From Solirubrobacteraceae bacterium (GTDB taxonomy: Bacteria; Actinomycetota; Thermoleophilia; Solirubrobacterales; Solirubrobacteraceae): 53,392 nucleotides of DNA. The stretch covers positions 1 to 53,392 of the forward strand of contig JAUYGN010000080.1 of assembly GCA_030690545.1 (NCBI GenBank). Direction: 5' to 3'. This document shows, piece after piece, positions 1-53,392 of the stretch; within the stretch, counting starts at the first letter, position 1; every line of letters starts with the position of its first letter. A model generated the notes under the pieces. That model was not told where the DNA came from. It was given only the letters and a program-made list of their open reading frames with translations, and ran no database searches. The translations under genes and the position numbers were made by a program.

Positions 1-1188
1 CAGGCGATCGCGATCGCCGCGGGGCGCGGCGGCGCGCCATGTGGCTGCTTCGGCGCGCGCGGGCGGGTGACCTGGGGCTCCGTCGCGCGGACCGCCGCGC
101 TGGCCGCCGCGGCGACGCTGCTCGCGCTGGCTGCCAGCGGCTCCGGCGTCGTGTCGGCGGCGCCGCTGCTCGGGCTCGCCGCCGCCGACACGACCGCGCC
201 ACCGCTGCTCGCGTCGCTGCTGGCCCTCGTGCTCGCCACGGCGATCGTGACTCGCGCGCGTCGCCCGACCGGCGCGCTGGACATCGAGGGCGAGGGGCCG
301 CCGCTCGGCACCCGGATCGCGCTCGGCGAGGGCGTCCGGCTTGCCCTGTTCACGGCCGAGGGCTGTCGCCTCTGCCACGCGCTGATCCCGCGCGCGCGCC
401 GGCTCGGCGCCACGATCTTCGACGAGCGGGCCGACGCGGCGGCGTGGTCGCTGGCCGCCGTGCCCGGCGCGCCGTTCGCGGTCGCGCTGGACGCCGACGG
501 GACCGTGCTCGCCAAGGGCACCGTCAACACCCGTGCCCAGCTGGCCTCGGTCTTCGCCGCCACGCGACGGCAGGCGCACACGCAGGCGCTCGCGCGCCCA
601 CCGGCGCAGAGCGCCGGCACGCAGGCGCAGAGCGCCGGCGAGCACCACCACGAGCGCAGCTCGCGGCGCGGCTTCCTGGCGACCGCGACCGCCGCCGTCG
701 CCGCGCTCACGGCAGGGCGCTTCGTCGGTGCGCTCGTCGCGCCCGGCGAGGCCGACGCGCATCACTTCTGCGGTCACATCTTCACGACCGACGGCTGCCC
801 GCACCCGACCGGCCTGCCACGCATCGACCGCAACGGCTTCCCGCTGCGCGCCAGCGACGGCAAGCCGATCGACGACCTCGGCCGCGTCGTCGACGCGCGC
901 GGGGCGCCGATCGACGAGTCCGGCGCGCCGCTGCTCGATCCCGACGGTCGCCCGCAACCGCCCACGCGGCGGCGGCGCATCTGCGCCGCCGCCGGCAAGC
1001 GCTACAACATCAACGTCCGCACCGACGGCGCCTGGTATCGCTGCTGCAACGGCCGCGTGCGCAAGCTGATCGACTGCTGCACGACCGGTCAGCGACGGAT
1101 CAACGGCGACCGCGGGCTGAAGGGCTACTGCTACGGCAACCGCCGCGTCTTCTGCGTCATGTACTACCAGACGAGAACCCCATGCTGA
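1..1188 (+). CDS. MauE-like / thioredoxin-like / Cys-rich exported fusion protein (5' partial)
   Basis: The frame is already open at base 1, so the N-terminus lies outside the window. Visible residues 13-18 read PCGCFG, the signature of MauE-type membrane proteins, followed by hydrophobic segments to about residue 85. A thioredoxin-like domain follows with CRLC at 122-125, as in MauD. Near residue 221 a Tat-like SRRGFLA plus hydrophobic stretch leads into about 140 residues with ten Cys, including two CC pairs. The arrangement recalls methylamine dehydrogenase maturation plus light chain, but the Cys-rich domain has only one Trp, so a tryptophan tryptophylquinone cofactor cannot form there. 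Inference: membrane-bound thiol redox protein with an extracytoplasmic Cys-rich domain. The stop overlaps the start of the next gene, so the two are coupled. Confidence 0.7.
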   Translation, partial: QAIAIAAGRGGAPCGCFGARGRVTWGSVARTAALAAAATLLALAASGSGVVSAAPLLGLAAADTTAPPLLASLLALVLATAIVTRARRPTGALDIEGEGPPLGTRIALGEGVRLALFTAEGCRLCHALIPRARRLGATIFDERADAAAWSLAAVPGAPFAVALDADGTVLAKGTVNTRAQLASVFAATRRQAHTQALARPPAQSAGTQAQSAGEHHHERSSRRGFLATATAAVAALTAGRFVGALVAPGEADAHHFCGHIFTTDGCPHPTGLPRIDRNGFPLRASDGKPIDDLGRVVDARGAPIDESGAPLLDPDGRPQPPTRRRRICAAAGKRYNINVRTDGAWYRCCNGRVRKLIDCCTTGQRRINGDRGLKGYCYGNRRVFCVMYYQTRTPC

Positions 1189-2717
1189 TCGCGCTGACCG
1201 CGGCGGCGCTCGTCGCCGGGCTCGCCGGCGCCTGGTCGCCGTGCGGCTTCTCGATGGTCGACACGCTCGCGCCGCACGGCTACGCGCGGCGCATGCGCGT
1301 CACGGCGGTTGCCTGCATGACGTTCGCGGCCGGTGCGCTGATCGGCGGCGTCGCGACGTTCGGCGGGCTCGCGCTGCTCGGCGCCGCGCTCGGCGCAGGC
1401 CAGGGCGCGGCGCTGGCGATCACCACCGCGCTGCTGCTGGCGGCCGCGGTCGGCGACGCTGCGGGGCGGCGGATCGTGCCGCAGGTGCGCCGCCAGGTGC
1501 CCGAGTCCTGGCGCCGCGTGCTGCCCGTCCCGTTCGCGGCGGCACTGTACGGCGGCCTGCTCGGGCTCGGCTTCACGACGTTCGTGCTGTCGTTCTCGGT
1601 CTACGCGTTGGCGGCCGCCTGCCTGCTGCTCGGCGAGCCCGTCGTCGGCGTCACGATCGGCCTGGCGTTCGCGACCGGGCGGATCATCCCGGTCGTCGTG
1701 CTCGCCCCGCTGCAGGAGACCGCGCGCGGGAGGGACGTCGCCGCGGCGATGGCCGAGCGGCCCGGCGTGCTGCGCGCGATCCGCGCGGTCGGGGCGCTCG
1801 CGCTGAGCGTCGCGGCGCTCGCGCTCGTGCTCGCCGGGGTGCCGGCGTCGGCGGCGACGGAGGTCGTGCTGACCGCCAACGGCACCGATCCCAGCGCGGC
1901 CGGCGCCGCCGTCGCGTGGCAGGCGCCCAACGGCGGTCAGGCGATGCTCAGCCGTGACGGCAACCCCGCGACGGCGCAGCCGATCCCGGGCTCGGACCCG
2001 GCGCTCGGCCCCGACAGCATCGTCTGGCGCGACGGCGAGACGCTCGTCGTCGCCGATCAGGCCACGCTCGCCGAGCGGCTGCGGATCGCCGCGCCGGGCG
2101 TCGAGGAGCCCGCTGTCTCCGAGCGCTGGCTGATCTGGCGCGCCCGCGAGCCCAGTGGCGATGTGCTGCGCGTCGTCGACATGCAGGCGCCGGAGCAACC
2201 GCCGGTCGACGTGCGCCGCGCGCGCTCGCCCGATCGCATCGGCCGGCCGTCGCTCGACGGCGACCGCGCCGTGTTCCACTACGCGCGCCAGAACGAGAAC
2301 AGCACGATCGAGGAGCTCTACCTGCCGACGCGCCGGCGCACGACGCTGCGCTTCGGACGCAACGGCGTCCTGCTGCTCAACCCCTCCGAGCAGGGCGGTT
2401 CGCTGCTGTACGTCCGGGCATCGACGGATGGTCAGGAGCTGCGCATCGGGCCGCGCCGCGCGCGTCGTGGCGACCGCGATCGCAGCCTGCTGTCGATGCA
2501 CCCGACGGTCCGTCGCGACGCGGTCCGCGAGCCCGGCCGCAGCCGCCACGGCGCGGGCTACCCGGGCGGTCGCCCACCGCGGCTGCCGCGGCGCGCGCCG
2601 ACCGGCGGCGCGGTCACGCTGTGGAGCACGGCGCTCGCTCCCGGCGGCGCGTACGTCAGCCGCCTGCGGCAAACGGCGCAGGGCGCCTCGACGATGATCG
2701 TCTCCCTCCCGCGCTGA
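1182..2717 (+). CDS. MauF/CcdA-like membrane protein fused to a propeller-like exported domain
   Basis: 511 residues, starting at an ATG that overlaps the stop of the preceding gene. Residues 1 to about 220 form a polytopic membrane domain with WSPCGFS at 18-24, the Cys-containing motif of MauF/CcdA-type electron carriers. The last hydrophobic segment ends in a signal-like AxA and leads to about 290 residues with recurring beta-strand patterns (VAWQ, IVWRD, LIWRA, AVFHY, LLYVR), as in TolB-like propellers. Residues around 425-475 are unusually Arg/Pro/Gly-rich, so sequence there should be treated with caution. With the upstream gene it looks like a disulfide or electron relay unit across the membrane; the substrate is unknown. 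Confidence 0.7.
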   Translation: MLIALTAAALVAGLAGAWSPCGFSMVDTLAPHGYARRMRVTAVACMTFAAGALIGGVATFGGLALLGAALGAGQGAALAITTALLLAAAVGDAAGRRIVPQVRRQVPESWRRVLPVPFAAALYGGLLGLGFTTFVLSFSVYALAAACLLLGEPVVGVTIGLAFATGRIIPVVVLAPLQETARGRDVAAAMAERPGVLRAIRAVGALALSVAALALVLAGVPASAATEVVLTANGTDPSAAGAAVAWQAPNGGQAMLSRDGNPATAQPIPGSDPALGPDSIVWRDGETLVVADQATLAERLRIAAPGVEEPAVSERWLIWRAREPSGDVLRVVDMQAPEQPPVDVRRARSPDRIGRPSLDGDRAVFHYARQNENSTIEELYLPTRRRTTLRFGRNGVLLLNPSEQGGSLLYVRASTDGQELRIGPRRARRGDRDRSLLSMHPTVRRDAVREPGRSRHGAGYPGGRPPRLPRRAPTGGAVTLWSTALAPGGAYVSRLRQTAQGASTMIVSLPR

Positions 2718-2722
2718 CCGTC

Positions 2723-2739
2723 GCGTGCCCCTGGCACGC
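2723..2739. terminator. Short hairpin between convergent genes
   Basis: Seven-base arms GCGTGCC and GGCACGC enclose a 3-nt loop, 6 nt after the mauF-like stop and in the gap to the convergent tetR gene. There is no T-run, so intrinsic termination is only plausible. Confidence 0.4.
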
Positions 2740-2809
2740 AAGGTTCCGAGCACGCCGCCAGACGGTGATCAGCGGCCGACGGGTGAAGGGGGACGTGGGA
2801 AACGGCGCG

Positions 2810-3373
2810 CTAGGCCCGCCCGTCGTCGGCAGTGGGCTTCAGCAGCGTCCTGGCCCAGTGCTCGTCGACGTCGCGCGCCTGGATCGCCGCAAGCACGTTG
2901 AGCAGCATCCCGTGCGCGAAGAACATGCGCACCTCGGCGCCGTCGGCGCCGGTCTCGCGCTCGACGATCTCCACGAGCTGGGCGAACCCGCGCCGTACGA
3001 CGTCGCGGATCGCCGGGTCGTCGCAGGCGGCCTGCGCGTTGAGCTGGTTGAGCAGCAGCGGGCGGTCGTCGAGCAGCCCGATGTAGGCCATGCCCATCGC
3101 CGTCATCACCGGCTCGCCGGCTGCGCGCGCGGCGGCGGCGGCCTCGACGAACGTGCGGTTGATGCGGGCGTTGCAGCGCTCGACGAGTGCGATGAACAGC
3201 TCGCTCTTCGTCGGGAAGAGGCGAAACAGATAGGCCTGCGAGATGCCGGCCGCCTTGGCGATCTCCATCGTCGGCGTGCCGTGCAGCCCGCGCGCGGCGA
3301 AGACCCGCTCGGCTGCCACGAGGATCTCCTCGCGGCGCTCGTCGGCGGTCGACAACGGGCGGGCGGCCACCAT
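2810..3373 (-). CDS. TetR/AcrR-family transcriptional regulator
   Basis: 187 residues. The N-terminal helix-turn-helix (about residues 15-60) has the TetR pattern, with GTPTMEIAKAAGISQAYLFR and FPTKSELF; the C-terminal domain is all-helical and should bind an unknown ligand. The start codon lies inside the palindrome at 3372-3395, which argues for autorepression. The neighbouring small membrane gene 36 bp upstream is on the same strand and may be a further target. No enzyme gene that would reveal the ligand is adjacent. Confidence 0.88.
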   Translation of the reverse strand: MVAARPLSTADERREEILVAAERVFAARGLHGTPTMEIAKAAGISQAYLFRLFPTKSELFIALVERCNARINRTFVEAAAAARAAGEPVMTAMGMAYIGLLDDRPLLLNQLNAQAACDDPAIRDVVRRGFAQLVEIVERETGADGAEVRMFFAHGMLLNVLAAIQARDVDEHWARTLLKPTADDGRA

Positions 3374-3395
3374 GTGAGTATGTAATCACTCACAT
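3372..3395. promoter_or_regulatory. Palindromic operator overlapping the tetR start codon
   Basis: Perfect 8-bp arms ATGTGAGT (3372-3379) and ACTCACAT (3388-3395) flank the AT-rich spacer ATGTAATC. The left arm includes two bases of the tetR start codon. The spacer reads as a -10-like element on the minus strand, so the mRNA is probably leaderless or nearly so, and repressor binding would block RNA polymerase directly. Assignment to this TetR is inferred from position. Confidence 0.7.
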
Positions 3396-3409
3396 CGCCC
3401 TGTCAAGCG

Positions 3410-3586
3410 CTAACTGCGCTTGCGGACGATCAGCACGATCGCGACGATCATGAGCACGAGCGCGGCGGCCTGGACGGCCAGCCCGACGCCCCGGGCGCTT
3501 CCCTCGGTCAGGCCGCGGAGCGCCTGGAACGTGACGGACGCGCCGAAGAAGACGGTGATGCACCAAAGAGCGGTCTTGCGGTTCAC
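3410..3586 (-). CDS. Small two-helix membrane protein (58 aa)
   Basis: This GTG-started frame encodes 58 residues: start VNRKTALWCITVFFGA, a hydrophobic first segment, a short polar stretch with TEGSARG, a second hydrophobic segment rich in A/V/L/I/M, and a basic tail RKRS. A -10-like TAGGGT on the minus strand (3595-3600) lies 8 nt before the GTG, fitting leaderless translation. Codon third positions are strongly GC. It matches no family I can name. It lies just upstream of tetR on the same strand, so the two could share a transcript, although tetR has its own operator. Confidence 0.6.
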   Translation of the reverse strand: MNRKTALWCITVFFGASVTFQALRGLTEGSARGVGLAVQAAALVLMIVAIVLIVRKRS

Positions 3587-3594
3587 GGCCCAGC

Positions 3595-3600
3595 ACCCTA
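3595..3600 (-). promoter_or_regulatory. -10-like box of the 58-aa membrane protein gene
   Basis: TAGGGT on the minus strand ends 8 nt before the GTG start. No clear -35 is visible. Confidence 0.35.
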
Positions 3601-3620
3601 CGCGAGATAGACTCCATGGC

Positions 3621-3894
3621 GGACCGTGCTAGGCGGGGAGTCAGCGGTGCCCTGTCGCTCGTAATCCGCTATAGCGAGGCCGAATCCCCTCTCGAGGGGC
3701 GCGGCCTTCGGGGTCAGCCCGCCTGCGGTGGTGCTGATGGCCCGGGTCCCGCGCGGTGTCGGCCCGTGAATCAGGTCAGGTCCGGAAGGAAGCAGCCTTA
3801 AGCGGTCACCGTCATGCGCAGTGGGAGTGCCCGGCCGGAGCCATCGCAGTCGAACGCGTCCGGGGGCTGCATCTCGGAGGAGGGTGCACGGTCC
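3621..3894 (+). ncRNA. ffs: Signal recognition particle RNA, large (Alu-containing) type
   Basis: The universal Ffh-binding apical motif GTCAGGTCCGGAAGGAAGCA begins at 3775. The 5' part (GTGCTAGGCGGGGAG at 3626-3640, then a GGTGCCCTGT element and ATCCGCT) matches the Alu domain of Bacillus subtilis scRNA as I remember it, so this is the roughly 270-nt form and not a 100-nt 4.5S RNA. The ends are set by a perfect 9-bp closing helix, GGACCGTGC (3621-3629) with GCACGGTCC (3886-3894). It acts with Ffh in cotranslational targeting of membrane and secreted proteins. dnaX lies 3.4 kb downstream. Confidence 0.93.
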
Positions 3895-3974
3895 ACTTCT
3901 TCAGCCCAGATCGCCGGCGCCGCGCTCAGCGGCGTACGGCGGTCGGAGCTGGGGAGTGTGGCGAGCAGGCCCGC

Positions 3975-5696
<1,722 letters not shown>

Positions 5697-5710
5697 GCGC
5701 ACCACGCCGA

Positions 5711-7177
5711 TTATCGACCAGGCGGACGCTGATACCAACGCCATGCCGTGTTGGCGTCGCGCAGCTCGTAGCGCGGCGGCGGTTGGCGCACGCGGCGGTC
5801 GCGGTCGCGACGGTCGAGGATGTAGTCGCGGGCGACCTGCGGCGTGGCGGGGACGAGATAGCTGCCGCGCAACGGCACGCCGGTCTGCGCATCGACGATC
5901 GCGCGCGGATCGAGCTTCAGCCACAGGGCCAGCAGCGGGATCGGGCGCCGGTTGGGCACGGCGACCGGCTCGCGCAACCGCTCGCCCGCGACGAGGTCGC
6001 CGAGCCGCGTCTGGATCGACTCCTGCGTCGCGAGCGCGTTGCCGAGACGGTCGATCCGTCCGGCCTGGCTGGGCGCGAAGGCGAGCAGCGCGACGAGCGC
6101 GACGGCGGCGAAGCGCGCCCACCACGTACGCGCGCGGCCCGGCAGCAGCTCGAGCCAGCCGAACACGCCGGCGCCGGCGAAGATCGCCAGCAGCGTCGCG
6201 GTCAGCAGCAGGTAGCGGGTGATGATCGGCAGGCCGGCGGTCGCCAGCACGCAGAACGCTGCGAGCGCGAGCAGGCTGGCGGCGACGGCGAGCCGGACGT
6301 GCCGGTCGCGGCGCCAGACGAGCGCCAGCAGACCGCCGCCGGCGGCGGCCAGCAGGACCGGCTCGCGGAGGATCTCGCCGAGCCGGCGCGGCACCGTCCC
6401 CGGCACGTTCTCCAGGCCCGTGACGCGTCCGAGCAGCGCCGCGTTGTCGCGCGTGCCGGTCAGCGAGTGCAGGGCGTTGCCGGTCAGCAGTAGGTCGTGC
6501 AGCGCCCACAGCAGCGGTCCGCTCGCCGCGAGCACCACGAGCGGCGTTGCGTCGCGCCAGGCGGCCGAGCGCCGCGGTCCCGCCCTGTGCGCCGCCGAGC
6601 GCAGCCCGGGATACAGCAGCCAGAGCAGGTAGGCGGCGCTGAACAGCCAGGCCTCGGGCCGCAGCAGGCCGGCGAGCGCGAGCAGGCCGAGCACCGCGAC
6701 GCCGGCACGCGGGCGTCGCGTCTCGACGAGCAGCGCGCCGAGCAGCAGGACGAGGAACGGGATGTCGACGTAGGCGCGCGCGCCGAAGTCGAGCACCGGC
6801 ACGCGCGTCAGCACGATCGCCGCGGCGAGCAGGCCGGCGGCCGCGTTGAACCACGCCCGTCCGAGCGCGAAGACGACCCAGCCCAGCAGCGCCAGCGAGA
6901 CGTAGGCGACGCCGATCACGACCGTCGCCGCGAGCTCGCCGTGCAGCCCGCCGCCGTCCAGCGAGCTCAGCGGCGACAGCAGCACCGCGCCGAGGTTGGC
7001 CAGCGGGTGCGGCGTCGGCGCGATCGCGACCTCGAGGTCGGGCAGTGTCCCGGCCGCCAGCTGGCGGCCCCAGACGAGCGTGTAGAGCGTGTCGTAGTTG
7101 ACGAGGCCGGGGCCGGCCAGCAGGCGCAGCGCGACGGCGCCGACGAGCACCCCGGCCACGAAGCGGATCCGAGCCAT
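5711..7177 (-). CDS. Polytopic membrane protein, GT-C glycosyltransferase-like
   Basis: 488 residues from the chosen ATG; an upstream in-frame start at 7237 would add 20 residues. About eleven hydrophobic segments are visible. The first periplasmic loop carries NYDTLY followed by PLPDLEV-like and PHPLANL sequence, the position where GT-C enzymes (ArnT/PMT-like, using polyprenyl-phosphate sugars) keep a catalytic Asp. A soluble tail of about 120 residues follows the last segment, including YLVPATPQVARDYI. Acceptor and donor cannot be told from the sequence. It is divergent from dnaX, with 80 bp between the chosen start and dnaX. Confidence 0.65.
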   Translation of the reverse strand: MARIRFVAGVLVGAVALRLLAGPGLVNYDTLYTLVWGRQLAAGTLPDLEVAIAPTPHPLANLGAVLLSPLSSLDGGGLHGELAATVVIGVAYVSLALLGWVVFALGRAWFNAAAGLLAAAIVLTRVPVLDFGARAYVDIPFLVLLLGALLVETRRPRAGVAVLGLLALAGLLRPEAWLFSAAYLLWLLYPGLRSAAHRAGPRRSAAWRDATPLVVLAASGPLLWALHDLLLTGNALHSLTGTRDNAALLGRVTGLENVPGTVPRRLGEILREPVLLAAAGGGLLALVWRRDRHVRLAVAASLLALAAFCVLATAGLPIITRYLLLTATLLAIFAGAGVFGWLELLPGRARTWWARFAAVALVALLAFAPSQAGRIDRLGNALATQESIQTRLGDLVAGERLREPVAVPNRRPIPLLALWLKLDPRAIVDAQTGVPLRGSYLVPATPQVARDYILDRRDRDRRVRQPPPRYELRDANTAWRWYQRPPGR

Positions 7178-7242
7178 CGGGGCGAGACGGTACCGGCGCC
7201 CGCCGCGGGCCACGTCCCGGGTGTCCCACCCGCGCACGAAGC

Positions 7243-7248
7243 TATCCT
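7243..7248 (+). promoter_or_regulatory. -10 box of dnaX (leaderless)
   Basis: TATCCT lies 9 nt before the GTG start of dnaX, and no Shine-Dalgarno is present. Transcription should begin at or next to the start codon. Confidence 0.5.
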
Positions 7249-7257
7249 CGCTGGCAC

Positions 7258-9162
7258 GTGTCCGAGGTCCCGTCGCTCTACCGCCGCCACCGTCCGCGGA
7301 CGTTCGCCGACGTCGTCGGCCAGGATCACGTCGTGCGCACGCTGCGCAACGCCGTCAGCCAGGACAAGGTCCATCACGCGTACCTGTTCGTCGGCTCGCG
7401 CGGGACCGGCAAGACGTCGATGGCGAAGATCCTCGCCGCCTGCCTGAACTGCGAGCAAGGACCGACGATCGAGCCGTGCGGCGCGTGCGACTCGTGCGTC
7501 TCGATCGCCGCCGCGAACTCGCTGGACGTCATCGAGATGGACGCCGCGTCGAACAACTCCGTCGACGACATCCGCGACCTGCGCGAGAGCGTCGTCTACG
7601 CGCCGGTCTCCGGCCGTCACAAGGTCTACATCCTCGACGAGGCGCACATGCTCTCCACGCAGGCGTGGAACGCGTTTCTCAAGACGCTCGAGGAGCCGCC
7701 GCCGAACACCGTCTTCGTGCTCGCGACGACCGAAGCCTCGAAGGTGCTGCCGACGGTCGTCGACCGCTGCCACCGCTTCGACTTCGGACGCCCGACGGTG
7801 GAGCAGCTCGCGGCCGTCGTCAAGCGCGTCGCCGATGCCGAGCGGATCGCGATCGCGCCCGACGCGATCGTCCTGCTGGCACGCCATGCGACGGGCTCCT
7901 TTCGCGACGCGCTCGGCACGCTCGAGCAGCTCGTCACCTACGCCGGAGAGGACCCCGCGGGCGACTCGGCCGCGCTGCGCATCGCGACCGAGGACGTGCT
8001 CGCGGTGCTCGGCGTCGCCGACGCCGACCTGCTGTTCGCGGCCTTCGACGCGATCGCCGCGGGCGATGCGCGCGCGGCGCTGCTGGCGGCCGCTGAGCTG
8101 ACGCAGTCGGGCCGCGACGCGCTCGGCTTCGTGCGCGACCTCGAGGCGCACGCGCGCGACCTGATGATCGTCCAGATGCTCGGCCACGTTCCGCCGGAGC
8201 TGCAGATCACGCCCGACCGCGACGCGCGCCTGCAGGAGCAGTCCGGCCGCGTCGGGACGGGCGCCGTCGCGCGCCTGCTGGACCTGCTCGCGGCGGCGCT
8301 GGAGGCGACGAAGAACGGCTCGGACGCACGCACGCAGCTCGAGCTCGCGCTCGTCAAGGCATCGGCGCCCGCGGTCGATCCGTCGACGCAGGCGCTGCTG
8401 CAGCGCGTCGAGCGCTTGGAGGCGGCGCTGCGCGGCGTGTCGTCCGTGGCGCCGATCCAACCGACCCCGGCGCCCGCAGCCGAGCCGGTTGCGCCCGAGC
8501 CCCAGAGCGAGCCGGATCCGGGACCCGCGGCCGAGCCGGTTGCGGCCGAGCCGCGGAGCGAGCCGGCTCCGGGACCCGCGGCGGAGCCGGTTGCGGCCGA
8601 GCCCCAGAGCGAGCCGGCTCCGGGTCCCGCGGCCGAGCCCCGGAGCGAGCAGCCGGCGGGACCCGCCCCGGCGGCTGCGGCCGAACCCCGGAGCGAGCCG
8701 GCTCCGGCGCCCGGCCCGGAGGCCGCCGCTCCTGCCGCGGCACCGCATCCCCCGTCGCCGGCCGTCGCCGTGGCCGCTCCGATCGCGCTCGACGTCGAGC
8801 AGCTGCGCGCCGTCTGGCCCGCGGTCCTCGAGCAGGTCAAGTCGGCCGGCAACGTCCTCTGCGCGGCCGCGCTCGCCGAGACGCGCCCGATCGCCGTCGA
8901 CGACGGCCGGCTCACCGTCGCCTTCGCGCACGACGCCGCCTACCTGCTGCGTCGCGTCGAGGACGCCGAGTACCGCGCGTGCGTCACCGACGCGATCCAC
9001 GCGGTCACCGGCGCCAGGACCCAGATCGCCTACGTGCTCGACGACGCGGCCGCCGACGTCGCCGCGCCGGCGGCCGCGCCGCCGACCGAGAGCGAGTGGC
9101 TAGAGCGCTTCGTGGCAGAGTTCGATGCCGAGGAGATCCACCCCGAGAGCGAGGCCAGCTGA
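7258..9162 (+). CDS. dnaX: DNA polymerase III subunit gamma/tau
   Basis: 634 residues. This is the clamp-loader ATPase that places the sliding clamp at replication forks. Walker A GSRGTGKT is at 46-53; a zinc site follows, with Cys at 65, 74, 77 and 80; DEAHML is the Walker B motif; sensor sequence NTVFVLATTE is present. After the AAA+ and collar domains (to about 390) comes a disordered Pro/Ala/Glu linker of imperfect EPxxEPAPGPAAEPV repeats (DNA about 8464-8745), then a C-terminal tau-like domain. The GTG start is supported by the -10 box. It overlaps ybaB by one base. Confidence 0.97.
   Translation: MSEVPSLYRRHRPRTFADVVGQDHVVRTLRNAVSQDKVHHAYLFVGSRGTGKTSMAKILAACLNCEQGPTIEPCGACDSCVSIAAANSLDVIEMDAASNNSVDDIRDLRESVVYAPVSGRHKVYILDEAHMLSTQAWNAFLKTLEEPPPNTVFVLATTEASKVLPTVVDRCHRFDFGRPTVEQLAAVVKRVADAERIAIAPDAIVLLARHATGSFRDALGTLEQLVTYAGEDPAGDSAALRIATEDVLAVLGVADADLLFAAFDAIAAGDARAALLAAAELTQSGRDALGFVRDLEAHARDLMIVQMLGHVPPELQITPDRDARLQEQSGRVGTGAVARLLDLLAAALEATKNGSDARTQLELALVKASAPAVDPSTQALLQRVERLEAALRGVSSVAPIQPTPAPAAEPVAPEPQSEPDPGPAAEPVAAEPRSEPAPGPAAEPVAAEPQSEPAPGPAAEPRSEQPAGPAPAAAAEPRSEPAPAPGPEAAAPAAAPHPPSPAVAVAAPIALDVEQLRAVWPAVLEQVKSAGNVLCAAALAETRPIAVDDGRLTVAFAHDAAYLLRRVEDAEYRACVTDAIHAVTGARTQIAYVLDDAAADVAAPAAAPPTESEWLERFVAEFDAEEIHPESEAS
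8464..8745 (+). repeat. In-frame tandem repeat in dnaX linker
   Basis: Imperfect units of about 48-60 bp encode Pro/Ala/Glu-rich repeats (PAAEPV, AEPRSEPAP). They form the flexible linker of gamma/tau. Copy number may vary between strains by slippage or recombination. Confidence 0.75.
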
Positions 9163-9491
9163 TGCCCCAGCCGAACATGAACCAGATGCTCAAGCAGGTC
9201 CAGAAGATGCAGGCGGACATGATGAAGGCCCAGGAAGCGCTCGCCAACGAGACGATCGAGGCGTCGGCGGGCGGCGGCATGGTGACGGTGACGATCACCG
9301 GCGACCTCGCCATCCAGGCGATCGCGATCGATCCCGAGGCGATCGATCCCGAGGATCCCGAGCTGCTGCAGGACATGGTGCTCGCCGCCGTCAACGAGGC
9401 GATCCGCCAGGCGCAGGAGCTGGCGGCCAAGCGCATGGGCGGTCTGACCGGCGGGATGGATCTCGGTGCGCTCGGCGGCCTGGGCCTCTAG
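9162..9491 (+). CDS. ybaB: YbaB/EbfC family nucleoid-associated protein
   Basis: 109 residues. The N-terminal helix is amphipathic and rich in Met/Gln/Lys (MNQMLKQVQKMQADMMKAQE). The central beta-sheet (VTVTITGDLAIQAIAI) and the pattern DPELLQDMVLAAVNEA are those of the YbaB fold, which dimerises and binds DNA. The C-terminus is Gly/Leu-rich. The start ATG overlaps the dnaX stop (TGATG), and recR follows, which is the standard dnaX-ybaB-recR order and suggests co-expression with replication and repair functions. Confidence 0.94.
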   Translation: MPQPNMNQMLKQVQKMQADMMKAQEALANETIEASAGGGMVTVTITGDLAIQAIAIDPEAIDPEDPELLQDMVLAAVNEAIRQAQELAAKRMGGLTGGMDLGALGGLGL

Positions 9492-9545
9492 CGACCGCCC
9501 GCGCGGCCGTCGCGAGCCCGAGCAGATGAACCGCTAGCGCCGCGC

Positions 9546-10151
9546 TTGTACGCACCACCGATCCAGCGGCTGATCACCGAGCTCGGCAAGCTGCCGGGCG
9601 TCGGCGCGCGGACCGCGCAGCGCCTGGCGATGCACATCCTGCGCGCGTCGCCGCAGGACGCCGCCGCGCTCGCCGAGGCGATCCGCGAGGTCAAGGAGCG
9701 GATCGGGCTGTGCGAGGTCTGCTTCAACTTCGCCGACGAGCCGCGCTGCCGGATCTGCGCCGACGAGCGCCGCGACGCGGGCGTGATCTGCGTCGTCGAG
9801 GAGGCCGGCGACGTCATCCCGGTGGAGCGCACGCACGAGTTTCGCGGCCGCTACCACGTGCTCGGCGGCGCGCTGTCGCCGATCGACGGCGTCGACCCCG
9901 GCGACCTGAAGATCGGCGAGCTGTACCGCCGGGTGAGCGATCCCGCCGAGCCGATCCGCGAGGTCGTGCTGGCGACGAACTCGACCACGACCGGCGAGGC
10001 GACGGCGCTGCACATCGCCGACACGCTGCGCGAGCGCTCCCCCGACGTCGTCGTCACGCGACTGGCGAGCGGCCTGCCGGTCGGCGGCGACCTCGAGTAC
10101 GCCGACGAGGTCACGCTCGGCAAGGCGTTTGCGGGGCGGCGACGGCTGTAG
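9546..10151 (+). CDS. recR: Recombination protein RecR
   Basis: 201 residues with a TTG start ([20 protein letters not shown] after conversion). The helix-hairpin-helix GVGARTAQR is followed by a four-Cys zinc finger (Cys56, 59, 68, 71) and a Toprim domain beginning [10 protein letters not shown] with [12 protein letters not shown]. RecR acts with RecO/RecF to load RecA at gaps. It is third in the dnaX-ybaB-recR unit, 54 bp after ybaB. The hairpin at 10175-10230 follows directly and probably ends the transcript. Confidence 0.96.
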
Positions 10152-10174
10152 CTCTGCGTGTGTGGTCAGGGGCC

Positions 10175-10230
10175 GGCGGGCGGGGGACGATCAGGCCGTT
10201 CCGGGAGCTCCTGACCGTCCCCCGCCCGCC
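10175..10230. terminator. Long inverted repeat with conserved 14-nt loop, copy 1
   Basis: Two 21-nt arms (10175-10195 and 10210-10230) match with one mismatch and enclose the loop CCGTTCCGGGAGCT. It sits between convergent recR and the NagZ-like gene, so a bidirectional terminator role fits. There is no T-tract. The inner CAGG/CCTG pairs and the loop are shared with 41971-42037, while the outer arms are unrelated. Confidence 0.7.
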
Positions 10231-10333
10231 GACCCCGCAACAGTCTCGGGTGCATCACAGACGTCGCCTGGGTGGTGGGATGAGCCTTGGGTGGTGGATC
10301 GGGCGTGGGTGGCGGCGGATGGGCTCTTGGTCT

Positions 10334-11605
10334 TCAGCGGGCGATGCGGACGGGCTCGCGCGCTTCGCGCGTGAATCGGCGTAGCTCGGCGATCCGTCCG
10401 AGGGCTTCGATGACGCGCTCGGGTGCGATCGCGCGCGAGCGAACGGCCGCCACGACGGCGCGGAACGCCTCGTCCTGCTGGGCGCGACCGCCGGGGATCA
10501 CGAGCACGTCGACGCCCGCCTTCAGTGCCTGCACCGCGGCTTCGCCGACCGATCCGCCCGCTGACGCGGTCGTCGCGACGAGATCGGCCGAGAAGACCGC
10601 GCCGTCGAAGTCGAGCCGGTCGCGCAGCTCCTTGACGGCGTCGGGCAGCAGCGTCGCCGGCGTCACGCCGTCGAAGGCGACGTAGATCGCGTTGGACATC
10701 TGCATCGCCGGCGCCGCGTCGTCACCGTCGGCGACCGCCTCGAAGGGCTTCATGTCGTTGTCGCGCAGCGCCTCGAGGCCGAGCCCGACTGGCGCCGGTC
10801 CGGCGTTGGGGTCCTGCGAGGCGGCGCCGGCGCCGGGGAACGGCCCGACGACGGCCGCGACGCCGGCTTCGTTGTACTCCGCCACGGAGGTCGTCACCGC
10901 GCTCGTGACCTTCTCCGACGTCTCGGCGAACGCCCGTCCCTGACCGGGACCGCCCGCGATCGCGATGTCGGCGTACGGTGCGAAGTTGACCCCGATGCCG
11001 AGCGCCGCCAGCTGCTGGGCCGCCGAGCGGGCGCTGGCGGCGATCGCGTCCCGGCTGCCCTCGCCGACGTCGACCTGACCGGCCGGCGCGAGGCTGCCGA
11101 ACGCGTTGAACTCGCCGCCCTCCTGCTGGGCGGCGACGAGCGGCGCCGGGTTACCGGCCTCGCGCGCGACCTCCTGGATCTTCGCCGTCAGGCCCGACAG
11201 CTGCTGGGGCTGGTCGTAGTTGGCGCCCGTCAGCAGGACGCCGCCGTAGGGGCGGGCGGCGAGGCGCTCGAGGAAGGGGGTGTCGCGCAGCTTGCCGCGG
11301 AAGCCGACGACGAACAGGCCCGCGACGGCGTCGCCGGGCGCGCGGTTGAGCTCGTCGACGGACGGCGGGGCGGGGTCCGAGCCGGTGCTGCGTGCCTGCA
11401 CGCGGGCGCCGAGCACCGGGGCGAGCGTGTCCAGCAGCGTTCCGCCGCCGCCGCCCGCGTCCTCGTCGCCGAAGCGCGATCCGGCCTCCAGCGTCGGCGC
11501 GTCGTCGCCGCCGCGCAGGAACAGGAGGTAGACGCCGCCGACGAGCACGAGCGCCGCGACCGCGACGACGGCGGCCAGGCGCGCCTTCGGGGGCAGTGCG
11601 CTCAC
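10334..11605 (-). CDS. Membrane-anchored GH3 (NagZ-like) protein, probably inactive
   Basis: 423 residues with a GTG start. One N-terminal membrane segment (VVAVAALVLVGGVYLLFL) anchors an outside GH3 beta-barrel. Family landmarks can be traced but are altered: the substrate-binding DQEGG is QQEGG; KHFPGHG is GPFPGAG; the Asp-Ser-His dyad that follows is missing (ASQDPN); and the nucleophile motif SDDL reads SADL. With the general acid/base dyad and probably the nucleophile region changed, hydrolysis of peptidoglycan aminosugars is unlikely. A binding or structural role at the cell wall is inferred. Only 21 bp separate its start from that of lysC, so the promoters overlap. Confidence 0.75.
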   Translation of the reverse strand: MSALPPKARLAAVVAVAALVLVGGVYLLFLRGGDDAPTLEAGSRFGDEDAGGGGGTLLDTLAPVLGARVQARSTGSDPAPPSVDELNRAPGDAVAGLFVVGFRGKLRDTPFLERLAARPYGGVLLTGANYDQPQQLSGLTAKIQEVAREAGNPAPLVAAQQEGGEFNAFGSLAPAGQVDVGEGSRDAIAASARSAAQQLAALGIGVNFAPYADIAIAGGPGQGRAFAETSEKVTSAVTTSVAEYNEAGVAAVVGPFPGAGAASQDPNAGPAPVGLGLEALRDNDMKPFEAVADGDDAAPAMQMSNAIYVAFDGVTPATLLPDAVKELRDRLDFDGAVFSADLVATTASAGGSVGEAAVQALKAGVDVLVIPGGRAQQDEAFRAVVAAVRSRAIAPERVIEALGRIAELRRFTREAREPVRIAR

Positions 11606-11609
11606 CGGC

Positions 11610-11615
11610 TACCCT
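11610..11615 (+). promoter_or_regulatory. -10-like box of lysC
   Basis: TACCCT lies 11 nt before the lysC ATG inside the 21-bp divergent gap. This implies a very short or absent leader on the lysC mRNA. Confidence 0.4.
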
Positions 11616-11626
11616 CCGAACCGCTC

Positions 11627-12889
11627 ATGTCCGGCACGGTCGTCATGAAGTTCGGTGGAACCTCGGTGGCCGATGCCGAGCGGCTCAAGCGCGCCGCGCA
11701 GCGGATCGTCGCCAAGCGCGAGGCCGGCAACCGCGTCGTCGCGGTGCTGAGCGCGCGCGGCAAGACGACGGACTTCCTCATCGCCGAGGCGCAGGAGATC
11801 TCACCGACCCCGGATCCGCGGGAGATGGACATGCTGCTGTCGACGGGCGAGCGCCAGTCGTGTGCGTTGTGCGCGATGGCGATCAACGATCTTGGACACA
11901 GAGCGATCTCCCTGACCGGGTCACAGGCGGGGATCGTGACAGACACGTCGCACACGAAGGCGCGGATCCTAGATGTGCGCGCCGATCGGATCCGTCAGGG
12001 TCTCGAGGAGGACGCGATCGTACTCGTCGCGGGCTTTCAGGGCGTGTCGACCGCGAAGGACGTCACGACGCTCGGCCGCGGCGGCTCGGACACGACCGCC
12101 GTCGCGCTCGCGGCGGCGATCGGCGCCGACATCTGCGAGATCTACACCGACGTCGCGGGAGTCTTCAGCGCCGACCCGCGGATCGTCCCCGATGCCCGCA
12201 AGCTGTTGGTCGTGTCGTTCGAGGAGATGCTCGAGATGTCGGCCTCGGGCGCCGGGGTGCTGCAGCTGCGCTCGGTCGAGTACGCCCGCAACCATGGGGT
12301 TCGAATCCATTGCCGATCGAGCTTCACCGACGAGCCGGGTACCGTTGTCGTCGGAGAAGAGGAGACCGTGGAACAGCCGCTCATCACCGCCGTGACGCAT
12401 TCGACCGAGGAGTCCCGAGTCACGATCAAGGGCGTCCCGGACTCGCCGGGCATCGCCGGGCGGATCGCGACCGCGCTCGCCCTCGCGGGCGTCAACATCG
12501 ACATGATCATCCAGAACGAGCCCGTCTCGGAGGGGGCCGTCGCGGACATGTCGTTCACCGTGCCGCGCTCGGACCTCGCTGACGCTCGCGCCGCGCTCGC
12601 GCCGCTCGTCGACGAGCTCGGGTTGAACGTGCAGAGCGACGAGGCGATCGGCAAGGTCTCGGTGATCGGCGCCGGGATGAAGTCCCATCCCGGGGTCGCG
12701 GCGAAGGTCTTCACCGTGCTCGGCGACGAGGGCGTGAACATCGAGATGATCTCGACCTCGCCGATCAAGATCTCGTGCGTGATCGCGGGCGACGCGGTGC
12801 CCGGCGCGGTGCGCGCGCTGCACGCGGCGTTCGAGCTGTCCGGCGAGGGCACGATCCGCCCCGAGCGGCCGTTCGGGGAGTTCGGGTGA
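11627..12889 (+). CDS. lysC: Aspartate kinase
   Basis: 420 residues. It phosphorylates aspartate, the first step to lysine/diaminopimelate, threonine and methionine. KFGGTSV near the N-terminus, the catalytic-domain motif TLGRGGSDTTAVALA and two C-terminal ACT domains (starting near ITAVTHSTEESRVTIKG and KVSVIGAGMKSHPG) identify it. The ACT pair predicts feedback inhibition by Lys and/or Thr. An internal start for a separate beta subunit, as in some actinobacteria, is possible but not demonstrable here. It overlaps asd by four bases (GTGA). Confidence 0.96.
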   Translation: MSGTVVMKFGGTSVADAERLKRAAQRIVAKREAGNRVVAVLSARGKTTDFLIAEAQEISPTPDPREMDMLLSTGERQSCALCAMAINDLGHRAISLTGSQAGIVTDTSHTKARILDVRADRIRQGLEEDAIVLVAGFQGVSTAKDVTTLGRGGSDTTAVALAAAIGADICEIYTDVAGVFSADPRIVPDARKLLVVSFEEMLEMSASGAGVLQLRSVEYARNHGVRIHCRSSFTDEPGTVVVGEEETVEQPLITAVTHSTEESRVTIKGVPDSPGIAGRIATALALAGVNIDMIIQNEPVSEGAVADMSFTVPRSDLADARAALAPLVDELGLNVQSDEAIGKVSVIGAGMKSHPGVAAKVFTVLGDEGVNIEMISTSPIKISCVIAGDAVPGAVRALHAAFELSGEGTIRPERPFGEFG

Positions 12890-13956
12890 GCGGGTTGGCG
12901 GGAGCGGGAGCGGGCGGCAGGCTGCGGGTCGCCGTCGTCGGTGCGACGGGCGCCGTCGGCACGGTCATGCTGCGCCTGCTCGGCTCGCGCGCCTTCCCGG
13001 CGTCGGAGATCGTGCCGTTCGCCTCCGAGCGCTCGGTCGGCCGCGTGCTCGACGGCGGGCTCGTCGTCGAGCCGCTGGACGACGAGACGATCGGCGGCTT
13101 CGACGTCGCGCTGTTCTCGGCGGGAGCGACGCGCTCGCGCGAGTGGGCGCAGCGGTTCGTCGACGCCGGTGCGGTCGTCGTCGACAACTCGAGCGCGTTC
13201 CGGCGCGTCGACGACGTGCCGCTCGTCGTCTCGGAGGTCAATCCAGAGGCGCTCGACGCGCACTGCGGGATCGTCGCCAACCCGAACTGCACGACGATGG
13301 TCGCGATGCTGCCGCTGAAGGCGCTGCACGACGCGTTCTCGCTCGCCTCGATGGTCGCGACGAGCTATCAGGCGGCCGGCGGCGCCGGGCAGTCGGGGAT
13401 CGACGAGCTGGCCGCGCAGATCGCTCCGCTCGCCTCCGACGTGACGCAGCTCTGCGAGGACGGCGCGACCGCCGCGGGCAAGGTGACCCATGCGGTGCAT
13501 GCCGCGACGCTCGCCTTCAACGTCGTCCCGCTGCTCGGGACGCTCGGCGACGACGGGCACACCGACGAGGAGCGCAAGCTGCGCGACGAGTCGCGCAAGA
13601 TCCTGGGCATCCCCTCGCTCGCGGTGTCCCCGACCTGCGTGCGCGTGCCGGTGATGGTCGGCCACGGCGTCGCGGTGCGCGCGACGTTCGAGCGCGAGGT
13701 CGACCTCGAGCGCGCGCTGTCGGCGTTGGCGGCGTTCCCGAACCTCGTCCTCGACGATCTCCCGACGCCGCTGGCGTACGCCGGCCGCGACGAGGTCGCC
13801 GTCGGCCGCGTGCGCCTCGACCTCGCCGACCCGCGCACGCTGAACTTCTTCGTCGTCGGCGACAACCTGCTCAAGGGCGCCGCGCTGAACACCGTCCAGC
13901 TCGCCGAGGCGCTCGTCGCGCGCGGGCTCGTCGGCGCGCGCGCCTCAGCCGCGTAG
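12886..13956 (+). CDS. asd: Aspartate-semialdehyde dehydrogenase
   Basis: 356 residues from the GTG overlapping the lysC stop. It reduces beta-aspartyl phosphate to the semialdehyde with NADPH. The nucleotide-binding GATGAVG is at 19-25, the catalytic Cys135 lies in NPNCTT, and SYQAAGGAGQSG and the C-terminal VGDNLLKGAALN are family signatures. The 10-residue Gly/Ala-rich N-terminal extension is not conserved in most homologues, so the true start may be slightly later. It acts directly after LysC, consistent with the coupled operon. Confidence 0.95.
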   Translation: MSGLAGAGAGGRLRVAVVGATGAVGTVMLRLLGSRAFPASEIVPFASERSVGRVLDGGLVVEPLDDETIGGFDVALFSAGATRSREWAQRFVDAGAVVVDNSSAFRRVDDVPLVVSEVNPEALDAHCGIVANPNCTTMVAMLPLKALHDAFSLASMVATSYQAAGGAGQSGIDELAAQIAPLASDVTQLCEDGATAAGKVTHAVHAATLAFNVVPLLGTLGDDGHTDEERKLRDESRKILGIPSLAVSPTCVRVPVMVGHGVAVRATFEREVDLERALSALAAFPNLVLDDLPTPLAYAGRDEVAVGRVRLDLADPRTLNFFVVGDNLLKGAALNTVQLAEALVARGLVGARASAA

Positions 13957-14286
13957 CGGTAACGGTCCTTCTGAACTGCATCACCGAAGGAGTGAGGTCT
14001 GCGGGGCCCTGCTACGACATTCGAGGCACGGCGGCCGGGGGTGGCGACGGCGTGCGATGACGTGAGGCGACGGCGCGGCCGTGAGCCGCGTGGGCGGGGC
14101 GATTCTGTGGCGGTGCTCGCGCCATGTGCGTCAGCTCACTGAAGGAACTGCGCCAAGATGGTCTCACTGGCCTGCGGCGCGCATCTGCTCTGGCACGGTG
14201 CGCTGGTGCTCGCCAGGCGTGAACCAGCGACGGATGCACGGCCGCCCGAAGCGGAGCCGTCACTCCTTCACGTTTGCGATGAAGTG
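13957..14286. other. 330-bp intergenic stretch with short related repeats
   Basis: I see no convincing gene here. The motif CCGTCACTCCTTCACG (14257-14272) recurs exactly 60 bp downstream as CCGTCACTCGTTCACG (14317-14332), with GTGACGG, the inverse of CCGTCAC, between them at 14287. Related pieces occur earlier in the region (a TCACCGAAGGAGTGAGG element near 13980-13998). They could be regulator sites for the next gene. Confidence 0.4.
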
Positions 14287-15243
14287 GTGACGGATCTGCT
14301 CGATTCTGGCTTGGATCCGTCACTCGTTCACGCCGATCGGCGGATCAGCCTGCTCGCGGCGCGCCAGGACGGCATCGTCGCGTGGGCGCAGCTCATCGCG
14401 CTCGGGATCAGCCGGGGCATCATCGCGCGGCGCGTGCAACGCGGGACGTTGCGGGCGCTGCATGTCGGCGTGTACCTCTGGGCCGCTCCGGCGCCGACGT
14501 TTCGCGCGCGGGTTCGCGCTGCCGTGCTCGCCTGCGGGCGCGGTGCATTCGCGAGTCACGATGCGTCTGCTGCGCTCTGGGGGCACGGCGAGCCACAGCG
14601 CGGCCCGATCGACATCACCGTCGTAGGACGCCGCGTGCGCGGGCACGGGATCCGCGGGCACGAGGCGCTGCGCCTGCATCCCGACGACCGCGACGTCTGC
14701 GCCGGAATCGCGGTCACCGCGCCGGCGCGCTCGCTGCTCGAGATCGCCGGCAGGCTCTCGCAGGTCCAGCTCGCCGACGCCGTCGAGCAGGCGCAGCTCA
14801 ACCGGCGCGTGCGCCGCGACCAGATCCTCGCCGCCATCGAGCGGGCTCCGCGGCTCGCCGGCGCCGGGGTGCTCCGCGCGCTCGCCGAGGAGCCGGCGTT
14901 CACCCGCTCGCGAGCCGAGCGGCGGTTGGTGGCGCTCGTGCGCGCCGCGCGGCTCCCCGAGCCCGAGTTCAACGTGCATGTCGACGGTTGCGGCGAGGTC
15001 GATGTGCTCTGGCGCCGCCAGCGCGTCGTGCTCGAGTTCGACTCGTACGCGTTTCATGCCACGCGCTCGGCGTTCGAGCGCGACCGTCGGCGCGATGCAG
15101 GGCTGACTCGCGATCGCTACGTCGTGCTGCGAACGACCTGGAGCGAGCTGACCGAGCGGTCGCACGCGCTTGTCGCCCGCCTCGCCGAGGCGCTGGCGTT
15201 CAGCGTCGCCGACCGACGCGCGGACCCGGCGGCCCGGGGCTGA
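14287..15243 (+). CDS. AbiEi-type N-domain protein with DUF559/Vsr-like nuclease domain
   Basis: 318 residues from the chosen GTG. An ATG at 14158 is in frame but would translate the repeated upstream sequence. Residues about 15-65 match the winged-helix N-domain of AbiEi-like antitoxins (LLAARQDGIVAWAQLIALGISRG). The C-terminus resembles the DUF559/very-short-patch-repair nuclease fold: EVDVLW, VVLEFDSYAFH, a basic FERDRRRDAGL and RYVVLRTTWSEL. These single-gene proteins are abundant in high-GC actinobacteria and have no settled function. No AbiEii toxin partner is adjacent, so a toxin-antitoxin role is not supported here. Confidence 0.72.
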   Translation: MTDLLDSGLDPSLVHADRRISLLAARQDGIVAWAQLIALGISRGIIARRVQRGTLRALHVGVYLWAAPAPTFRARVRAAVLACGRGAFASHDASAALWGHGEPQRGPIDITVVGRRVRGHGIRGHEALRLHPDDRDVCAGIAVTAPARSLLEIAGRLSQVQLADAVEQAQLNRRVRRDQILAAIERAPRLAGAGVLRALAEEPAFTRSRAERRLVALVRAARLPEPEFNVHVDGCGEVDVLWRRQRVVLEFDSYAFHATRSAFERDRRRDAGLTRDRYVVLRTTWSELTERSHALVARLAEALAFSVADRRADPAARG

Positions 15244-15255
15244 GCGCTCTCGTCC

Positions 15256-15867
15256 TCAGCGCCGCGGCGCCGTCAGGGTCGTCAGCTCGCGCCGGCTGCG
15301 AACGCCGAGCTTGCGAAAGACGCTGCGCGCGTGGGTGCGGACCGTCTCGACGCTGACCGACAGCGCGAGCGCGATCTCGCTGTTGGAGCGTCCCAGCTGC
15401 AGCTGATCGAGAACGTCGGCCTCGCGCGGCGTCAGGAGATCGGGCAGCAGCGGTGCGCCGCTGCGGGCGGGCGTCGCGTGCGGCAGGACGTGCAGCCCGC
15501 GCGAGGCGAGGTGGATCGCGTTGAGCACGTCGCGACCCTCGACCTCCTTGCCGAGGCAAGCCGTCGCGCCGAGCGCGAGCAGCTGGCTGCACTCGCCGGG
15601 AGTCGGATGGTTGGCGAGCACGACGAGCCGGGTCGCGGGGTGCGCGGCGCTCAGCCGGCGGATGTCGGTGAGGGCGTGCAGCGAGCCGAAGCTCAGGATC
15701 GCCACGCGCGGCGCGTGCTCGGCGATCAGCGAGTCCAGCTCACCATGGTGCACGTCGGAGGCGACGATCCGCAGCGTGGCGTCCGCGCCGATCAGGCTGC
15801 GCAGGCCAGCGCTGACGAGGTCCTCGAAGCGCGCGAGCAGGATCGTGACCGGGACGTGGGCGTCCAT
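15256..15867 (-). CDS. LuxR/NarL-type regulator with degenerate receiver domain
   Basis: 203 residues from ATG 15867; an ATG at 15885 is also in frame. The C-terminal helix-turn-helix is clear: LTPREADVLDQLQLGRSNSEIA and VSVETVRTHARSVFRKLGV. The N-terminal part has the receiver fold pattern, but the phospho-acceptor strand reads RVAILSFGS with no Asp. Phosphorylation-independent control is therefore inferred. No histidine kinase is nearby. Its promoter should lie in 15868-16000. Confidence 0.85.
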   Translation of the reverse strand: MDAHVPVTILLARFEDLVSAGLRSLIGADATLRIVASDVHHGELDSLIAEHAPRVAILSFGSLHALTDIRRLSAAHPATRLVVLANHPTPGECSQLLALGATACLGKEVEGRDVLNAIHLASRGLHVLPHATPARSGAPLLPDLLTPREADVLDQLQLGRSNSEIALALSVSVETVRTHARSVFRKLGVRSRRELTTLTAPRR

Positions 15868-16033
15868 CCCGGCTCCTATCGGCACAACGCGACGACGGGG
15901 TGAGGCCGTCTACCCCGAAGATCACCCGCGAGGGGGGAAGAGGGCCACGCGCCGATCGGCCAGGATGCGTGTCGGGAGCGCACCGAGAGAACGCGGGAAT
16001 CGCAGCTCTCACAGGGACACGGGGAGCACAGAT

Positions 16034-16091
16034 CTTCCGTAGGACGGAAGTTGGGGTACAGCGGAGAAGGGGCCTGGGGAGGCCCCTTTTT
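16034..16091 (+). terminator. Two hairpins ending in an intrinsic terminator (plus strand)
   Basis: CTTCCGT-AGG-ACGGAAG (16034-16050) is followed by AAGGGGCC (16067-16074), a 6-nt loop and GGCCCCTT (16081-16088), then a T-run to 16091. A T-tailed terminator is rare in such GC-rich DNA. No plus-strand protein gene precedes it (the nearest is 0.8 kb upstream, with an opposite gene between), so it may end a small RNA transcribed from 15.87-16.0 kb. Confidence 0.55.
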
Positions 16092-16102
16092 CGCGCTCGA
16101 GG

Positions 16103-16471
16103 TCAGTCGCCCTCCGGCGGCTCGATTGTCGCGCGCAGGCGCTCGCGGGCGGCGTCGAGCCGAGCGGCGGCGTCGTTCGCCGCCCGCTCGGCAGGCTGTG
16201 ACTCGACGTCCGGCGAAGCGACGCGATCGGACTGAGCTTCGGCGTCCGACCGAGGCTCGGCGTCCGGCGAAGCAGCGGCGTCCGATCGAACCTCTGCGTC
16301 CGGCGGAACCTCAGCGTCCGGCCGAACCTCGTCGCTCTCGCCTCCGGGCAGCTCGGACTCGACGGACTGCGGGAAGGCCCACGGCGAGCTCGCTCGCGGC
16401 CCGACCCGCCGGCGAACGCCGGCGGCGAGCCGGCGAACCGCGGAGCGACTATCCCCCGGCGGAGGGGGCAC
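16103..16471 (-). CDS. Acidic low-complexity protein, possible fourth gene of the sdh operon
   Basis: 122 residues overlapping the end of sdhE by 23 bp. The N-terminal part is Pro/Arg-rich. The middle is a run of imperfect (P/S)DAEx repeats, and the last 30 residues ([18 protein letters not shown]) look like a helix. Codon third positions are GC-rich throughout. No family is recognised. It could be a real small protein or a chance frame created by the repeats. Confidence 0.35.
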
Positions 16472-17369
16472 CGACCTCGCCGACGACCGACGTCGTCCAG
16501 TCGATCACCGACGTCGGCTTGACGACGTGGCGCTGCAGCCCGAGCTCGCTCGGCGAGACGCCGAGCGCCAGCCCGACGAGCTGGGGCAGGTGCAGGACCG
16601 GCATCCCCAGGTCGCGGCCCACGACGCGCTCGGCGAGCGGCTGCTGCAGGTCGAGGTTCAGGTGGCACAGCGGGCATGGCGTCACGAGGCAGTCGGCGCC
16701 CGCGTCGACCGCGTCGCCGAGGTGCCGGCCGGCCTGCTTGAGCGACGCGTCCTTGTTCATCGTGATGATCGGAAAGCCACAGCACTTGTGCGCCCCGGCG
16801 TAGTCGGTGACCGTGCCGCCGAGGGCCTCGATCACCTGCCCGAGGTAGGCGTCGCGCGGATGCGCGTCGTCGATACCGAGACGGGTCACCGGCCGCACGA
16901 TGTAGCAGCCGTAGAACGGGCCGACGCGCAGATCGGTCAGCGGCCGTACGACCCGTGAGCGCAGCTCGTCGAGCCCCATCTCCTCGACGAGCAGCCAGAG
17001 GAAGTTCTTGTTCGACAGCCCCGTCTCGTAGGTCAGGCCGTCGGCGGCGAGCGTCTCGTTGATCTTCGCGCGGTACTCGGCGCTGGCGTCGAGGCGCTCC
17101 TGGCACTCGGACTGCGCGCCCTGGCAGGTCGAGCAGATGTTCATCATCAGCGCCGTGCCCTCGGCCTGCTGGGCGAGCGCGAACGTGCGTGCGTTGAGCG
17201 TGTCGGCGAGCTCGGGGTTGTGCTCGGCGATCACGCCGGCGCCGCAGCACGAGGCGCGGTCCAGCGCCACGAGCTCGATGTCCAGCAGCGGCGCGATCTT
17301 CGCCATCGAGCCGTGCAGCTCGGGGGTGAAGCCGCGCGACACGCAGCCGGGCCAGTAGGCGACCTTCAT
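16449..17369 (-). CDS. sdhE: HdrB-like CCG-domain subunit of succinate dehydrogenase
   Basis: 306 residues. Two CCG (cysteine-rich) domains are visible: CCGAGV with NICSTCQG in the first half, and CCGFPI with TPCPLCHLN in the second. This is the pattern of heterodisulfide reductase subunit B. In type-E succinate:quinone oxidoreductases such a subunit replaces the haem-containing membrane anchors. No SdhC/SdhD-like hydrophobic protein is present here. The start overlaps the sdhB stop, so translation is coupled. Electrons from succinate would pass FAD, the SdhB clusters and this subunit to quinone; the membrane attachment is inferred. Confidence 0.88.
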
Positions 17370-18430
17370 GTCAGATCCTCGTCACGGCCGGAGATGTAGA
17401 TGTTGAACTCGACGCGCTCGTCGCGGCCCTCGACCGTCTCGTAGATGCGCTTGACCTCGGCGCGATCCGCCGGCGCCAGCTTGTGCGGCTTGAAGACCGC
17501 GGCGGGCGTCACCTTGCGACGCAGCAGCGCCTTGGCGATCGCCGGCAGCGAGCTCGTCAGCTCGGCCGCCGCCGACGGCTTGAACTTCGCCAGCGGCGTG
17601 TCGCCGCCATAGCTGCGCGGCAGCAGCTCGGCCTCGTTGAGCAGCCCGTACTGCTTGACGAGCGAGACGAACGCCGCCTCGTGGCGCTCGCCGTTGTTGC
17701 GATCCTCGATCGCGAAGTCGTTGCCGGCCAGGCGCCGCAGGCGCATGATCTGGCTCATCGGGGCGACGCCCTTCGGGCACGCGTCGATGCACTGGAAGCA
17801 GTGCGTGCAGTCGTAGATGCCGTGCGGGTCCTCGGCGAGATCCTGCAGGCGCTCGAAGTGCTGGTCGTCGCGCGGGTCGCCGACGAAGCGGTAGGCCTTC
17901 GCCAGCGCGGCGGGCCCGATGAACTCCGGGTCGACCTCCATCGACAGGCAGTCCGAGACGCAGGCGCCGCACTGGATGCAGGCCATCGACTGCGTCACGT
18001 CGACCATCGCCTCGCGCGGCACGACGTACTCGCGCTCGGGCACCGGCTGCTTGGGGATCAGCCACGGCGTGACGCGCCGGATCTTCTTCCAGTGGACCGC
18101 TTCCATGTCGACGATCAGGTCCTTGATGACGGGCATGTTGCCCATCGGCTCGACCTCGATGACGCCGTCTGAGGAGTGCTTCTTGGCATGGTCCAGATGG
18201 GTGTGGCAGGCGAGGTCCGGGCGGCCGTTGATGCGCACGCCGCAGGAGCCGCAGATCGCCGCGCGGCACGAGCAGCGGATCCCGATCGAGCCGTCGTCGC
18301 GGTTCTTGGCCTGCAGGATCCCCTCGAGCACCGAGCGGTGCGGCTCGAGGTCGATCGTGTGCTCCTCCCAGTACGCGGCGTCGCCGGACTCGGGGTCATA
18401 GCGGCGCAGTCGCAACGTGAACTCGGCCAT
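17366..18430 (-). CDS. sdhB: Succinate dehydrogenase iron-sulfur subunit
   Basis: 354 residues, about 100 longer than classical SdhB. The N-terminal plant-type ferredoxin domain has [12 protein letters not shown] and a later CHTHL Cys for the 2Fe-2S cluster. The C-terminal domain has [11 protein letters not shown] and [14 protein letters not shown] for the 4Fe-4S and third cluster. Cys217-type positions were not counted exactly. The extra C-terminal roughly 110 residues are basic and helical and may contact the HdrB-like partner. It lies 19 bp after sdhA and overlaps sdhE. Confidence 0.94.
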
Positions 18431-18449
18431 CAGCGAACCACTCCAGCCA

Positions 18450-20144
18450 CTAGTACTTCCTCACTTCGGGTTCCCACTGCGTGATCGTCACCGGCGAGTA
18501 GGAGATCTCGGGCTCGCCGTCGGCGCTGCGGGTGACGTTGATGTGCTTGAGCCACTCCTCGTCATGGCGGTCCGGGTAGTCCAGGCGGAACTGCGCGCCG
18601 CGCGACTCCTTGCGGTCGATCGCCGAGACGATCGTCATCTCGGCGCAGTCGATCATGTATCCGACCTCGAGCGCGCCCAGCACGTCCTGGTTGAAGACCG
18701 TGCCGCGATCGTCGACGTAGGCCTCGGCGGCCTGCTCCTTCAGGCGTCCGACGATCTCGCCCGCCTTCTTCAGCCCGTCCTCGTCGCGGTAGACGGCGAC
18801 GAACTCGTTCATCGTCGCGCCGAGCTCGTCCTTGATCTCCGAGACGCGGCGCCCGTCGTGCGGACGGTCGATGATCTGCTTGATCTGCGCGGCGTCCTCG
18901 CTCGCCCGCGTCGCCGGCGCCTTGGGCATCGCCAGCTCCTTGCCGCGCCGCGCGGCGTGCTCGCCCGAGCGGCGGCCGAAGATCAGCGTGTCGAGCAGCG
19001 AGTTCGCGCCGAGCCGGTTGCCGCCGTGCACCGACACGCAGGCGACCTCGCCGGCGGCGTACAGGCCGGGGATCGGCGTCTGGCCGTCGACGTCGGTCCT
19101 GACGCCGCCCATGATGTAGTGCTGGCCGGGGCGGATCATGATCGGCTCGCGCGTGATGTCGGTGCCGGCGAAGTCACGCCCGATGTTGACGATCTCGCGC
19201 AGCGCCTCGAGCACGCGCTTGCGCGGCACGACCGTGATGTCGAGGTAGATGCCCTGGCCGTCGGGCCCGACGCCGCGGCCCTCGTTGATCTCGGTCTGCT
19301 CGGCGCGCGAGACGACGTCGCGCGAGGCGAGCTCCATCTTGTTGGGGGCGTAGTCCTCCATGAAGCGCCGGCCCTCGGAGTTCAGCAGGTGCGCGCCCTC
19401 GCCGCGCGCGCCCTCGGTGATCAGGAAGCCGTTCTCGGCCAGCGTCGTGGGGTGATATTGGACCATCTCCATGTCCATAATCGGCGCGCCGGCGCGGTAG
19501 GCCTGCGCAATTCCGTCACCGGTGCAGATCAGCGCGTTCGTCGTCGGCTTGTAGCACTGGCCGTTGCCGCCGTTGGCGAGGATCACCGACTTCGCGTTGA
19601 AGACCTCGATCGTGCCGGAGCGGATGTCGCGCGCGACGGCGCCGGCGCAGTGCCCGTCGTCGTCGCGGATCAGCGACGTGCAGAACCACTCCTCGAAGCT
19701 GTCGACCGTCTCGTGATGGCGCATCAGCTGCTCGTAGAGGACGTGCAGGATCGCCTGGCCGGTGATGTCGGCGACGTAGGCGGTGCGCTTCTTGGAGGCG
19801 CCGCCGAAGGCCCGCAGGTCCAGCTCGCCCTTGTCGTTGCGGTGAAACGTGACGCCGATGTGCTCGAGGTGCATCGCCTCGCCGGGCGCCTCCGAGCACA
19901 TGATCTCGATCGCGTCCTGGTCGCCGAGGAAGTCCGACCCCTTGACGGTGTCGTAGGCGTGCTCGGTCCAGTCGTCGTCGATCGCGATCGCGGCGTTGAT
20001 GCCGCCGGCCGCGGCGACCGAGTGCGAGCGCACCGGGTGGACCTTGCTCATGATCGCGACGCTGGCGCCGGTCTCGGCTGCTGCGAGGGCGGCGCGCTGA
20101 CCGGCGAGTCCGGCGCCGATGATGAGGACATCGTGGGCGGGCAA
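18450..20144 (-). CDS. sdhA: Succinate dehydrogenase flavoprotein subunit
   Basis: 564 residues with a TTG start. It oxidises succinate to fumarate. The FAD-binding GAGLAGQRAA is near the N-terminus, followed by PVRSHSVAAAGGINA with the His that covalently binds FAD. HPTTLAE, the substrate-site GARGEGAHLLN, and the C-terminal RKESRGAQFRLDYPDRHDEE are family motifs. It is first in sdhA-sdhB-sdhE. A fumarate reductase direction cannot be excluded from sequence, but the nearby isocitrate and malate dehydrogenases fit an oxidative cycle. Confidence 0.95.
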   Translation of the reverse strand: MPAHDVLIIGAGLAGQRAALAAAETGASVAIMSKVHPVRSHSVAAAGGINAAIAIDDDWTEHAYDTVKGSDFLGDQDAIEIMCSEAPGEAMHLEHIGVTFHRNDKGELDLRAFGGASKKRTAYVADITGQAILHVLYEQLMRHHETVDSFEEWFCTSLIRDDDGHCAGAVARDIRSGTIEVFNAKSVILANGGNGQCYKPTTNALICTGDGIAQAYRAGAPIMDMEMVQYHPTTLAENGFLITEGARGEGAHLLNSEGRRFMEDYAPNKMELASRDVVSRAEQTEINEGRGVGPDGQGIYLDITVVPRKRVLEALREIVNIGRDFAGTDITREPIMIRPGQHYIMGGVRTDVDGQTPIPGLYAAGEVACVSVHGGNRLGANSLLDTLIFGRRSGEHAARRGKELAMPKAPATRASEDAAQIKQIIDRPHDGRRVSEIKDELGATMNEFVAVYRDEDGLKKAGEIVGRLKEQAAEAYVDDRGTVFNQDVLGALEVGYMIDCAEMTIVSAIDRKESRGAQFRLDYPDRHDEEWLKHINVTRSADGEPEISYSPVTITQWEPEVRKY

Positions 20145-20211
20145 GGCTGGCGACTATATCCAGCCACCTTCATCGCAACGATGCGCGCGAGGCCGTTCGC
20201 TGCAGGTGCGT

Positions 20212-21393
20212 CTAGGCGATCCGTTGTGGCAGCGCGGCGCTGAGCGCGCGCCTCACCTGGTCGAGCGTCACGACGCCGCGCAGGATCCCGTCGGCGTCGA
20301 CGGCCATCAGCGCGCCGTGCGAGCGCAGCTGCTCGTCGGCGAGCAGTGCTTCCAGCGGGGCGTCGGCTCGCACGCGCCACGACTCGGCCTCGCGATGCTC
20401 GACGAGATCGCCGACCGGCAGCACCGGCCGTCCGGCCGTGATCTCGTCGTCGACGGCGTGCTCGCGCACGACGCCGAGGAAGCGGCCGTGCTCGTCGACG
20501 ACGGGAAACCAGTCCCAGCGGTAGCGCAGGAAGTACTCGTCCTGGGCTTGCGTCAGCGGGGTGGCGGCGGGCATCGAGACCGGCTGGGCGTCCATGATGT
20601 CGGCGACGGTGATGCCGTCGATGCGCTCGGTGAACACGGTCGAGGTGACGGCCGCTCGCGCCGACATCGCGATGAACCAGCCGAGCACCGCCAGCCAGAG
20701 CCCGTCGAACAGGCTGCCGCGCGCGGCGAGGAAGACGCCGATGCCGATCAGCAGGTACGCGAAGCCCTCGCCGATTCGTCCCGCGATGCGCGTCGCCCGG
20801 TTGCGGTCCCCGGTGATCCGCCAGACGGCCGCCCGCGCGATCCGGCCGCCGTCGAGCGGGAACGCGGGCACGAGATTGAAGACGAAGAGGATCGCGTTGA
20901 TCCACATCAGGAAGCCGAGCAGCGCGAGCACCGGTGAGATCTCGGTGTCGCCGGCCAGGCGCGCGACCTCGAGCGCGGCCCCGTCCTGGATCGCGAGGCT
21001 GAGGCCGAGGCAGACGCCGACGACGGCGAGCGTCACGAGCGGACCCGCGACGGCGATCTTGAACTCCGTGCCGGGCGAGTCCGTATCGCGCGACATCTTC
21101 GCCACGCCGCCGAAGAACCACAGGTCGATGCCGCTGATGCCGATGCCCAGGCGCCGGGCGACGAGCGCGTGGCCGAGCTCGTGCATGACGAGCGAGACGA
21201 AGAACAGCAGCACGGCGGCGACGCCGACGAAGTAGCCCTCCGTCACGGAGCCGCCGAGCTCGGTGCGGAAGTGGTTCGACGCGAGGTAGATGAAGATGAA
21301 CAGGACGACGAACCAGCTCGGGCTGGCGCCGATCCGGATGCCGAACAGGCGCATCAGCTGGATCGACGGGCCGGTTCCGAGCATGCGGGGCAT
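20212..21393 (-). CDS. Site-2-type zinc metalloprotease (M50) with two CBS domains
   Basis: 393 residues. Zinc ligands are in MHELGHALVARR (His71, Glu72, His75), and the third ligand lies in NLVPAFPLDGGR. Six or so membrane segments fill residues 25-250. After them come two CBS repeats (DIMDAQPVSMP onward, and VRADAPLEALL with GVVTLDQV), which usually sense adenine nucleotides. Such M50B proteases cut membrane-bound regulators such as anti-sigma factors. No substrate is evident in the neighbourhood. Confidence 0.92.
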   Translation of the reverse strand: MPRMLGTGPSIQLMRLFGIRIGASPSWFVVLFIFIYLASNHFRTELGGSVTEGYFVGVAAVLLFFVSLVMHELGHALVARRLGIGISGIDLWFFGGVAKMSRDTDSPGTEFKIAVAGPLVTLAVVGVCLGLSLAIQDGAALEVARLAGDTEISPVLALLGFLMWINAILFVFNLVPAFPLDGGRIARAAVWRITGDRNRATRIAGRIGEGFAYLLIGIGVFLAARGSLFDGLWLAVLGWFIAMSARAAVTSTVFTERIDGITVADIMDAQPVSMPAATPLTQAQDEYFLRYRWDWFPVVDEHGRFLGVVREHAVDDEITAGRPVLPVGDLVEHREAESWRVRADAPLEALLADEQLRSHGALMAVDADGILRGVVTLDQVRRALSAALPQRIA

Positions 21394-21485
21394 CTTGGCA
21401 GGTGGTGGTGGTGCGGTCGCCCGCGCTGGTGGCGGCCGCCGCGACGGCCTCGATCCGCGGGCTCAGGTGGGCTCGGCGCGTGGGT

Positions 21486-22730
21486 TCACATCAGGTTGGG
21501 CGTATGGAGCTCCGAGAGATGGGTCGACGTCGCCAGGTCGAAGCCCGCGGCCTGCAGCCGCCGGATCCGGTTGTCCTCCATCGTCTGCATCAGATCGCGC
21601 ACCGCGCGAGCGCCCTCCGCCAGCTCGGCCGGCTGCAGCGAACCGGCCGCCATGATCGTCAGGCCCTCGCCGAGCAGCGGGCTCAAGCCGGACATCTCGA
21701 CGAGCTTCTCGGCCCGCCGCTCGGCCGCGGCGACGAGGCTCGCGCGCTGGTCGGGATCGCCCGCCATCCGCCGACGGACGTGGGAGATGCCGAAGTGCAC
21801 GTGGCGGACCTCGTCGCGGTGGGCGAGATGCGCGGCGGCGCGCGTCGCCGCGTCGGGCGCGTGGTGCTCGACGAACGCGAGCAGGTCCAGGAACGTGCCC
21901 TCGCCGAGCACGTTGAGCAGCAGCGCCGCGCCGCTGAAGTCGCGCTCCTCGAGCAGGGTCTTCAGCGACAGCTCGGTCGAGGCGAGCGCCTGGCCGGCGT
22001 AGCCGCCGATCAGCGCGCGCTTCGTGAAGACCTCGATGTGGCGGGCCTCGTCGTGGATGTGGCCCGCGAGCCACATGACGACCTCCGCATAGGCCGGGTT
22101 GACGTGGGGCAGGAACGCGGCCGGCACGTACAGCGCGGCGTACTCGTTCTGGGCGATGAACGTCATGACCTGCGCGACGGCGCGCTCCATGTGGTCGGGT
22201 AGGTCGCGCGCCGCTGCCCACGGGACGTCGCGCGACGCGTCCCACTGCGCACGCGTCGCCTGCTCGGCGAGCTCTGCGACGTCGTCGGCCCAGAGCGCGT
22301 CGCGGTCGTTGAGCGCCCAGTGAAACGACGGGGCGCCGAGCTCGGCGACCGCGCGCACGGGCGTGAAGCCCCGCTGCGCGCCGGCGACGCCCGGCGCCGG
22401 CTCGCCGTCGCGCAGGTCGGCGCTGTGGAACTCGCCGCCGGCACGCAGCGGCGGCGGCTCCCGGCGCGGCCCGATCGGGTCGGCGAGCACCCGCGCGGTC
22501 GGTCCGCGCTCCACGACGACCGCATAGGGGCCGCCGTCCGGCATCAGCTCGCCCACGGTGCGATGGCCAGCGCGGCGCGCCCAGCCGTGGAGCTCCAGGG
22601 CGGTTGCGCGCGATGGGCTGACGACCTCGATCCGTCCGCCCGGCGCGAGTCCTTCCAGCGCGGCGACGAGCAGCACCTCCAGCCCGCCGCCGAGCTCCAG
22701 TTCCGCGGCGTCCAGACGCCGCGCGGTCAC
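21486..22730 (-). CDS. TusA-like/ferritin-like di-iron protein
   Basis: 414 residues from a GTG that overlaps the stop of the preceding gene (GTGA). Residues 1-65 resemble the TusA/SirA fold (LDAAELELGGGLEVLLVAAL, then RIEVVSPS), without an obvious catalytic Cys. From about residue 130 a four-helix di-iron domain is clear: QNEYAAL, HDEARHIEVF, LGEGTFLDLL and HRDEVRHVHFG supply the Glu/His ligands. Oxygen-dependent oxidation of an organic substrate is the usual role of this class; the substrate is unknown. It is the last gene of a three-gene operon. Confidence 0.8.
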   Translation of the reverse strand: MTARRLDAAELELGGGLEVLLVAALEGLAPGGRIEVVSPSRATALELHGWARRAGHRTVGELMPDGGPYAVVVERGPTARVLADPIGPRREPPPLRAGGEFHSADLRDGEPAPGVAGAQRGFTPVRAVAELGAPSFHWALNDRDALWADDVAELAEQATRAQWDASRDVPWAAARDLPDHMERAVAQVMTFIAQNEYAALYVPAAFLPHVNPAYAEVVMWLAGHIHDEARHIEVFTKRALIGGYAGQALASTELSLKTLLEERDFSGAALLLNVLGEGTFLDLLAFVEHHAPDAATRAAAHLAHRDEVRHVHFGISHVRRRMAGDPDQRASLVAAAERRAEKLVEMSGLSPLLGEGLTIMAAGSLQPAELAEGARAVRDLMQTMEDNRIRRLQAAGFDLATSTHLSELHTPNLM

Positions 22731-23548
22731 GTCTCCGGAGCGCCTGCCGCCATCGCCGCGGCAAGCGCCGAATAGCCGGTGCGGTCGCCCGGCAGCCAGC
22801 GCTTGACGCCTTCGAGATCCATCGCCTGCCGCTGGCCGGGATCGTCGTAGGACATCGCCAGCAGCGCGTCGAACCACCGCTGCGCCACGCCGTCGTCGAG
22901 TGACGGCAGCGCGGTGAAGTTGCAGTGGTAGTAGGTCGGGCTGCGCCACGACACCTCGAGGTCGGCCACCGCCGGCACCCGCTCGCCACGGAGCGCCGCG
23001 AGCGTCGGCTCGCCGAGGGCGCCGGCGTCCGCCCTCCCGTCCGCGACCGCGCGCACGACGCGCAGCTCGGAGTCGCCGGTGTCGCCGTGCTTGCCGAGGT
23101 CGGTGTCGAAGCGCACGAGCTCACACGCCGACTCGGCGTCCAGTCCCTGCTCGCGCAGGTAGTGCAGCGGCAGGATCGCCGCGTGACCCGAGTCCCTGCT
23201 GCCGAGCGCGAGCTTGCGTCCGGCGAGCGCCGCAGCGTCCTCGAACGTCTCGCCGCGGCGCGTCACGATGACGGTCGCGAACTCGGCGTCGAGGTCGCGC
23301 ATCCCGAGGATCCGCGCCTCGCCGCCGAGCTGCTGCTCGGCGGCGACGAATGCCGTGTTCGTGTTCCAGGCGATGTCGATGTCGCCGGCGAGCAGCGCGC
23401 TGACCTGCCGCTCGTAGTTGGAGTACAGGATGTAGTCGGTCGGGACGCTCCGGGCCTCGAAGTGCTCCAAAAACGACTCCCATATCGTCACGATCCGCGG
23501 GTGGTAGGCGACGCAGCCGACCCGCACCTCGGCGGTGGCGCGGCTCAT
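22727..23548 (-). CDS. PhnD/SsuA-type substrate-binding protein without signal peptide
   Basis: 273 residues. The fold pattern is that of phosphonate/sulfonate/thiamine-precursor binding proteins: GCVAYHPRIVTIW at the start, YSNYERQVSALLAGDIDIAWNTNTAF, and LALGSRDSGHAAILPLHYL. No signal peptide or lipobox is present, and no ABC permease or ATPase is nearby, so a cytoplasmic ligand-binding or enzymatic role is likely, as for THI5-like relatives. It overlaps the genes on both sides by four bases. Confidence 0.82.
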   Translation of the reverse strand: MSRATAEVRVGCVAYHPRIVTIWESFLEHFEARSVPTDYILYSNYERQVSALLAGDIDIAWNTNTAFVAAEQQLGGEARILGMRDLDAEFATVIVTRRGETFEDAAALAGRKLALGSRDSGHAAILPLHYLREQGLDAESACELVRFDTDLGKHGDTGDSELRVVRAVADGRADAGALGEPTLAALRGERVPAVADLEVSWRSPTYYHCNFTALPSLDDGVAQRWFDALLAMSYDDPGQRQAMDLEGVKRWLPGDRTGYSALAAAMAAGAPET

Positions 23549-24672
23549 GGCACGGGCAGGCCGGCGAGGGCCTTGCCGATCCACGTCCTCAGGACGCCGT
23601 TCGTCGGCGCCATCACGGCGCCGGCACGCGCGTCGCGCAGGTGGCGCTCGACCGGGAGGCTGCGCGTGTAGCCCTGGCCACCGCAGACCTCCAGGGCGCC
23701 CTGCGTCACCTGCTGGGCGGCCTCGGTCGCGACGACCTTGGCCTCCATCAGCGCGACGAGCGCCGCCGCGTCGCCGGCGTCGGCGAGCGCCGCCGCGTCG
23801 CGCACGACGAGCCGCGCGGCGCGCGTCGTCATGTCCAGGGCGGCGAGCGCATGCTGCACCGACTGGATCTCCGCGAGCGACTGCCCATCGGGATAGCGGC
23901 GTCCGGCGGCGTGCTCGATGGCGGCCTGCTGCGCCGCGGCGGCGATGCCGACGTTGACGGCGGCCAGACCGGCCAGGAACACCGGCGCGACGGCGCCGAA
24001 CACGAGATCGCCGCCTCCGCCGGCAGCTCCGATGCGCGCCGCGTCGTCGACGTGCGCGTCGAACTCCGCGGCGACGCTCGAGTTGCCCGCCATGCCGAGG
24101 CCGTCCCACGCGCCGTCGAACGTGATCCCGTCCGACGGCTGCACCGCGTAGCAGTCCAGGCCCTCGCCGCCGCTGCTCTGGACGAGGACGAGGTAGAGCT
24201 GCGCGTGCCCGCCGGAGGTCGTGAAGCTCTTGCGCCCCGCGATCCGGACGCCGCCGTCCTCCCGCTCGGCGGCGAGCTCGGGCGCGTAGAAGTGCGCGCC
24301 GGTGCCCCGCTCGCTGAAGGCCAGGGATCCGAGCGCCTCGCCCGCGGCCATCCGCTCCAGGTAGTCGTTGGCCCGCTCGCCGCCGCCGGCCGCGACCGTC
24401 GCGGCGGTGACGCTGTGCATCAGGAAGACCATCCCTGACGAGGCACAGGCGCCACCGACCGCCTCGCACGCCTCGACGAGCTCGGAGAGCCCGCCGCCTG
24501 AACCGCCGGCAGCCTCCGGCACCATCAGCCCGAGCGCTCCCTGCTCGGCCAGCGCATCGATCGCGTCGCGCGGGAAGGCGCGCTCGGCATCGACCGCTAC
24601 AGCGCCCGGGGCGATCCGCTCGCGCGCGACGTCCCGGACGAGATCGACCAACGACATCGTCGTCGATGTCAT
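23545..24672 (-). CDS. Acyl-CoA dehydrogenase family flavoprotein
   Basis: 375 residues from ATG 24672, chosen because GAGGAG lies about 8 nt upstream; 24699 is an alternative. The pattern is that of the acyl-CoA dehydrogenase superfamily: LGLMVPEAAGGSG, LAFSERGTGAH (FAD/substrate), KSFTTSGGHAQLYLVL, and GALEVCGGQGYTRSLPVERHLRDARAG near the end. The usual catalytic Glu position cannot be assigned by eye. Because it is translationally coupled to a binding protein and a di-iron protein, it may be a monooxygenase-like member (SfnB/DszC type) and not a beta-oxidation enzyme. Confidence 0.88.
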   Translation of the reverse strand: MTSTTMSLVDLVRDVARERIAPGAVAVDAERAFPRDAIDALAEQGALGLMVPEAAGGSGGGLSELVEACEAVGGACASSGMVFLMHSVTAATVAAGGGERANDYLERMAAGEALGSLAFSERGTGAHFYAPELAAEREDGGVRIAGRKSFTTSGGHAQLYLVLVQSSGGEGLDCYAVQPSDGITFDGAWDGLGMAGNSSVAAEFDAHVDDAARIGAAGGGGDLVFGAVAPVFLAGLAAVNVGIAAAAQQAAIEHAAGRRYPDGQSLAEIQSVQHALAALDMTTRAARLVVRDAAALADAGDAAALVALMEAKVVATEAAQQVTQGALEVCGGQGYTRSLPVERHLRDARAGAVMAPTNGVLRTWIGKALAGLPVP

Positions 24673-24807
24673 GAACCGTCTCCTCTCTGTGAAAGACATG
24701 TCGTACGGCCCGCCCGACCGACCGGCCGGCGGCGCGGCGAGCGCACGACGGTACAGGGCGGTCCTACTCCGCGCGACGCGGTCGGCGGCGGCGCTTCGTC
24801 GCTCCGG

Positions 24808-26343
24808 CTACCGCCGGCGGCGCAGCACGCGCCGGTCGTCGGGCAGGCGCTTCGTGTAGCGCGCCTGGTCGAGGTGCTCGAGCAGCGCCTCGGCGTACTT
24901 GCGCGACGTCCCGAGCTCGTCGCGCAGGCGCGCGAGCGTCACCGCCCCCTCGCCGGCGATGATCGCGCCGACCCGCTCGGCGACGACGGCGAGGGCGTCG
25001 CGGTGCGCGTAGAGGTCACGGCCGATCCGCACGGCGATGCCCGCCTGGACGAGCGTTGGCAGATGCTCGACGTCGACGCTCAGCTCGGCGCGCGAGAGCG
25101 GCTCGTGGCCGGCCGCGAGCAGCCGCGCCGCGAGCTCGAGCACGTCGGGCTCGAGCGCCGGCTCCGACGTGGCGGACGCGGTCCCCTCGTCTACGGGCGA
25201 TGCGGCGGCGGCCGCTGGTGGCTCGGGCTCCGGCTCGGGCTCGCCACGCCGTATCCGCTCCAGGCGCGCCAGCACGTCGGCGCGGCGACCATGCCGCCGC
25301 GCCCGCGGATCGAGCACCGTGCCGCCGGCCAGCGTGTCGGGCGGTGCGACCGATCGCACGACGAGCCGGTCGCCCGCGGCGGCGAGCAGCGGTGCCTCGA
25401 GGCGCACCTGCCACAGGCCGGTGCCGAGCGCGGCCAGCCGCGCCGCCACCGCCCGCGTGCCGTGATGGACCATGACGCGCCGGCCGTGCAGGTCGTCGCG
25501 CAGGTCTAGCGCCGCGTCGATGACCTGCGTCGGCACGAGTCCCGCCGCCGGATCGGCGAGCGCATCGCCGCGGGCGACGTCGCGGCGGGCGACCGCGGCG
25601 AGGTTGACGGCCACGCGCTGCCCGGCGTGGGCCCGCTCGGCGGGCTCGTCGTGCACCTGCAGCGACCGCACGCGGACGGGCCGCTGCGCGGGCAGCAGCG
25701 TCAGCGTGTCGCCGACCGCGAGGCTGCCCGACCACAGCGTCCCCGTGACGACGGTGCCCGCGCCGTGGATCGTGAACGCGCGGTCGATGTGCAGCACGGC
25801 CGGGCCGTCGCGGCGGCCATCGTCGCGCGGCGTCACGTGCTCCGCGACGCGCTCCAGCGCCGCCGCGACGTCCGCCACGCCGTCGCCGGTGCGCGCCGAG
25901 CACGCGACGATCTCGGCGTCTGGGAACAGCTCGGCGGCTTCCGCGGCGGCCCGCTCCGGAGCCGCGCGGTCGCTCTTCGTGATCGCGACGACGCCCTGCT
26001 CGATCCCCAGCGCCGCGAGCACCTCCGCGTGCTCGAGCGTCTGCGGCATGACGCCGTCGTCGGCGGCGATGACCATGAGATGGAAGTCGATCCCGGTCGC
26101 TCCGGCCACCATCGTCCTGACGAACCGCTCGTGGCCGGGCACGTCGACGATCGAGACGTGCCGCCCGCCCGGGAGCACGAGGGGCGCGAAGCCGAGCTCG
26201 ATCGACATGCCGCGCGCCTTCTCCTGGGGCAGGCGGTCGGTGTCGACGCCGGTCAGCGCCCGCACGAGCGCCGTCTTGCCGTGGTCGATGTGGCCGGCGG
26301 TCCCGAGCGTCAGGGCCGCTGGCCCTCGTGCGGCGTTCGGCAC
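24808..26343 (-). CDS. selB: Selenocysteine-specific elongation factor
   Basis: 511 residues with a GTG start. It carries Sec-tRNA to UGA codons marked by a SECIS hairpin. G1 GHIDHGKT is at 17-24; G2/G3 are GMSIELGFA and DVPGHERF; NKxD appears as TKSD. EF-Tu-like domains 2 and 3 follow. The C-terminal part after a Glu/Pro/Ala linker (about residue 350) is only about 130 residues, enough for about two winged helices against four in E. coli (614 residues). The retained pair should be the SECIS-binding ones. It follows mazF by 15 bp and so lies in the selA transcript. Confidence 0.95.
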
Positions 26344-26358
26344 GTCGGCTCCGGCGGC

Positions 26359-26673
26359 TCAGAGGCCGAGGATGTCTTCGAGGGCTGCGTCGAGCGCGTG
26401 GATCTCGTGGGCGCTCAGCCGGCCGACCGAGTCGCCGAGGCGCGTGACGTCGATCGCGCGCAGTTGCTCGACCAGGATGCGCGCGTCCCGGTCGTCGATC
26501 GTGATCGTCGGCCGGAACGATCGCGGCGGCGCTGAGCGAGACGTCGGGGCGATCAGCACCGTGCTGAGTGCCAGCAGCTCGTCGGCCTGCACGATGACGC
26601 CGTAGCGTGTCCCGGCCTGCTCGCGACCGCGCGGCGCGGGAAGTCGCAGCCTGAAGATCTCGCCGCGGACCAC
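26359..26673 (-). CDS. mazF: MazF/PemK-type toxin
   Basis: 104 residues. The start [11 protein letters not shown], then [12 protein letters not shown] and [13 protein letters not shown], is the pattern of the MazF/PemK ribonuclease fold, which cleaves mRNA at short motifs. It lies 3 bp after its antitoxin gene and 15 bp before selB, so all three are almost surely cotranscribed. The length is normal for the family. Confidence 0.85.
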
Positions 26674-26676
26674 CGC

Positions 26677-26943
26677 TCAGTCCGGTGGCCAGTCCGGCGC
26701 GAGCGCCTCCATGTCGGCCAGGACCCCTTGCGACGCCGCCAGATCCCGGTCGTCGGTCGCGGCCTGCTGCGCCTCCTGGCGCAAGGACGATCGTCGTCGC
26801 CGCCGCGCGGCGGACTCTCGCAACGCCAGGCGCACGGCCGAAGAGTCCGAGCCGGCCTCGCCGCGCAGCAGCGCGAGGTCGCCTTCGGCGACGTCGTCGA
26901 GCCGTGCTTGCACCGTACGCGCCACAGCGCCATCGTACGACAT
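26677..26943 (-). CDS. Ribbon-helix-helix-type antitoxin
   Basis: 88 residues. RTVQARLDDVAEGDLALLRG and DSSAVRLALRESA fit a ribbon-helix-helix DNA-binding domain. The tail is charged, with RRRRR and an acidic C-terminus, and should wrap the toxin. The start codon sits inside the inverted repeat at 26935-26950, a probable operator. The pair lies between selA and selB, which is unusual. Confidence 0.75.
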   Translation of the reverse strand: MSYDGAVARTVQARLDDVAEGDLALLRGEAGSDSSAVRLALRESAARRRRRSSLRQEAQQAATDDRDLAASQGVLADMEALAPDWPPD

Positions 26944-26950
26944 CTCGTAC
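26935..26950. promoter_or_regulatory. Inverted repeat on the antitoxin start codon
   Basis: GTACGA (26935-26940) and TCGTAC (26945-26950) flank CATC, which contains the antitoxin start codon on the minus strand. This fits an autoregulatory toxin-antitoxin operator. If bound, it could also give selB a promoter independent of selA. Confidence 0.5.
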
Positions 26951-26988
26951 TACAGATCACGGGCAAGGGCGCCGAGATCAAGGGCGTT

Positions 26989-28293
26989 TCAGCCGATCGC
27001 CGAGCGCACCGCGCGCGCCACCTCGCGCGCCTCGTCGTCGGTCAGCGTGCGCGGGTCGAGCAGCAGCCGGCCGTCGTGGATGCGGCCCACGACGGCGGGG
27101 TCGCCGGCCCGCAGCTGCGCGGCGAGCGCGGTCGCGCCGGCCGGACCGGGGTCGATCGCGACCGCCGGACCCGGCAGCTCGAGCAGCGGCAGCGCACCGC
27201 CGCCGACGCGCGCCGTCGACGCGAGGACCGCGCCGCCGGTCGCGTCCGCGAGCTCGTCGGCGCGGCGGTGCAGCGTTGCGCTGTCGGCGTCGAGCATCGC
27301 GAGCACCGGCAGCGCGCGGCGCGCGGCGGCGGGGTCGCGATGCAGGGCAAGGGTCGCCTCGAGCGCGGCGAGCGACAGCTTGTCGATCCGGACGGCGCGC
27401 GCGAGCGGATGGCGGCGGCACGCCTCGACCGCCTCCCGCGTTCCGACGAGCAGCCCCGCCTGCGGGCCGCCGAGCAGCTTGTCGCCCGAGAACGCCGTCA
27501 GCGCGGCGCCGGCGCGGACCGAGCGGCGCACCGGCGGCTCGCCGGCGAGCAGCTCGAAATCGTCGCTGAGCACGCCGGAGCCGACATCGTCGATGACCGG
27601 CACGCCGAGGTCGCAGAGCGCCTCGATCTCGACCTCGGCGACGAAGCCGACGGTGCGGAAGTTCGAGGGATGCGCGCGCAGGATCGCTCCGACGTTCTCG
27701 TCCCCGGCAGCCAGTGCTTGTTCGTAGTCCGCCCGGCGCGTCCGGTTCGTCGTGCCCACCTCGACGAGCCGCGTGCCCGCGGCGGCGAGGACCTCGGGAA
27801 TCCGGAAGCCGCCGCCGATCTCGATCAGCTGCCCGCGCGAGACGACGGTGTCGCGGCCGCCCGCGAGCGCGGCGCAGGCCAGCAGGACCGCCGCCGCGCA
27901 GTTGTTGACCGCGATCGCTGAGTCGGCGCCCGTGAGCTCCTTGAGCAGATCCTCGACGTGCGCGTGCCGCGAGCCCCGCGTTCCGGTGGCGAGGTCGAGC
28001 TCGAGGTTGCTGTAGCCCTTCGCGGCGGTCGCCACGGCCGCCTGTGCCTCGACGGCGAGCGGGGCGCGGCCGAGGTTCGTGTGGACGACGACGCCGGTCG
28101 CGTTGAGCACGCGCCGCAGCCGCAGGCGCAAGCGGTCGCGGGCGCGCGCGACGAGATCGACGGTCGCGTCGTCGGTCGCCGCATCACCGCCGCTGAGGAT
28201 CTCCTCGCGCCGGGCCTGCAGCTCGGCGCGCGCGACCGCGGTCGCCAGCCGGTCGACGGACGGCAGGTCGCGCAGCCGCTCGCGGTCGCTCAT
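26989..28293 (-). CDS. selA: L-seryl-tRNA(Sec) selenium transferase
   Basis: 434 residues from the ATG that overlaps the stop of the upstream 80-aa gene (ATGA). It is a PLP enzyme that converts Ser-tRNA(Sec) to Sec-tRNA(Sec) with selenophosphate. The PLP Lys272 lies in FSGDKLLGGPQAG. NATGVVVHTNLGRAPL, GYSNLELDLATGTRGSRH, AVNNCAAAVLL and DDVGSG are family signatures. It lies with selB, selD and the tRNA-Sec gene and so completes the bacterial Sec pathway in one cluster. Confidence 0.96.
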   Translation of the reverse strand: MSDRERLRDLPSVDRLATAVARAELQARREEILSGGDAATDDATVDLVARARDRLRLRLRRVLNATGVVVHTNLGRAPLAVEAQAAVATAAKGYSNLELDLATGTRGSRHAHVEDLLKELTGADSAIAVNNCAAAVLLACAALAGGRDTVVSRGQLIEIGGGFRIPEVLAAAGTRLVEVGTTNRTRRADYEQALAAGDENVGAILRAHPSNFRTVGFVAEVEIEALCDLGVPVIDDVGSGVLSDDFELLAGEPPVRRSVRAGAALTAFSGDKLLGGPQAGLLVGTREAVEACRRHPLARAVRIDKLSLAALEATLALHRDPAAARRALPVLAMLDADSATLHRRADELADATGGAVLASTARVGGGALPLLELPGPAVAIDPGPAGATALAAQLRAGDPAVVGRIHDGRLLLDPRTLTDDEAREVARAVRSAIG

Positions 28294-28532
28294 ACGCAAC
28301 GGCCTCCAGCCCGCATGGCCGGGCCGGGCATCGGGTGGACATCATCAGAGCCACGAGCTTCGGAGATCCGCTCAAGTCGCTTCGCGTCCTCGCCCTTGAC
28401 GCCGACGAGCACGATGAGCTTCGCATCGCAATCGCCGTCGTGATGCTCAACGTAGCGGGGGTCGAGCTTTGCCAGCTCGGCATCGAAATTGCCGGGCTGA
28501 GGATCAGGGTCTGTCCAGGGTTTCGCGCTCAT
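28290..28532 (-). CDS. 80-aa protein coupled to selA, function unknown
   Basis: It starts MSAKPWTDPDPQPGNFDAEL, with GGGGGAG as ribosome-binding site 8 nt before the ATG. The body contains DPRYVEHHDGDCDAKLIVLV and a short charged helix (KGEDAKRLERISEARG). The stop overlaps the selA ATG, so ribosomes finishing this gene should start selA. I recognise no family. Confidence 0.7.
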   Translation of the reverse strand: MSAKPWTDPDPQPGNFDAELAKLDPRYVEHHDGDCDAKLIVLVGVKGEDAKRLERISEARGSDDVHPMPGPAMRAGGRCV

Positions 28533-28554
28533 CGGTTCGCTCCCCCAGTCGCCT

Positions 28555-28827
28555 CTACGCCTCTTGCTTGGTGCCGTAGCGCTGACGTGCCGCCTCTCCC
28601 GATGTGCCCAGCAGGCGGCCGATGAACGCCCACGAATAGCCGTGTTCGCGGGCCTCATTGATGGCGGCCTGGATTGAGCGCTCGGCGTCGGATCTGGCCA
28701 CGGCGGCGTCGCGAAGTGCCGTGAAGATCCGTGGGTCGCGCTCGTCCTCTGGTGCGGGCTCGTAGTTCTCAAAGCGGCGGGCGAGCTCATCGGCGTGGTC
28801 GAGGATGTCTTTGACGGTACGGGGCAT
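28555..28827 (-). CDS. 90-aa helix-turn-helix protein between tRNA-Sec and selA
   Basis: Start ATG 28827 (MPRTVKDILDHADELARRF) is preferred over 28833 because GAGGTG then has a 6-nt spacing. The N-terminal half is helical and acidic. The C-terminal half, AREHGYSWAFIGRLLGTSGEAARQRYG, is a compact helix-turn-helix typical of small regulators and antitoxins. It begins only 18 bp after the tRNA-Sec 3' end, so the tRNA and this mRNA probably share a transcript. It may regulate the island; that is inference. Confidence 0.7.
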   Translation of the reverse strand: MPRTVKDILDHADELARRFENYEPAPEDERDPRIFTALRDAAVARSDAERSIQAAINEAREHGYSWAFIGRLLGTSGEAARQRYGTKQEA

Positions 28828-28844
28828 GTGCATCACCTCAGGAA

Positions 28845-28935
28845 CGGAACGGCGAAGGAGTCGAACCTTCCAGCGCGGAGTGCCGCGCCCCGCCGGTTTT
28901 GAAGACCGGATGGGCCACCGGGCCCGGGCCGCTCC
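28845..28935 (-). tRNA. selC: tRNA-Sec (anticodon UCA)
   Basis: The 91-nt RNA has an 8-bp acceptor stem GGAGCGGC/GCCGTTCC with one G-U pair, discriminator G at 28845, anticodon loop CTTCAAA on the stem CCGGT/ACCGG (anticodon at 28900-28902), a long variable arm (GCGCGGCACTCCGCGC) and the T-loop GGTTCGACTCC. The long acceptor stem, long variable arm and UCA anticodon are specific for Sec. CCA is not encoded. It lies 26 bp after selD on the same strand. Confidence 0.96.
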
Positions 28936-28961
28936 AGGCTGATGGTGCCCGTGCGGGGCGA

Positions 28962-29990
28962 TCATCGCACCGCGATGGCGCCGGGCTCGCCGTCGACGAT
29001 CTCGCCGACGACCGGACCCGGCAGCGACGGCGCGGCGTCGGGCGCGACCGCGACGAGCAGCCCGCCCGACGTCGTCGCGTCGCACACGAGGCGCCGCCGC
29101 GATTCGGGCACATGCTCGGCGAACGCCGTGAAGGTCTCGGCGTACTCGCGATTGCGCCGGCTGCCGCCCGAGACGGAGTCGTCGCGCTCGAGCAGTTCCA
29201 TCACGCCGCCGATCGCCGGCACGGCCGAGGCATCGATCGCCGCCGCGACGCCGCTCGCGCGCCCGAGCGAGTGCAGGTGGCCGAGCAGGCCGAAGCCGGT
29301 GACGTCGGTCATCGCGTGCGCGCCGGCCGCGCGCGCCGCGGCGGACGCCGAGTCGTTGAGCGCCGTCATCGTCGCGACTCCGCGTGCCAGCAGGTCGTCG
29401 TCGCGCACGCCGCGCTTGCGCGCCGTCGTGATCGCGCCGACGCCGAGCGGCTTCGTGAGGACGAGCACGTCGCCGACCTGCGCTCCGGCGTTGGAGATCA
29501 GCTCGTCGGGATGGACGGTGCCGGTGACCGACATGCCGTACTTCGGCTCCGGATCGTCGATCGAGTGCCCGCCGACGACCGCGATCCCGGCTCCCGCCGC
29601 GACGTCCGCGCCGCCGCGCAGGATCTCGCGCAGGATCTCCCCGCCGAGCTGCTCGAGGGGGAACGCGACGACGTTCATCGCCGCCAGCGGCACCCCGCCC
29701 ATCGCGTAGACGTCCGACAGCGCGTTCGCCGCCGCGATCCGCCCGAAGTCGTACGGGTCGTCGACGATCGGCGTGAAGAAGTCGATCGTCATCACGAGCG
29801 CGATCTCGTCGGTCAGCTTGAGCACCGCCGCGTCGTCGGCCGTGTTCGATCCCACGAGCAGCCGCGGGTCGTCGACGGAGGGCAGCCCCCGGACGATCGG
29901 CAGCAGCGCCGCCGCCGGCAGCTTGCACCCGCAGCCGGCGCCGTGCGCGAGCGACGTGAGCGCCACGGGCGGGGCGTGCGGCGCGCTCAT
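28962..29990 (-). CDS. selD: Selenide, water dikinase
   Basis: 342 residues. It makes selenophosphate from selenide and ATP. The active-site motif is GAGCGCK with Cys20 and Lys23, so this copy uses Cys where some organisms have Sec. ADDAAV, MTIDFFTPIVDDPYDFGRIAAANALSDVYAMGG-type sequence and GGHSIDDPEPKYG are present. It is first in the minus-strand sel cluster and divergent from grdE. Confidence 0.96.
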   Translation of the reverse strand: MSAPHAPPVALTSLAHGAGCGCKLPAAALLPIVRGLPSVDDPRLLVGSNTADDAAVLKLTDEIALVMTIDFFTPIVDDPYDFGRIAAANALSDVYAMGGVPLAAMNVVAFPLEQLGGEILREILRGGADVAAGAGIAVVGGHSIDDPEPKYGMSVTGTVHPDELISNAGAQVGDVLVLTKPLGVGAITTARKRGVRDDDLLARGVATMTALNDSASAAARAAGAHAMTDVTGFGLLGHLHSLGRASGVAAAIDASAVPAIGGVMELLERDDSVSGGSRRNREYAETFTAFAEHVPESRRRLVCDATTSGGLLVAVAPDAAPSLPGPVVGEIVDGEPGAIAVR

Positions 29991-30184
29991 GGGCGTGCCA
30001 CCGGGCCGGGCGTGGGCTGGGCGTGATGATGCATCGGCTTGCGGGCGACGTTACCGGTGGGTCCCCGACACGTCACGCGGGGCCGTCACTTGTCGCCGGC
30101 CGTCTGCGATGGCGGATCCGGTCGAGGGCGACCGCGACGACACGAGCGGACGCAGCGCGCGACTCGAGTGGGCGCCCGCGTCTA

Positions 30185-30220
30185 CCCCGCCCAGCGGAAG
30201 CCCGTGGCTTCGGGGCGGGG
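30185..30220. repeat. Strong GC hairpin in the selD-grdE gap
   Basis: Six-bp inner stem GAAGCC/GGCTTC with loop CGT and an outer 8-bp stem after a bulge. There is no T-tract on either strand. It could separate divergent transcripts or act in mRNA leader control; the role is unknown. Confidence 0.5.
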
Positions 30221-30438
30221 CGCCAGCGGGCTTGCGGTGTTCATCGCGGTCATCGTCTCACAGGCTCGCCATCGGCCAGGCGATCGACTCGCTCGGCGCA
30301 ATGCGACCGCTGCGCCAAGACCCCCCACGGTGGACGGGTCGTCGCAAGCCGAACCCTGATCGGTACACCGCGCCCTGCGGTCATGCCGTGATCGGTGGTG
30401 CTCATAGGACACGCGCGACGCGCCGCGCCGCCAGGGAA

Positions 30439-30444
30439 TACGCT
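30439..30444 (+). promoter_or_regulatory. -10-like box of the grd operon
   Basis: TACGCT, 28 nt before the grdE ATG. No consensus -35 is visible. The ribosome-binding site AAGGAG lies at 30459-30464. Confidence 0.35.
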
Positions 30445-30472
30445 GCACCGACAGCGGGAAGGAGCCGGGGAG

Positions 30473-31741
30473 ATGCAAGCGGACGTCGGGCTGACGCGAA
30501 TGGTCCACGAAGTGAGCGAGCTCGACCTGGGCGAGCGCACGAGCTACGACGCGGGCCGCCTCACCGTCGGCGAGGACACGGTGCGTGACCTTCTGCAAGA
30601 CGGCGCGTTCGCCGAGGTCCGGCTGGGCGTCGCCTCGCCCGGCGACTCCGTGCGCATCGTCGGCGTGCTCGACGCGATCCAGCCCTGCTCCAAGGGGCCC
30701 GGCGGTGGCGGCGCGTTCCCCGGGCTGCTCGGTCCGGCGATGCCCGTCGGCCGTGGCGAGACCCATGTGCTGCGCGGCGCCGCCGTGCTGGCCGCCGGCT
30801 ACCTGCCGCGCGCGCAGGAAGCCGTCATCGACATGTCGGGACCCGCAGCGCCGCTGTCGCCGCTCGCCGCGACGCACAACCTCGTTGTCGAATGGACGCC
30901 CGCCGAGGACGCATCCTGGGAGGACGTCGACCAGGCGCTGCGGCGCGGGCTCGTCAAGGTTGCGGCTCACCTCGCCGAGGCGGCGCTGGATGCCGAGCCC
31001 GATGCTGTCGAGGAGCTCGCCGACCCCGCCACATCGGCCGCGAACGGCAAACCGCGCGTCGGGGTCATCCTCAACCTCCAGACGCAGGGCACGTTCAAGG
31101 ACGTCTTCGTTTACGGACGCTCCCTCTCCGGCGGCCTGCCGACCGTCATCTCGCCGACCGAGCTCGACGACGGCGCCGTCGTCAGCGGGCAGTTCGGCCA
31201 TCCCTCGCTGAAGAACCCCACGTACCTGCACCAGACCCACCCGGTGGTCGCCGCCCTGCGCGAGCGCTCCGACGAGCTCGAGCTGGCGGCGCTCGTCCTC
31301 TGCCCCGAGCCCGTCGACCAGGCGAACAAGGAGCTCGTCTCGGCGCACGCCGCGCGGCTGTGCAAGCAGCTGAAGCTCGACGCCGCCATCGCCACGAAGG
31401 AGGGCGGCGGCAACGCCGACGCCGACGTCTCGCTGAAGATGGACCGCCTCGAGGAGGAGGGGATCGCGGCCGTCGGCATCCTCGCCGAGATGGCGGGGCG
31501 CGACGGGACCGGACCGCCGCTCGTCGTCCCGCCCACGAAGGCCACGGCCCTCGTCAGCACCGGCAACTACGACGAGCGGATGACGCTGCCCGTAGTCGAG
31601 CGCGCACTGGGCCGCCCGAGCATCGCGCTGCTCGACGACCAGGCCTCGACCGACGAGGTCGTGCTGCCGGTGGCCGCCGTCTACTGCGCCCAGAGCACCC
31701 TGGGCTGGGGCCGCCTCACCTGCGCGGAGGTCCTCGCCTGA
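30473..31741 (+). CDS. grdE: GrdE-like reductase component B subunit lacking the pyruvoyl cleavage site
   Basis: 422 residues, start set by AAGGAG 8 nt upstream. It aligns along its full length with the proprotein subunit of glycine/sarcosine/betaine reductase component B: RPG-like SPGDSVRI, GRGETHVLRGAAVL, EAVIDMSG, LQTQGTFKDVFVYG, PTELDDGAVVSG, KNPTYLHQTHPV and AEMAGRDGTGPPL. In clostridial GrdE the proprotein is cut between Asn and Cys at about 241-242, the Cys becoming a pyruvoyl group that binds the substrate amine. Here that site is Gln240-Phe241 (codons CAG TTC at 31190-31195), so cleavage and Schiff-base chemistry should be impossible. It overlaps grdB by one base. Confidence 0.9.
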   Translation: MQADVGLTRMVHEVSELDLGERTSYDAGRLTVGEDTVRDLLQDGAFAEVRLGVASPGDSVRIVGVLDAIQPCSKGPGGGGAFPGLLGPAMPVGRGETHVLRGAAVLAAGYLPRAQEAVIDMSGPAAPLSPLAATHNLVVEWTPAEDASWEDVDQALRRGLVKVAAHLAEAALDAEPDAVEELADPATSAANGKPRVGVILNLQTQGTFKDVFVYGRSLSGGLPTVISPTELDDGAVVSGQFGHPSLKNPTYLHQTHPVVAALRERSDELELAALVLCPEPVDQANKELVSAHAARLCKQLKLDAAIATKEGGGNADADVSLKMDRLEEEGIAAVGILAEMAGRDGTGPPLVVPPTKATALVSTGNYDERMTLPVVERALGRPSIALLDDQASTDEVVLPVAAVYCAQSTLGWGRLTCAEVLA

Positions 31742-33039
31742 TGAAGATCGTCCACTACGTCAACCAGTTCTTCGCCGGCATGGGCGGCGAGGACTCCGCG
31801 GGCACCGGGCCGGAGCTACGCGACGGGGCCACCGGCCCAGGGCGCAAGCTCGCCAGCCTGCTCGGCGACGAGCACGAGATCATCGCCACCGCCGTCTGCG
31901 GTGACGACTACGCCGCGTCGCACCCCGAGTTCGCCGCCGAGCTCGTCGCCCGGGCCAAGGAGCGCGGCGCCGAGATGATCGTCGCCGGGCCCTCGTTCAC
32001 GAGCGGGCGCTACGGCATGGCGTGCGCGCGGATCGCCGCCGCGGCCAGCGAGGCGGACCTGCCCGCGCTGGCCTCGATGCACCCCGACAATCCCGGCATC
32101 GGCGAGGCCGCGGGCACGACGGTCGTCGAGAGCGGCCTGACCGCGCGCCAGATGAAGGACTCGCTCGAGCGCTTCGCCGCCGCCGCGCTGAAGATCGCGA
32201 GCGGCGAGGAGCTCACCGCCCGGGACGGCCGCATCGGCCCCGTGGCCCGCACGAACCGCTTCGCAGCGGACAACGCGGCCCAGCGCGCCGTCGCGCTCGT
32301 GCTCACGCGGCTCGGCGGCGACAGGGACGCCACCGAGATCCCGCTCCCGGACTTCGACAGCGTCACGCCCGCAGCGCCGATCGCCGACGCCGGCGAGGCG
32401 CTGTTCGCGCTCGTCACCGAGGGCGGCTTCGTGCCCTTCGGCAATCCCGACCGCCTCGAGTCGGCCCGCGCGACGAAGTGGGTGCGCCACTCGCTCGACG
32501 GCCTCGACTCGGCCGACGAGGGCGCGTTCATGTCGGTGCACGGCGGCTTCTCGACCGTGTGGGCCAATGCCGATCCGAACCGCATCCTCCCGCTCGACGT
32601 CGCCCGCGAGATGGAGCGCGAGGGCGCGATCGGGCGCCTGCACGGCGAGTACCTCGGCACGACCGGCAACGGCACGACGGTCGCCGACGCGCGCCGCTTC
32701 GGCATGGAGTGGGCCGCCGATCTGCGCCAGCAGGGCATCCAGGCGGCGATCCTCACCGCCACCTGAGGAACCGGCACGCGTTGCGGGTCAACGCTCACGA
32801 AGGAGCTGGAGCGCGCCGGGATCCCCACCGCGCTGCTGTGCAACCTCGTCTCGATCGCGCAGCGCGTCGGTGCGCCGCGGATCGTGTCGACGCGCGGCAT
32901 CCCGTTTCCGGCGGGCGACCCCGAGCTCGGGCCCGAGCAGGAGCGCGCCTGGCGCCGGCAACTGCTGCAGCGCGCGCTGCACGCCGTCGCCACGCCGGTC
33001 AGCGAGCCGACGGTCTTCGACGCCGATCCGGTTCAATAG
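31741..33039 (+). CDS. grdB: GrdB-like selenoprotein B, with in-frame UGA as Sec342
   Basis: 432 residues if UGA at 32764-32766 is read as Sec; conventional calling would stop after 341. The N-terminal part (VVHYVNQFFAGMGGEDSAG-type start, EIIATAVCGDDY, AGPSFTSGRYGMACA) and the 90 residues after the UGA (RCGSTLTKELERAGIP, RIVSTRGIPFP) both match GrdB, and the Sec position fits the family (about 350). A hairpin with GGGU in its loop begins 11 nt after the UGA. Clostridial GrdB reads Sec-x-x-Cys-x-x-Cys; here it is Sec-Gly-Thr-Gly-Thr-Arg-Cys, so the first Cys is Gly. The start overlaps the grdE stop. Confidence 0.93.
32778..32794 (+). promoter_or_regulatory. Candidate bacterial SECIS hairpin in grdB
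   Basis: GCGTTG (32778-32783) and CAACGC (32789-32794) form a perfect 6-bp stem around the loop CGGGT. The loop lies 18-22 nt after the UGA and carries the G-U bases that SelB recognises in the E. coli element. Spacing and loop fit a functional SECIS. Confidence 0.7.
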
Positions 33040-33058
33040 GCACCAGAGTGGATCACTG

Positions 33059-34495
33059 ATGCCGATACCGGTTGTCTCGGCCGCGAGCGCGGCACTCGCG
33101 CACGTGCCCGGCCTCTGCCGCCACGGCTCCAAGCCGTCGCGCGAGCTGCCGAAGAATCCTGAGGTTCAGGCGCAGTTCCTGGCCTCCCTGCGCACCTTCG
33201 AGCAGGCGGTGGCCTACGGGCCCCACCAGGCCTACCTCGGCGCGATCCACCCGCGCGACCTGCCTGAGCGGCCGTGGGTCGGCGCCGCCCCCAACGGCGA
33301 GGGCCGCTTCGCCGGCGTCGGCGAGCTCATGCCCGAGGACGAGTTCCTCGGCCTGCTGGCAGCGGTCGACGACTTCGGCCTCGTCAGGCTCGGTGCGCCG
33401 GAGGCCGCCGCGATCGGCGAGCGGCTCGCACGCCATCCGCTCGGCGCGCACTTCGACCTCGAGAAGGTGGCGGCGGCGGCCGGCGACGCCGAAGCGGTCG
33501 CCGCCGAGCCGGGGGCGTTGCCGCTGCACCTCGGCGCCGACCGCCTGGCGGCGGCCGTGCGTCGCGCCCACGAGAGCGATGCCGCCCTCACCGCGGACGT
33601 GTTCCTCGAGAACCTCGCGGGGAAGGCGAGCGCCACGCTGGCGCTCCTGCGCGTGCTCGCCGACAACGGCATCGATCCCGCCTCGATCGACTACGTCATC
33701 GGCTCCGGCGAGGAGGCGATCGGGGACCGCTACCAGCGCGGCGGGGGCAACCTGGGCAAGTCGGTGGCGGCGGCCGCGGGCTGCGTCAACGCCTCGGGCT
33801 GCGACGTCAAGAACTTCTGCGCCGCCCCGGTTCCCGCGCTCGTCATCGCGAGCAGCCTCGTCGCCGCGGGGGTCTTCCAGCGCGTCGCGGTGGTCGCGGG
33901 CGGCTCGCTGCCGAAGGTCGGGATGAAGTTCCAGGGGCACCTCAAGCACGACCTGCCGGTGCTCGAGGACGTGCTCGGCGCGAGCGCGCTGATCGTCGAG
34001 GCCGACGATGGTCGCTCGCCGCGCGTGCGGCTGGACTCCGTCGGCAGGCATCCGGTGGCCGCGGGGTCCTCGAACCCGAAGATCATGGAGGCGCTCGCGT
34101 TCGCGCCGCTCGACCGCCTCGGCATGAGCTCGACCGACGTCGACGACTACGCCACCGAGCTGCACAATCCCGAGATCACGGAGCCCCAGGGCTCGGGCAA
34201 CGTCCCGGAGCGCAACTACAAGACGATCGCCGCGCTGGCCCTGCGCAGGGGCGACATCGGCCGTGCCGACATGGGCGATTTCGTGGAGACGCGGGGGATG
34301 CCCGGCTTCGCCCCGACGCAGGGTCATATCGCCTCGGCGCTCTGCTACGTTCCGCACGCTCGCGCTCGGTTGATGGATGGGGGCGCGCAACGGGTACAGC
34401 TGATCGCGAAGGGCAGCCTGTTCCTGGGTCGGATGTCCGAGCAGTCCGACGGCATGAGCGTGCTGCTCGAGTCCAACGACGAAGCGGAAGGATGA
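33059..34495 (+). CDS. grdC: GrdC-like component C beta subunit
   Basis: 478 residues, 20 bp after grdB. The start PIPVVSAASAALAHVPGL, LRTFEQAVAYGPHQAYLG, PERPW, FAGVGELMPEDEFLGLL and DFGLVRL correspond to clostridial GrdC. The central GCVNASGCDVKNFCAAPVP and PVLEDVLGASALIVE, with ELHNPEITEPQGSGNVPERN near the end, give a thiolase-like fold with conserved Cys. In glycine reductase this subunit takes the carboxymethyl-Sec intermediate from GrdA and, with GrdD, releases acetyl phosphate. No grdD is in this cluster, so the product-releasing step here is open. Confidence 0.9.
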   Translation: MPIPVVSAASAALAHVPGLCRHGSKPSRELPKNPEVQAQFLASLRTFEQAVAYGPHQAYLGAIHPRDLPERPWVGAAPNGEGRFAGVGELMPEDEFLGLLAAVDDFGLVRLGAPEAAAIGERLARHPLGAHFDLEKVAAAAGDAEAVAAEPGALPLHLGADRLAAAVRRAHESDAALTADVFLENLAGKASATLALLRVLADNGIDPASIDYVIGSGEEAIGDRYQRGGGNLGKSVAAAAGCVNASGCDVKNFCAAPVPALVIASSLVAAGVFQRVAVVAGGSLPKVGMKFQGHLKHDLPVLEDVLGASALIVEADDGRSPRVRLDSVGRHPVAAGSSNPKIMEALAFAPLDRLGMSSTDVDDYATELHNPEITEPQGSGNVPERNYKTIAALALRRGDIGRADMGDFVETRGMPGFAPTQGHIASALCYVPHARARLMDGGAQRVQLIAKGSLFLGRMSEQSDGMSVLLESNDEAEG

Positions 34496-34499
34496 GCGG

Positions 34500-34841
34500 A
34501 TGGGAGCGGTAGCCGAGGCGACGCGCGAGAACTTCGACGAGCTCGTCGAGAGCGGCACCACGCTCGTCGACGTGTGGGGACCCGAGTGCCGGCCGTGCCT
34601 GGCGCTGAAGCCGCACGTCGAGAAGCTGGCCGAGGCCCGCGACGACATCTCGGTCGTCATGCTCGAGGCGCCCAAGGCGCGCCGGGTCTGCATCCGCCTC
34701 AAGGTCCACGGGCTGCCGACCTTCCTGCTCATGCACGACGGCGAAGAGGTGGCGCGGTTGTCGGCCTCGACGATCAGTCCGGCAGAGCTCAAGACCTGGC
34801 TCGACAAGAGCCTCGGCGAGATGACAGAGGAGGTGAGTTAG
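34500..34841 (+). CDS. trxA: Thioredoxin of the grd operon
   Basis: 113 residues. Active site WGPECRPC replaces the usual WCGPC-type motif, as in thioredoxins linked to glycine reductase, and the cis-Pro loop GLPTF is intact. It should re-reduce the Sec/Cys pair of GrdA. It lies 4 bp after grdC and 6 bp before grdA. A dedicated thioredoxin reductase gene is absent from the window, so electrons probably come from a general TrxB. Confidence 0.92.
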   Translation: MGAVAEATRENFDELVESGTTLVDVWGPECRPCLALKPHVEKLAEARDDISVVMLEAPKARRVCIRLKVHGLPTFLLMHDGEEVARLSASTISPAELKTWLDKSLGEMTEEVS

Positions 34842-34847
34842 CACCCT

Positions 34848-35306
34848 ATGTTCGAGAGCAAGCAGGTGATCGTGCTCGGCGAGCGCGACGGCATCGCGGG
34901 TCCCGCGATCGCGGCCTGCGTCAAGAGCGCCGGCGGACATGTCGAGTACACGTCGACGGAGTGCTTCGTCTGAACGGCCTCGGGGGCCATGGACCTCAAT
35001 AGCCAGGAGGTGATCAAGCGCCTAGCCGACGAGCACGGGGCCGACAATCTTGTCGTCATCCTCGGAGCTCCGGACGACGAGAGCGCGGAGATCGCCGCCG
35101 AGACCGTTGTGCTCGGCGATCCGACCTATGCAGGTGCATTGGCCGAGGCCCAGTTGGGTCTCTCCGTGTATCACGTACTTGAGGACGACTTTCGCGCGCT
35201 GGTCGACGAGGACGTCTGGGAAGAGCAGATCGGCGTCATGGCCGACGTGCTCGACGCCGAGGTCATCTCCGCGGCGGTCAAGGGCATGCGCGAGCAAGCG
35301 CCGTAG
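34848..35306 (+). CDS. grdA: GrdA-like selenoprotein A, with in-frame UGA as Sec42
   Basis: 152 residues if UGA at 34971-34973 is Sec. It starts MFESKQVIVLGERDGIAGPA, as GrdA does, and reaches TECFVU, the CxxU redox motif, followed by TASGAMDLNSQE. The second half (NLVVILGAPDDESAEIAAET, DPTYAGALAEAQLGLSVYH) matches GrdA to the end; the family length is about 158. It carries the carboxymethyl group from component B to component C. Ordinary annotation would give a 41-residue stub plus a separate small ORF. The ribosome-binding site AGGAGG overlaps the end of trxA. A GGCC-TCGGG-GGCC hairpin follows the UGA closely, but the SECIS is not clear by eye. Confidence 0.93.
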
Positions 35307-35376
35307 CCCGGCATCGTGCAGCCTGCGCTGAGGCGTGCGGGGCGAGGCCCGGTCAGTGTCGGCAGGCGCTCGCCCG

Positions 35377-37551
<2,175 letters not shown>

Positions 37552-37788
37552 TGGCGGGCCGACACGCTAGCTGGAGCGTCAGGGCGCCGCGGGATGGCGA
37601 TCCCTTGGGCAGGACGATCCCGCTATACCCGGGCCGTGAGATGAGTGCGATCACCGACCTCCGATGCCGGTGTCCCGGCACCCGATCTCGACGGATCAGT
37701 CACCGATCATCGCCCGGCGCCGGGCGCGGACCCGCCGGTAGCATCGCCGGCTCCCCCCGACGCAGGACACATCCCCCGAGAGGCGACC
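37552..37788. promoter_or_regulatory. Divergent promoter region of the two isocitrate dehydrogenases
   Basis: 237 bp. Paired GATCCC elements flank TTGGGCAGGAC at about 37610-37622, next to CTATACCC, a -10-like sequence for the plus strand. No coding frame is convincing. Shared control of the two genes is inferred from position. Confidence 0.35.
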
Positions 37789-39848
<2,060 letters not shown>

Positions 39849-40009
39849 GCCCGACGTTGCGGCGTCGCCGGCGCGCCGGGGTGGGAACCATCATCGACTG
39901 GCCACCCTGACCTGCCCTTGCCACGAGGCGGCTGAGCGTGGTGTAACACCGCACGGTTAGGACGCCGGTCGGCGCCCAAACCGTGCAGGATCGTCATCGG
40001 CGGGGTGAG

Positions 40010-40435
40010 TCAGGCGGCCTCTTTGGGATGCCAGCCGCGACCGTCCTTCTTGACGAGTCCGTCGTCGGCCAGGCCCGGGAGGACTCGGTACAGGTAGTTC
40101 TGCTTGATGCCCATGCTCTCGGCGATCTCCGGAATCGTGATGCCGGGCTTCTCGCGGACGAGCCTGAGCGCCTCGGCGCCACGCGTGCCGGTGCCCTTCG
40201 GGCGACCGCGGCGCCCGGTGCCCGTGCCCCGCGTGCGCTTGGCCGCGGCCGACTGGCCGCGCGGGCCGCGCCGTGGGGCCGTGGATGCTCCGCGCGACGA
40301 GGAATTGTTCGTGATCGGGACGCCGTCGAGTGCCGAGACGGCGGCTTCGAGGCGCTGGTACTCGTCGACGAGCGGCTTGAGCTCCTTCAAGCGCGCCCCG
40401 ATCTCGCTTCGCTTCTCATCAAGAAAATCTGCCAT
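40010..40435 (-). CDS. Small AT-hook/HTH DNA-binding protein
   Basis: 141 residues from ATG 40435, with GGGGAGAAG upstream. Residues 1-40 form a charged helix (coiled-coil likely). Residues about 50-90 are basic with RGPRG and RRGRPKGTG, an AT-hook-like tract. The C-terminal 55 residues are a winged helix (ITIPEIAESMGIKQNYLYRVLPGLADDG). A nucleoid or regulatory function is inferred. The promoter is unusually AT-rich for this genome. Confidence 0.8.
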   Translation of the reverse strand: MADFLDEKRSEIGARLKELKPLVDEYQRLEAAVSALDGVPITNNSSSRGASTAPRRGPRGQSAAAKRTRGTGTGRRGRPKGTGTRGAEALRLVREKPGITIPEIAESMGIKQNYLYRVLPGLADDGLVKKDGRGWHPKEAA

Positions 40436-40459
40436 GTACTTCTCCCCGTTCAGGCATGG

Positions 40460-40486
40460 ATAGTAATTACCGTCACAGAGAGTAAA
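40460..40486 (-). promoter_or_regulatory. Promoter of the AT-hook protein gene
   Basis: On the minus strand, TTTACT (40481-40486) and TACTAT (40460-40465) are 15 nt apart and about 24 nt before the ATG. The local AT content stands out. Confidence 0.4.
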
Positions 40487-40524
40487 GCATCGCGCACCCG
40501 TTTCGCACCGCATTTAGGGATTCG

Positions 40525-40974
40525 TTAGGTAGCCGTTTCCAGAATCTGCTGCAGGCTGCGCAGGGAGGCGTTCGCCTCCTTCTCGGGAATGCCACCGACG
40601 ATGACGCGCGAGGCCGCGGCGCCGAGCGGCCCGAAGGGGGTACGAAACTCGTTGCGGTAGTCGAAGTGCGTGCGACCGTCGCGCTCGGTGAGGCGGTTCT
40701 CGGTGACGGCTTTCGAGCGTGCCGGACCGTTCCCTTCCCAGCGAGCGAAGTGCGGCGCGTCAAGCGCCTCGAGCGTCCAGTGGACCTTGAAGTTCACGCC
40801 GCGCAGATGCAGCGTCTGGGTCATCCGAAAGCCGGGCCGGACCGGACCGGGATCGATCCGATCGATCCGATCGACGATCGTGACCCAGTCGCTCATCCGG
40901 GCGGGCGTCATCACGTAGTCCCAGACGTCCTGCACCGGGGCGGCGATGTCGATGCTGGCGATCACGAGCGACAC
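40525..40974 (-). CDS. SRPBCC (START/polyketide cyclase-like) protein
   Basis: 149 residues from GTG 40974; GTG 40965 is possible. IDIAAPVQDVWDYVMTPARMSDWV at the start, RPGFRMTQTLHLRGVNFKVHWTLE and a long C-terminal helix are the SRPBCC pattern, a hydrophobic ligand pocket. It has no diagnostic catalytic residues. It is on the same strand as the following SDR gene but separated by 44 bp. Confidence 0.82.
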   Translation of the reverse strand: MSLVIASIDIAAPVQDVWDYVMTPARMSDWVTIVDRIDRIDPGPVRPGFRMTQTLHLRGVNFKVHWTLEALDAPHFARWEGNGPARSKAVTENRLTERDGRTHFDYRNEFRTPFGPLGAAASRVIVGGIPEKEANASLRSLQQILETAT

Positions 40975-41018
40975 GGGCGCAAACCTAGCGTCTGCCGGTG
41001 GTCGGCCGGTCGCCGCCC

Positions 41019-41930
41019 TCAGCGGGCGGCGAGCCGCTCGTCGGCCTCCCACTCGCGCAGCGCTCGCTCGACCGCGCTGTCGAAGCGGTGCAGGCGCACT
41101 CCGAGCAGCTGTGCGGCGCGCTCGTCGCGCGGCAGCAGGTCACCGGCCAGGCTTTCCATCAGCGGCCCGATGAAGCCAGGGTCTTCACCGGCGATGGCGG
41201 CGGCGATCGGCGCGATGACCGGTGTCGCGTTGCGACCCAGGCGCAGCGCGGGACGGCGGACGAGCATGATGTCGGCGATCCGCTCGATCATCTGTCCATA
41301 GCTCAGGACGTCGGGTCCGGCGATATCCAGTGACAGGCCGCCGCGGGCGTCCGGCGCCGTCGCCGACGCGACGAGCAGCGCGCCGACGTCGCGCACGTCG
41401 ATCGGCTGCGTGCGGTGCTCGCGCCAGGCGGGCAGCGCAAGCAGGTGCATGCGCTCGACGAGGCGCACGAGAAAGCGAAACGAGCGCGAGCGCGCGCCGA
41501 TCACGATCGACGCGCGCAGGGCGACGGCCTCGGGCGTCCCGGCGAGCAGGATCCGCTCGACCTCCAGGCGGCTGGCGAGATGGCGCGACGGCGTGCGCTG
41601 CGCCGGCACGAGCCCGCCGAGATAGACGACGCGGCGCAACCCGGCGCGCTGTGCGGCCGCGACGAAGCGCTCCGCGGCGGCGCGCTCGTCGGCCTCGAAG
41701 CCGCCTCCGCCGCCCTCCATCGAGTGGATCAGGAAGTAGGCGACCTCGATTCCGTCGAGCGCCTCGTCGAGGCCGGCGCCGCTGATCGCGTCGCCGCGCA
41801 CGAACGGCAGCGACGGGGGCACGCGGGCCGGGTCGCGACCGAAGCCGCGCACGTCGTGGCCCGCCCGCGCGAGCGCTGGCGCGAGCGCGGCGCCGATCGA
41901 GCCGCTGGCGCCGGTGAGCAGGACGCGCAT
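41019..41930 (-). CDS. NAD(P)-binding atypical SDR (NmrA/epimerase-like)
   Basis: 303 residues. The N-terminal LLTGASGSIGAAL binds the dinucleotide. VAYFLIHSME, RRVVYLGGLVP and the SRxxVERIL stretch are typical of atypical SDRs, where the usual YxxxK is lost (here ...RTPSRHLASRLEVE). Domain tail includes GPDVLSYGQMIERIADIM. It may be a quinone- or nucleotide-sugar-type reductase, or a sensor. Its start is followed upstream by the second conserved-loop hairpin. Confidence 0.82.
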   Translation of the reverse strand: MRVLLTGASGSIGAALAPALARAGHDVRGFGRDPARVPPSLPFVRGDAISGAGLDEALDGIEVAYFLIHSMEGGGGGFEADERAAAERFVAAAQRAGLRRVVYLGGLVPAQRTPSRHLASRLEVERILLAGTPEAVALRASIVIGARSRSFRFLVRLVERMHLLALPAWREHRTQPIDVRDVGALLVASATAPDARGGLSLDIAGPDVLSYGQMIERIADIMLVRRPALRLGRNATPVIAPIAAAIAGEDPGFIGPLMESLAGDLLPRDERAAQLLGVRLHRFDSAVERALREWEADERLAAR

Positions 41931-41970
41931 CGGTCAATCGTCGCCGATCGGGTGCGCGGGGTTGCGCTCG

Positions 41971-42037
41971 GGGGTGGAGGGAGGGGGCTGGTGCAGGCCG
42001 TTCCGGGAGTTCCTGCACGACCCCCTCCCTCCACCCC
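41971..42037. repeat. Long inverted repeat with conserved 14-nt loop, copy 2
   Basis: Arms at 41971-41997 and 42012-42037 pair over about 25 bp with one small mismatch and enclose CCGTTCCGGGAGTT. The loop differs by one base from that at 10196-10209, while the outer arms share no sequence with copy 1. It lies between the stop of the L-2-hydroxyglutarate oxidase gene and the start of the SDR gene. Confidence 0.75.
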
Positions 42038-42069
42038 AAGGGCCGTTGCGGCTCGTCGACGATGGAGCC

Positions 42070-43278
42070 TCAGGGCAGCTGGTCGGCGGCGTCGGCGATC
42101 TTGGCGGCGAGGGCGAGCGACGACGTGGCGGCGGGGGAGGGGGCGTTGCGCACGTGGATCGCGCGCGGCGTCGCCGACAGCAGGAAGTCGTCGACGAGCC
42201 GCCCGTCGCGGCCGACCGCCTGCGCGCGGACGCCGGCGAACGCCGGCTGCAGATCCTCGCCGCGCAGGTCCGGCACGTACTGCGCTGCGACGGCGGCGAA
42301 CGCCTCGCGGCTGATGGCGAGACGCAGCTCGTGGATGCCGGTGCGCCACCAGCGTCTCGCCATCCGCCAGGTCCCGGGCCACGTCGCGGTGTCGCGGATG
42401 TCGGCGGCGCGCAGCGTGCTCAGCCGGTAGCCGTCGCGCGCGCCGGCGAGCAGCGCGGACGGGCCGAGCAGCACCTCGCCGTCGATCCGCGGCGTCAGGT
42501 GGACCCCCAGGAACGGCAGGCTCGGGTCGGGTACCGGGTAGATCAGGCCGCGCACGAGCTCGCGCCGCTCGGGGCGCAGGCGCATGTAGCCGCCGCGGAA
42601 CGGCACGATCCGCGGGTCCGGGTCGGTGCCGGCGAGCACGGCGAGGCGATCAGACCACAGGCCGGCGCAGAAGATCGCGCGGGCGCCCTGCAGCTCGTCG
42701 CCGCTGCCCGCGCGCAGGCGGATCGTGCGGTCGCCGGCGGCGACGGCGACGACCTCGAAGCGCGGACGCAGCTCAGCGCCCGCCTCGCGCAGATCGGTCG
42801 CCAATCGGGCGCAGACGGCGCCGAAGTCGACGATCCCGGTGTTCGGCGAGTGCAGCGCGGCGATCCCGCTCGCGTGTGGCTCGATCGCTCGCAGGCCGTC
42901 GGCGTCCAGCCGCCGCACGCCGCCGACGCCGTTGGCGCGGGCGCGGCGCTCGAGCTCGTCGAGCGCCGGCAGCTCGTCGCGGCGCAGGGCGATGATCAGC
43001 TTGCCGATCGCACGCGCGTCGATCCCGTGGCGCTCGCAGTAGGCGTACATCAGCGCGGCACCGTCGACGCACAGCCGCGCCTTCAGCGAACCGGGCGCGT
43101 AGTAGACGCCGGCGTGGATCACGCCGCTGCTGTGCGAGCTCTGGTGTGCGGCGGGGCGCGGCTCGCGCTCGACGACGAGCACCCGCTCGCGCGGCCGGCG
43201 GGCGAGCACCTCGCGGGCGACCGCGAGGCCGAGGATCCCCGCTCCCACGACGATGGTGTCGACGTGATCGACGGACAT
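42070..43278 (-). CDS. lhgO: L-2-hydroxyglutarate oxidase
   Basis: 402 residues. The FAD-binding VVGAGILGLAVAREV, the SSHSSGVIHAGVYYAPGSLKA motif and GKLIIAL, then LHSPNTGIVDFGAV, identify LhgO/YgaF, which oxidises L-2-hydroxyglutarate to 2-oxoglutarate and passes electrons to quinone or oxygen. Near the C-terminus PAFAGVRAQAVGRDG is the second FAD-binding stretch. It would repair the side product of malate and isocitrate metabolism, fitting the TCA genes 2 kb away. Confidence 0.92.
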   Translation of the reverse strand: MSVDHVDTIVVGAGILGLAVAREVLARRPRERVLVVEREPRPAAHQSSHSSGVIHAGVYYAPGSLKARLCVDGAALMYAYCERHGIDARAIGKLIIALRRDELPALDELERRARANGVGGVRRLDADGLRAIEPHASGIAALHSPNTGIVDFGAVCARLATDLREAGAELRPRFEVVAVAAGDRTIRLRAGSGDELQGARAIFCAGLWSDRLAVLAGTDPDPRIVPFRGGYMRLRPERRELVRGLIYPVPDPSLPFLGVHLTPRIDGEVLLGPSALLAGARDGYRLSTLRAADIRDTATWPGTWRMARRWWRTGIHELRLAISREAFAAVAAQYVPDLRGEDLQPAFAGVRAQAVGRDGRLVDDFLLSATPRAIHVRNAPSPAATSSLALAAKIADAADQLP

Positions 43279-43515
43279 CAGCGAAGCGAAAGTGTGCCCA
43301 AAGAGCGCGCACGCGGCTGTCGTGGGGGGCGAGATCTGCTTGTCCACACCCTCGTCTCGGGGAGGGCCGTGATTCGTCCGGCATTTGCGGACTGGCCGTC
43401 TCAGAAAACCCCATACGTGCGGAAACGCTCGCCGGCGATCCCTTGATACGGGTCTGCGGCGCTGCTGTGATGCCCCCCTGGTTCGGAGACCTCGACGAAG
43501 GGATGTTGGGACGGC

Positions 43516-43746
43516 ATGAGCAAGACGCGCACGACGAAGAAGGCGGCATGCGAGGACTGCTTCTTTGCCCGCAACCTGCTTTGTGCGCTCGATCTCGACG
43601 AGCCCTGCCCGACGTTCCGGCCCGACGGCCCCGACGGACTGCGACCACCGCAGCAGCTGCGCTTCGCGTTTCGCCAGGAGCGCCGCACGCAGGCCGCGTG
43701 GGCGTTTCCGAGCGCGCAGGAGCAGGCCACGCTGCACGCACACTGA
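43516..43746 (+). CDS. Four-Cys miniprotein (76 aa)
   Basis: A zinc-finger-like cluster CEDCFFARNLLC with a later EPCPTFRP (Cys12, 15, 23, 31) lies near the N-terminus, followed by a basic, Gln-rich tail. The start ATG has a weak GGGACGG upstream. The arrangement looks like a structural zinc site. I recall similar small proteins in related actinobacteria but no assigned function. Confidence 0.75.
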   Translation: MSKTRTTKKAACEDCFFARNLLCALDLDEPCPTFRPDGPDGLRPPQQLRFAFRQERRTQAAWAFPSAQEQATLHAH

Positions 43747-43791
43747 CCGCGCGACGAGCCCGATCGGTGCGATTGCGCGACGCCGTGCGGG

Positions 43792-43797
43792 TAGATT
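43792..43797 (+). promoter_or_regulatory. -10 box of hsp20-lon (leaderless)
   Basis: TAGATT ends 7 nt before the hsp20 ATG with no Shine-Dalgarno, which predicts a leaderless mRNA. Confidence 0.5.
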
Positions 43798-43804
43798 GGC
43801 GGTC

Positions 43805-44280
43805 ATGCCCCGTGAGCGCGACCTGTTCGCGAACTTCGAGCGCATGCGGCGCGAGATGGACGAGCTGTTCGGCGACGTCTTCGGCAGCGTCGGTCTGACC
43901 TCGCGGCGGACCGGCTTCAGCCCTGCCGTCGACGTCTTCTACGCCGACGACCCGCCGCGCGCGGTCGTCCATGCCGAGCTCGCCGGGATCGACGCCGGCG
44001 ACCTCGGCCTCGAGATCCAGGGCCGCGCGCTGACGCTGACCGGCCATCGCCGCGAGGTCGACGCCGAGAGCCGCGTCTACCAGCAGCTGGAGATCGAGCA
44101 CGGCCCCTTCCGGCGCACGATCGAGCTCGGCGCGGAGGTCGTCGCCGAGCAGGCGCGGGCGACCTACCAGGACGGCATCCTGCGCGTCGAGCTGCCGCTC
44201 GCCGACGCGCCGTCGCACACGCGCAGCGTGCCAATCGAGCGCGGTGGCCCCGCGCCCGCCCAGTCCGACGTCGAGCAGCG

Positions 44281-44284
<4 letters not shown>
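43805..44284 (+). CDS. Small heat shock protein, Hsp20/alpha-crystallin family
   Basis: 159 residues. The N-terminus RERDLFANFERMRREMDELF is the amphipathic arm. The alpha-crystallin domain runs from SPAVDVFYADD to GILRVELPLAD with AELAGIDAGDLGLEIQG and the GxLRV motif (DGILRVELP). It holds unfolding proteins without ATP. It overlaps lon by four bases, joining a holdase to a protease. Confidence 0.94.
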
Positions 44285-46686
<2,402 letters not shown>

Positions 46687-46737
46687 AGTCGGGTATATGC
46701 TGCTGCACTGAACAGCAACCCGAGGTGAGTGAACGAG

Positions 46738-47205
46738 ATGGCAGCGAAGGACAAGGCCGCGAAGGCCGCCGCAGCCGCCCAGTCCGCCAAGGAGAACCCG
46801 TACTTCCAGCGGATCATCCAGGACGACGAGCTGCGCGACAACATGGTCGTGGCATTCGAGGCCGCGCGCAACGCCTACGGGCGCCTGAACCATGGCAAGT
46901 CTCCGACGAAGAACCTGATCGACGACAAGAAGCTGCACGCCGACCTCAAGCGCTCCGCCGACGCGCTGCGTGATGCGTCCTCGGCGCTGCGCGAGGCGCC
47001 CAAGAGCGCGACGCCGAAGAAGAAGCGCAAGGGCGGCTTCGGGCGCATCCTGCTGCTTGGCATCGTCGGCGGCGTGATCGCGATCGCCGTCAGCGAGAGC
47101 CTGCGCAACAAGCTGCTCGACGCGCTGTTCGGTGCCGAGGAGGAGTTCGACTACACGTCGAACACGACGCCGGTCGCGCCGCCCGAGGCGGCGCCCGCGA
47201 GCTGA
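46738..47205 (+). CDS. Ala/Lys-rich single-pass membrane protein
   Basis: 155 residues from ATG 46738, with GAGGTGAG about 8 nt upstream. The start is AAKDKAAKAAAAAQSAKENP; the middle ELRDNMVVAFEAARNAYGRL is helical. A basic KKKRKGG precedes one membrane segment (ILLLGIVGGVIAIAV), then an acidic tail. It resembles small conserved actinobacterial proteins with no assigned role. A perfect 10-bp palindromic hairpin follows the stop. Confidence 0.75.
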   Translation: MAAKDKAAKAAAAAQSAKENPYFQRIIQDDELRDNMVVAFEAARNAYGRLNHGKSPTKNLIDDKKLHADLKRSADALRDASSALREAPKSATPKKKRKGGFGRILLLGIVGGVIAIAVSESLRNKLLDALFGAEEEFDYTSNTTPVAPPEAAPAS

Positions 47206-47235
47206 TCGCGCGCCCGGCAGGACCGATGGACCAGG

Positions 47236-47255
47236 AGGCGCCCCGCGGGGCGCCT
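47236..47255 (+). terminator. Perfect palindrome after the membrane protein gene
   Basis: AGGCGCCCCG (47236-47245) followed directly by its complement to 47255, then TTCGTC. It is a plausible terminator hairpin for the gene ending at 47205. Confidence 0.6.
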
Positions 47256-47284
47256 TCGTCGTGTGGGGTGCGTCCGGCTTCCTG

Positions 47285-47306
47285 GCCAGCCAGCCAGCCA
47301 GCCAGC
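47285..47306 (+). repeat. (GCCA)5 simple repeat in tetR promoter
   Basis: Five GCCA units plus GC end directly at TACGCT (47307-47312), a -10-like box 10 nt before the downstream tetR ATG. The tract therefore fills the -35/-10 spacer. Slippage would change promoter spacing in 4-bp steps. Confidence 0.7.
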
Positions 47307-47322
47307 TACGCTGCGGCACGTC

Positions 47323-47952
47323 ATGGCGATGCAGGCGTCGACGGCGGCGAGCGAGCGACAGCTGACGGGCGACAAGGCCGCGCGGATCGTCGAGGCGATG
47401 CGCGCCTCGGTCGCCGAGCGGGGCACGGCCGGCTCGACGTTCGACCAGGTGGCTCGCGCGGCGGGCGTCTCGCGGGGGCTGCTGCACTACTACTTCGGCA
47501 CGAAGGAGCGGCTGCTCGTCGAGGTCGTGCGGCGCGACTGCGACGTGCGTCAGGCGGCGCTCGGCGCGGCGCTCGCGCAGGCCGGCAGCGCCGACGACGT
47601 GATCGCCGTGCTCGTCGCGAGCCTCGAGGACGTCGCGCGCAGCGACCCCGGCTTCGTGACGCTGATCTTCGAGCTGTTCGTCCTGTCGCGCCGCCACGAC
47701 GACATCGCCGCGGAGTTCGGCGAGCTGCTGGACCGCCTGCGCACCCAGGTCTGTGACGTGCTGCGCGTCAAGCGGGCCGCCGGCGCGCTGGAGCTCGGCG
47801 CCGAGCCCGAGGCGGTCGTCGACGTGATCTTCTCGCTCGGCGACGGGCTCATGCTGCGGATGCTCGCCGACGGCGAGCGCGACTTCGGGCCGGCGATCGC
47901 CGCCGGCGTGCGCTGCGTGCGATCGCTGGTCTACGAGCCGGCGCCGGCGTAG
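47323..47952 (+). CDS. TetR-family transcriptional regulator
   Basis: 209 residues. The helix-turn-helix is GSTFDQVARAAGVSRGLLHYYFGTKERLL; the C-terminal domain is helical with FVTLIFELFVLSRRHDDIAAEF, the pattern of TetR_C proteins related to BetI-like repressors. Starts at 47323 and 47329 are both possible. No obvious palindromic operator or adjacent effector gene is seen. The repeat-containing promoter suggests variable expression. Confidence 0.87.
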   Translation: MAMQASTAASERQLTGDKAARIVEAMRASVAERGTAGSTFDQVARAAGVSRGLLHYYFGTKERLLVEVVRRDCDVRQAALGAALAQAGSADDVIAVLVASLEDVARSDPGFVTLIFELFVLSRRHDDIAAEFGELLDRLRTQVCDVLRVKRAAGALELGAEPEAVVDVIFSLGDGLMLRMLADGERDFGPAIAAGVRCVRSLVYEPAPA

Positions 47953-48165
47953 CGCCGGCGGGTGGCGTGGCACCTTGGCCCTTGCGGGAAGGGCAACGCG
48001 CCACGGCCTGCGGGGAGTCATGGGCATGGCACGTAGGGGGTCAAGACGCCACGACCCGCGCGACGTCGATAGCGTGACGGGCACGTCGAGGCTTCACCCT
48101 CGGCGTCGCGCCCCCGGTCTGCTTCTAACAGGCGCGGGGGTCTTTCGTGGTGGGCCGGAGTGCTG
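47953..48165. other. Intergenic region with terminator-like hairpins
   Basis: About 210 bp between convergent genes. The tetR stop is embedded in GCGCCGGCG-TA-GCGCCGGCG. Near the right end CCCCCG...CGGGGG with an inner CTG/CAG (about 48110-48141) is followed by TCTTTCG. The middle (about 47990-48090) has several short palindromes but no recognised RNA family. Confidence 0.4.
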
Positions 48166-48681
48166 CTACCGCGGGTCGGGCGTGCCGATCCGCCGGACCG
48201 GATCGCGGGCGAGCTGGCGCGGATCGCGACGCACGGGCTCGGCCTCGGGGTCGTACTCGTCGCCGAACAGCTCGCCGCCGTAGAGCTCGAGGTTCTTGGC
48301 GACCTGATCGAAGCGAAACGGGTCGACGTGCAGCTCGGAGTACGCGGTCCAGCGCGGGACGACGCCCCCGGTCAGCGTCGCCTGCAGCCGCGTCGTGTTG
48401 ACCTGGTCGTGGTTGGCGCGCAGCGTGATGTCGCCGCCGGCCGACTGCCAGCCCTTGTCACCGTCCCAGCCCTTGTGGTGCTCGGCGAGCTCGGCGCAGA
48501 ACTCGGGCAGCGTCTGCGGCGACTCGGGGTCCTCGAAGTAGCGCCCTGAGACGTCGAGCTCGGGGCCCGTCAGCTGGATGTCCCAGGCGGGCTGGGTGGT
48601 CTCGGTGTCCCACGGGTGGCGGATCGGCGTCACACGCAGGGTGACGTCGCCGAAGCGCGACACGATGTCGACGTAGTTCAT
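48166..48681 (-). CDS. Soluble protein of unknown function (171 aa)
   Basis: Starts MNYVDIVSRFGDVTLRVTPI. Beta-strand patterns dominate the first half (AWDIQLTGPELDVSGRYF), then FCAELAEHHKGWDGDKGWQS and GGDITLRANHDQVN suggest a compact domain with conserved Trp and His. The C-terminal 40 residues are charged. No signal peptide. I recognise no family. Codon use matches its neighbours. Confidence 0.7.
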   Translation of the reverse strand: MNYVDIVSRFGDVTLRVTPIRHPWDTETTQPAWDIQLTGPELDVSGRYFEDPESPQTLPEFCAELAEHHKGWDGDKGWQSAGGDITLRANHDQVNTTRLQATLTGGVVPRWTAYSELHVDPFRFDQVAKNLELYGGELFGDEYDPEAEPVRRDPRQLARDPVRRIGTPDPR

Positions 48682-48766
48682 CGCGCGCAATGTAGTGGAT
48701 CGCCGCCCGGCGACGGTCGTTCTGGCGCCTGGTCGCTCGGCGTGCCGGCGGTGCCCGCGCGGCGCC

Positions 48767-49129
48767 TCAGGCCGCCGGCCGGAAGCGCGTCCCGATCGTG
48801 ACGAGCAGGTGCGCGACGCCGAGCACGAGGAAGAAGGCCGTCGCGGTCGTCTCGCCGCTGAAGGCGAACAGGAACGGCGCCGCGATCAGCACCGCGGCGA
48901 GCACGAAGTCCAGCAGCATGTGGACGGCGATCGGGATCGAGTTGATCAGCGAGCTCGGACCCTCGCTGCTGGCGGCGACTGCGAGCACGACGACGCCGGC
49001 GACGACCGCCACCGCGGTGGCGGCGTCGGACTCGAAGCTGAACAGAAACGGCGCGGCGATCAGCAGCACGCCGGCGACGTACTCGATCACGCCGTGAAGG
49101 AAGCGCGAGATGGGACCTTGACGCAACAT
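48767..49129 (-). CDS. SPW-repeat-like membrane protein
   Basis: 120 residues with four membrane segments in two related halves: GVLLIAAPFLFSFESDAAT and AVLIAAPFLFAFSGETTAT. Each half is a hairpin of two helices, as in SPW-repeat membrane proteins, although the SPW tripeptide itself is not conserved. The internal duplication is clear. Function unknown; it lies just downstream of the di-iron protein gene on the same strand. Confidence 0.8.
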   Translation of the reverse strand: MLRQGPISRFLHGVIEYVAGVLLIAAPFLFSFESDAATAVAVVAGVVVLAVAASSEGPSSLINSIPIAVHMLLDFVLAAVLIAAPFLFAFSGETTATAFFLVLGVAHLLVTIGTRFRPAA

Positions 49130-49178
49130 GTCGTGCGGGACGTTACCTGCACTGTCCAGTGTTGGGCCAGCGCGGGCG

Positions 49179-50456
49179 TTAGTGGAACAGGCGCTGGAGC
49201 TTGAGCAGGACGCGCGGGTCGCCCCACGGCCGCATGCGGCCGCGCATGACGAGCCGGTTCGGGTGCGCGCGTTCGGAGACGAGGTCGCCGAAGTCGTTCC
49301 AGCGCAGCTTCAGGCGGACGGTCGGCTTGGAGACGCGTCCCTGGATCGCCTGCTTGTCGGCCGCGCCGTTGATGAGCAGGTACCAGGGGTCGGCGTCCTT
49401 GAAGTCCCATTGGATCGTCGTGCCGCTCGCGACCTCGTCGCCGCGGACGTTGCGCGCGAGCAGCTCGAAGAACGTCCGCACGGTCTCGGGATCGCGGCCG
49501 GTCGTGCCGCTGCCGTCGCCGGCGCCGAGCAGCCCGGCCCGCAGGAACGCGAGCGCCCGCTGGCCGCGCTCGCGCGGCGTGATGTCCATCGGGAACGGGA
49601 AGTGCGCGATCTCGTCGAGCGGCAGCCCGATCGCGCGCAGCCGCGCCTCGTTGGCGCGCGCGCCCTCCTCGTAGAGGTCCTCCATCGTGTAGCCCAGGCT
49701 CTCCGTGTAGGACGTGTCCCAGCCGGGCGGGATCGGCACGCTGAGCGTGTACTGCAGGACCTCGCGGACGAGGTCGACGATCGCGTCCTGCGTCTGCGCG
49801 GGGTTCGCGCGGTAGGCGTCGGCGAGCAGCTTGACGCCGAAGGCGATGTGGCGCTGCTCGTCGATCGCGATCTGGCGCATCCCCTCGCGGAATCCGGGCA
49901 TGACGTCCATCCGCTCCAGCGACGTCTCGATCATGTGCTGGCCGGGCTGGGCGAGCGTTCCCTCGACGACGATGTGGTAGAGCGTCACGGCTTGGACGAG
50001 CGTGCGCTGCGAGCGGTCGCGGCGCAGCTCGTCGGCCATCCGGTCCAGGCGGCCGAAGAGCGTCCGGTGGCCCCAGGTGAGCTCGTGCTGCGTCGACTGC
50101 AGGCCGTTGCTCAGCGAGCCGTCGCCGACGCCGACGACCTCGTGCATCCAGCGATGAAAGAAGACCGCGTGACGCGCCTCGTCGACCTGCTGCGTGGCGA
50201 GGAAGTACTTCTGCTCCTCCAGCGGCGCGGCGTCGATGTACGGCGACAGGTTGTCGGCGACCGAGTCCTCGCCGTGGAAGAACAGCGTGTAGAGCCACAG
50301 CGCGCCGCGGCGCTGCTCGTCGCTGAAGCGCTCGTGCCAGTCGATCCGGTCCTGCGTGAAGTCGATCTCCGTCGCCGACCAGTTGCCGCGCTCCCAGCGC
50401 GCATAGAGATCGGCGTAGTCGATCTGCTCCGTGCCGGCGGGGATCGTGATGGCCAT
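49179..50456 (-). CDS. R2-like di-iron protein with C-terminal SCP2-like domain
   Basis: 425 residues. The first roughly 300 follow the ribonucleotide-reductase R2/R2-like oxidase pattern: FFHGEDSVAD, QVDEARHAVFFHRWM, YHIVVEGTLAQPGQ and DEQRHIAFGVKLL provide the metal ligands. The last roughly 100 (TIQWDFKDADPWYLLINGAADKQ onward, with LKLRWNDFGDLV) resemble an SCP2 sterol-carrier domain that would offer a hydrophobic substrate. An R2 radical role is unlikely without an R1 gene here; lipid-directed oxidation is inferred. Confidence 0.82.
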   Translation of the reverse strand: MAITIPAGTEQIDYADLYARWERGNWSATEIDFTQDRIDWHERFSDEQRRGALWLYTLFFHGEDSVADNLSPYIDAAPLEEQKYFLATQQVDEARHAVFFHRWMHEVVGVGDGSLSNGLQSTQHELTWGHRTLFGRLDRMADELRRDRSQRTLVQAVTLYHIVVEGTLAQPGQHMIETSLERMDVMPGFREGMRQIAIDEQRHIAFGVKLLADAYRANPAQTQDAIVDLVREVLQYTLSVPIPPGWDTSYTESLGYTMEDLYEEGARANEARLRAIGLPLDEIAHFPFPMDITPRERGQRALAFLRAGLLGAGDGSGTTGRDPETVRTFFELLARNVRGDEVASGTTIQWDFKDADPWYLLINGAADKQAIQGRVSKPTVRLKLRWNDFGDLVSERAHPNRLVMRGRMRPWGDPRVLLKLQRLFH

Positions 50457-50657
50457 CGTGGCTCTCCAAGGCTTCGGGTTCGGGAGCCTCGCTTGGCTCC
50501 GGAGGGACCGTAGCGCAGCAGGTCGGGAGGGGCGCGGACCTCACTGATCGTCTATTTCTGCAACGATAGGCGATAAGTGATATTCCGGTGTGGCGGCGGT
50601 CGATCCCGCGCGCTGCTCATGTGACAGGACGAGCGCTTCGAGCGGGGGTACGCGGAC

Positions 50658-53392
50658 ATGGTCGATGACAGGGACGAACACCGGCGAATGAGCCGTCGCG
50701 CCGCTCGACGGGCAGCGTGGCTGACCGTCGTCCTGACGCTCACGTTCTGCGCGCCGGCGAGCGCGACGATCCTGCCGGCCGGGTCGTTCGTCTTCGACGG
50801 CGAGGTCAACGACATCGCGCGCAGCGGCGGCGACGTCTACGTCGCCGGCACGTTCACGCAGCAGCAGAAGGCGACCGGTGGCGGGCTCATTCTCGACCAG
50901 GGCGGCTCAGGGGTGCCCGACACGTCGAAGTTCCCGCAGGTGGCGGGAACGGTTAGCGCGGTTGCGCCTGATGGTGCGGGCGGCTGGTTCATCGGCGGAG
51001 AGTTCACCCATGTCGGTGGGCAGCCCCGCAGCAATCTCGCGCACGTCCTGCCTGACGGCACGCTCGACGCCACCTGGAACCCCAACCCCAGCGGCGACGA
51101 GTACGGCACGCGCGTACGCGCGATCGACACATCCGGATCGATCGTCTACGTCGGCGGAGACTTCTCCTCGATCGGCGGGCAGCCACGCAACGGACTCGCC
51201 GCGCTGGACACCGCTACGGGCAACGCCACTCCATGGAACCCCAACCCCAACTGGAGCGTGGAGGTACTCGCCGTGTCTGGGTCGACCGTCTACGTCGGCG
51301 GACGGTTCTCGTCGATCGGCGGGCAGCCACGCAACGGACTCGCCGCGCTCGACACCGGTACAGGTAGCGCCACTTCGTGGAACCCCGTCGGCTTCGGCTT
51401 CGCGTCTGTGTACGCGCTTGCGGTGTCGGGGTCGACCGTCTACGTCGGCGGATCCTTCTTCTCCTCGATCGGCGGACAGCTACGCAACGGACTCGCAGCG
51501 CTCGACGCAACCACCGGCAACGCCACCGCCTGGAACCCCAACCCCACCGACAGCCATGGCCAGACCTTCGTTTTTGCACTCGCCGTGTCTGGGTCGACCG
51601 TCTATGTCGGCGGACAGTTCTCGTCGATTGGTGGGCAGCCACGCAACCACCTTGCAGCGCTCGACGCAACCACCGGCAACGCCAGCGCTTGGAACCCCAA
51701 CCCACAAGCACACGTGCGTGAGCTCGCAGTGCTCGGATCAACCGTCTACGCCGGCGGATTCTTCTCCTCGATCGGCGGGCAGCCACGCAACAGACTCGCC
51801 GCGCTCGACACCACGACCGGCAGCCCGACCGCCTGGAACCCGAACCCCAACGGCAGTGTGAAGGCACTCGCGGCGTCGGGGTCGACCGTCTACGTCGGTG
51901 GAGCGTTTTCGGGTGCCGGGACACCGATCGCAACGGTTCGCAGACTCGCCAAGCTGACCTCAGCCGGGGATCTCGACAGCGCGTGGAGCCCCAACCCGCC
52001 AGGCGAGTTCGCAACCGTGGAGAGGATTGCGGCTACTGGATCGACCGTTTACGTGGCCGGTGGGTTTACGTCGATTGGCGGGCTGCCGCGTAACGGCCTC
52101 GCGGCGCTTGACGCCGCTACAGGTAATGCCACCGCGTGGAACCCGCAGCCGACGGGCGGCGGGTTCACGGACGTGAGGACGCTTGCGGTGTCTGGGTCGA
52201 CTGTCTACGTCGCTGGGTTCTTTACGTCGATTGGCGGGCTGCCGCGTAACGGCCTCGCGGCGCTTGACGCCACTACCGGCAACGCTACCGCCTGGAACCC
52301 CAACCATGATGGCGGCATAAGAGCTCTCACGGTCTCCGGGCCCGTCGTCTACGCGGGCGGATCCTTCTCGGAGATTGGTGGGCAGCCCCGCAACCACCTG
52401 GCCGCGCTCGACACCGTCACCGGGAACGCCACTCCATGGAACCCTGAGCTCAGTGAGGACGACAGCGTCTTCGCTCTCGCGGTCTACGGGTCGACGGTCT
52501 ACGTCGCGGGCGAGGACGGGCTGGCGGCACTCGCCGCCACCACCGGCGATGCGAAGGTCTGGGACCCTGCCCCGAACAGCATCGTGAAGACGCTTTCGGC
52601 GTCCGAGTCAACCGTCTATGCCGGTGGATTCTTCTCGTCGATCGGTGGGCAGTCGCGCCAGAGTTTTGCGGCACTCGACGCCATCACTGCCAGCGCAACC
52701 ACCTGGAACCCGAACCCTACCGGTGACCTGCCGCAGGTCGCCGGCGACCTCGGGCATGTGGACGTGCGCACGCTCGTCGTGTCCGGGTCGAATGTCTACG
52801 CTGGCGGAACCTTCAACTCGATCGATGGTCGCGTGACGGGTCCGTTCGCTGTCCTCACGGACGACACCGCACCGCCCGGCGACACGACGCCACCGTCGAT
52901 CACGATCACCACGCCGACGGAGGGTCAGCGCTTCACGCAGGGCCAGTCGGTCGCGTCGGCGTTCACGTGCGTCGACGATCCCGGCGGATCGGGCGTGCAG
53001 ACCTGCGACGGACCGGCGACCGTCGACACGTCGACGGTCGGTGCGCGTCAGTTCACGGTCACCGCGTCCGATCAGGCGGGCAACACGGCGAGCACGATCG
53101 TCAACTACGTCGTCGACAGCCCGCCCGTCTCGCCACCACCACCGGTTCCACCGCCGGTCGTGCCGCCACCGGTCCCGCCCGCTCCTCCGCCGCCCGGACC
53201 GCCAGCACCGCCGCCGGCACCGCCAGCGCCCGGACCACCACCCGGCACCGCCACGGTCGACAGGACGCCACCGACCGCGAGGCTGTCCGGCGCGACGATC
53301 CAGAAGCTCGCCAGGACGATCAGCGTCACGATCGCCTGCACGAGCGAGCCCTGCACCGCCAGGGCGACCGCAACGGTCCGCACGCCGCGGAT
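50658..53392 (+). CDS. Large secreted delta-60/propeller-type repeat protein (3' partial)
   Basis: Open to the window end (more than 911 residues). A signal peptide follows the start (ATG 50658 or 50688), with RRAARRAAWLTVVLTLTFCAPASA. From about 50.8 to 52.85 kb there are about a dozen repeats of 50-55 residues with the consensus GSTVYVGGxFSSIGGQPRN, LAALDTxTGNAT and WNPNP, probably a beta-propeller. Then comes an Ig-like segment (TPPSITITTPTEGQRF) and a Pro-rich linker (53130-53250) leading into another domain. A cell-surface or cell-wall-associated role is inferred. Confidence 0.88.
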   Translation, partial: MVDDRDEHRRMSRRAARRAAWLTVVLTLTFCAPASATILPAGSFVFDGEVNDIARSGGDVYVAGTFTQQQKATGGGLILDQGGSGVPDTSKFPQVAGTVSAVAPDGAGGWFIGGEFTHVGGQPRSNLAHVLPDGTLDATWNPNPSGDEYGTRVRAIDTSGSIVYVGGDFSSIGGQPRNGLAALDTATGNATPWNPNPNWSVEVLAVSGSTVYVGGRFSSIGGQPRNGLAALDTGTGSATSWNPVGFGFASVYALAVSGSTVYVGGSFFSSIGGQLRNGLAALDATTGNATAWNPNPTDSHGQTFVFALAVSGSTVYVGGQFSSIGGQPRNHLAALDATTGNASAWNPNPQAHVRELAVLGSTVYAGGFFSSIGGQPRNRLAALDTTTGSPTAWNPNPNGSVKALAASGSTVYVGGAFSGAGTPIATVRRLAKLTSAGDLDSAWSPNPPGEFATVERIAATGSTVYVAGGFTSIGGLPRNGLAALDAATGNATAWNPQPTGGGFTDVRTLAVSGSTVYVAGFFTSIGGLPRNGLAALDATTGNATAWNPNHDGGIRALTVSGPVVYAGGSFSEIGGQPRNHLAALDTVTGNATPWNPELSEDDSVFALAVYGSTVYVAGEDGLAALAATTGDAKVWDPAPNSIVKTLSASESTVYAGGFFSSIGGQSRQSFAALDAITASATTWNPNPTGDLPQVAGDLGHVDVRTLVVSGSNVYAGGTFNSIDGRVTGPFAVLTDDTAPPGDTTPPSITITTPTEGQRFTQGQSVASAFTCVDDPGGSGVQTCDGPATVDTSTVGARQFTVTASDQAGNTASTIVNYVVDSPPVSPPPPVPPPVVPPPVPPAPPPPGPPAPPPAPPAPGPPPGTATVDRTPPTARLSGATIQKLARTISVTIACTSEPCTARATATVRTPR
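51030..52850 (+). repeat. Tandem 150-165-bp coding repeats
   Basis: Units repeat nearly verbatim at DNA level, for example TCGATCGGCGGGCAGCCACG recurring at about 51170, 51314 and 51770. Later copies near 52067-52120 and 52227-52280 are almost identical to each other, which indicates recent duplication or gene conversion. Confidence 0.8.

What the first reader, a model, noticed from the sequence alone, without database searches (positions are those of the whole stretch)
31181..31210. GrdE without the pyruvoyl-forming Asn-Cys
The flanking sequence aligns closely with clostridial GrdE (GAVVSG before, KNPTY after), yet the cleavage pair is Gln240-Phe241. Without Cys no pyruvoyl group can form, so a primary amine such as glycine could not be held as Schiff base. 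As I recall, the betaine-specific component B has an uncut large subunit, so a quaternary amine is one candidate; a wholly different substrate is another.
Basis: partly seen in the sequence, partly recalled or inferred. Interest (0 to 1): 0.85.

Follow-up and report, generated by a model that had tools for sequence, protein, structure and literature searches.

The report
Actinobacterial glycine-reductase relative without pyruvoyl site
Oxygen-respiring actinobacteria carry a selenium enzyme related to glycine reductase that has lost both its self-made pyruvoyl cofactor and the usual acetyl-phosphate-forming subunit, so it probably cuts a different substrate (perhaps betaine) and passes on the acetyl group by a new route.

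Summary
The ORF at 30473-31741 is a GrdE-family protein (PF09338) in which the Asn-Cys cleavage pair of GrdE/GrdG is Gln240-Phe241. This is a fixed lineage trait: all 24 loci from 23 Actinomycetota genomes have Gln then Phe or Tyr there, and no Cys of the protein is conserved in all of them. GrdI beside betaine-reductase genes has Ser-Phe at the same place, and FarE (fluoroacetate) is reported to lack the Cys, so Cys loss alone is not new.

What is new is the system. The operon grdE-grdB(Sec)-grdC-trx-grdA(Sec) has no grdD, and no searched genome with these genes has a GrdD above PlsX-like background. The window's genome also lacks acetate kinase and a convincing phosphotransacetylase; all 20 genomes tested carry haem-copper oxidase. 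GrdB changes in parallel (UGTCTRC to UGTGTRC; STU to ATU in the window).

Best reading: an unprocessed, pyruvoyl-free selenoenzyme that reduces a carboxymethyl compound needing no Schiff base and hands acetyl from GrdC to CoA rather than to phosphate. The substrate is unresolved; betaine leads, weakly supported. It forms its own clade outside the sampled GrdE, GrdG and GrdI. New variant of a known kind.

The parts
30473..31741 (+). grdE-like gene, 422 aa, component B large subunit without processing site
   Evidence: PF09338 at 1.3e-97; start codon and upstream AGGAG-like site read
31190..31195 (+). Gln240-Phe241 in place of the Asn-Cys cleavage pair
31741..33039 (+). grdB-like selenoprotein gene, 432 aa, in-frame UGA (Sec342) at 32764-32766
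   Evidence: motif TATUGTGTRCGS
33059..34495 (+). grdC (component C subunit beta), 478 aa, candidate acyl-carrying Cys254 at 33818-33820
   Evidence: NF040746 at 549 bits, cut-off 450; FCA motif in every aligned sequence
34500..34841 (+). thioredoxin
   Evidence: PF00085; TrxA-like
34848..35306 (+). grdA selenoprotein gene, 152 aa, in-frame UGA (Sec42) at 34971-34973
   Evidence: NF040748 at 208 bits, cut-off 130; ECFVU motif
28962..29990 (-). selD, divergent neighbour
   Evidence: ORF; orthologue in four congener loci
28845..28935 (-). tRNA-Sec (UCA anticodon)
   Evidence: ARAGORN and Rfam RF01852, 66.2 bits
26989..28299 (-). selA
   Evidence: ORF; orthologues
24808..26343 (-). selB
   Evidence: ORF; orthologues

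Best explanation
This is an actinobacterial member of the glycine/sarcosine/betaine-reductase superfamily that works without a pyruvoyl group and without GrdD. Proposed mechanism: uncleaved GrdE and the selenoprotein GrdB form the substrate-binding component B. It takes a substrate X-CH2-COO- in which X is already a good leaving group and need not form an imine; the leading candidate is glycine betaine or a close quaternary relative. The GrdB selenolate (Sec342) displaces X; the Se-carboxymethyl group moves to GrdA Sec42; the GrdA Cys39/Sec42 pair, recycled by the operon's thioredoxin, reduces it; the acetyl group is taken up by Cys254 of GrdC. With no GrdD, no acetate kinase and no convincing phosphotransacetylase, the acetyl is most likely released to CoA and enters the TCA cycle, not to phosphate. 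Shown by sequence: gene content, both Sec codons, loss of the Cys, absence of GrdD and acetate kinase, presence of terminal oxidases. Inferred: order of the chemistry (from the glycine reductase literature), the substrate, and CoA as acceptor.
For: Q-[FY] at the cleavage site in 24/24 loci. All catalytic Sec/Cys positions of GrdA, the Sec of GrdB and the GrdC Cys kept. GrdD absent in the own genome and in every tested genome with these genes, best scores 16-33 bits against a cut-off of 350, as in PlsX-only controls. Acetate kinase absent in 15/20 including the own genome; only weak partial Pta hits, in the own genome at the place of the weak GrdD hit. Haem-copper oxidase in 20/20. GrdI references also lack the Cys. 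Betaine: OpuAC-type binding proteins in 20/20 genomes with grd against strong hits in 19/39 related genomes without; methyltransferase-like neighbours in two genomes.
Against: No biochemistry. No transporter or substrate-specific gene is linked to the operon in the window. BCCT betaine transporters are in only one of 20 genomes above the cut-off and the OpuAC association fades with a genome-size limit (p 0.02 for all, 0.14 within the order). GrdB lacks the first Cys of UxxCxxC, which the GrdH references keep. The CoA step rests on absence of other routes. Six clade members keep the STUG Ser in GrdB.
Confidence: 0.45

Rival explanations
1. A reductive dehalogenase of the FarEB kind: component B binds a haloacetate (fluoro- or chloroacetate), Sec displaces halide, no Schiff base is needed.
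For: FarE is reported to lack both processing cysteines and FarB the CxxC (PMC10838667); the clade likewise lacks both GrdE cysteines and the first Cys of the GrdB UxxCxxC.
Against: Score against the FarE model is 136 bits with a cut-off of 675, below the GrdG model at 215. No farA-type antiporter or radical SAM gene in the operon. The linked HAD genes are phosphatase-like (DxDGT), not haloacid dehalogenases.
Confidence: 0.15
2. A pyruvoyl-free reductase for a substrate outside the known set (for example a sulfonium or other N-, S- or O-linked acetate, or a non-acetate compound), used for assimilation or detoxification.
For: Own clade in both trees; far below every curated substrate-specific cut-off; respiring hosts; no neighbour shared by all.
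Against: Nothing positive points to a particular substrate; GrdA, GrdC and thioredoxin conservation favours the usual acetyl chemistry.
Confidence: 0.3
3. An ordinary glycine or sarcosine reductase that uses a carbonyl in GrdB (or none) instead of the GrdE pyruvoyl.
For: A second carbonyl in GrdB was proposed to be the glycine-binding group (PMC9908766, citing Andreesen 2004 and Wagner 1999); best-scoring curated models are the sarcosine ones (GrdF 427, GrdG 215 bits).
Against: The suggested GrdB carbonyl source, Ser of STUG, is Ala in the window and 17 other members; scores far under the 800/780 cut-offs; every GrdE/GrdG reference examined keeps Asn-Cys; no GrdD or acetate kinase to conserve energy.
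Confidence: 0.08
4. A degenerate, non-functional remnant or an assembly error.
For: Only the missing Cys and the missing GrdD.
Against: Same residues in 24 loci from independent assemblies, conserved operon, both UGA codons kept, dN/dS about 0.2.
Confidence: 0.02

Closest known systems
Betaine reductase component B (GrdH/GrdI)
   Same: GrdI also lacks the Asn-Cys pair and has Phe at the Cys position (SGSF); Sec-containing partner; shared components A and C
   Different: window protein lacks the GrdI insertion (QMEDDGYND) and PCSSKW motif; about 33% identity; separate clade; GrdB has UGTGTRC, GrdH has UGTCTRC; no BCCT gene in the operon, no GrdD
Fluoroacetate reductase FarEB (Cloacibacillus porcorum MFA1, PMC10838667)
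   Same: no processing cysteines in FarE and no CxxC in FarB, as reported
   Different: 136 of 675 bits to the FarE model; no radical SAM or antiporter gene; Far uses the host's grdA and component C; no FarE sequence was at hand to align
Glycine reductase GrdE/GrdB and sarcosine reductase GrdG/GrdF
   Same: same fold family (PF09338, PF07355), Sec in GrdB, same partners GrdA, thioredoxin and GrdC
   Different: no pyruvoyl site, no GrdD, GrdB without the first Cys after Sec, respiring hosts
D-proline reductase PrdA/PrdB
   Same: homologous pyruvoyl/Sec-type pair
   Different: low, partial matches only (PrdA 48 of 700 bits, PrdB 79 of 300); GrdA and GrdC present here

Membership tests
Glycine/sarcosine/betaine reductase superfamily | component B large subunit of PF09338 | tested here: met
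   327 bits, E=1.3e-97, residues 12-417
Glycine/sarcosine/betaine reductase superfamily | selenoprotein B with in-frame UGA | tested here: met
   TIGR01918 415 bits, cut-off 65; UGA aligned with the known Sec
Glycine/sarcosine/betaine reductase superfamily | selenoprotein A with CxxU | tested here: met
   NF040748 208 of 130 bits, ECFVU
Glycine/sarcosine/betaine reductase superfamily | component C made of GrdC and GrdD, giving acetyl phosphate | tested here: not met
   GrdC present (549 of 450 bits), GrdD absent from the genome and all tested relatives
Glycine or sarcosine reductase (GrdE/GrdG) | Asn-Cys cleavage site for the pyruvoyl group | tested here: not met
   Gln240-Phe241; 24/24 clade loci without Cys
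Glycine or sarcosine reductase (GrdB/GrdF, GrdG) | score over the curated substrate-specific cut-offs | tested here: not met
   glycine GrdB 377 of 602, GrdF 427 of 800, GrdG 215 of 780 bits
Betaine reductase (GrdH/GrdI) | uncut large subunit without the Cys | tested here: met
   no Cys at the site; GrdI references SGSF; lack of cutting itself inferred
Betaine reductase (GrdH/GrdI) | groups with or scores as GrdH/GrdI | tested here: not met
   GrdH model 376 of 775 bits; GrdI and GrdH references fall with the GrdE/G and GrdB/F references, apart from the clade
Betaine reductase (GrdH/GrdI) | reduces glycine betaine to trimethylamine | not testable with these tools
   needs enzyme assay
Fluoroacetate reductase (FarEB) | score over the FarE cut-off | tested here: not met
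   136 of 675 bits
Fluoroacetate reductase (FarEB) | releases fluoride from fluoroacetate | not testable with these tools
   needs enzyme assay

The most novel reading that the evidence does not exclude
A lineage of respiring actinobacteria uses a selenium-dependent, pyruvoyl-free and GrdD-free reductase that cleaves a substrate not used by any characterised Grd enzyme and releases acetyl-CoA directly from GrdC, as an assimilatory or detoxifying pathway rather than a fermentative one.
Probability: 0.3. Interest if true: 0.8.

Novelty: new variant of a known kind. Interest (0 to 1): 0.6.

Why it matters
Grd enzymes are textbook tools of strictly anaerobic amino-acid fermenters that make ATP through acetyl phosphate. 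A conserved version in respiring actinobacteria, with the cofactor-forming residue, the acetyl-phosphate subunit and (in most) acetate kinase all missing, implies another use of the same selenium chemistry. It is a natural test of two open questions: what the GrdE pyruvoyl is for, and whether GrdC alone can transfer the acetyl group. If betaine is the substrate, it would point to a source of trimethylamine in oxic soils and groundwater.

Tried and rejected
AlphaFold2 of GrdE (14 clade sequences) gave mean pLDDT 62 and under 50 around the site, so it was used for no claim and not searched. PDB sequence search gave only weak chaperonin matches, dismissed. Folding the RNA after both UGA codons gave no significant hairpin (z about 0); Sec decoding rests on the in-frame UGA, alignment with known Sec sites and the adjacent sel genes. 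The HAD gene beside grd in five loci (L024, L025, L026, L055, L062) looked like a dehalogenase hint, but its DxDGT motif and family scores point to a phosphatase. Methyl-metabolism neighbours (MtaA/CmuA-like, MTHFR) occur in only two clade genomes and one sister genome. No FarE sequence was at hand, so FarE was compared only through its NCBIfam profile. No paper found describes this clade, but the library is incomplete.

Full report
OBSERVATION. The ten codons at 31181-31210 read VSGQFGHPSL. Pfam assigns the protein to PF09338, the GrdE/GrdG/GrdI family, at E=1.3e-97. Aligned with reference proteins (P. acidaminophilum GrdG, annotated; A. noterae GrdE in a full glycine-reductase cluster; Photobacterium; E. 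gilvus GrdI beside annotated grdH), the Asn-Cys of GrdE/GrdG (SGNC) falls on Gln-Phe, and the second Cys of the motif is also missing. That this Cys becomes the pyruvoyl is experimentally supported for C. difficile GrdE (PMC9908766, labelled peptide starting at residue 242).

IS IT REAL. I collected 24 loci from 23 Actinomycetota genomes: ten loci from nine genomes of the window's order (one congener has two copies), nine from a sample of the phylum, and five from named genome contigs. Where named they are Solirubrobacteraceae, Thermoleophilaceae, Candidatus Siliceabacter and Acidimicrobiia MAGs. At the site all 24 have Gln, then Phe (9) or Tyr (15), then Gly-His-Pro, with Leu246 and Asn248 also invariant. 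No Cys of the window protein is conserved in all members, and Ser238 is Gly in two. dN/dS against three congeners is about 0.2. The site is therefore a maintained lineage feature, not an error.

ANATOMY. The operon is grdE 30473-31741, grdB 31741-33039 (UGA at 32764-32766, Sec342), grdC 33059-34495, thioredoxin 34500-34841, grdA 34848-35306 (UGA at 34971-34973, Sec42). Divergent on the other strand are selD, tRNA-Sec, selA and selB, so in this genus the Sec machinery sits beside its users; in the other genera it was not seen in the stretches fetched. The operon is conserved (about 52-93% identity by gene), although four members of one genus lack grdA in the fetched stretch and the thioredoxin is missing or moved in some. 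GrdB reads UGTGTRC in all 24, where the references have UGTCTRC, and has Ala instead of Ser two residues before Sec in 18 of 24, the window among them. GrdC keeps the FCA cysteine (Cys254 in the window) in every sequence aligned.

MISSING PARTS. GrdD (NF040747, cut-off 350 bits) is absent from the window's own genome (98.6% complete) and from all 21 genomes tested that have a GrdE of this or a more divergent kind; best scores were 16-33 bits, and control genomes without Grd also give sub-cut-off matches, as expected for PlsX. Acetate kinase is absent in 15 of 20, including the window's genome. Pta shows only weak partial hits of 26-32 bits in seven genomes; in the window's genome this hit overlaps the weak GrdD hit, as a PlsX would. 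All 20 carry haem-copper oxidase subunit I, mostly two or more copies. The usual end of glycine reductase, acetyl phosphate to ATP, is thus not available in the window's genome and probably not in most of the clade. The sequences are MAGs, so single absences could be gaps; twenty together are not.

MECHANISM. The known chemistry (Andreesen 2004 as cited in PMC9908766, PMC13188914 and PMC10838667) is displacement of the leaving group by the GrdB selenolate, transfer to GrdA, reduction with thioredoxin, and acetyl transfer on component C. The residues for these steps are kept here except those for pyruvoyl formation, the first Cys after Sec in GrdB, and the GrdD subunit. I infer an unprocessed GrdE, a substrate bound without the pyruvoyl, and an acetyl group that leaves GrdC to an acceptor other than phosphate, most likely CoA because GrdC is itself thiolase/KAS III-like (ACP_syn_III match). 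The last step is inference from absence.

SUBSTRATE. Two precedents lack the Cys: GrdI of betaine reductase (Ser-Phe in both references; PMC10838667) and FarE of fluoroacetate reduction (PMC10838667). The clade belongs to neither: in the GrdE tree it is a 100/100 group apart from GrdE+GrdG+GrdI (100/99), the GrdB tree agrees, and scores are far under the GrdF, GrdH, GrdB, GrdG and FarE cut-offs. For betaine: OpuAC-type binding proteins in 20/20 genomes with grd against strong hits in 19/39 related genomes without (p=3e-5 overall, 0.006 within the order; 0.02 and 0.14 after a genome-size limit; phylogeny not corrected for); an MtaA/CmuA-like methyltransferase divergent from grdE in two genomes; MttB-family genes in both sister-group genomes. 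Against: no linked transporter in the window, BCCT in one of 20, no MttB in the clade itself. I put betaine or a close quaternary relative first, well short of certainty.

The step from no Cys to no pyruvoyl is sound. The step to no Schiff base needs care: a GrdB carbonyl has been proposed as the glycine-binding group (PMC9908766), with the STUG Ser as one candidate source (PMC10838667). In the window that Ser is Ala, so both candidate sources are gone; in six relatives it is Ser.

SISTER GROUP. Two more divergent actinobacterial loci (L064, L066) have the same operon with UGTGTRC, no GrdD in the genome, and Asn-Gly-Ala-Tyr at the site. Their GrdB is sister to the clade (100/99). A third GrdE homologue (L065) lacks Asn-Cys as well. 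Cys-less GrdE proteins are thus more varied than the two published cases.

NOVELTY. Superfamily membership is met for GrdA, GrdB, GrdC and GrdE but not for the two-subunit component C. Membership in the glycine and sarcosine subfamilies fails on the cleavage site and scores; GrdH/GrdI and FarE membership fails on scores (and tree, for GrdH/GrdI). I class it as a new variant of a known kind: it works like a Grd reductase but should not be annotated as glycine, sarcosine or betaine reductase on present evidence.

Noticed in passing
window 26359-26943 (-): A PemK/MazF-type toxin gene with a small upstream partner ORF sits between selB and selA, inside the selenocysteine gene cluster.
   Followed up: no
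L024:8443-9690, L025:4729-5517, L026:141-818, L055:13444-14187, L062:8911-9681: Orthologous HAD-family phosphatase-like gene (53-89% identity) directly beside the grd operon in at least two families; DxDGT motif, so not a haloacid dehalogenase.
   Followed up: partly
L058:10638-11627 and L063:10781-11770: MtaA/CmuA/MtbA-like methyltransferase (URO-D family, below curated cut-offs) divergent from grdE in both genomes of one family.
   Followed up: partly
L066:11239-12183: Methylenetetrahydrofolate reductase directly upstream of the divergent grdE-like gene; that genome and its sister also hold 4-5 MttB-family genes.
   Followed up: partly
L017 and L021 (genome G004): One congener carries two full copies of the grd operon, each with its own selA, selB and selD.
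   Followed up: no
window 35377-38868: A monomeric-type isocitrate dehydrogenase gene (-) lies next to an Iso_dh-family dehydrogenase gene (+), two different kinds side by side.
   Followed up: no
L057, L059, L060, L061: Four genomes of one genus have grdE-grdB-grdC with an FAD amine-oxidase-like gene upstream on the same strand and no grdA within the fetched stretch.
   Followed up: partly
window 3624-3891 (+): Bacterial large SRP RNA (RF01854, 165.5 bits).
   Followed up: no
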